From Oscillospiraceae bacterium (GTDB taxonomy: Bacteria > Bacillota > Clostridia > UBA1381), in contig JAFLUC010000026.1 of NCBI GenBank assembly GCA_022509005.1, positions 1 through 32,105 of the forward strand: 32,105 nucleotides of DNA, given 5' to 3'. Positions 1 to 32,105 of this stretch are shown here, piece after piece. The position numbers and the translations under genes were made by a program. The notes beneath the pieces were generated by a model. It made no database searches, was not told the origin of the DNA, and was given only the letters and a program-made list of their open reading frames with translations. Position 1 is the first letter of the stretch, and every line of letters begins with the position of its first letter.

Positions 1-158
1 GAAAATCAATTTTCTATCATAGAAAGCTAAATTACAGAAAATTTTTCACACACCCCGCTCCGATGTGGACTGGTACAGTGATTGCAACATCTTTCTGTAG
101 CTTTTGCAACCGAAAGATAAGAATTTTCTTTAAATATCCTATCTTTTCTAAAAATATG

Positions 159-187
159 TTGTAATTTGATTAAACTTGTAGTATAAT
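159..187 (+). promoter_or_regulatory. Promoter of the type I toxin mRNA
   Basis: A TTGTAA -35 box (159-164) and a perfect TATAAT -10 box (182-187) are separated by 17 bp. Transcription would start near 194, leaving a leader of about 90 nt before the toxin start codon. Bases 1-158 hold no gene that I can support. Confidence 0.7.
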
Positions 188-254
188 GAGGTTGTCGGAT
201 AAATCCGGCAAAAAGGCAAGATTGAAAACAGTGTAAAAGCTGGGCGGTTATGCC

Positions 255-278
255 ATCATCTCCACGAAAGGAGGTGAT
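255..278 (+). promoter_or_regulatory. Shine-Dalgarno-sequestering hairpin in toxin leader
   Basis: ATCATCTCC (255-263) pairs with GGAGGTGAT (270-278) over nine positions, one of them a G-U wobble, around a six-base loop. The hairpin buries the very strong ribosome site of the small peptide that starts at 284. Hidden ribosome sites are a common feature of type I toxin mRNAs, where they limit translation of the full-length message. Confidence 0.75.
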
Positions 279-283
279 AGCTT

Positions 284-352
284 ATGGAATATGTATACAT
301 AATGATATATATTATCACTTTAATTGTGTTGATCATAACCATAAAAAAATAA
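284..352 (+). CDS. Small hydrophobic type I toxin (holin-like/Fst-like)
   Basis: ATG at 284 opens a 22-residue peptide, MEYVYIMIYIITLIVLIITIKK. It is almost entirely one hydrophobic membrane helix with a short lysine tail. A perfect GGAGGTGA ribosome site lies six bases upstream but is folded into a hairpin. The peptide resembles the Firmicutes holin-like/Fst-type membrane toxins, which depolarise or disturb the inner membrane when over-produced. The strongest support is the layout: the toxin promoter at 159-187, the shared terminator just after the stop, and a convergent strong promoter at 438-466 that would make an antisense RNA over the message 3' end. The family label rests on size, composition and context, not on an alignment. 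It is too short for ordinary gene callers. Confidence 0.8.
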   Translation: MEYVYIMIYIITLIVLIITIKK

Positions 353-431
353 CGCCAGCCAGCTAAAGTAGGCGTTATTTTTTGAAAATAAATCTTCTTT
401 GGCATAACCGTTGAATGTCCTGCCTTTTTCT
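344..431 (-). ncRNA. Antisense antitoxin RNA of the type I module
   Basis: The promoter at 438-466 would start a minus-strand RNA near 431 that reads toward the toxin and stops at the shared terminator near 344, giving about 88 nt. It overlaps the toxin stop codon and 3' end and so can pair there. It also carries the 11-mer CGGTTATGCCA (minus strand, 400-410), which is found in the same sense in the toxin leader (245-255). No convincing coding sequence exists on this RNA. Ends are inferred from promoter and terminator only. Confidence 0.7.
350..384 (+). terminator. Terminator of toxin mRNA, overlapping the antisense terminator
   Basis: AACGCC (351-356) pairs with GGCGTT (371-376) and is followed by ATTTTTT. 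On the other strand the same stem is followed by a run of T at 344-349, so it also ends the convergent antisense RNA. Two RNAs sharing one stem-loop have complementary 3' ends, the usual contact point in type I systems. Confidence 0.8.
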
Positions 432-437
432 AATATC

Positions 438-466
438 ATTATACAATAAATTTTCTCGACTGTCAA
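438..466 (-). promoter_or_regulatory. Strong promoter of the antisense antitoxin RNA
   Basis: On the minus strand a consensus TTGACA (461-466) and a consensus TATAAT (438-443) are separated by exactly 17 bp. It is clearly stronger than the toxin promoter at 159-187, as expected if the antitoxin RNA must be in excess. Confidence 0.8.
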
Positions 467-570
467 TATGTTTTGACTGCTTTTTTGTGAAGCGCTTTAT
501 ATCTTCGATGACAGATGATATGGTATATAATTGTATTGACAAATAACTAAAATTTATGAGGTGAATTAAA

Positions 571-1368
571 ATGTGTAGTAATCCAAATGACTTTTCTAAA
601 TATTTAGTTATATTTGTAGATATTCTCGGTAGCAAAAATAGAACTAATTTTCAAGAAATGTATAAAGTAAACAAAATATTTCATGAAGAATTTGAGAAAA
701 ATCAGAAAAATGATAAGTTGCATACAGTATATTTCAGAAAGATATATACCTTTTCAGATTGTGCATATATTTTTTATGGATTCAAAAGTGGAATAGCAGA
801 TGAACGCAAAGATTTAGGGAAATTATTTACGGTAGCATTATGTAATTGTGAACCGTTATTTTTACGTTTCCTTAAAGAAAAAATTATTTTTCGGGGAGGA
901 ATATCTTATGGTGATGCTTATATCGACCCGCATAGAAACATGTTCTTTGGCGATGCTGTGAATAGAGCATATAAGTTAGAATCGGAAACTGCTATCCATC
1001 CTCGCATTGTTATAGAAGAGTTTGTTGCTACGAAAGTTATGAACAACATATCAATGGTAAAGGATACAATGAGAAAACAATATATGTATTTTGGAGGAAT
1101 GATGCCAAAAATTTCAGAAACAGGTGATGGAATTGTTGAAGAAGATAAGGATGGGGAATATATTTTTAATTATTTGCATTCTCCAGAGAATAATATCTCA
1201 TTAACTGATTGTTACATATTTGGTAAAGTATTTATAGAAGAACTAGTAGATTATTGTATTGAACAAATTAATAACAATAAACAGTATAAGATTATTGATA
1301 AATATTATTATCTTTTAAGGTTTTCTAAAGATAAATTGAATAATTTGTTAGAAACAGAAGAAAATTAG
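571..1368 (+). CDS. Class III nucleotidyl-cyclase-like protein (Pycsar cyclase-like), orphan
   Basis: This 265-residue protein has the ordered landmarks of a class III cyclase catalytic domain. The first metal-binding Asp sits in FVDILG (about residues 15-20), the second in FSDCAYIFY (about 62-70), then FRGGISYGDAY (about 107-117) and FGDAVNRAYKLES (about 126-138), the helix carrying the Asn and Arg that contact substrate. PHPRIVI-like sequence follows. Stand-alone bacterial proteins with this FVDILG pattern include the PycC cyclases of Pycsar, which make cCMP or cUMP on phage infection and trigger a membrane or TIR effector. No effector gene lies next to it. A type I toxin is upstream and the tRNA-Leu terminator and attachment site are downstream. 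The ribosome site is AGGTG, and the gene is very AT-rich. It is the only gene here that ends in TAG. The cyclase fold is fairly sure; substrate and defence role are inference. Confidence 0.65.
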   Translation: MCSNPNDFSKYLVIFVDILGSKNRTNFQEMYKVNKIFHEEFEKNQKNDKLHTVYFRKIYTFSDCAYIFYGFKSGIADERKDLGKLFTVALCNCEPLFLRFLKEKIIFRGGISYGDAYIDPHRNMFFGDAVNRAYKLESETAIHPRIVIEEFVATKVMNNISMVKDTMRKQYMYFGGMMPKISETGDGIVEEDKDGEYIFNYLHSPENNISLTDCYIFGKVFIEELVDYCIEQINNNKQYKIIDKYYYLLRFSKDKLNNLLETEEN

Positions 1369-1482
1369 TATAATGTAATCATCTTCACCACTGTGTAAAT
1401 CACATCATAATGCTGTTATGGGATCATTCTTTTCGTTAATTAAAAATTCAAAAATCCAGGTATATAGCAATCCTTATATAAA
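1369..1482. other. Non-coding stretch between cyclase gene and tRNA terminator
   Basis: AT-rich, with no ORF, promoter or strong hairpin that I can support. It is the original chromosomal sequence downstream of the tRNA-Leu locus. Confidence 0.5.
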
Positions 1483-1540
1483 AAATACGGTTAATGTTTT
1501 GTCATTACAGAAAAGCTGTTGCAAAACATTAACCGTATTT
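1483..1540 (-). terminator. Original terminator of tRNA-Leu, stranded by integration
   Basis: A perfect 19-bp inverted repeat (arms 1483-1501 and 1522-1540) starts five bases beyond the displaced tRNA CCA end. On the minus strand it is followed by T-rich sequence. Before integration this would have ended the tRNA-Leu transcript, whose 5' part is now 9.6 kb away. Confidence 0.7.
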
Positions 1541-1545
1541 CTGTT

Positions 1546-1604
1546 TGGTGCAGATGGCGGGACTTGAACCCGCACGGAGTTACCCACATGAACCTGAATC
1601 ATGC
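1546..1604 (-). repeat. Attachment site copy: 3' fragment of tRNA-Leu
   Basis: The 59 bases are identical to 11164-11222 and cover the tRNA from one base outside the anticodon stem to the encoded CCA. The sequence beyond 1604 does not continue into a tRNA 5' half, so this is not a working tRNA. It is the host 3' end displaced when the element supplied its own copy. With a one-base insertion, similarity extends a few bases further (CGCGTC). Confidence 0.92.
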
Positions 1605-1610
1605 CGCGTC

Positions 1611-1630
1611 AAGGCAGCTGCCGCTGCCTT
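1611..1630. repeat. Inverted repeat just inside the left end
   Basis: AAGGCAG (1611-1617) and CTGCCTT (1624-1630) are perfect 7-bp arms around six bases. It sits seven bases from the attachment copy, a position where recombinase or accessory-factor sites are expected. It also contains CTGCCGC, part of a motif repeated elsewhere in the element. Confidence 0.45.
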
Positions 1631-1651
1631 GTGAACCTGCCCAATTACGCG

Positions 1652-1863
1652 ATTTTTCGCAATAATATAAGATTTTATGCACAAAGAGTATCAAGATTAC
1701 CTTTGTGCTTGTTTATTTTTCACTTACTTTATGCAAGAAGTTTTTTAAAGTATTATGATTGTAACATATTTTCTTCACTTTTACAACACAAAAATACAAG
1801 TTTTTACTATTTTTTAATGGGTAAAGCTCAAAGCATAATTTAAGAATAATTCAGAACAAATCA
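1652..1863 (+). repeat. Left copy of ~212-bp direct repeat flanking the cargo
   Basis: This stretch aligns nearly end to end with 3605-3817 in the same orientation, with scattered substitutions and single-base gaps. Both copies contain the same terminator-like hairpin (here 1679-1708) and the shared strings ATTGTAACATATTTTC and AGCATAATTTAAGAATAA. The short ORF across it (1601-1843) begins inside the tRNA fragment and is not credible. Confidence 0.85.
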
Positions 1864-1996
1864 CTTTAATTTTATTTATATAATCACAAATTAGATCAAA
1901 TTAAAATAGAACAAGCTATTTTAAATAAACCAATATTCCAACGTGTAAAAGTTCCAATATTTTTGAGAAATTATCATAGAAATATATTTTAAGTTA

Positions 1997-2025
1997 TTGA
2001 CTTTTGTCACGTTTTGAGATATAAT
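1997..2025 (+). promoter_or_regulatory. Promoter of the cargo operon
   Basis: TTGACT (1997-2002), a 17-bp spacer and TATAAT (2020-2025) form a near-consensus sigma-A promoter. The leader to the first ATG at 2147 is about 115 nt. The cargo therefore carries its own promoter and, through the right repeat, its own terminator. Nothing else could be recognised between 1864 and 2146. Confidence 0.75.
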
Positions 2026-2146
2026 GTGAATAATTGTATGTTTGTGTATAAAATGAATTGTTTGCATGAATCTGTATTTATATTATTTAAGTTTTATTTT
2101 ATATAATAACTGTACAATTATATAATAGATTTGAGGAGATAGTAAC

Positions 2147-2533
2147 ATGACAAGTGATTCTGCAGTTGTTGAAATTGAAAATAAATTAGTGGATGCTGCA
2201 ATAAACTCTGCACTGATTCTTATTTGTTTATTTTTGGCATATATACAAGGAGTGTGGATTTTAAATATCATTGTAAGTTTTAAACGAAAAAAAAGAAATT
2301 TTATTTTTCATCCACTATTAGCTCTATCAGCAGGAGCTGTTTGTTCTGGTATATGTTTTACTATTCAAAATTTAGATTTATTGATGGGAAAGAAAATCAC
2401 TGTTGATATATTGGCATCAAACATTTTAGCTGCTGTAATATTATCATTATCTATTACGGGGTTTATTGGGCTTATTGTATATGTGTTAAGAGAATATTTT
2501 TATATGAAAGGAATAAAAGAAGATGAGCAGTAA
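2147..2533 (+). CDS. Small integral membrane protein of the cargo pair
   Basis: I do not recognise a family. The 128-residue protein has a short acidic N-terminus and about three hydrophobic segments (roughly residues 18-44, 54-74 and 87-115). A basic loop FKRKKRN (45-51) follows the first, which predicts its cytoplasmic side, and an acidic tail ends the protein. The ribosome site is GAGGAG, nine bases before ATG. The last 11 bases overlap the start of the MinD-like ATPase gene, so the two are translationally coupled and probably work as a pair, this one giving a membrane anchor, pore or sensor. That role is inferred from operon structure only. The gene is very AT-rich like its partner, in keeping with recent transfer of the pair as a unit. 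Confidence 0.75.
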   Translation: MTSDSAVVEIENKLVDAAINSALILICLFLAYIQGVWILNIIVSFKRKKRNFIFHPLLALSAGAVCSGICFTIQNLDLLMGKKITVDILASNILAAVILSLSITGFIGLIVYVLREYFYMKGIKEDEQ

Positions 2534-3599
2534 TAATAAAAATAATTCACCAACGTTTATTAGTATAGTAAGTGGAAAGGGTGGAACTGGAAAAAGTTTG
2601 TTTACTGCAGTGTTAGGAAGTTGTTTGGCTAAAGGCAATTGTAAAGTACTATTGGTAGATATGGATATATATGTTCGAGGATTGACCATCCTTCTATCCT
2701 CTTATATGGATTCTGATAATAGTAAAAATTCTATTTCTGATTATATAAGTGAGGGGAATAGAAATAAAGAGTTTTCAGTATATAGATTTCAGGAGTGTGA
2801 ATTTATCCCAGCCGTAAAGGAGATTAGTGAACCGTTAGTTTTTTCTGCTGATAATAACTTTTTTATCGAATTTCCAGATAAGTTTTTCGACGATTTAAAA
2901 TCATTTGCAGAAAATAAGTTTTATGATGTCGTTTTGTTAGATTGTCGCTCAGGGCTAGATTCATCAATTATCTCTTGTGCAAAGAATTCTGATTTCGTTT
3001 TTTCAGTATCGGAAGATGATGATGTTTGTTTGAATGCAAATCTTAATTTGGTAAACTATTTTAGACATGATGAAAGAATAAATAATATATATACAATCAT
3101 AAATAAGGGGCGAAGGATCTCGAATGTTCAAGATATAAGAGATAAAATTGATCGTATATTTGATTTTAGTTGTATTGGTGTAATTCCATTTGATGAACAG
3201 ATTATGGATGATTATGGAAAACCACGATTTTGGTACTCTGTATATGATACATTATATTTTTATGGCTTAATAATGACATGGGAAAAATTTCAAGCAAAAA
3301 CAAAAATAAAATATAACATAGATGAAAAAAAATATAACATAAGAAATGATAAAACTAAAATAATAAAGAAACAAGCATTCTCAACTAAATCTATTTTTAG
3401 GCTGTATGGCTTGTTGTTAATAATTCTTTCTGCTATACTACCATTTATCGGTGAGTTTGTTGATTTTCATTATATAAAGTATTTTGATCATCTGCCTTCT
3501 ATACTAGCAATTATTGGAGTACTAATGCTTGGAGCCTCATCTAGTAATTTTAGAAGATTGATGCTAGGTAAAGATGATAATCCTACTCGTTTCGATTAA
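2523..3599 (+). CDS. MinD/ParA-type P-loop ATPase with C-terminal membrane hairpin
   Basis: This 358-residue protein has a deviant Walker A, GKGGTGKS (about 18-25), the hallmark of the MinD/ParA/BY-kinase class. LLVDMD (43-48) supplies the switch Asp and DVVLLDCRSGLD (135-146) the Walker B. INKGRR near 193-198 fits the base-recognition strand. After the ATPase core (to about 255) a lysine-rich linker leads to two hydrophobic segments, about 294-312 and 324-340. Classical MinD and ParA have no such segments and MinD uses an amphipathic tail, so this form is built into the membrane. The start overlaps the preceding membrane-protein gene by 11 bp. A terminator lies at 3631-3675. No ParB, MinC, MinE, capsule or pilus genes are near, so a partition, septum or polysaccharide role has no support. 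The ATPase class is certain; the biological role is unknown. Confidence 0.85.
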   Translation: MSSNNKNNSPTFISIVSGKGGTGKSLFTAVLGSCLAKGNCKVLLVDMDIYVRGLTILLSSYMDSDNSKNSISDYISEGNRNKEFSVYRFQECEFIPAVKEISEPLVFSADNNFFIEFPDKFFDDLKSFAENKFYDVVLLDCRSGLDSSIISCAKNSDFVFSVSEDDDVCLNANLNLVNYFRHDERINNIYTIINKGRRISNVQDIRDKIDRIFDFSCIGVIPFDEQIMDDYGKPRFWYSVYDTLYFYGLIMTWEKFQAKTKIKYNIDEKKYNIRNDKTKIIKKQAFSTKSIFRLYGLLLIILSAILPFIGEFVDFHYIKYFDHLPSILAIIGVLMLGASSSNFRRLMLGKDDNPTRFD

Positions 3600-3604
3600 T
3601 AAAT

Positions 3605-3817
3605 ATTTTTCATAATAATATAAGATTTTCAAGCACAAAGAGTATCAAGAGTACCTTTGTGCTTATTTATTTTTTCACTTGCTTTATGAAAGGGATTTGT
3701 TTAAGTATTTTGATTGTAACATATTTTCATAGCTTTGGCAACAGAAAAATACAAGTTTTACTATTATTTTATTGGTAAATACAAAAGCATAATTTAAGAA
3801 TAAGTTAGAACAAATCA
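3605..3817 (+). repeat. Right copy of ~212-bp direct repeat flanking the cargo
   Basis: This is the partner of 1652-1863, starting six bases after the ATPase stop codon. The copy carries the terminator at 3631-3675. Weak similarity may continue a few dozen bases beyond 3817. The two copies bracket exactly the promoter and the two cargo genes. Confidence 0.85.
3631..3675 (+). terminator. Terminator of the cargo operon
   Basis: AAGCACAAAG (3631-3640) pairs with CTTTGTGCTT (3655-3664), with a further GTA/TAC pair possible inside the loop, followed by T-rich sequence to 3675. The left repeat has an equivalent hairpin (1679-1708) with no gene in front of it. Confidence 0.75.
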
Positions 3818-3907
3818 TATCAAAATTATTAAATCCAGAAGAAATCGGATTTAGTCATTTTAATTTGGAACAAGGTAAAACAAACCAGTGTAAAACTGCA
3901 TGAAAAG

Positions 3908-3930
3908 ACTTCTAAATGAATTTTAGAAGT
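3908..3930. promoter_or_regulatory. Perfect 9-bp inverted repeat upstream of promoter
   Basis: ACTTCTAAA (3908-3916) and TTTAGAAGT (3922-3930) flank five bases. The dyad ends 13 bp before the -35 box of the next operon, so an operator is plausible; a weak terminator is the alternative. The rest of 3818-3907 shows nothing I can name. Confidence 0.5.
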
Positions 3931-3943
3931 AACGTTTATGGTA

Positions 3944-3971
3944 TAGACAACTTCTTTAAAAATGCTATAAT
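3944..3971 (+). promoter_or_regulatory. Promoter of the tandem paralogue operon
   Basis: TAGACA (3944-3949), a 16-bp spacer and TATAAT (3966-3971). Confidence 0.6.
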
Positions 3972-3983
3972 AAATACATAAAC

Positions 3984-4004
3984 AAGAGATAAACAAAGTC
4001 TCTT
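3984..4004 (+). promoter_or_regulatory. 5' leader hairpin, first of three alike in the element
   Basis: AAGAGA (3984-3989) and TCTCTT (3999-4004) flank nine bases and are followed by AAATAAAAAAATT and then the AAAGGAG ribosome site. Two other element operons (leaders at 5899-5919 and 7651-7673) show the same layout with different stem sequences. Confidence 0.5.
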
Positions 4005-4029
4005 AAATAAAAAAATTATTATAAAGGAG

Positions 4030-4497
4030 TTGTTCATCATGACAAACAGTGAAATCAAAATTAAAAGAAATCCAAATGGTAAGGTTATTGCAGGGATAGT
4101 TTCAAGAGTATTCCGCGATGAGGCAAACAAATTTGGCACAGATGAATTTAAACTGTGGGAAGAATTTATCGCGCAGTATCCAGAAGCCAAGATGATAGTA
4201 AGCAGAGGCGCAAAGGCTGCGCCTAAGCCAAAAGAAGAAAGAAAGGTCAGACCTTCGTATGCTGCCATGATTAAGTTTATCAATACACAGGAAAATTCCG
4301 AAATACATCTTGAAACAATGAATAAATATAAGAATATGGCAAAGATCAACGGAAATTCATATAACGTGGTTGTGGAATGGTTTAATAATACGTTTAAAAA
4401 TACGCTTGATTATAAAGCCGTATTTAGAGGAGTTGTCACGGAAACCACGCGCAAGATAGAAGTTGTTAATACAAATCCAGAAGTAGTAGAAGCGTAA
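4030..4497 (+). CDS. Element protein of unknown function, paralogue A
   Basis: I do not recognise a family. The protein has 155 residues and is soluble: a short basic N-terminus, a helical section EFKLWEEFIAQYPEAKMIV (about 36-54), a charged Lys/Ala/Pro linker, and a second helical section ending YNVVVEWFNNTFKNTLDYKAVF (about 115-136). It aligns along its length with the next gene product: EFKLWEEFIAQYPEA against EYIVYRQIMHDFPQL, then VVEWFNNTFKNTLDYK against VCDWFKAQFPDYK. The pair is therefore a tandem duplication. The ribosome site is AAAGGAG, 12 bases before ATG. The spacing to the partner is 25 bp, so they share one operon with the promoter at 3944. Sequence gives no catalytic or DNA-binding motif that I can name. 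Confidence 0.7.
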   Translation: MFIMTNSEIKIKRNPNGKVIAGIVSRVFRDEANKFGTDEFKLWEEFIAQYPEAKMIVSRGAKAAPKPKEERKVRPSYAAMIKFINTQENSEIHLETMNKYKNMAKINGNSYNVVVEWFNNTFKNTLDYKAVFRGVVTETTRKIEVVNTNPEVVEA

Positions 4498-4522
4498 TTT
4501 AAGAAAGGAAAGGTAAAAGATT

Positions 4523-4966
4523 ATGAAAAACGGATACAAGATTGATTTTGAAAAGAACACAATAACGGTAAATTATAAGTTTGCGGCAGCCATGAAAGAA
4601 TATGGCAGTCCAGAATACATAGTTTATAGACAGATTATGCATGATTTTCCCCAGCTTGAACTTGTTATAAAATCAGGCAGACAGCAGAAAACACCGCGAT
4701 ATAATAAAAATGTTAAGTATGAAAATATGGAAAAGTATATCAGCACTTTTGACAATAGTGAGGAGCTTATGGAAAGATTTAATATCGTTAAATCAAAATC
4801 CGTAATATTTGCAAGTCCGTATAAGTATGTATGTGATTGGTTTAAAGCGCAATTTCCTGATTACAAAGAAATACCGAATTTTGATAACAAGGGCATTATC
4901 CTAAAGATTGAGCCTGCACCAAAAGCAGAAGATTATAAGCAGAAAGAAGAAGAACCTGCTGCATGA
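4523..4966 (+). CDS. Element protein of unknown function, paralogue B
   Basis: The 147-residue protein is the diverged tandem copy of the preceding gene product. Conserved positions include the EY/EF helix start, an acidic QYP/DFP turn, a basic linker (KSGRQQKTPRYNK), an NSE/NSEE segment before the middle helix, and the VxxWFxxxF core at about 109-117. It ends in a Lys/Glu-rich tail. The ribosome site GGAAAGG lies nine bases upstream, and a terminator follows at 5000-5031. Keeping two diverged copies in a small element suggests a heteromer or two DNA or protein targets; this is inference only. No database family is recognised. Confidence 0.7.
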   Translation: MKNGYKIDFEKNTITVNYKFAAAMKEYGSPEYIVYRQIMHDFPQLELVIKSGRQQKTPRYNKNVKYENMEKYISTFDNSEELMERFNIVKSKSVIFASPYKYVCDWFKAQFPDYKEIPNFDNKGIILKIEPAPKAEDYKQKEEEPAA

Positions 4967-4999
4967 AAAGAGTTGTTAAAAAATGAATAAGCACAAATT

Positions 5000-5031
5000 G
5001 AGCTTGTCCGATGATAGAACAGGCTCTTTTT
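5000..5031 (+). terminator. Terminator of the tandem paralogue operon
   Basis: GAGCTTGT (5000-5007) pairs with ACAGGCTC (5019-5026), with one G-T wobble, and is followed by TTTTTG. Confidence 0.7.
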
Positions 5032-5112
5032 GTTTGTAAATTAGGGCATACTCTATTTTTACATTCCAAAAGGGCACGTTTTGTGTAAAATATAAATTGT
5101 TTTTCGGTTATT

Positions 5113-5127
5113 TTTACATATTGTAAA
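5113..5127. promoter_or_regulatory. Palindrome upstream of the serine recombinase promoter
   Basis: TTTAC-N5-GTAAA lies 7 bp before the -35 box and further TTTACAT strings surround it. Small resolvases often bind and repress at such AT-rich dyads next to their own promoter, so this could be part of a res-like site or an operator. The function is inferred from position only. Confidence 0.4.
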
Positions 5128-5134
5128 TAATATA

Positions 5135-5163
5135 TTGACTTTATATTTACATTATGGTATAAT
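5135..5163 (+). promoter_or_regulatory. Promoter of the serine recombinase gene
   Basis: TTGACT (5135-5140), a 17-bp spacer and TATAAT (5158-5163); a strong near-consensus sigma-A promoter. Confidence 0.75.
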
Positions 5164-5197
5164 ATAAGTAAAGAAAATCAAAGGAGTTGTTTATATT

Positions 5198-5758
5198 ATG
5201 AAAATAGCGTATGTCCGCGTATCGACTATTGAGCAGAACGAGGCGCGTCAAGTCGAGGCTTTAAAGAAACACAATATTGATAAATGGTTTATTGAGAAAA
5301 TCAGCGCAAAGGACACCAACAGACCAGAGCTACAAAATATGTTAGAGTTTGCGCGTGAAAACGATGTTGTATATATCCACGATTTCAGCCGTATAGCGCG
5401 CAGCACCAAAGATTTATTAGATATAGTTGAAACGCTGCAAAACAAAGGCGTGTATCTTGTAAGCAATAAAGAGAACATAGACACAAGCACGCCAACAGGA
5501 AAGTTAATGCTTACCATGATAGGCGCAATAAATGAATTTGAGCGTCAGAACCTTTTAGAACGGCAGCGCGAGGGCATAGCCATAGCAAAGCAGCAAGGTA
5601 AATACAAAGGCAAAAAAGCTATTCAGATTGATAATTTCGCTGAATACTACAACAGATATAAAAATCGCGAATTTAACAAAGTGCAGCTTGCTAAGGAATT
5701 AAATATCACGCGTCCGACACTTGACAAGCTGATAAAAGAACATGAAGCAGCTTTATAA
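5198..5758 (+). CDS. Small serine recombinase (resolvase/invertase family)
   Basis: At 186 residues this is the usual size of the resolvase/invertase class. The N-terminal catalytic domain opens MKIAYVRVSTIEQN with nucleophile Ser9 after the conserved YVRVS. Further family marks are DFSRIARS (about residues 62-69), where the Arg residues sit in the active site, TPTGKLMLTMIGAINEFER (about 98-116), and the long E helix LLERQREGIAIAKQQGKYKG. A C-terminal helix-turn-helix (NKVQLAKELNITRPTLDKLIKEH, about 159-181) binds DNA. It lacks the long C-terminal domain of large serine integrases, so it is better suited to resolving dimers or inverting DNA than to integrating the element, which has a tyrosine integrase. 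The ribosome site is AAAGGAG. I found no obvious invertible segment by eye. Confidence 0.9.
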   Translation: MKIAYVRVSTIEQNEARQVEALKKHNIDKWFIEKISAKDTNRPELQNMLEFARENDVVYIHDFSRIARSTKDLLDIVETLQNKGVYLVSNKENIDTSTPTGKLMLTMIGAINEFERQNLLERQREGIAIAKQQGKYKGKKAIQIDNFAEYYNRYKNREFNKVQLAKELNITRPTLDKLIKEHEAAL

Positions 5759-5779
5759 ATCCAGAAGCACAGAATACAG

Positions 5780-5804
5780 ACCGTCATAATATTATGGCGG
5801 TTTT
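5780..5804 (+). terminator. Terminator of the serine recombinase gene
   Basis: A hairpin with ACCG at its base (5780-5783) and CGGT closing it (5798-5801), including a CATAAT/ATTATG segment, is followed by TTTT. Confidence 0.65.
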
Positions 5805-5861
5805 GTTGTTTGCGGCTGCCGCGTATCGGTATTCTTTAAACTATCCGCAAAGCGTATTACT

Positions 5862-5890
5862 TTGATTTTCAGAAAAAAATATTATATAAT
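5862..5890 (+). promoter_or_regulatory. Promoter of the winged-helix gene
   Basis: TTGATT (5862-5867), a 17-bp spacer and TATAAT (5885-5890). Confidence 0.7.
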
Positions 5891-5898
5891 AATTATAG

Positions 5899-5919
5899 AA
5901 AGTCGATAAAAAAGACTTT
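5899..5919 (+). promoter_or_regulatory. 5' leader hairpin, second of three alike in the element
   Basis: AAAGTC (5899-5904) and GACTTT (5914-5919) flank nine bases, followed by AAATAAAATAAAA and the AAAGGAG ribosome site. This is the same design as 3984-4004. Confidence 0.5.
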
Positions 5920-5946
5920 AAATAAAATAAAAAAGGAGCGTTGAAT

Positions 5947-6531
5947 ATGGCATTATAGACATATGCAAATCAAAGAACTGTGAAAATTCACAGAGAAAAA
6001 GCAACTACTGATTTTTTGGGAATAAAAAATGAAAACTGGAAAGCTGCAAGCCGTGATCTAAGCGCACATGCGCTAAAATTATATATGTATCTTGCTTCTA
6101 ATGCTAATAACTTTGAGTTAGCGTTATCACCAGCAGCAATACTAAAAGAAATAGGTATGGCAAGATCAACATATCATGACCAATTTCACATCTTAGAAAG
6201 TAAAGGTTATATCAAGCATTTGCGTGGTAACACCTACGAATTTTTTGAAACACCGCAGTCGAGCCACGACAACACCACAAAAGAGTTTTCAGACGGACAT
6301 GACTTTACGGCAGACGAATTACCTATACCGACAGCCGCTAATTCTGTATTGGCAGAGGATATAGAAATAAATAATAATAAATCACAAAATAATATAATAA
6401 ATAGTGAAAAAAGTCCAATAATAAAGTCATACAAGCCAAAAGAACAAGTAATATATATTAAATCTCCAGAAGCAAAAGGAACAAACAGACCAAAGCCAAT
6501 AGAGAGAAAAAAGCCTTTTAGTGATTTCTGA
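5947..6531 (+). CDS. Winged-helix replication-initiator-like protein with in-frame TAG at codon 4
   Basis: The AAAGGAG ribosome site points to ATG 5947, which reads Met-Ala-Leu-TAG-Thr-Tyr-Ala-Asn-Gln-Arg-Thr and then stays open to TGA at 6529-6531. The TYANQRTV-x-IHREK opening is, as I recall it, the normal N-terminus of this Clostridia plasmid/element family, so the TAG (5956-5958) falls inside the true gene. The only in-frame start after the TAG is GTG 5980, which has no ribosome site of its own. The body holds a winged-helix domain: FLGIKNENWKAASRDLSAHALKLYMYLASNA, then LSPAAILKEIGMARSTYHDQFHILESKGYI, the recognition helix. An Asn-rich tail follows. The likely role is DNA binding, either replication control or regulation. 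Either the TAG is read through (Gln fits), translation restarts at GTG, or the gene is broken. Confidence 0.65.
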
Positions 6532-6684
6532 TTGCGGCAGCCGCACGCTATAAATTCTGTTACTTCTGGATAAAGAGCAATCATATATAAAATCATGTAT
6601 CTTCTATAATTCCTTTTTTATCTGATATGACTTTTATATGATAGATAAGAGGCGCGGCAGCCGACACGCGGACATTCCTATCAT
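6532..6684. other. Convergent intergenic stretch with repeated GC-rich palindromes
   Basis: There is no ORF. Two copies of the GCGGCAGCCG motif lie here (6534-6544 and 6654-6663), in an otherwise AT-rich stretch, plus one CCAGAAG site on the minus strand (6563-6569). Confidence 0.5.
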
Positions 6685-6730
6685 AAAAAGAAAAAATCGC
6701 CTATAACGGCATTTTAAACCGTTATAGGCG
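6685..6730 (-). terminator. Strong terminator of the minus-strand nuclease operon
   Basis: The 12-bp arms CGCCTATAACGG (6698-6709) and its exact complement (6719-6730) enclose nine bases. On the minus strand the stem is followed by a T-run (6685-6697). It could also slow transcripts from the winged-helix gene on the other side. Confidence 0.85.
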
Positions 6731-6735
6731 TTGTG

Positions 6736-7014
6736 TTATAAGTTAATACTAATATTACCATTAAAGCCTTTCAGTAAATCGTCAAGAGCCTTTTCAACGC
6801 AATCATAGGCTTTTTCTTCAAGCTCTTTTTCAAGCTGTTTTTGAGCTTCAATTTCCTGTTGCTTCTGGCGGTGATAGTCAAGCATAAAATCGCGGTATTC
6901 TTGCTAAAAATTAAAAAATTCTTTGCTGTTAAATTCTTCTTTTGAAATTAAAGAACGTTTTAAATTTCTTTCGTGAAATTCCATAAGTTTTTTATTATAT
7001 TCTCTTTCCGTCAT
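6736..7014 (-). CDS. Small coiled-coil protein with in-frame TAG at codon 37
   Basis: ATG 7014 overlaps the TGA of the upstream nuclease gene (ATGA). The frame runs to TAA at 6736-6738, 92 residues, with one interruption, TAG at 6904-6906. Before it: MTEREYNKKLMEFHERN and on to EFFNF. After it: QEYRDFMLDYHRQKQQEIEA, then a heptad-rich Glu/Lys/Gln helix and LDDLLKGFNGNISINL. The reading on both sides is charged, helical and continuous, which suggests one protein with Gln or a similar residue at the TAG. No family is recognised; its place after a ribbon-helix-helix and a nuclease gene suggests an accessory factor. If TAG is a true stop, only a 36-residue peptide is made. No internal start has a good ribosome site. 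Confidence 0.6.
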
Positions 7015-7475
7015 TCGGTTTCAATCCTTTCTGTAATTTCTTCTAATTCTGCTATTGGAATAAAGGCAATAACGCTTGTTTTATATGCGTTACGCTGCTG
7101 CCGCGTTTCGATATTCTGTTTATTTTTATAGTAGTATTCGCGCAAATCTTCTGTATTGATTTTATATAAAATTCCGTTGACCTTATCAACAAAAACAAGA
7201 CAATTTGCAGCAGTGGTATGAAACCAACCATTATAATTTCTTTCAACATTTGCAGTTAGTTCAATACAGATTTTATTTTCTGTATAAGTGCAAGTTTGAG
7301 TTTTTACTTCATAGCTGATATTATCAATCAGAAGATCAATATCCTGCTGCTAATATTCCTTATCTTCACTTACATCAATAAGAGCGCAACCTAAACCGCA
7401 ATAATAGTCATATACTATCTATTCGCCGCATTTGCCTTTTGCCTTGTCGCGTAAAAAATCATTTTCAAAAGCCAT
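7011..7475 (-). CDS. PD-(D/E)XK-like nuclease with in-frame TAG at codons 19 and 42
   Basis: ATG 7475 lies inside the end of the upstream ribbon-helix-helix gene (11-bp overlap). The frame runs 155 codons to TGA at 7011-7013, broken only by TAG at 7419-7421 and 7350-7352. After the second TAG comes QQDIDLLIDNISYEVKTQ: Asp45/Asp47, then Glu56-Val-Lys58, the spacing of a PD-(D/E)XK nuclease core. ICIELTANVE and NYNGWFHTTAANCLVFVD follow, again typical of small restriction-like nucleases that start with an FEN/YYxxxG helix. Both TAGs precede the active site, so a strict stop would leave 18 residues and no enzyme. Gln fits at both places, as homologous nucleases commonly have a polar residue just before the DID motif (my recollection of the family). 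It is either recoded or a pseudogene; sequence alone cannot settle it. Confidence 0.6.
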
Positions 7476-7620
7476 TACGCGTACCGCCTTTTTGTATTGT
7501 TTCTTCCAGAAGTAAACGGATATAATCACCTAATTTGCGCTTGCTTCTGGCTGCTAATGCGGAATAGGTGTTATATGTAGCTTCATCAACGCGGAAACTA
7601 ATTGTTTTATTTTTTCTCAA
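7465..7620 (-). CDS. Ribbon-helix-helix DNA-binding protein
   Basis: TTG 7620 is chosen because an in-frame TAA stands directly before it and AAAGGA lies ten bases upstream. The 51-residue product reads LRKNKTISFRVDEATYNTY, then SALAARSKRKLGDYIRLLLEET. A basic strand followed by two helices is the Arc/CopG/MobC ribbon-helix-helix pattern. Such proteins repress their own operon or, as MobC/TraM-like factors, bind an origin of transfer. It is first in a three-gene minus-strand operon with overlapping ends (nuclease, then coiled-coil protein), and a GC-rich folded zone lies 120-250 bp upstream. The operator candidates are dyads at 7651-7673 and 7698-7720. The fold is fairly sure; relaxosome versus repressor is open. 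Confidence 0.7.
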   Translation of the reverse strand: MRKNKTISFRVDEATYNTYSALAARSKRKLGDYIRLLLEETIQKGGTRNGF

Positions 7621-7650
7621 TTAGAATCAGTCCTTTCATTATATTTTTAA

Positions 7651-7673
7651 GAGATAGAACATTGTTGTATCTC
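7651..7673 (-). promoter_or_regulatory. 5' leader hairpin of the nuclease operon, third alike
   Basis: On the minus strand GAGATA and TATCTC flank 11 bases and are followed by TTAAAAATATAATG and the AAAGGA ribosome site. This matches the layout of leaders 3984-4004 and 5899-5919. It could instead be an operator of the ribbon-helix-helix protein. Confidence 0.45.
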
Positions 7674-7919
7674 TCAGAAATATATAAAAATTGTAGTGGA
7701 CACATTGAAAAACTTTGTCCAAAAATGCTTGCACAAAATTTTTATTGATTTAGTGAGGGAACAGACCGCGCAAAGCAGGTATAAGGCGCGTTTTGTCTTG
7801 CTGCCCGAATTATAGCCGCCCCTACATGGTTTCTCTTGTGTCGGCTCTTCCGCCCCAAGGGGCGAGCTTTTTTATACCACAGAGCTGCAACCGCAAATAA
7901 CTCCTTTTGCCTTTGGAAC
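7674..7919. other. Non-coding GC-rich folded zone, candidate oriT or small RNA
   Basis: There is no ORF that I can support. A dyad GGACA/TGTCC (within 7698-7720) lies nearest the ribbon-helix-helix operon. From about 7752 the sequence turns GC-rich in an AT-rich element: CGCGC (7757-7762) faces GCGCG (7775-7780), more CG-rich short repeats follow, and at 7851-7873 there is a plus-strand terminator with no gene before it. Position next to a ribbon-helix-helix gene, composition and folds would suit a mobilisation origin; a plus-strand small RNA ending at the terminator is the alternative. Confidence 0.4.
7851..7873 (+). terminator. Orphan plus-strand terminator
   Basis: CGCCCC (7851-7856) and GGGGCG (7859-7864) form a tight six-pair stem followed after AGC by TTTTTT. 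No plus-strand gene precedes it for more than 1.3 kb, so it points to a non-coding plus-strand transcript. Confidence 0.65.
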
Positions 7920-7948
7920 AAAAAAGAGGCAGCAAATATCTGCCCCTC
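7920..7948 (-). terminator. Terminator of the membrane/zinc-ribbon gene
   Basis: GAGGCAG (7926-7932) pairs with CTGC plus CCTC (7940-7948) with a small bulge. On the minus strand the stem is followed by a T-run (7920-7925). It lies 72 bp after the stop codon of the gene at 8020-8409. Confidence 0.65.
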
Positions 7949-8019
7949 GGATATTGGATTTTTGCAACTCTAATTTATTAAAGTTATCGGTGTTAAAAAT
8001 AAAAAATACAAAACAGCTT

Positions 8020-8409
8020 TTATTTATTACCGCAATATGGACATGGGGATCTATCTATAAATTTTCCGCAATAATTGCAAGCCCACCTGTGTGGAGTATT
8101 TCCATTTTCTGTATTTTTGTTAGAATATGATTTTTTTTCGTTTAAGTATGGCTCTTCTTTGCGCGAATATAGTTTTTCAACTTTCAAAATTAAGAGATCT
8201 GTGTTCTCTATTAAATGTCCAAAACCATAAAGAGTAAAAGAAGAAACCCAAGAAACTAAAGAACCTATCACAATAACTATAACACCTAAAAAAGCTAAAT
8301 CATCATCAGTTGCTATCATTACTATACCAGAAATGACAGAGCCAATAATCCCTATCCAGCATACAACCTGTGCTAATGTTTTTATTTTTCCGCCTATATT
8401 ATCAAACAT
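8020..8409 (-). CDS. Two-helix membrane protein with C-terminal zinc ribbon
   Basis: The 129-residue protein has two hydrophobic segments (about 13-33 and 38-62), then a charged linker of some 45 residues. Its C-terminal CNYCGK...CPYCGNK holds four cysteines (about 111, 114, 123, 126) in two CxxC pairs, a rubredoxin-like or zinc-ribbon knuckle. The ribosome site AAGGAGTG lies seven bases before ATG 8409. Such membrane-plus-zinc-ribbon proteins are common and mostly uncharacterised; the ribbon should lie in the cytoplasm. It stands alone, with a terminator after it and a hairpin zone before it, so the sequence offers no partner. The gene is certain; the function is unknown. Confidence 0.75.
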   Translation of the reverse strand: MFDNIGGKIKTLAQVVCWIGIIGSVISGIVMIATDDDLAFLGVIVIVIGSLVSWVSSFTLYGFGHLIENTDLLILKVEKLYSRKEEPYLNEKKSYSNKNTENGNTPHRWACNYCGKFIDRSPCPYCGNK

Positions 8410-8522
8410 ATACTATCACTCCTTGAAATCTTATATTCTTTGTCTTAAAATTGTATCTATCATTTGCCACATTTACGGCTTGCGGCTGCCGCTTCTCCTT
8501 TCCACCAATAGTCCATGCAATT

Positions 8523-8557
8523 AAAAAAAGCGTGATATATAAATCTAATACCACGCT
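8523..8557 (-). terminator. Minus-strand terminator in the folded zone
   Basis: AGCGTG (8529-8534) pairs with CACGCT (8552-8557). The minus strand runs into TTTTTTTAA (8521-8528). No minus-strand gene precedes it, so it again points to a non-coding transcript from the 8560-8770 area. Confidence 0.55.
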
Positions 8558-8586
8558 TAAAAAAACGCAGCCTTAGATTTCATGTC

Positions 8587-8747
8587 ACCACAACAATAAT
8601 CTCAAAATATGGATATTACACAGCCATACCATATTGAAGCCTGCGTTTTTTACAAAACACAAAACAGCTGTGCAATACCTAAATAGGTAACACGAAAAAA
8701 GATACTCGTAGAAATATCCAGATTTATTTTGAAATTATTGTTGTGGT
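8587..8747. repeat. Imperfect inverted repeat, arms of ~30 bp
   Basis: Arm 8587-8616 begins ACCACAACAATAAT and arm 8714-8747 ends with its exact complement, with one substitution and a few inserted bases further in. The interval of about 97 bp contains a terminator-like stem and a palindrome. Confidence 0.75.
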
Positions 8748-8887
8748 ATCCTTATTATACCACATTTTCACCATAAGTCAACAGTTATTTGCGCGAACGG
8801 CTTACCACCGCGCACAAATATTTTATTATAACAATTTGTATATTTTTCTCTTCCGCCGTGCGGAGGGCATAAAATCAATATAAGTTA

Positions 8888-8916
8888 TTGCAAAAATCCA
8901 AAAGGAATGATATTAT
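8888..8916 (+). promoter_or_regulatory. Promoter of the WYL regulator
   Basis: TTGCAA (8888-8893), a 17-bp spacer and TATTAT (8911-8916). It overlaps an upstream in-frame TTG, which therefore cannot be the start codon of the regulator. Confidence 0.65.
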
Positions 8917-8950
8917 AGATATAATTACCGATAGACAAGGAGCGGAATAT

Positions 8951-9988
8951 ATGCCAAAAACGAAGAACCAAAAGCTAAAGATACTATACGTTGCAAAATA
9001 TCTGCTTGAAAATTCAGATGAAAACCACCCTGTAGTAACAGATAAGATTGTTGATTATCTTGAAAAATGCGGAATATCTGCCGAAAAACGCAGCGTTTAC
9101 AAAGATATAAATGTTTTAGCAACCGATATTGATAATGGCGGTGATTTAGGAATTGAGATAATACGCGGACATAGAAATATGTATAGGCTGCTGTCAAGAC
9201 CATTTGATTTTGATGATTTGCGGCTGTTGGCGCAATGCGTTTATTCAATGAAATTTATTCCAGAAGCACAAGCGAAAAAATTGATAAATGTTTTAGGTAA
9301 ATTTTGCAGCAAACATCAAGCTAATGATTTAAAATCAGAAACTATTCTATGTGATAGAGTAAAATCTAAGCAGAAAGGCACAATGCAGATTATCAGTGCC
9401 ATAAATACGGCTATGGCAAAGCAGCAAGACGGCAAGCCGCACACTCCGCAAAAAATAAGCTTTAAATATTTAAAATACACTATTAATAATGTTCATCAGC
9501 AAGTAGAACGCAGAAAAGGAAATACTTATAAGGTAAGTCCTTATAAAATGATTATCAATGACGGCAACTATTACCTATTGGCATTTGATGATAAAGATCA
9601 GGCTTTTCGCACATATAGAATTGACCGCATGAAAAATCTGAAAATCCTTGACGAACCAAGAAACGGTGAAGATGTTTTTGCGGAAATTGATTTAACTACA
9701 TATACACGCCGCGTATTTGGTATGTATGGCGGCGCAAAAGAAACCGTAACAATGCGCTTTATAAATCCATTGCTTGACACTGTTGTTGACCGTTTCGGAA
9801 CAGGCGCACACATATTATATATGCCAGATGATAAAAGTCATTTTAAGGTTATTACAGATGTTGAGATAAGCAAGCAATTTTTCGGTTGGATTTGTGGTTT
9901 TGGTAATGAAGCTGTTATAGAAAGTCCTCAAAACGTGGTTGAACAGTTTAACGCACATATTGAAAAGATACAAAATAAATATAAATAA
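8951..9988 (+). CDS. WYL-domain transcriptional regulator
   Basis: The start is ATG 8951, after AAGGAG and downstream of the promoter -10 box; the product has 345 residues. An N-terminal winged helix-turn-helix (about 1-75) includes KILYVAKYLLENSDENHPV and the recognition region SAEKRSVYKDINVLA. The middle WYL domain (about 150-235) shows KISFKYLKYTI, TYKVSPYKMIINDGNYYLLAFDD and RTYRIDRM, the ligand-binding Sm-like fold. A C-terminal WCX-type segment follows (FGMYGGAKETVTMRF to the end). Proteins of this build sense nucleotides or nucleic-acid products and often control phage-defence and mobile-element genes. It is transcribed alone toward the convergent integrase gene, with a terminator between. 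It probably controls the element's own genes, which is inferred from location. Confidence 0.88.
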   Translation: MPKTKNQKLKILYVAKYLLENSDENHPVVTDKIVDYLEKCGISAEKRSVYKDINVLATDIDNGGDLGIEIIRGHRNMYRLLSRPFDFDDLRLLAQCVYSMKFIPEAQAKKLINVLGKFCSKHQANDLKSETILCDRVKSKQKGTMQIISAINTAMAKQQDGKPHTPQKISFKYLKYTINNVHQQVERRKGNTYKVSPYKMIINDGNYYLLAFDDKDQAFRTYRIDRMKNLKILDEPRNGEDVFAEIDLTTYTRRVFGMYGGAKETVTMRFINPLLDTVVDRFGTGAHILYMPDDKSHFKVITDVEISKQFFGWICGFGNEAVIESPQNVVEQFNAHIEKIQNKYK

Positions 9989-9990
9989 TA

Positions 9991-10027
9991 AAAGGTAGTC
10001 AAAGGTTAATGCTTTTGACTACCTTGT
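9991..10027 (+). terminator. Terminator between WYL regulator and integrase
   Basis: AAGGTAGTCAAA (from 9992) and its complement (ending 10024) form a long stem with a short loop between the convergent genes. Confidence 0.75.
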
Positions 10028-10037
10028 TCTAATTTGT

Positions 10038-10072
10038 TCCGATTTAATCCGAATAGTTCCGAATAGCTCCGA
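10038..10072. repeat. Four TCCGA boxes at exact 10-bp period
   Basis: TCCGA occurs at 10038, 10048, 10058 and 10068; the two middle units read TCCGAATAGT and TCCGAATAGC. A repeat of one helical turn just after the integrase stop codon suggests a protein-binding array, for example for a recombination factor. Confidence 0.65.
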
Positions 10073-10083
10073 CTTCTTTCGTT

Positions 10084-11049
10084 TTATTCTATTTTCAGAT
10101 GTTTTGGATTGTTTAGTTCATCACTATTGGATTTGATGATTTGTTCCAGAGGATTGAAGCGTTCATAGTCTTTTGCTAAATCTGCGCCGTATAAGTTCGC
10201 ATAATGCAGCGTCATTTCAAGCGTTTTATGACCTAATAGCTTCTGGAGCTGCGCTACTCCGCCACCTGCAAGAAGATAATTTTTAGCAAAGGTGTGACGG
10301 AATAGATGAACAGATGACTTTGTTACATCTCTGCTTCTGTTGTAAAGGCGTATTTCCTGTTGGATAGTGCGTACACACCATTGTTTTAAATCTCTGTTAG
10401 GAAACAAATAATCATCATCTGAATGCAGCCATAATGATAAATACTTTTTTAAGACCTTTTCCAATTCAGATGTTATAGGTATAATCTGCTGCTTGCGGTT
10501 TTTTGTGTGGCGCAGCCTTACCGTATGCGCTTCAAAATCAACGTCAGATATTTTAATATTTACAACGGTGCGCACTCTGTTACCTGTTGCAATAAAATAG
10601 TTTACTAAAGCCCAGTTGCGCCAATCGCTCCATTTGTTTGATTTTGGCTGCGCTAACAGCCTTTTTAACTCTGATGTTGTGTATGCTTCTTTTGGTTCTG
10701 CGTCAGACTTCATAAGGCAAAACTTGAATGGCTTCATGTATTCTCTATCCATACAGAAATATAAGAATACGCGAAAGCCTCTTAAATGTGTATTAATGGT
10801 TGTTGCTTTTCGTGCCTTTTGCTGCTGCTCCTGATAGATTACATTTTCAATGTAGTCTAAATCAATTTCTGATAGGTATTCAACAGGATAATTTTCTTTA
10901 AAGAATTTTAAAGTTGACCTGTAATACTCTAACGTCAAAGGACTTAAATTTTTTACAATACAGTGCTTGTAAAACTTTTCCGCTGCGTCAGCATATTTCA
11001 TGCCGCCATACAAATTTTCTTCATTGATAATTGTTGTTAATCGTGCCAT
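10084..11049 (-). CDS. Tyrosine integrase of the element
   Basis: This 321-residue site-specific recombinase has an N-terminal SAM-like core-binding domain (about 17-105, YADAAEKFYKHCIVKNLSP) and a C-terminal catalytic domain. Catalytic residues are visible: Arg158 in ATGNRVR, Lys183 in the HTKNRK hairpin, His248 and Arg251 in HLFRH, His274 in LLGH and nucleophile Tyr283 in LHYANLY. It lies 114 bp from the intact tRNA-Leu gene and reads away from it, the usual place for an enzyme that uses the tRNA 3' end as its target. The 59-bp repeat at both ends supports tRNA-Leu as its site. The ribosome site is TAGGAG before ATG 11049. No excisionase gene is recognised. Family and function are nearly certain. 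Confidence 0.95.
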   Translation of the reverse strand: MARLTTIINEENLYGGMKYADAAEKFYKHCIVKNLSPLTLEYYRSTLKFFKENYPVEYLSEIDLDYIENVIYQEQQQKARKATTINTHLRGFRVFLYFCMDREYMKPFKFCLMKSDAEPKEAYTTSELKRLLAQPKSNKWSDWRNWALVNYFIATGNRVRTVVNIKISDVDFEAHTVRLRHTKNRKQQIIPITSELEKVLKKYLSLWLHSDDDYLFPNRDLKQWCVRTIQQEIRLYNRSRDVTKSSVHLFRHTFAKNYLLAGGGVAQLQKLLGHKTLEMTLHYANLYGADLAKDYERFNPLEQIIKSNSDELNNPKHLKIE

Positions 11050-11112
11050 AATTTTTTACTCCTAAGATTTTTTCTTTAAAAAACACCACAAAAGCAAGCA
11101 AAAAATCTTATG

Positions 11113-11156
11113 TGTAAAATAAAACAGGCTTTATGCGAATAACCGCATAAAGCCTG
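11113..11156 (-). terminator. Terminator supplied by the element to tRNA-Leu
   Basis: Thirteen-base arms (CAGGCTTTATGCG, 11125-11137, and its complement ending 11156) are followed on the minus strand by a T-rich run (11113-11124). The element thus brings a new 3' end and a new terminator for the host tRNA, replacing the one stranded at 1483-1540. Confidence 0.8.
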
Positions 11157-11163
11157 AAATACC

Positions 11164-11248
11164 TGGTGCAGATGGCGGGACTTGAACCCGCACGGAGTTA
11201 CCCACATGAACCTGAATCATGCGCGTCTGCCGATTCCGCCACATCTGC
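11164..11248 (-). tRNA. tRNA-Leu (anticodon CAG), restored by the element
   Basis: The minus strand reads an 85-nt class II tRNA. It starts GCAGATGTGGCGGAAT and has an anticodon stem CATGA/TCATG around loop TTCAGGT with CAG, a long variable arm, the T-arm GGGTTCAAGTCCC, acceptor pairing GCAGATG/CATCTGC, and an encoded CCA. The 3' 59 bases are the element's copy. The 5' part and promoter side are chromosomal. Confidence 0.95.
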
Positions 11249-11280
11249 ATTTATTGAACTATAATATTATAACAGAACTG

Positions 11281-11314
11281 ATCCGAAAAATCAAGTGTTT
11301 TTTCGGATTTTTTT
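11281..11314 (+). terminator. Hairpin with T-run between tRNA-Leu and gltX
   Basis: ATCCGAAAAA (11281-11290) pairs with TTTTTCGGAT (11299-11308), followed by TTTTTT on the plus strand. It would stop antisense transcription leaving the element before the gltX promoter. Confidence 0.65.
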
Positions 11315-11343
11315 CATTATTTAGGATTATTTCGGATTTGGAC

Positions 11344-11372
11344 TTGATATTTTGTTATAAATGCGTTATAAT
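11344..11372 (+). promoter_or_regulatory. Promoter of the gltX operon
   Basis: TTGATA (11344-11349), a 17-bp spacer and TATAAT (11367-11372). The leader of about 40 nt is too short for a T-box riboswitch. Confidence 0.75.
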
Positions 11373-11419
11373 GAAAATGTATAGGTATATTTTGATGTAA
11401 AGGAAGGGTATATGAATTA

Positions 11420-13075
11420 ATGGAAAATTTGACAATGGCACAACTGTTATTTCCGTCTATAGATAAGACCCCGGAGGATTATGAGGCGATGTATCCGGCG
11501 CGTGATCTGCCGGAGGGTGCGAAGGTCACACGTTTCGCGCCGTCACCGACCGGCTTTCTGCATTTCGGCAGTCTTTTTGCCGCGTTTATCGCTGCAAAAA
11601 CTGCGGGCAAGGACGGAGTGTTTTATCTCAGAATAGAGGACACCGATAAAAAGCGCGAGGTAGAAAACGGCGTTATCGGCATGGTAAACGGCTTAAAGCA
11701 ATTTGGCATCATACCGGACGAGGGCGCGACAGGCGAAACGACCGAGACCGGCGCATACGGACCGTATACGCAAAGCAAGAGAACACCGATCTATCAGGCA
11801 TATGTTAAGGATCTTGTAGAGAAGGGTCTTGCGTATCCGTGCTTTATGACGGAGGATGAAATCGCCGAGGTACGCGCGCAGCAGGAGGCGGAAAAGGCTC
11901 TGCCGGGCATCTACGGCAAATGCGCTAAGTACCGCGATATCACCGTTGATGAGGCAAAAGCGAAAATCGACGCCGGTGAGGAATATGTCGTAAGATTAAA
12001 ATCACCGGGCAAGCCGGACGGAAGAATAAAGTTCAAGGACGAGGTAAAGGGTAAGATTGAGATACAGGAGAACATTCTTGACATAGTTCTCCTTAAAAAG
12101 GACGGAACGCCGACATATCATTTTGCACACGCGATTGACGATCATCTCATGCGGACAACTCACGTGACAAGAGGAGATGAATGGCTTTCATCGGTTCCGA
12201 TTCACTTGCAGCTTTTCTATGTTCTCGGCTTCAAGGCTCCTAAATACGCGCATATCGCGCCTATCATGAAAGAAGACGAAGAAACTCATGGAAAGAGAAA
12301 GCTTTCAAAGCGTAAGGACCCCGAGGCGGCGGTGAGCTATTATGCCGAGGCGGGCTATCCTGCGGGCGCGGTCAATGAGTACCTCATGACGATTGCAAAC
12401 TCAAATTATGAGGACTGGAAGCGCGCTAACAAGACAGGCACAATTGATGATTTCGGCTTTGCCCTCAATAAGATGAGCAAGGCGGGCGCTTTATTTGATA
12501 TGATAAAGCTGCACGATATTTCAAAGACATATATTTCAACGCTTGACACCGAAACGGTATATAGCGCCGTAAGCGAGTGGTCAAAGGAATATGACGAGGA
12601 GCTGTATAACCTCATAACTCGCAATGTCGATTACGCGAAGAAGATATTCTCAATTGAGCGCGGCAACAAAAAGCCGAGAAAGGATATAGGTAAATGGAGC
12701 GAGGTTAAGGATTATATCGCATATTTCTATGATGAGTTGTTTGACGGAAAATATGAATGCGTTGCGAATGTAACGCCTGAGGATGCGAAAGAAATTCTTA
12801 CTAAGTATCTGGAAATATACGACCCGAACGGAGCTGCTGAGGACTGGTTCCCGCAGGTCAAGGAGCTTGCTGTATCTCTCGGATATGCGGGCATGCCTAA
12901 GGAGTACAAGCAGAACCCGGACGCATATAAAGGTCATGTGGGCGATGTTTCGAGCGTTATACGCGTTGCCGTAACGGGACGGCTCAACACCCCTGATCTG
13001 TATCAGATCATGCAGACACTTGGCAGCGACAAGGTAAAAGAGCGAATAGAATCAGCAATCAACGCATTAAAATAA
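11420..13075 (+). CDS. gltX: Glutamate--tRNA ligase
   Basis: This is a cytoplasmic class I synthetase that joins glutamate to tRNA-Glu with ATP. The Rossmann domain begins [15 protein letters not shown] (about 38-52), with HFGS in the HIGH position. [12 protein letters not shown] (about 251-262) is the family signature, and [10 protein letters not shown] (about 293-302) is the KMSKS loop. The C-terminal half is the helical anticodon-binding region. At 551 residues it is longer than the usual ~480, with about 35 extra N-terminal residues before the catalytic core. The ribosome site AAGGAAGG lies ~12 bases before ATG. It heads a plus-strand run with glnS. Because a GlnRS is encoded next, this GluRS is expected to be the discriminating type that does not mischarge tRNA-Gln; this is inference. 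Confidence 0.95.
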
Positions 13076-13091
13076 ATGGAGAAAAGATAAA

Positions 13092-14768
13092 ATGGACGAG
13101 ACATATACACCAAGAAATTTTATTGAAGAAGCGATAGATAAGGATTTAGAAACCGGGCATTACGATCATGTCCAGACGCGGTTTCCGCCGGAGCCTAACG
13201 GATATCTGCATATAGGCCATGCAAAAGCTATATGCATAGATTTCGGCATGAGCGAGAAGTACAAAGGAACATGCAACCTCCGCTTTGACGACACAAACCC
13301 GACAAAGGAGGACACGGAATATTGCGACGCTATCATGGAGGACATAAAGTGGCTCGGCTTTAAATGGGATAAGGTGCTTTACGCGTCAGATTACTTTGAC
13401 GCGATCCACGAGGCGGCAATAACGCTTATCAAAAAGGGCAAGGCATTCGTTTGCGATCTTTCCGCGGACGAGATAAGAGAATACCGCGGAACGCTTAAAG
13501 AGCCGGGCAAGAACAGTCCGTACCGTGATAGATCGATCGAGGAAAACCTTGATTTATTCACACGCATGACAAACGGCGAGTTCCCGGATGGGTCAAAGGT
13601 ATTGCGCGCAAAAATCGATATGGCATCGCCTAATCTCAATATGCGCGATCCGGTAATCTACAGAATATTAAGAGCGCATCACCACAGAACAGGCGATAAA
13701 TGGTGCGTATATCCGATGTACGATTTCGCGCATCCTATTTCAGATACTGTTGAGGGCGTTACTCATTCGCTTTGCTCGCTCGAATTTGAGGATCACCGTC
13801 CTCTCTATGACTGGGTGCTTAGAGAAGTAGGCTATGAAGCGCCGTCACGTCAGATCGAGTTCGCGAGAATGAACCTTAACTATACGATCACAAGCAAGAG
13901 AAGAAGCCTCCGTCTTGTAAAGGACGGCATAGTTACCGGCTGGGACGACCCGAGAATGTCAACGCTCTGCGGCATGAGAAGACGCGGTTATACGCCTGAG
14001 GCGATACGCGATTTCTGCGAGAGAATAGGCGTTGCAAAGGCGAACAGCGTTATCGATTTTGCTATGCTTGAAGCGTGCATAAGAGATGATCTCAATAAGC
14101 ATGCGCCAAGAGCAATGGCGGTTATCGATCCGATCAGGCTTGTGGTTGACAACTATCCCGAGGATCTTGTTGAAACATTTGAGGTTGAAGTGAATCCCGA
14201 GGATCCGTCAATGGGCACGCGCAAGGTTGAGTTTTCGAAGTATCTGTATATCGAGCGCGAGGACTTCCGCGAGGAGGCGCCGAACAAGTACAAGAGAATG
14301 GTGCCGGGCAGAGAGATTCGCTTAAAGGGCGCGTATTACGTGACAGCCACAGGCTGCGAAAAGGACGAGAACGGAAACGTTACCGTTGTTCACTGCGACT
14401 ATGCGCCTGATTCAAAGGGCGGCGATACCGCGGATAAGCGTAAGGTTAAGGGCACGATACACTTTGTGAGCGCGGCGCACGCGATTGACGCTGAAATAAG
14501 ACTTTATGACAGACTTTTCAATGTTGAAAATCCGTCAGACGAAACAGGCGTTGAGAGCTTCCTTGATAATATCAACCCCGATAATATGGTAGTGATGAGT
14601 AACGCGAAGCTTGAAAGCGGCTTAAAGGACGCAAAGCCGGGCGACAAGTTCCAGTTCATGCGCCAGGGCTATTTCTGCATGGATAAGGATTCGACAGTGG
14701 AAAAGATGGTATTTAACCGTACCGTTGGTCTTAAAGACGCTTGGGCAAGAATGAATAAAAATAAGTAA
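13092..14768 (+). CDS. glnS: Glutamine--tRNA ligase
   Basis: This 558-residue class I synthetase charges tRNA-Gln directly. [17 protein letters not shown] (about 30-46) contains the HIGH motif, with NLRFDDTNP after it. [14 protein letters not shown] and [18 protein letters not shown] mark the GlnRS/GluRS core, and [26 protein letters not shown] is specific to GlnRS. The KMSKS-equivalent reads TITSKRRSL (about 265-273), with Thr where Met is usual. The C-terminal two-barrel anticodon domain is present (VDNYPED to the end). Many Firmicutes lack glnS and make Gln-tRNA by amidation, so its presence beside gltX is informative. The ribosome site is GGAGAAAAG, and the gene starts 16 bp after gltX. 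GlnRS is the enzyme that would charge a Gln-inserting amber suppressor, relevant to the TAG codons in the nearby element. Confidence 0.95.
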
Positions 14769-14784
14769 GGAAGGAATAACGAAA

Positions 14785-15984
14785 ATGATAGATTACAGCA
14801 AATTTTATGCAGACAGAGTAAAACCGATGAAGGGCTCGGCTATACGTGAGATGTTCAAGCGCATGGCGGACCCGGAGATTATCTCGCTTGCGGGCGGAAA
14901 CCCGGCAGCGGAGCTTTTCCCGGCAGATGAGCTTTCAAAGATTGCGGGGAAAATCCTCATGACACAGCCGACGCTTGCTTTGCAGTACGGCACAACGGAC
15001 GGCTACCCGAAGATGAAGGACTGCGCAAAGTCGCGCGCGGAAAAGGTCGGCGCATACAGCGAGGGTGATTCAATCATCATCACAACAGGCGCGAACCAGG
15101 GTATCGACCTCACAACAAAGGCAATCATCAACAAGGGCGACAAGATAATCGTTGAAAACCCGAGTTTCATCGGCAGCCTTAACGCGTTCAGAACATACGA
15201 GTGCCAGCTCGTGGGCGTTGATGTTGATAATGACGGCATGAATATGGATAAGCTTGAAGCAGCGCTTGAAGCAAACCCGGACGCGAAGCTTTTATACACG
15301 ATTCCGACATTCCAGAACCCGACAGGAACGACAATGACGCTTGAAAAGAGAAAGAGACTTCTCGAGCTTGCGTCAAAGTATGACGTGCTCATAATCGAGG
15401 ATAACCCGTACGGAGACCTCCGTTTCTCGGGCGAAGAGGTTGCAACGTTAAAGTCGCTCGATACCGAGGGCAGAGTGATATACTGCGGCTCATTCTCAAA
15501 GATTCTTTCACCGGGTATGCGTCTGGGCTATATCATAGGCGCTGCACCGCTGCTCGAAAAGATTGAGATATTAAAGCAGGTAAATGACGTTCACACGCCT
15601 ATGCTCACACAGCTCATGTGCGTTGAGTTCATGAAGAAGTATAATATAGACAAGTATATCGAGAAGAACCGCGCGCTTTACGGCAAGAAGTGTCAGATTA
15701 TGCTTGATACAATGGAGGAAACATTCCCGAAGGGCAAGGTTACGTGGACAGTTCCCGAGGGCGGTATCTTCCTTTGGTGCACATGCCCCGACTTTGACGG
15801 TGATGCGTCAGAGATCGTTGACAAGTGTCTTGAAAAGAAGGTTGCGATCGTTCCGGGTTCAAACTTTGCGATAGATCAGAGCCTGAAATCAAATCAGTTC
15901 AGACTTAACTATTCATCGATCGCGCCTGAAAAGATCGAGGAAGGCGTAAGAAGACTGGGAGCAGTGCTCACAGAAATTTTATAA
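14785..15984 (+). CDS. PLP-dependent aminotransferase (class I/II, LysN/AraT-like)
   Basis: This 399-residue fold-type I enzyme carries SLAGGNPAAELFP at its start, typical of the 2-aminoadipate/aromatic aminotransferase subgroup. TTGANQGIDL (about 100-109) is the phosphate-binding turn, FQNPTGTTM (about 176-184) has the conserved NPTG, EDNPYGDLRF (about 205-214) holds the Asp and Tyr that contact the cofactor, and SFSKILSPGMRLGY (about 236-249) contains the Schiff-base Lys239. The Arg that binds the substrate carboxylate is expected in FRLNYS near 373. It lacks the N-terminal GntR domain of MocR regulators, so it is an enzyme. It lies 16 bp after glnS in the same operon. The substrate is uncertain: aromatic amino acids, branched amino acids or 2-aminoadipate. 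Confidence 0.88.
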   Translation: MIDYSKFYADRVKPMKGSAIREMFKRMADPEIISLAGGNPAAELFPADELSKIAGKILMTQPTLALQYGTTDGYPKMKDCAKSRAEKVGAYSEGDSIIITTGANQGIDLTTKAIINKGDKIIVENPSFIGSLNAFRTYECQLVGVDVDNDGMNMDKLEAALEANPDAKLLYTIPTFQNPTGTTMTLEKRKRLLELASKYDVLIIEDNPYGDLRFSGEEVATLKSLDTEGRVIYCGSFSKILSPGMRLGYIIGAAPLLEKIEILKQVNDVHTPMLTQLMCVEFMKKYNIDKYIEKNRALYGKKCQIMLDTMEETFPKGKVTWTVPEGGIFLWCTCPDFDGDASEIVDKCLEKKVAIVPGSNFAIDQSLKSNQFRLNYSSIAPEKIEEGVRRLGAVLTEIL

Positions 15985-15999
15985 TAAAGGACGAAAATA

Positions 16000-17010
16000 A
16001 TGGAAGCAGAAAAGAAAAAGAAAATATTCTCCGGCGTGCAGCCGTCAGGCAATATAACGCTGGGTAACTATATCGGCGCGATAAGAAACTGGGTCAGACT
16101 GCAGGATGACTATGACTGCGCGTTTGCAATGATGGATATGCACACAATTACAGTCCGTCAGACTCCGGCGGAGATGAGAAAGCGCACGCTGGAGCTTATG
16201 GCTCTCTATATCGCGTGCGGAATTGATCCGGAAAAGAGCCTGCTGTTCATCCAGTCGCATAACAGCGCGCACGCGGAGCTTGCGTGGGTATTGAACTGTT
16301 ATACATACATGGGCGAGCTTCAGAGAATGACACAGTTCAAAGATAAGAGCGCGCGCCATGCCGATAACATCAATGCCGGACTTTTCACGTACCCCGTGCT
16401 TATGGCGGCGGATATCCTGCTGTATCAGGCGGATTATGTTCCGGTCGGTAAGGATCAGATGCAGCACATTGAAATATGCCGCGATATCGCGAACCGTTTC
16501 AACGCGCTGTATGGCAATGTGTTCACAATTCCTGAGGGTATGCTTGTTAAGGCAGGCGCGAAGATTATGAGCCTGCAGGAGCCGACAAAGAAGATGTCCA
16601 AATCAGACCCGAACCCGAAGGGCTATGTTTCGATGATGGACGACTTCAACGTGATAGCAAAGAAGATAAAGAGCGCTGTAACAGATAGCGAAGGCGTTAT
16701 TGAATACCGCCCGGACGATGACGCAAAGGCGGGCATAAATAACCTCCTGAGCATCATGGCTGTTATGACGGACAGTACGCCTGAGAAGGTAGCTGCGGAT
16801 TTTGCCGGTCAGGGCTATGGCGCGTTAAAGGGCGCGGTTGCCGAGGCGGTCGTTGAGGGAATCAAGCCGATACGCGCCGAGTATGACAGGATCATCAAGG
16901 ACAAGGCATACCTGAAGGATATTTATACAAGAGGCGCGGAGACCGCGCACAGGATTGCCGACAGGACACTTAAAAAGGCATACAAAAAGATAGGTTTCAT
17001 AATTGATTAA
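16000..17010 (+). CDS. trpS: Tryptophan--tRNA ligase
   Basis: This 336-residue class I synthetase is the normal bacterial length. FSGVQPSGNITLGNYIGA (about 10-27) includes the HIGH-equivalent TLGN. MDMHTITV lies in the tryptophan pocket region, and KKMSKSDPNPKG (about 197-208) is the KMSKS loop. MAADILLYQADYVPVGKDQMQHIE is a family signature. The gene starts 15 bp after the aminotransferase stop, with a weak AAGGA ribosome site. It is the third synthetase gene in this operon. Confidence 0.96.
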   Translation: MEAEKKKKIFSGVQPSGNITLGNYIGAIRNWVRLQDDYDCAFAMMDMHTITVRQTPAEMRKRTLELMALYIACGIDPEKSLLFIQSHNSAHAELAWVLNCYTYMGELQRMTQFKDKSARHADNINAGLFTYPVLMAADILLYQADYVPVGKDQMQHIEICRDIANRFNALYGNVFTIPEGMLVKAGAKIMSLQEPTKKMSKSDPNPKGYVSMMDDFNVIAKKIKSAVTDSEGVIEYRPDDDAKAGINNLLSIMAVMTDSTPEKVAADFAGQGYGALKGAVAEAVVEGIKPIRAEYDRIIKDKAYLKDIYTRGAETAHRIADRTLKKAYKKIGFIID

Positions 17011-17055
17011 TAATAAACAGAGATAAATAGAGTAAATAACAGAAAGGTTGATAAT

Positions 17056-18156
17056 ATGAATAATATGAATTATGCAAGCATGATATTTGCATTCGTAATA
17101 GCATTCATATTCACTTTGGCTGCAACGCCTGTAGTCAGAAGATTTGCATATGTTATAGGCGCGGTTGATATACCGAAGGATAAGAGGCGGGTCCACAAGC
17201 GGCCAACGCCGCGAATAGGCGGTCTGGCGATAATTTTCGGCTTTGTTGTCGCGGTGCTCGTCGCGTTCAGCCGCGATGACTGGACGCGGCAGACGATCGG
17301 CACGCTGGCGGGCGCGGGAATACTAGCAGTTCTCGGCATAGTGGACGACTGTAAGGAGCTTAATGCAAAGCTAAAGTTTGTTGTTCAGATAATAGCGGCG
17401 CTTGTTGTTGTATTCGTAGGTAATATACGAGTCGCGTTCATTTCAAACCCGAACGTGTTTAGTGAAGCGTCGCATATAATGCTGCCGACGTGGATATCGG
17501 TTACTGTGACGGTTATATGGATAGTGTTCATCACAAACGCCGTTAATTTCATTGACGGACTGGACGGACTGGCGGCAGGCGTTTCGGCGATAATGTCGAT
17601 GTCACTCGTGTTCATCTCGATAAGCACGCATAATTATCCGATTGCGATAATGGGACTTGCTCTCATGGGCTCATGCTTCGGATTCTTGCCGTTCAACTTC
17701 AATCCGGCAAAGATATTTATGGGCGACACCGGTTCGACGTTCCTCGGATATATGCTCGCGGTGCTTTCGATACAGGGTATGTTCAAATCATATGCGGTGA
17801 TCTCGTTTGCGGTGCCGATAATCATGCTCGGACTTCCGTTATTTGATGCGATGTTCGCGATGATAAGACGAATTCTTTCGGGAAAAAGTCCTATGGTTGC
17901 AGATCGCGGACATCTTCATCACAGACTGTATGATATGGGATTTTCACAGAAGCAGACAGTGTTTATTCTCTATGCGATAAGCGGAGTTCTCGGAATAACC
18001 GCGATCCTGCTTGCGGAGCAGAGATTTTTAAGAGCGATGCTGCTTCTGATGTGCGTATTGATATTCCTGCTTATCGCGTCGACGATGGGCAAGAACAGCT
18101 TTGTCCACAAAGTTGACGCAAAGCATGAAGAGGAGGATAAGCATGAAGAAAATTAA
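17056..18156 (+). CDS. tagO: Undecaprenyl-phosphate GlcNAc-1-phosphate transferase (TagO/WecA-like)
   Basis: This integral membrane enzyme of 366 residues with about ten helices transfers GlcNAc-1-phosphate from UDP-GlcNAc to undecaprenyl phosphate, the first step of wall teichoic acid or other wall-polymer linkage units. It has KRRVHKRPTPRIGGLAI (about 43-59), the DD motif in VDDCKELNAKLKF (about 96-108), NAVNFIDGLDGLAAG (about 161-175), FMGDTGSTFLGY (about 220-231) and the RGHLHHRL histidine motif (about 284-291). All are hallmarks of the WecA/TagO branch rather than MraY. The last 14 bases overlap wecB, which makes ManNAc for the next step of a linkage unit. The C-terminal tail is charged and cytoplasmic. 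Family is certain; the exact polymer is inferred. Confidence 0.9.
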   Translation: MNNMNYASMIFAFVIAFIFTLAATPVVRRFAYVIGAVDIPKDKRRVHKRPTPRIGGLAIIFGFVVAVLVAFSRDDWTRQTIGTLAGAGILAVLGIVDDCKELNAKLKFVVQIIAALVVVFVGNIRVAFISNPNVFSEASHIMLPTWISVTVTVIWIVFITNAVNFIDGLDGLAAGVSAIMSMSLVFISISTHNYPIAIMGLALMGSCFGFLPFNFNPAKIFMGDTGSTFLGYMLAVLSIQGMFKSYAVISFAVPIIMLGLPLFDAMFAMIRRILSGKSPMVADRGHLHHRLYDMGFSQKQTVFILYAISGVLGITAILLAEQRFLRAMLLLMCVLIFLLIASTMGKNSFVHKVDAKHEEEDKHEEN

Positions 18157-19288
18157 GGTTATGACAGTATTCGGCACAAGGCCGGAGGCTATAAAGATGT
18201 GTCCGCTTGTGCTGGAGCTTAAGAAGCATGAGGAAATAACGCCTATCGTCTGCGTAACGGCGCAGCACAGGCAGATGCTAGATCAGGTTCTTGAAATTTT
18301 CGGCGTGGAACCGGATTATGATCTCGATATAATGAAGGACCGCCAGACGCTTGCGGGCATAACGACGCGAGTTTTGACGGGTATGGAGGAAGTGCTTAAA
18401 AAGGAGCAGCCGGACATTGTGCTGGTTCACGGTGATACTTCAACGAGCTTCGTTGCAGCGCTTGCCGCGTTCTATCAGCAGATAAAGGTAGGTCACGTTG
18501 AGGCGGGACTCAGAACGTATGATATATACAGTCCGTTCCCGGAGGAAATGAACCGCCAGCTCACAGGCAGAATTGCGAACCTGAATTTCTCACCGACGCA
18601 GCGGAATTATGATAATCTTATAAAAGAGAACGTAAACCCCGAGTCGATTTATATCACGGGCAACACTGTAATTGACGCGCTGAAAACAACCGTGCGCGAG
18701 GATTATACGTTCCGTGACGAGACTCTGCAAAAGCTTGATTATGAAAACAAGCGCATAATTATCGTAACGGCGCACCGCCGTGAAAATCTCGGCAAGCCGC
18801 TTGAAGATATATGTGAGGCGATAAAAGAAGTGGTCATGTCGCATCCCGATACCGAGGCTGTATATCCGGTGCATCTTAATCCTGCGGTGCGCGAGACAGT
18901 TAACGGAATCTTAGGAAACGTTGAAAGAGTGCATCTGATTGATCCGCTTGATACGGACGAGCTGCATAACGCGATCGCGCGCAGCTTCATGGTTATGACC
19001 GATTCGGGCGGCATCCAGGAGGAAGCGCCGGCGCTCGCGAAGCCGGTTCTTGTGTTAAGACGGGAGACGGAGCGTCCAGAGGCGGTAGAAGCGGGCACCG
19101 TTAAAATTGCGGGCGTTGATAAGAACGTTATAATTAAGCTTGCAAACGAGCTGTTAGACGATGAAACAGCATATCGGGAAATGGCGCAGGCAGCTAATCC
19201 GTATGGTGACGGAGAGGCATCAAGAAGAATTTGCGAAGCTCTCTTGTACGAATTCGGACTTTCAGACAGCAAGCCGGATAATTTTTAA
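18143..19288 (+). CDS. wecB: UDP-N-acetylglucosamine 2-epimerase (non-hydrolysing)
   Basis: The start is ATG 18143, preceded by AGGAGGATAAGC; an upstream GTG at 18101 lies inside the previous gene and adds residues not found in the family. The 381-residue cytoplasmic enzyme interconverts UDP-GlcNAc and UDP-ManNAc. It shows KVMTVFGTRPEAIKM (about 5-19), VCVTAQHRQMLDQVL, VHGDTSTSFVAALA, VGHVEAGLRTYD with the active-site Glu, and TDSGGIQEEAPALAKPVLVLRRETERPE near the C-terminus. Coupled to the TagO-like gene, it supplies ManNAc for wall-polymer linkage. A strong terminator follows, ending the gltX-wecB run. Confidence 0.94.
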   Translation: MKKIKVMTVFGTRPEAIKMCPLVLELKKHEEITPIVCVTAQHRQMLDQVLEIFGVEPDYDLDIMKDRQTLAGITTRVLTGMEEVLKKEQPDIVLVHGDTSTSFVAALAAFYQQIKVGHVEAGLRTYDIYSPFPEEMNRQLTGRIANLNFSPTQRNYDNLIKENVNPESIYITGNTVIDALKTTVREDYTFRDETLQKLDYENKRIIIVTAHRRENLGKPLEDICEAIKEVVMSHPDTEAVYPVHLNPAVRETVNGILGNVERVHLIDPLDTDELHNAIARSFMVMTDSGGIQEEAPALAKPVLVLRRETERPEAVEAGTVKIAGVDKNVIIKLANELLDDETAYREMAQAANPYGDGEASRRICEALLYEFGLSDSKPDNF

Positions 19289-19301
19289 ATATAAAACAAC
19301 A

Positions 19302-19335
19302 AAGACGGCGGTCAACCTACCCGCCGTCTTTTTTA
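19302..19335 (+). terminator. Terminator of the gltX-wecB operon
   Basis: AAGACGGCGG (19302-19311) pairs with CCGCCGTCTT (19321-19330), followed by TTTT. Confidence 0.88.
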
Positions 19336-19347
19336 GTTTTAAAGTAA

Positions 19348-19650
19348 TCAGCAATAGAATTTGATATTGTCCACCTTCATGTGTTCCTGCCAACGTCTGC
19401 AAATATAGAAAAATTGTGCATTGATGACATCTGCTATATCATTTAATTTATTTTGTGGAATACGGCTGTTATTATTCGCAATAATACATCCGCCCTTTGA
19501 TGTAAGCCATATTTTGGTAGCATTTTCGGTTGGACGCCCCTCTGCCACATGAACATGTATAGGTTCTGAATTTTCGTTTGACCAAAAATAAACCCAATAT
19601 CCGCCTATATGGAACAGATTAGGCACAGCATACACCTCCGGTCTTTGCAA
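19348..19650 (-). CDS. DUF4160-family protein
   Basis: The 100-residue protein has the DUF4160 signature: GGYWVYFWSNENSEPIHVHVAEGRP (about 16-40), then ATKIWLTSKGGCIIANN, and a C-terminal helix ending FYICRRWQEH. The His pair in HVHV is the family's most conserved feature. Such proteins are small, cytoplasmic, often found in two-gene modules beside a DUF2442-like protein, and have been suggested as toxin-antitoxin pairs; the biochemistry is unknown. The gene overlaps its upstream partner by 32 bp, so they are surely co-translated. It has an unusual number of Cys and Trp residues for 100 amino acids. Confidence 0.8.
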   Translation of the reverse strand: MQRPEVYAVPNLFHIGGYWVYFWSNENSEPIHVHVAEGRPTENATKIWLTSKGGCIIANNNSRIPQNKLNDIADVINAQFFYICRRWQEHMKVDNIKFYC

Positions 19651-19888
19651 ACCTGAATATTAAATGCGCGTTATACTGCAAAAATTCTTCAAATTCTGCT
19701 ATTTCTTTATCACTGAATCCATCTCGCAGAATCCATTTATACGAAGGCAGCACACATCTTGCACTTTCAAAACCATCATCGGACGGACGCTCAAAATGCA
19801 CCTCTACGCATTCATGTCCATCTTCATCAAATACCTGTGTATGCACGATTTCTGTTTCGTCTGCTAATGTAATGTATGGGTAAATCAT
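19619..19888 (-). CDS. Small acidic partner protein of the DUF4160 gene
   Basis: This 89-residue acidic protein begins MIYPYITLADETEIVHTQ, followed by a beta-rich part (CVEVHFERPSDDGFESARCVLPSY) and a helical end (DKEIAEFEEFLQYNAHLIFRF). The ribosome site is AGAAGGAGAG, eight bases before ATG 19888. It is first in a two-gene operon with the DUF4160 gene. The order (small acidic first, overlapping partner second) is that of many antitoxin-toxin pairs. I know of similar unnamed proteins beside DUF4160 genes but no assigned function. Confidence 0.7.
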   Translation of the reverse strand: MIYPYITLADETEIVHTQVFDEDGHECVEVHFERPSDDGFESARCVLPSYKWILRDGFSDKEIAEFEEFLQYNAHLIFRFAKTGGVCCA

Positions 19889-19920
19889 GGCTATCTCTCC
19901 TTCTGAATATCTTTCACTCT

Positions 19921-19949
19921 ATTATATCAGAAATATACCTTTTTGTCTA
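19921..19949 (-). promoter_or_regulatory. Promoter of the DUF4160 module
   Basis: On the minus strand TAGACA (19944-19949), a 17-bp spacer and TATAAT (19921-19926). Confidence 0.7.
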
Positions 19950-19972
19950 TATTTTATACCAATACTATTTAC

Positions 19973-21244
19973 TTAATAAGCAAGTGAGTCAATCACAGTC
20001 TGATCAACCTCAACGGTCAGTCCGTGCTTCTCAAGCAACGCGGGAAGCTTATTCACAATAATATCTTGTGTGATCTGCTGATTAAGCTCCTGTTCATCAA
20101 CTGCGCTTTTATCAAGCGGCAGACGCATGATGATATGATAGCCGTATACGCTCTCGCAAATGCCGATCTCGTTCATGCCAAGTGAACGTGTTATATCTTC
20201 AAACTCGGGAACCATTTCGCCGGCTGTGAAATAATAGCCTTCAGGATAGTAAAGGCTTCCGGGATCCTCGGAATACTCCACAATAAGCGCATCAAAATCC
20301 TCGCCTGCCTTAGCGCGGGCAAGCAGCTCGTCCGCCAGCTCCTTCTGCGGTGTACCGTTCTCATCTACTGCCGAAATGAGGATATGCTTCGCGTGAAGAT
20401 AATTGTCGTTGTAAAACTTCTTCACACCCTCTTCGGAAATATCATCTGCGAAAAGCTTTTCCTGCATGTAAGCAGCGGCAATTACTCTATCTACGAACGC
20501 ATCAGTGATACCGTTTTCGGCAAGATACTCGCGGTAGCCGTACTCGTATCCGAAACCATCGTAAATCAGAAGCTCCTTTTCTGACTGCTGCGCTGCTTTT
20601 TCCTCGTCAGTGAAGGATAGCCCTTCCGCAGCAAATACAGCCTCTAACGAAAGCATATTCGTTGCGGCGTTAACGGCGTATTGCTGAGCATAATCGATAC
20701 TCATACCGTAAGATAAGAATTCGTCAACGTATATCTTAAGCTCGGACTTATTCATAGCAAAATTACCGATCCTGACTGCAACAGAGTTGTCCGATGCAGA
20801 GCTTACAGTTATTTCGCGCGTTTGGTCATCGTAATCGACCAATGCGCTCAGCGACTCAGAAATGAACCGCAGCGGCACCATTGTGAAGCCGTTTTCGGTA
20901 AGCTCGGGCGCTTCTTCAAGCGATATTTCAGTGCCGTTTACAAAAGCGGTTTTATTGCCTATCTGCAAGGCGATCTGTGTGCCGCCATTCATTATCATGA
21001 CGGTCTGCGTCTCGCCGTCCCAGTCTACCTCCGCGCCGAAAGCCGCGGAAATTACACGTACCGGAACGAGAGTAACACCGCTGCCGACAACATACGGCGT
21101 TTCTACCTCAACACTGTTTCCGTTAATAGAAAGCGTGCTGTCGCCGACACGAAAGCGTATCTCGGCCGCATTGGCGGCGGACGGTATAACCGCTGCCAAT
21201 GCCGCAATCGCGCATATTGCGCTTATTAGTTTTTTTATTTTCAT
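19973..21244 (-). CDS. Secreted PrsA-like peptidyl-prolyl isomerase with copper-amine-oxidase-like repeats
   Basis: The 423-residue protein has a signal peptide (about 1-26, KKLISAICAIAALAAVIPSAANA, no lipobox Cys). Two halves of a copper amine oxidase N-terminal-like domain follow (about 28-150, with LVPVRVISAAFGAEVDWD and MVPLRFISESLSALVDYD), then a SurA-type helical section (about 155-255), and a parvulin/PPIC domain (about 265-370) with LHAKHILISAVDENG, YSEDPGSLYYPEGYYFTAGEMVPEFED and GYHIIMRL. It should help secreted proteins fold outside the membrane. It starts only three bases after the rhamnogalacturonan lyase gene, whose product carries the same copper-amine-oxidase-like module, so a dedicated foldase for that enzyme is plausible. 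The modules probably bind the wall; no copper site is implied. Confidence 0.88.
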   Translation of the reverse strand: MKIKKLISAICAIAALAAVIPSAANAAEIRFRVGDSTLSINGNSVEVETPYVVGSGVTLVPVRVISAAFGAEVDWDGETQTVMIMNGGTQIALQIGNKTAFVNGTEISLEEAPELTENGFTMVPLRFISESLSALVDYDDQTREITVSSASDNSVAVRIGNFAMNKSELKIYVDEFLSYGMSIDYAQQYAVNAATNMLSLEAVFAAEGLSFTDEEKAAQQSEKELLIYDGFGYEYGYREYLAENGITDAFVDRVIAAAYMQEKLFADDISEEGVKKFYNDNYLHAKHILISAVDENGTPQKELADELLARAKAGEDFDALIVEYSEDPGSLYYPEGYYFTAGEMVPEFEDITRSLGMNEIGICESVYGYHIIMRLPLDKSAVDEQELNQQITQDIIVNKLPALLEKHGLTVEVDQTVIDSLAY

Positions 21245-21247
21245 CTG

Positions 21248-24172
21248 TTATTCTCCTAAGACTGCTATTTCTGAGATATGACAATAATTCTTGTTCGGCT
21301 CTGTGTCTCCGTCGCCGTTATAGCGGATATACTTCGCTGTTACCGGCGCGGGGAACATATACTTCTCAAATTCCTCAGTAGTGCCGGTGTTCTGTGTTTT
21401 CGGAAGCGCCGTTTCCCATGTGTTTCCGTCTGCGGAATACTCGATAAGGAACGGATATGTTCTCTCGCTGCCCTTCCACATCGCTATAGCAACTCCGATT
21501 ACTGTCTTTTCCGAGCCCAAATCAAGCGTGAGCATATTCGGACCGTTTGCCGACCAGCGTGTTGCGATATCAAGGTCAACCGCGCCGTCCTCAAGATTGC
21601 CGTCATTATCGGTTGCAGTAACGCCGTAAACGTCAAGCTGATTAGCGTAATACTTTTCGCCGGTACCGTTTATTGCAACAATCTCGATCTCATCGGGAAC
21701 CGGAGCGGAGGTGATGCTCTTCTTTAATGATGCCGCCGCAGTGTCGCCAAGACCCTGCTCAACGTCTGATATAACGATAAGTCCGTCGTTCCAGTAAACT
21801 GTCTTGCCTATGCTCTCTGCGATTGCTCTTAACGGAACGAGCGTTCTCTCCTCACGGATCACCGGAGCGGTATCCATTTCTTTTTGCTCTGACTCGCCGC
21901 TGCTGCCAACTATATAATCTGCGTCGCCTATGACCATTGATACATAGCTCTTGTCAGGCATAGTAATTCTTACAGTCTGCGTATCGGGAATCCATTCAAC
22001 ATCAGCGCCGAATGCTTCTGAAATAAATCTTACCGGAACAAGAGTGCGGTCGTTCTCGTCTATGATCGGAACAACGTTTGTGTTTTCGTTATCGATACGT
22101 ACCGGCTTACCCTTTATAAGCGCCGTCGGAGTGCCGACTACAAGCGTTACGCTCTCGCCTGTGTATAAATCGTCAATATTCCATGACTTCTTTGAAAGAT
22201 CCGGGTTCTTCGCGCCGTTTACTGTGATCTGCGGAACAGGGATCGTTTCCGTGTCAAAGCCTAAATAGTAGCTTGTATGTGTCGGTTGGTTGTAGCAGGT
22301 GTTCTGTAATGCAACGTGCAGTCTGTACTGAATATCGTGCATGAGCGTAGGAATACGATAGCCTGTCGGCACTGTAGTTGTGTAAAGTCTGAGCGCGCTG
22401 CTGTCCTTTAACGGATAGATAACTTCCTCACGCCAGTCGCCTAAAAGGTCGGCTGTGAGTGACGGAGTAGCCTTCGTGCCGTTTACAGCATATGTGCCGC
22501 TTGCGGTGAAGATCGTGTCTGTTTTCTGCGTGTCGTGGTTCCATTTACCGATATAAATGTTGTCCTGAACCTCACGACCGAGATCGCCGTCCCACCAGGT
22601 GAAGAAGTTAGCCGCCATTGTGTAGCTTGTCGAGATAACCTCACCCTTTGATGTGGTTAAAACGCCTGCTGCCGACCAGCCCTCAGCACCCGGATAATAT
22701 GGGTCGATATCCTCAGCCGCGCCGCGTCCGTTATCGTTGCCGGTGAACTCGCCGTAAAGTATCTCGCCTGTTCTCGCGTCACGCATCTCGTAGCCGTATG
22801 CCGAGCCCTTGTCCTCGTGACATGAATATACCTCAAGTCCCGGTCTTGACGGGTCTAAATCTCCAACATGCTGAGCATCGCCGTGACCTAAGCCTGTTGA
22901 ATACATCGGTGTGCCGTCATTATCAACCGCAAGCGAGCCGTAGATGATCTCATCACAGCCGTCATAGTCAACGTCAGCCAGAGACATTGAGTGATTGCCC
23001 TGTCCGATGTACTTGTTTTCATAGTCCATCGTGTCAAAGCGCCATTTCTGTGTTAATTTGCCGTCAATAAGGTCGTATGCCGCCATTACAGTTCTTCCGC
23101 CTACATCGCCCTCAGGACCTGTGTAATAGCCGCGGCAGAATACCATGCTCGGTCTTGTGCCGTCAAGATAGCCAACGCCGGCAAGATAACGTTCTGAACG
23201 GTTGCCCCAGGTGTCGCCCCAAGCTGAAATATCCCACTTAACGCCGTCCTTTGTCGTGCCGGTAATCTGCGGGTCGTAGTCAACCGTATCAATAACAGTT
23301 CCGTCCTCGCCGTTAAATACGGTGAGATACAGCGGACCGTCAAGGTTCTTGCCGTTATTATTCATGTACCAGGTCGCTTTCGCGTCGCCTATAACAGTGC
23401 CGTCGCCGGCGATTGTGCCGTCGGCTGTGCGGCATGCCATTTCAGCCTTGCCGTCCATGTCAAAGTCGAATACCATAAACTGTGTGTCATGCGCGCCTGA
23501 GCGGATGTTCGGGCCCATGTTAACGCGCCACATGCGCGTTCCGTCAAGCTTGTACGCGTCTATAATACATTCGCCTGTAAAGCCTGCCTGTGCGGCGTCC
23601 TTAGCGATTGACGGATCCCATTTTAATATAATCTCATACTGTCCGTCACCGTCAAGGTCTGCCGCTGACGCGTCGCCTGCCGAATATGTGTAATCCTCGC
23701 CGTTCATGCTGTTTGGCGCAGGCTTTTCGATAGGAATATCAATGTACTGTTCAGACCATGGTGTAACAGCCGCGCACTTTTCGCCTTCAACACCGTTTAC
23801 GACCGGCGCTACCTGATACGATGTACCGGGGTTTATATCGGTGTAGTTTGTCGCGTTCATGGGCTCAGCGTTTACGAGCGTTCCGTTGCGATAGAGGTTG
23901 TACTTCGTATCAGCCGATTCCGTTCCGAGCCAGCGCCATGAAAGGAACACGTACTTGTCCACGCTTACCGCAACGAGTCCGCGGTCAATGTCCTCCATAG
24001 GTCTCTGAATATCGGGTCGGTTATCGATAAGCTTCTGTGTCTCAGCTGCAGTCTCAGCGCTGCCGCCCACAGCAAGGCTCTGACCTACCTCTGCCGCATG
24101 AGCGTAGGGAACGGCAAGCTGTGCAAGCATCGTCACTGCTGCCGCAGATGAAATAATTTTTCGCATTTTCAC
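21248..24172 (-). CDS. Secreted rhamnogalacturonan lyase (PL11-like) with wall and carbohydrate-binding modules
   Basis: This 974-residue exported enzyme cuts the Rha-GalA backbone of rhamnogalacturonan I. A signal peptide (about 1-27, ending AHAAEV) leads to the PL11 propeller (about 50-665), opening RPMEDIDRGLVAVSVDKYVFLSWRWLG and rich in calcium-type loops (DLDGDGQ, DFDMDGK, DVDYDGCDE). Next are two copper-amine-oxidase N-terminal-like halves (about 680-810; RTLVPVRFISEAFGADVEW and RTLVPLRAIAESIGKTVYW). A C-terminal F5/8-type (discoidin/CBM32-like) domain (about 850-974) ends the protein, with ATRWSANGPNMLTLDLGS and KYIRYNGDG. The start is GTG 24172 after GGAGAG; an ATG lies two codons on. 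It is first gene of an operon with the PrsA-like foldase. The lyase family is confident from the overall pattern. Confidence 0.9.
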   Translation of the reverse strand: MKMRKIISSAAAVTMLAQLAVPYAHAAEVGQSLAVGGSAETAAETQKLIDNRPDIQRPMEDIDRGLVAVSVDKYVFLSWRWLGTESADTKYNLYRNGTLVNAEPMNATNYTDINPGTSYQVAPVVNGVEGEKCAAVTPWSEQYIDIPIEKPAPNSMNGEDYTYSAGDASAADLDGDGQYEIILKWDPSIAKDAAQAGFTGECIIDAYKLDGTRMWRVNMGPNIRSGAHDTQFMVFDFDMDGKAEMACRTADGTIAGDGTVIGDAKATWYMNNNGKNLDGPLYLTVFNGEDGTVIDTVDYDPQITGTTKDGVKWDISAWGDTWGNRSERYLAGVGYLDGTRPSMVFCRGYYTGPEGDVGGRTVMAAYDLIDGKLTQKWRFDTMDYENKYIGQGNHSMSLADVDYDGCDEIIYGSLAVDNDGTPMYSTGLGHGDAQHVGDLDPSRPGLEVYSCHEDKGSAYGYEMRDARTGEILYGEFTGNDNGRGAAEDIDPYYPGAEGWSAAGVLTTSKGEVISTSYTMAANFFTWWDGDLGREVQDNIYIGKWNHDTQKTDTIFTASGTYAVNGTKATPSLTADLLGDWREEVIYPLKDSSALRLYTTTVPTGYRIPTLMHDIQYRLHVALQNTCYNQPTHTSYYLGFDTETIPVPQITVNGAKNPDLSKKSWNIDDLYTGESVTLVVGTPTALIKGKPVRIDNENTNVVPIIDENDRTLVPVRFISEAFGADVEWIPDTQTVRITMPDKSYVSMVIGDADYIVGSSGESEQKEMDTAPVIREERTLVPLRAIAESIGKTVYWNDGLIVISDVEQGLGDTAAASLKKSITSAPVPDEIEIVAINGTGEKYYANQLDVYGVTATDNDGNLEDGAVDLDIATRWSANGPNMLTLDLGSEKTVIGVAIAMWKGSERTYPFLIEYSADGNTWETALPKTQNTGTTEEFEKYMFPAPVTAKYIRYNGDGDTEPNKNYCHISEIAVLGE

Positions 24173-24209
24173 TGTTGATCTCTCCTTTTATTTAAATAAT
24201 GTTAATATA

Positions 24210-24238
24210 ATTGTAGCATAAATTGAAGTAATTCACAA
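24210..24238 (-). promoter_or_regulatory. Promoter of the rhamnogalacturonan lyase operon
   Basis: On the minus strand TTGTGA (24233-24238), a 17-bp spacer and TACAAT (24210-24215). Confidence 0.65.
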
Positions 24239-24272
24239 GAGCGTTGAAAGAATTAATCGGAATTTTATACAC

Positions 24273-24307
24273 AAAAGGAGTGCAGACATAATGCCTGCAC
24301 TCCTTTT
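24273..24307 (-). terminator. Terminator of the acetylesterase gene
   Basis: AAAAGGAGTGCAG (24273-24285) and its complement (24295-24307) form a 13-bp stem. On the minus strand the stem ends in TTTT. It separates the acetylesterase gene from the lyase operon promoter. Confidence 0.8.
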
Positions 24308-24320
24308 CAAAACTTTTTAT

Positions 24321-27300
24321 TTATTCTGCATAATCTGCGTATATATTGTCTATCGCAAATTTTCCGTACTGCCAGTCGCCTGAGAAATACATTCTATCCA
24401 AATTGGTTGCAGTAAGATCAGCTGTACCTGTAGCTAACTGCTTTCCTGCAGCATCTGTAATAGTATATTTCATAGTCTTGTTTGTAAAGTCAAGCTCGGT
24501 ATCAACAGCAATTGCTGTTCCGTTAACAAATCCGTTTATTGCAGTTCCGTTAAAGCTTGAATTCTTTCCGCCGGTATGTACAGATATATCAAATACCTTT
24601 GTGCCTTCGGTGTCAACAAACTGTAAGGTTACTGACGCATCTTTACCGTCTGTTCTTATCTGATACGGTTCAATTTCAAAACCAAATTTCAATACGGAAT
24701 ATTCTGAAAGTTCCATATTTCTGTTATATTCAAGCTTTTTGCCTGAACCGTTTGAATTATTACCGATAACGAGAACATTTCCGTTTCCAACTGCTGTCAT
24801 ACCCGCAAATGATTTATCAGCAGCCGAGTCAAGAATTGCACTTAAACTATTGGTTGAAGAATCTGTTATCCATTCACCAACACTTGTGATTGTTGAGAAG
24901 TCCTCGTAGTATTTGCTTGAATACAGAACCAGACTAATAGTTCTTTCAACGTCATTTATCTTGGCTGTTACAGTAACGGTCTTTTTAACATCATCCTGCG
25001 CGTATCCTTCCGGAATAGTAATAACTCCGTTTTCAACCGTTAACTCGCTGTCGCTGCATGACCATTGCGCGTCTGCGTTTGTAACTTTGGTTATAGCTGT
25101 ACCAACATCATTCTTTGCGTCTACAATATTTACATTTATAGTCGTTTCTGCCTCAGCCTTTACACGCGTTTTATCCGCGCTAAGCGCGAACGATGCAATG
25201 TCCTCAACTCCGGGCTCGCCAACGAAGTTCGCTGTAAGCGTGATATTATCACGCAGTCTGAAGGTGTATTCAGCATCTGTTGAAACTATGATGCCGTTAG
25301 CTGACCAGTTCAAAAATGCGCGGCCTTCGTTAGCCTTTGCAACAACTGTTTTTACTGTGTTAAGCACTGCTGTTTCTTCTGTTACAGGCTCTGACGGCTC
25401 TGTTTCCTGCTTAATCTCAGCTGTTCCCATATTGCTGTCGTTTACGCCGACAGTAAGCGTATATTCCGGAAGCGGATCACGCTTAAGCTGTGCAACATGG
25501 AGATTTGTCACTTTATAGCTGTATGCCGCTCTGTCCTTACCGAAATGTACCTGTGTAAGCTTTTCAGGCAATACTGTGGTTGAAGTTGTCTGATAGTTTT
25601 CCAAAGCGATCGTTGCCGCTTCTCCGCCGCCTACAGATACGCTGAGCGTACCGAGGTCGGTATCAACGATTGCTCTTATATCTACCCATGTACCCTGACT
25701 GAGCGGACCTGCCTCGGTAGTTGTTTCTCCGACAGTTACAATACCCTTATCGCCTATTGTAAACAACGGAAGTCTCGCCGTACCCGAACGGTTCTTATCG
25801 TTTGTGCCTGTTACAAGACTTACAACCGAACCTGCACCGGATGTATAGTTGAAGCTGCCTTCAAACATATATTTACCCGTGTTTGTCATGCCCGGATCTG
25901 TTGCGTCAAAGTTTTTCCAGAGATAGAATGATCCGCCGCCTGATGCATTGATTTCAGTATACCATATATCGCCTTCGTTGTTTAAGATATGAGCGCCTGA
26001 TGCTGCGCCGCTTCCTATGAAGCTCCAGCCATACTCTGTAATATCCTGACCTGCGCTTGCGCCATAGTAGTTAAAATCATCATTAAGAAGCTCGGTATCA
26101 ATATCCGTAGGCTCATATACTGCCGAATATGTATCCGCATCTTCACCTGTGTCTACTATAATAGATCCGTCGCCAGGGTCGCTTGCGCTGCGGACAACAG
26201 CCGTATAAGTATCGGTCTCGCCAAGAACGAGATCTGCCGGATCATATTTATTGAATTCTTCAATTGTGAAGTTTTCACCGTTAGCACCTGTCGGCTCTAT
26301 CTGTCTTGAATAAATATGTCCCTTTGTTTCTCCTGCAGCAGTCTTGATTTCAATGTCAAGTATGCCGTAGGTCTTGATGCTCTTTTCTGCGTCCTGTCTG
26401 TAAATCGTAGCTGATACCACGCGACCGTCTTCGCCGAATGTAATATCCTTAATTACAAGCGGAAGTGCTGGGAGGTTACTCGGTACATATACTGTAGGCC
26501 ACATGCTGTTAGGAGCTGCGCCTGCCTTTACTATCTCCTCAGGAACTACATACGCGTTATCTGTTGTTGTTCTCATTCCTGTTACAAGCGGACGGAGAAC
26601 TTCTGCTTCTACAGCTGCAATTTCGCTGTCAGCTGCCATAGCGATTGTCTTTTCTGCCTCGTTAAAGAAGAATGACGCTGTGTTGTCTGCACCGGCTGTG
26701 TTGCAGTGTGTACCGTCTACAGCCGTGCCCCTCTGTGAGTAGAAATAATAGTCTGTCGCGTTTCTTTCGAATTTGTCCGCACCGCGTATATCTTTAACTG
26801 TTTTACATACGTCCTCGAGCCAGTCAAGAGTAGGCTGGTTAAGGTCAACGAATGCAACGTCAGTTACGCCATCGGCTGTGATACCTGCCGCAATTATCTC
26901 GTCAGCCCATGCGTATGTAGCGTCTACAACGCTTACGCCGCCGTTAGCGTCCGCTACCGCTTTCGATACAAACTCATCTGCTTTTGCCTTGCCTGCGGTT
27001 ATAAGTATCTCCGTATAGTATTTAGCTGCCTTGGAGAAGCCGCTGAGCGTTGAAGACCATTTGTTGTTCTTATCATCATACTGGCCGTCATTATGTCTGT
27101 CTATAGGACCTACATAGAGAGTGTATGCGCCAACTTCATGTGCCTTTTCGTAATACTTAGGAATTGAGGTCAGGTAACCAAGCGTTCCGGGAGCAACCGT
27201 TGAGTCGTTCTTGTGATTATGTCCGTACTGAACATACACATAGTCGCCCTTGCCTATATGAGCGTTTGCTGCACCCCAGTGCTCTCTGTCAAATGCGTTC

Positions 27301-28475
27301 AGTCCGCCTTCGCCCTGGTTTACGGCAACTATGCCCTTAGGGAAGTACTTTGAAAGGAATGAGCCTGTTCCTCCGTAGTTCTGGAGCATAAAGAACGGCT
27401 GTGATATCTGATAGTCGCATCCCGTTGAGTCATTATACATCCATACAGTAGGAAGCTGACCGTCAATCTTTCCTATTTCAATTGATTCTATTGCCACGTT
27501 ATCGCCGACTACAACAACATTGAGCATATCATCATTGTAAATGCTCTTTGAGTCTTTCAGATAGAACGGCTGAATTGTGGTGTTGAATTCAACTATCTTT
27601 TCCTCGCCTGCAGTCATGGATTCTTCCAATATGATAGCGTGATGTCTTTCTGAGAACAATGTTGCTGTCGCGCCCGCAGTCTTATCAAAGGTTGTCAATT
27701 TAACCTTTACATTATAGTAGCTGTCGCTTTCAGCTTTCATAGCAAAACGGATAGGATAGTCGCCGTCGATCTTGCTCTTCGCTACAGTTGCAGCCTTGTC
27801 TACGCCGAGGTAGTCATCTGATGCCGCAGCGCCTTCTCCACCTGCCTTAAGCGTTACATTTTGTCCTGTCTTTGTTATAACACCGTCTATATGCTGACCA
27901 TAGCTGTCGCCGTGTCCGTCAGTACCTAAGAATCCGTACTGTACCGGTGACTTGCCGGCATTCTCTGCATATACGTCATCTGCTGTTACGGCAATCCAAC
28001 CGTCTTCAACGTTTTCGCTTGTACCAAAGTCGAATTTCCATGTTTCGGTTATTTTGATATCCGGATCTTCTGTCTCAACCGGGATTGTCGGTGTCGGAGT
28101 AGGATCGTCAACCGAATCTGTCGGCTTTTCCGTTTCAACCGAATCTGTCGGAGTCTCGCCTGATGCTGTTACCGCGTCAGCGAGCGGCTTCATTCCGCCT
28201 GTTGAATCCCACAGGAAATATCTTGCACCCTCTTCCACAGCGTGGATAGTGTTTGTTGTCTCGCCGGCAAAAATGTCAACAGAATCAGAGATGATTTCCG
28301 CTGATTCAAGCGCACCATTGTCGTCATATGTAGCCTTAATTATCGCCGCTTTTCTGTCTGTGTCAGATGTTTCGTTAAGATTAAACGTAACGTCTGCCGC
28401 AAGCGCGCTCGCCGCGGATGCGGATATAGCCGCAGCCGTAATTAAGGACAACACTTGTTTTGTTGTTTTCCTCAT
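24321..28475 (-). CDS. Very large secreted rhamnogalacturonan acetylesterase-like protein (SGNH/CE12-like)
   Basis: This is a 1384-residue exported multidomain protein. A signal peptide (about 1-27) is followed by a short module ending EEGARYFLWDSTGGMKPLAD (about 30-100), and a Pro/Thr/Asp linker with repeated PTDSV (about 107-138). A galactose-binding-like beta domain (about 145-335) comes next. The SGNH esterase (about 342-610) has nucleophile Ser350 in NDST, Asn in YGHNHKND (about 418-424) and the Asp587/His590 pair in DGTHCNTAGA, the blocks expected for CE12 enzymes that remove acetyl groups from rhamnogalacturonan. A laminin-G/concanavalin-like domain (about 800-1010), a Listeria/InlB-type repeat (about 1015-1095), an Ig-like domain and a final lectin-like domain follow. 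The esterase would expose substrate for the lyase downstream. The large size reflects added binding modules. Confidence 0.85.
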   Translation of the reverse strand: MRKTTKQVLSLITAAAISASAASALAADVTFNLNETSDTDRKAAIIKATYDDNGALESAEIISDSVDIFAGETTNTIHAVEEGARYFLWDSTGGMKPLADAVTASGETPTDSVETEKPTDSVDDPTPTPTIPVETEDPDIKITETWKFDFGTSENVEDGWIAVTADDVYAENAGKSPVQYGFLGTDGHGDSYGQHIDGVITKTGQNVTLKAGGEGAAASDDYLGVDKAATVAKSKIDGDYPIRFAMKAESDSYYNVKVKLTTFDKTAGATATLFSERHHAIILEESMTAGEEKIVEFNTTIQPFYLKDSKSIYNDDMLNVVVVGDNVAIESIEIGKIDGQLPTVWMYNDSTGCDYQISQPFFMLQNYGGTGSFLSKYFPKGIVAVNQGEGGLNAFDREHWGAANAHIGKGDYVYVQYGHNHKNDSTVAPGTLGYLTSIPKYYEKAHEVGAYTLYVGPIDRHNDGQYDDKNNKWSSTLSGFSKAAKYYTEILITAGKAKADEFVSKAVADANGGVSVVDATYAWADEIIAAGITADGVTDVAFVDLNQPTLDWLEDVCKTVKDIRGADKFERNATDYYFYSQRGTAVDGTHCNTAGADNTASFFFNEAEKTIAMAADSEIAAVEAEVLRPLVTGMRTTTDNAYVVPEEIVKAGAAPNSMWPTVYVPSNLPALPLVIKDITFGEDGRVVSATIYRQDAEKSIKTYGILDIEIKTAAGETKGHIYSRQIEPTGANGENFTIEEFNKYDPADLVLGETDTYTAVVRSASDPGDGSIIVDTGEDADTYSAVYEPTDIDTELLNDDFNYYGASAGQDITEYGWSFIGSGAASGAHILNNEGDIWYTEINASGGGSFYLWKNFDATDPGMTNTGKYMFEGSFNYTSGAGSVVSLVTGTNDKNRSGTARLPLFTIGDKGIVTVGETTTEAGPLSQGTWVDIRAIVDTDLGTLSVSVGGGEAATIALENYQTTSTTVLPEKLTQVHFGKDRAAYSYKVTNLHVAQLKRDPLPEYTLTVGVNDSNMGTAEIKQETEPSEPVTEETAVLNTVKTVVAKANEGRAFLNWSANGIIVSTDAEYTFRLRDNITLTANFVGEPGVEDIASFALSADKTRVKAEAETTINVNIVDAKNDVGTAITKVTNADAQWSCSDSELTVENGVITIPEGYAQDDVKKTVTVTAKINDVERTISLVLYSSKYYEDFSTITSVGEWITDSSTNSLSAILDSAADKSFAGMTAVGNGNVLVIGNNSNGSGKKLEYNRNMELSEYSVLKFGFEIEPYQIRTDGKDASVTLQFVDTEGTKVFDISVHTGGKNSSFNGTAINGFVNGTAIAVDTELDFTNKTMKYTITDAAGKQLATGTADLTATNLDRMYFSGDWQYGKFAIDNIYADYAE

Positions 28476-28737
28476 TATTTTTCCTCCCTTTTAAAATAAA
28501 ATATGGTTGTAATTCATTATAGCACAGATTTGGATAAAAGAAAAGTATTTAATTGTATTTTGTACGTTTTTTTCAATTAATTACCCTGATTTTTGTTGAT
28601 TTTAACCAACGGTGTTTTACCGTGCATTTTGTTAATCTCTTTAATTAAGTAATAAATTTACAATTTGATATAAGCTTGCTATTGAAAAACCGAATATTAT
28701 ATGATATAATCAGGATATTAAGGAGATGTGATAATAT
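28476..28737. promoter_or_regulatory. Divergent intergenic region with two promoters
   Basis: Minus strand: TGC-TATAAT (28516-28521), an extended -10 box with a weak -35, serves the acetylesterase gene. Plus strand: TTGAAA (28682-28687), a 17-bp spacer and TATAAT (28705-28710) serve ychF. No catabolite-repression box or other operator could be recognised with confidence. Confidence 0.65.
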
Positions 28738-29832
28738 ATGAAATTAGGAATAGTAGGTCTGCCAAATGTCGGCAAATCGACCTTGTTTAACGCGATTACA
28801 CAGGCGGGAGCGGAGAGCGCGAACTATCCGTTCTGTACGATAGAGCCCAATGTGGGCATAGTGGACGTGCCTGATGAGAGAATAGACAAGCTTGCTGAAA
28901 TGTACAATCCGAAAAAGGTGACGCGGGCATATATCGAGTTCGTTGATATCGCGGGTCTTGTAAAGGGTGCGTCAAAGGGCGAGGGTCTCGGAAACCAGTT
29001 CCTTGCGTCAATCCGTGAGTGTGACGCGATAGTTCATGTTGTGCGCTGCTTTGAGGACGAAAACATAACCCATGTAGACGGCTCAATCGATCCGGTACGC
29101 GATATTGAAACGATAAATCTTGAGCTTATCCTGTCAGACATGGAAATGCTTGAAAGAAAGATAGACAGAACGAAAAAGCAGATGAAGGGCGATAAATCGC
29201 TCGCCTCAGAGGTTGCGCTTTATGAGAGAGTAAAGGCGGCAATGGAGGAGGGCAAGCTTGCAAAGTCGCTTGATTATGATGATGACGAGCTCGCGCTTAT
29301 GAAGGAGCTGTTCCTCATAACCATGAAGCCGGTCATATACGCGGCAAACGTCGCTGAGGACGATTTTGCAAACGGCATAGAGAACAATCCGTTCGTGAAC
29401 CGGGTAAAGGAATACGCGGCGGGTGAAAACTCAGAGGTAATGCCTGTTTCGGCAAGAATAGAAGAGGAAATATCGGAGCTTGAGGATGATGAGCGCGCTA
29501 TGTTCCTTGAAGATCTCGGAATGGAGGAGTCAGGTCTTGACAGACTCATAAAGGCGAGCTATTCACTTCTGGGACTTATAAGCTATCTCACGGCGGGCGA
29601 GCCGGAGGTTAGGGCATGGACAATTAAGAAGGGCACAAAGGCGCCGCAGGCTGCCGGAAAGATCCATTCTGACTTTGAGCGCGGCTTTATCCGCGCGGAG
29701 GTTGTGCATTTTAATGATCTCATGAGCTGCGGCACAATGGCGGCGGCAAAGGAAAAGGGTCTTGTAAGAAGCGAGGGCAAGGAATACGTCATGAAAGACG
29801 GCGACATTGTACTGTTCAGATTTAACGTTTAA
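28738..29832 (+). CDS. ychF: Redox-regulated ATPase YchF (Obg-like, OLA1 family)
   Basis: The 364-residue protein is the usual length for this universal P-loop NTPase, which prefers ATP and binds ribosomes. The G1 motif GLPNVGKSTLFN (about 7-18) is at the start, YPFCTIEPNVGIVDVPD (about 32-48) is the family switch region, and DIAGLVKGASKGEGLGNQFL (about 70-89) contains the G3 motif. A coiled-coil insert (DMEMLERKIDRTKKQMKG) and the C-terminal TGS domain (TAGEPEVRAWTIKKGTKAPQAAGKIHSDFERGFIRAEV) follow. The ribosome site is AAGGAG. The stop codon shares one base with the next ATG (TAATG), so the RadC-like gene is coupled to it. Confidence 0.96.
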   Translation: MKLGIVGLPNVGKSTLFNAITQAGAESANYPFCTIEPNVGIVDVPDERIDKLAEMYNPKKVTRAYIEFVDIAGLVKGASKGEGLGNQFLASIRECDAIVHVVRCFEDENITHVDGSIDPVRDIETINLELILSDMEMLERKIDRTKKQMKGDKSLASEVALYERVKAAMEEGKLAKSLDYDDDELALMKELFLITMKPVIYAANVAEDDFANGIENNPFVNRVKEYAAGENSEVMPVSARIEEEISELEDDERAMFLEDLGMEESGLDRLIKASYSLLGLISYLTAGEPEVRAWTIKKGTKAPQAAGKIHSDFERGFIRAEVVHFNDLMSCGTMAAAKEKGLVRSEGKEYVMKDGDIVLFRFNV

Positions 29833-30557
29833 TGGCGAAGGATAATATTCATAAAGGCCACAGGGAGCGGATGTACGCTAAGTTTGACGATGTGGGCTTT
29901 GAGGGCTGGTCAAAAATTGAGATAATCGAGTATATGCTGTATAACGTGATCCCGCAGAAGGATACAAATCCTATCGCGCATAGGCTCCTTGATTACAACA
30001 TGAATAGTCTTGTAAAGCTGTTTGAAAACGCGGAGGATTTCAGAATGGCCGGCGCGGTTAAGGATGTCGGACCGGCCACGGTACGTTTTTTAAGAAGCCT
30101 TAAAGAGTTCATGCTGTACTATCAGCGGGAAAGCATAAAGGAGCGTCCGGTTCAGCTCACTCGTGATAATTTCTATGAGATTCTCGGAATGCTTAACCTC
30201 TCAGATGAAAATGAAGAAATTGCCGTTATATGTATGGACAGGCATCTCAAAATCAAGGCGGCGGTAAAGCTCACGGAGTACAGCGACACGGCTCATGCAA
30301 GCTTTCATATTGACAGGCTGATAAAGACGGTAACCAGGAATTCGGCGTCTAATGTCGCGATCATACATACGCATCCGAGCGGAGTAGACAGAGCGTCTTA
30401 TGAGGATGTGCTGATGACAAAAGAGGTGCAGCGTATTTTAGAAACAATTCATGTAAGTCTTGTGGATCATTTTATCGTATGCGGCGACAGGCTGATAAGC
30501 GTTCTGCAGACGATACATAAAATGGAGGAACGTCATGCCGGAACAAATCGGAGATAA
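29832..30557 (+). CDS. radC: RadC-like JAB/MPN-domain protein
   Basis: The 241-residue protein has a helix-hairpin-helix-like N-terminal part (HKGHRERMYAKFDDVGFEGWSKIEIIEYMLYN, as in RadC), followed by a JAB/MPN metallopeptidase-like domain. Its zinc site HTHPSGVDRASYED (about 176-189) has the His-x-His, Ser and Asp in canonical spacing. The family is widely called DNA repair protein RadC, but a repair role is not established. The KGHRERM opening is well conserved in Clostridia. Translation is coupled to ychF by TAATG, and the end overlaps the MscS gene by 23 bp. Confidence 0.88.
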   Translation: MAKDNIHKGHRERMYAKFDDVGFEGWSKIEIIEYMLYNVIPQKDTNPIAHRLLDYNMNSLVKLFENAEDFRMAGAVKDVGPATVRFLRSLKEFMLYYQRESIKERPVQLTRDNFYEILGMLNLSDENEEIAVICMDRHLKIKAAVKLTEYSDTAHASFHIDRLIKTVTRNSASNVAIIHTHPSGVDRASYEDVLMTKEVQRILETIHVSLVDHFIVCGDRLISVLQTIHKMEERHAGTNRR

Positions 30558-31407
30558 CCTTGAAACCAGGGTAGATGCTGTAAGCAGCAGCGGACAGAAT
30601 GTTTTACATACGATAGCAAAGACAATAGGTCTTGATCCGAATGCTCTGTCGCTTTCAAAAATCATAGGCTCAGTCATTTTACTCATAATACTTATTGCGA
30701 TAAGCAAAATAATCTGCGGCATATTCAGCCGGGCATTTAAAAAATCAAAATTGACAGAGGGCATGAAGAAATTCATGGTAAGGGCTGTAAAATACATACT
30801 TTATTTTCTGTCGATCCTGATTTTCTGTGATTCGATCGGCATACCCATAACATCGATGCTTGCAATATTCAGCCTGTTAGGTCTTGCGATTTCGCTTTCG
30901 ATTCAGAATTTGCTCGGCAACGTCATGAGCGGTATATCGCTTTTGATGCTGAAGCCGTTTGATATAGGAGATTACATTGAAACCGATGTTGCGGGAACGG
31001 TAAAGAACATAGGCTTGTTCTATACCGAAATTCTCACGCTTGATAATAAGCGGGTCTATATCCCTAACGAGACCATAATGGGCTCAAAGCTTATAAATTA
31101 TCATTCGGAGGATACGCGCCGGATAGATATAACCGTGAATGCCGCGTATGACTACGAAATAAGCGCAGTAAAGGCGGCGCTCTATGATGCGGTTGAGTCG
31201 GTGCCGACTATTTTAAAGGACAAGCCGGCGGTTATAGGCGTTGCCGGTTACGGCGAAAGCGCAATTTTATACGATATTAAAGCGTGGTCAAAAACCGAGG
31301 ATTTTTTAGCGTCAAAATACGCGCTAACAGAAGCCGTATCGGAGTGCTATTCAAAGCACGGCGTTAAAATGGCATATAACAGGTTAGAGGTAGAATTGAT
31401 TAAGTAA
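30535..31407 (+). CDS. mscS: Small-conductance mechanosensitive channel (MscS family)
   Basis: The 290-residue membrane protein has three hydrophobic helices. TM1 is about 41-63, TM2 about 78-101, and pore helix TM3 about 104-135 (SMLAIFSLLGLAISLSIQNLLGNVMSGISLL), rich in small residues and followed by the conserved KPFDIGDYIE beta-domain entry. The cytoplasmic vestibule ends in a short C-terminal barrel. It opens when membrane tension rises and releases solutes on osmotic down-shock. The start at 30535 lies inside the end of the RadC-like gene (23-bp overlap), after AATGGAGGA, a good ribosome site; an in-frame upstream start is lacking. Confidence 0.92.
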   Translation: MPEQIGDNLETRVDAVSSSGQNVLHTIAKTIGLDPNALSLSKIIGSVILLIILIAISKIICGIFSRAFKKSKLTEGMKKFMVRAVKYILYFLSILIFCDSIGIPITSMLAIFSLLGLAISLSIQNLLGNVMSGISLLMLKPFDIGDYIETDVAGTVKNIGLFYTEILTLDNKRVYIPNETIMGSKLINYHSEDTRRIDITVNAAYDYEISAVKAALYDAVESVPTILKDKPAVIGVAGYGESAILYDIKAWSKTEDFLASKYALTEAVSECYSKHGVKMAYNRLEVELIK

Positions 31408-31444
31408 ATAATGTATGTTATAAATAAAAAGAGGAGGAATTTCA

Positions 31445-31957
31445 ATGGAAGAAGAAATCAAGCTTGAAGAGCAGGCAGCGGCAGAAGAGGCTGCTGCACC
31501 GGTAACAGAGACCGCTGCACCGGCAACGGAGCCGGCTGAACCGGTAGAGGCGGATGTAACGCCGGAGCCGGAAGGAGAGCAGGAGGAGACGATCGGGAAC
31601 ATTAAGATCTCGGTTGATGTTGTTACAACGATCGCGGGCATTGCCGCGTCGGAACTTGATGGTGTATCGATGTACACGTCATTTGCAGCCGGTGTAGCGC
31701 AGCGTCTGGGTGCAAAGAAGAGCACGTCAAAGGGCGTTAAGGTAGATATGAATGCCAACAGCGTAAGTGTTGATCTTTACATCGTTGTCGAGTACGGCGT
31801 TAAGATTCCGGAGCTGGCATGGAACATTCAGGAGAATGTAAAAACAAAGATCGAAACAATGACAGGTCTTGATGTTTCAAAGGTGAATATCCATATTGAA
31901 GGGATCAGCTTTGAAAAGGAAGAAAAACCGGCAGAGGATGCGGCAGCGGCTGAATAA
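31445..31957 (+). CDS. Asp23/Gls24-family envelope stress protein
   Basis: The 170-residue protein has an acidic, Ala/Glu/Pro-rich N-terminal extension (about 1-50, many EEAAAPVTE-like units), then the Asp23/Gls24 domain: GNIKISVDVVTTIAGIAASELDGV (about 54-77), KGVKVDMNANSVSVDLYIVVEYGVKIPELAWNIQENVKTKIE (about 97-138) and VSKVNIHIEGISFE. Family members are cytoplasmic proteins, some held at the membrane by a partner, linked to alkaline or cell-wall stress. The extension is longer than in typical members. The ribosome site is GAGGAGG. It follows MscS by 37 bp, so it may share the transcript. Confidence 0.9.
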   Translation: MEEEIKLEEQAAAEEAAAPVTETAAPATEPAEPVEADVTPEPEGEQEETIGNIKISVDVVTTIAGIAASELDGVSMYTSFAAGVAQRLGAKKSTSKGVKVDMNANSVSVDLYIVVEYGVKIPELAWNIQENVKTKIETMTGLDVSKVNIHIEGISFEKEEKPAEDAAAAE

Positions 31958-31979
31958 AATAATTTAAATTATTATTTTA
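31958..31979 (+). terminator. Weak AT-rich terminator candidate
   Basis: A fully palindromic 16-mer AATAATTTAAATTATT (31958-31973) directly follows the stop codon and runs into ATTTTAC. The stem is A/T only, so termination may be poor. Confidence 0.4.
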
Positions 31980-31982
31980 CTA

Positions 31983-32011
31983 TTGACAAATTCGAAAAAT
32001 TGTGTTATCAT
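31983..32011 (+). promoter_or_regulatory. Promoter of tRNA-Arg
   Basis: TTGACA (31983-31988), a 17-bp spacer and TATCAT (32006-32011). Confidence 0.75.
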
Positions 32012-32043
32012 ATTACTCGTGTTTAAGAGAAATTATAGCACAT

Positions 32044-32105
32044 GCGTTCTTAGCTCAGCTGGATAGAGTGACTGGCTACGAACCAGTAGGTCGGGGGTTC
32101 GAGTC
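32044..32105 (+). tRNA. tRNA-Arg (anticodon ACG), cut by window end
   Basis: The visible 62 bases give the acceptor strand GCGTTCT, D-arm TAGCTCAGCTGGATAGAG, anticodon stem ACTGG/CCAGT with loop CTACGAA (anticodon ACG), variable loop and most of the T-arm (GGGGTTCGAGTC). The 3' acceptor strand lies beyond the window. Confidence 0.93.

Follow-up and report, generated by a model that had tools for sequence, protein, structure and literature searches.

In-frame TAG codons, probably read as glutamine, in one module of a small integrative element from an Oscillospiraceae genome

Reading of the stop codon TAG as glutamine is known from gut phages, where decoding of this kind late in infection has been proven by proteomics (PMC9523058) and where the suppressor tRNAs of recoded phages, together with their processing, have been described (PMC10879173). 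Among mobile elements of more modest size, PICIs measure around 15 kb, carry terS in some cases, and have no plasmid state (PMC6092414). In the open-licence literature, prokaryotic recoding is described in phages only, and our searches there brought up no recoded plasmid, satellite, or other prokaryotic mobile element. The original prediction for this DNA held that TAG read as glutamine would be unusual in an integrative element. The described stop-recoding phages bring their own suppressor tRNA, whereas the elements presented here carry none and the host stops at TAG, so that the tRNA should come from elsewhere. What is new, although it may have been mentioned earlier elsewhere, is a known form of recoding on a new carrier that has no suppressor of its own.

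The element and its in-frame TAG codons

The window, the whole stretch of 32,105 nucleotides that was analyzed, is the entire contig C71 of the host MAG (G000; 2.56 Mb, 151 contigs, 95% complete). It contains a complete, AT-rich element of 9618 bp whose two boundaries are perfect 59-bp repeats matching the 3' end of tRNA-Leu (Table 1). Profile searches with Pfam and PHROGs detected no phage structural genes among the element genes, and no packaging gene or small terminase subunit (TerS) was recognized on the window element by the same searches, TerS being found only on the rat plasmids described below. The nuclease was assigned from its DID...EVK motif and from a weak match between the rat homologue and UPF0102; an AlphaFold model (pLDDT 47) was left out of the assignment.

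Table 1. Features of the integrative element, in positions of the window
Feature	Position	Strand	Remarks
Left attachment repeat, 3' part of tRNA-Leu(CAG), left end of element	1546..1604		59/59 identical to 11164-11222; spacing 9618 bp
Imperfect direct repeat of ~225 bp	1652..1876; second copy ~3605-3830		Flanks membrane-protein (TM)/ParA cargo; families D1, D2, D4, D9
Small membrane protein, no TAG	2147..2533	+	Cargo between the 225-bp repeats
ParA/MinD-like ATPase, no TAG	2523..3599	+	CbiA E=2.8e-12; AAA_31 1e-11; phrog_164 1e-18
Element gene, function not assigned, no TAG	4045..4497	+	
Element gene, function not assigned, no TAG	4523..4966	+	59% identical homologue adjoins the module in G007
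Serine recombinase/invertase, no TAG	5198..5758	+	Resolvase E=3e-43; phrog_125 3.5e-62
Winged-helix protein, replication-initiation similarity, TAG at codon 4	5947..6531	+	phrog_270 E=8e-9; 54% identical, TAG-free copy in G007
Coiled-coil gene, TAG at codon 37 in common with G007	6736..7014	-	dN/dS 0.16 downstream
PD-(D/E)XK-like nuclease (DID...EVK), TAG at codons 19 and 42	7011..7475	-	Codon alignment with G007 and pRGI00117; dN/dS 0.28
Ribbon-helix-helix protein, NikA-like, no TAG	7465..7620	-	NikA-like E=5e-4; TAG in G007 copy versus CAA in window
Membrane/zinc-ribbon gene, no TAG	8020..8409	-	
WYL-domain regulator, no TAG	8888..9988	+	WYL E=2e-12
Tyrosine integrase, no TAG, adjoins the tRNA-Leu site	10084..11049	-	Phage_integrase E=4e-29
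Right attachment repeat	11164..11222		Inside tRNA-Leu(CAG) gene 11164-11248 (-)

Two regions of the element contain repeats. Beside the left attachment site, the imperfect direct repeats enclose the genes for the membrane protein and the ParA-like ATPase, an arrangement that suggests a separate insertion of this cargo. In the gap between the zinc-ribbon and WYL genes lies a 23-bp inverted repeat (8587-8609 and 8725-8747) whose arms are 115 nt apart and 96% complementary, possibly an origin, an operator, or an RNA.

Three genes are interrupted by TAG at the positions originally reported: the winged-helix gene at 5956-5958 (+, codon 4), the PD-(D/E)XK-like nuclease gene at 7419-7421 (codon 19) and 7350-7352 (codon 42), and the coiled-coil gene at 6904-6906 (codon 37), the last three codons being on the minus strand. 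The accompanying claims about these genes also held: none contains a frameshift or an internal TAA or TGA, a ribosome site (AAAAAAGGAGC) stands intact ahead of the winged-helix ATG, the nuclease and coiled-coil genes retain their overlap with each other, and all 12 element genes terminate in TAA or TGA. The gene at 571-1368, which does end in TAG, lies outside the left repeat. The lack of TAG stops in the element is weak evidence, since only about 7% of long host open reading frames (ORFs) end in TAG. Within the element, TAG is restricted to the module of winged-helix, coiled-coil, nuclease, and ribbon-helix-helix genes, where it accounts for 4 of 22 glutamine-type codons, but for none of the 58 in the other element genes (Fisher P = 0.005). 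For the window alone, the probability that random point mutation would produce four TAGs and no other stop is 0.004-0.016. In the absence of readthrough the products would be 3 (winged-helix), 18 (nuclease), and 36 (coiled-coil) residues long, and the nuclease would end before its DID...EVK motif, taken as the catalytic core. All four in-frame TAGs are genuine, and ordinary decay does not account for them; the weakest is that at codon 4 of the winged-helix gene, which has Thr opposite it in the second module copy.

Related modules in the genus and in rat-caecum plasmids

Among the 95 genomes of the order that were searched, a close copy of the module was found in only one other, a MAG of the same genus as the host (G007, contig C76, 3734 bp). 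The two copies have diverged considerably (nuclease 81% identical, coiled-coil 60/91, winged-helix 54%). Inspection of other copies of the element had been proposed as a check on the prediction, and this one proved to contain five TAGs, partly shared with the window, no TAA, and one TGA. The shared TAGs are those at nuclease codon 42 and coiled-coil codon 37; at two others (column 122 of the nuclease alignment and column 44 of the ribbon-helix-helix alignment) the window has CAG or CAA, and at one it has AAT. The winged-helix copy is TAG-free. The TGA directly follows the shared TAG of the coiled-coil gene (columns 37-38), and the downstream sequence is still conserved, with a dN/dS of 0.16.

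A tblastn search with the window nuclease also identified pRGI00117 (HG796263), a 7167-bp circular plasmid from rat caecum whose nuclease shares 41% identity; pRGI00100 (HG796260) is its sister plasmid. The paper describing these plasmids called genes by standard methods and mentions neither stop codons nor the genetic code (PMC3913684). When pRGI00117 is read with TAG as glutamine, its short annotated fragments merge into longer genes, including the nuclease (4 TAGs), a terminase small subunit (2 TAGs; phrog_2538, E=7e-29), a GIY-YIG nuclease, a helix-turn-helix gene, and a coiled-coil gene. The genes of pRGI00100 are likewise split by TAG; they include a TerS 64% identical to that of pRGI00117 and, at 6008-118 across the origin of the record, a 563-codon ResIII/DEAD helicase with 5 TAGs that is annotated as separate fragments. 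One of these TAGs occupies the Gln position of QxxGRxxR (ITIE[TAG]VLGRIRG), which we take to be an SF2 helicase motif. In the deposited records, the TerS genes and the helicase gene are split at TAG or missed. Since TAG was read through in order to find the frames, their support comes from homology between the plasmids and not from openness alone. The Rep3 initiator operons of both plasmids are TAG-free (0 of 38 glutamine-type codons, compared with 18 of 59 elsewhere in the genes analyzed, P = 7e-5). TerS on the rat plasmids has no TerL alongside; its relatives on phages and phage-like plasmids adjoin the large terminase.

The TAG-rich operon of pRGI00117 (3959-5632) encodes glutamine by CAA and TAG with no CAG at all, as if TAG had replaced CAG.

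Searches of IMG/VR, phage records, and GTDB genomes for relatives of the nuclease returned only the copy in G007, pRGI00117, and weak standard-code relatives, and no recoded relative of the winged-helix gene, the gene at 4523, TerS, or the helicase was recognized in viral contigs.

What TAG encodes and what might read it

Alignment with homologues, the first check suggested for the prediction, placed glutamine codons opposite TAG at both nuclease positions. In the order window, G007, and pRGI00117, codon 19 is TAG, CAG, and TAG, and codon 42 is TAG, TAG, and CAA; since two standard-code relatives (phage contig L082 and the Selenomonas plasmid pSRC5) have Gln at codon 42, TAG there replaces a conserved Gln. 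The ribbon-helix-helix gene provides a further pair at alignment column 44 (CAA in the window, TAG in G007), as does the rat TerS at position 19 (TAG/CAA). Glutamine is found at 5 of the 16 TAG columns that have a sense partner, against 0.85 expected (P = 0.001), and it has the top total BLOSUM62 score of the 20 residues at these columns, followed by E, D, and K; the variable columns oppose mostly D, K, E, R, and N. The guess that glutamine is inserted was therefore a good one, and we consider it highly probable that TAG encodes glutamine in the module. Over 16 aligned genes in the four elements, the internal stops comprise 27 TAG, 0 TAA, and 1 TGA (P <= 2.1e-11), where a TAG share of 29-36% would be expected from random mutation and 50-58% of new stops if only C-to-T and G-to-A changes occurred. 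Between the window and G007, the nuclease and coiled-coil genes show a dN/dS of 0.16-0.33 in the parts that follow the TAGs; by gene, dN/dS is 0.28 for the nuclease, 0.20 for the coiled coil, and 0.27 for the winged helix. The corresponding values for the rat TerS are 0.23 after the TAGs and 0.21 for the pair.

In the host, TAG is a normal stop: in the 1.47 Mb examined (58% of the assembly), 58 of 816 long ORFs end in TAG, a count by which host-wide reassignment of TAG was ruled out. A pattern combining a CUA anticodon loop with a T-arm matched no CUA tRNA in the whole of the host MAG and only a tRNA-Leu in G007, and no TAG-reading tRNA was found on the window, the G007 contig, pRGI00117, or pRGI00100. 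The proposed search for a tRNA with this anticodon was thus negative for host and elements alike, though both host assemblies are incomplete MAGs and the absence is not proof. A scan of the same 58% of the host assembly for recoded prophages gave candidate contigs, of which those inspected resembled chance reading frames. The TAGs are not followed by a common leaky codon context.

A third genome of the genus (G001) encodes a CUA tRNA on contig C101 at 1838-1913 (-), directly upstream of a phage small-terminase-like gene, recognized by eye rather than by profile, which itself holds a TAG. This tRNA is nearest in sequence to tRNA-Ser and unlike the Gln tRNAs of the genus, and hence is not a proven Gln suppressor. 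Its presence shows that amber-reading phage material reaches this genus.

We propose that the effector module, comprising the replication-type winged-helix, nuclease, coiled-coil, and ribbon-helix-helix genes, uses TAG as a glutamine codon; the upkeep genes (integrase, recombinase, regulator, and ParA) keep to the normal code and are readable by the host. In an uninfected cell, termination at TAG would leave only the short peptides noted above. Infection by a recoding phage would bring a suppressor tRNA that allows the module to be translated, whereupon the element would either excise, replicate, and be packaged, or fight the phage, in the manner of a satellite. The lack of a detected CUA tRNA in host and element suggests supply in trans. 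A recoded phage is the most likely source, and the chance that it is the actual one seems to us about even; such a source would make the element satellite-like. From its size, integrase, attachment site, and lack of structural genes, and from the TerS on its plasmid relatives, we infer that the element is a satellite. No helper phage was identified. Taken as a whole, the reading that the module is recoded, unreadable to the host, and switched on by a TAG-recoding phage in a satellite-like manner is, we believe, rather probable. Counting against it are the failure to recognize a packaging gene on the window element or to identify a helper, the poor resemblance of the G001 tRNA to a Gln tRNA, the incompleteness of both host MAGs, the TGA in the G007 coiled coil, the Thr opposite the winged-helix TAG, and the good scores of E, D, and K at variable columns. 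The broader proposal, which we advance tentatively and would put slightly below an even chance, is that there is a class of phage satellites, made up of integrative elements and small plasmids, that writes its mobilization genes in the code of the helper, the helper's suppressor tRNA serving as the induction signal. The code would then be a lock, holding the satellite silent in its host until a recoded phage infects.

Ordinary decay would make the interrupted genes pseudogenes in which changes of CAG to TAG were frequent by chance. The nuclease does favor CAG over CAA, and with C-to-T and G-to-A changes alone TAG would make up 50-58% of new stops, as given above, yet the four elements together contain a single internal stop other than TAG, dN/dS after the TAGs is well below 1, TAGs are common to diverged copies, and the rat plasmids have 18 TAGs in their other genes but none in the adjoining rep genes. 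The mixture of stops, the shared TAGs, and the dN/dS values rule out decay by random or C-to-T mutation, leaving ordinary decay a very remote prospect among the three readings (recoding, suppression, or decay) that the original prediction had left open. The main rival to phage-switched expression is that the module is silent cargo, captured from a TAG-recoded phage or plasmid in which TAG was glutamine, with no reader here. The failure to find a suppressor in host or element, the confinement of TAG to what could be an acquired block, and the TAG-TGA pair in G007 all suit this explanation, which we regard as unlikely but worth serious attention; it fits poorly with the persistence of the module, free of TAA and frameshifts and with dN/dS of 0.14-0.28 at dS of 0.37-1.4, in two members of the genus, and with the TAG style throughout the small plasmids, although selection could have acted in the donor.

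It is less probable still that the host, or a resident prophage missed in its assembly, supplies a CUA tRNA, or that UAG is read inefficiently, giving constant low expression of the module. Several ordinary tRNAs are absent among the matches listed for the host MAG, whose completeness is 95%, and the phage remnant in G001 places a CUA tRNA within the genus; but the whole-genome pattern search gave no CUA tRNA in the host and only tRNA-Leu in G007, constant suppression would harm a host with 7% of its long ORFs ended by TAG, and the TAGs lack the context expected of leaky codons. We therefore retain a recoded module switched on by an infecting phage as the preferred reading. If a recoded phage supplies the tRNA, the genetic code becomes a switch by which infection turns on a satellite, database entries for small plasmids and satellites would be mis-annotated, and the question of why phages recode stops could be tested directly with a small system.

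Comparison with recoded phages, plasmids, and satellites

The element resembles the crAss-like and other gut phages that use code 15, TAG=Gln (PMC9523058, PMC10607447, PMC10879173), in having TAG at Gln positions and concentrated in some genes, in leaving the genes for replication and upkeep in the normal code, and in its gut setting and standard-code host. It differs from them in that the carriers are a 9.6-kb integrative element and 7-kb plasmids without phage structural genes, and in that code 15 phages carry a CUA suppressor tRNA, which is found neither on the window element and the G007 contig nor on the rat plasmids. The rat plasmids share the TAG usage of the window element, noted here for the first time, and pRGI00117 shares the homologous nuclease; unlike the element, the plasmids are extrachromosomal and carry TerS, GIY-YIG, or helicase genes. 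Like PICIs (PMC6092414), the element is small, at 9.6 kb, has an integrase and a specific attachment site, here in tRNA-Leu, and lacks structural genes; with TAG-coded genes and no recognized TerS, it departs from them, and whereas PICIs have no plasmid state, the relatives of the window element are Rep3 plasmids with a TAG-bearing TerS. In carrying TerS without TerL, pRGI00117 and pRGI00100 match some satellites.
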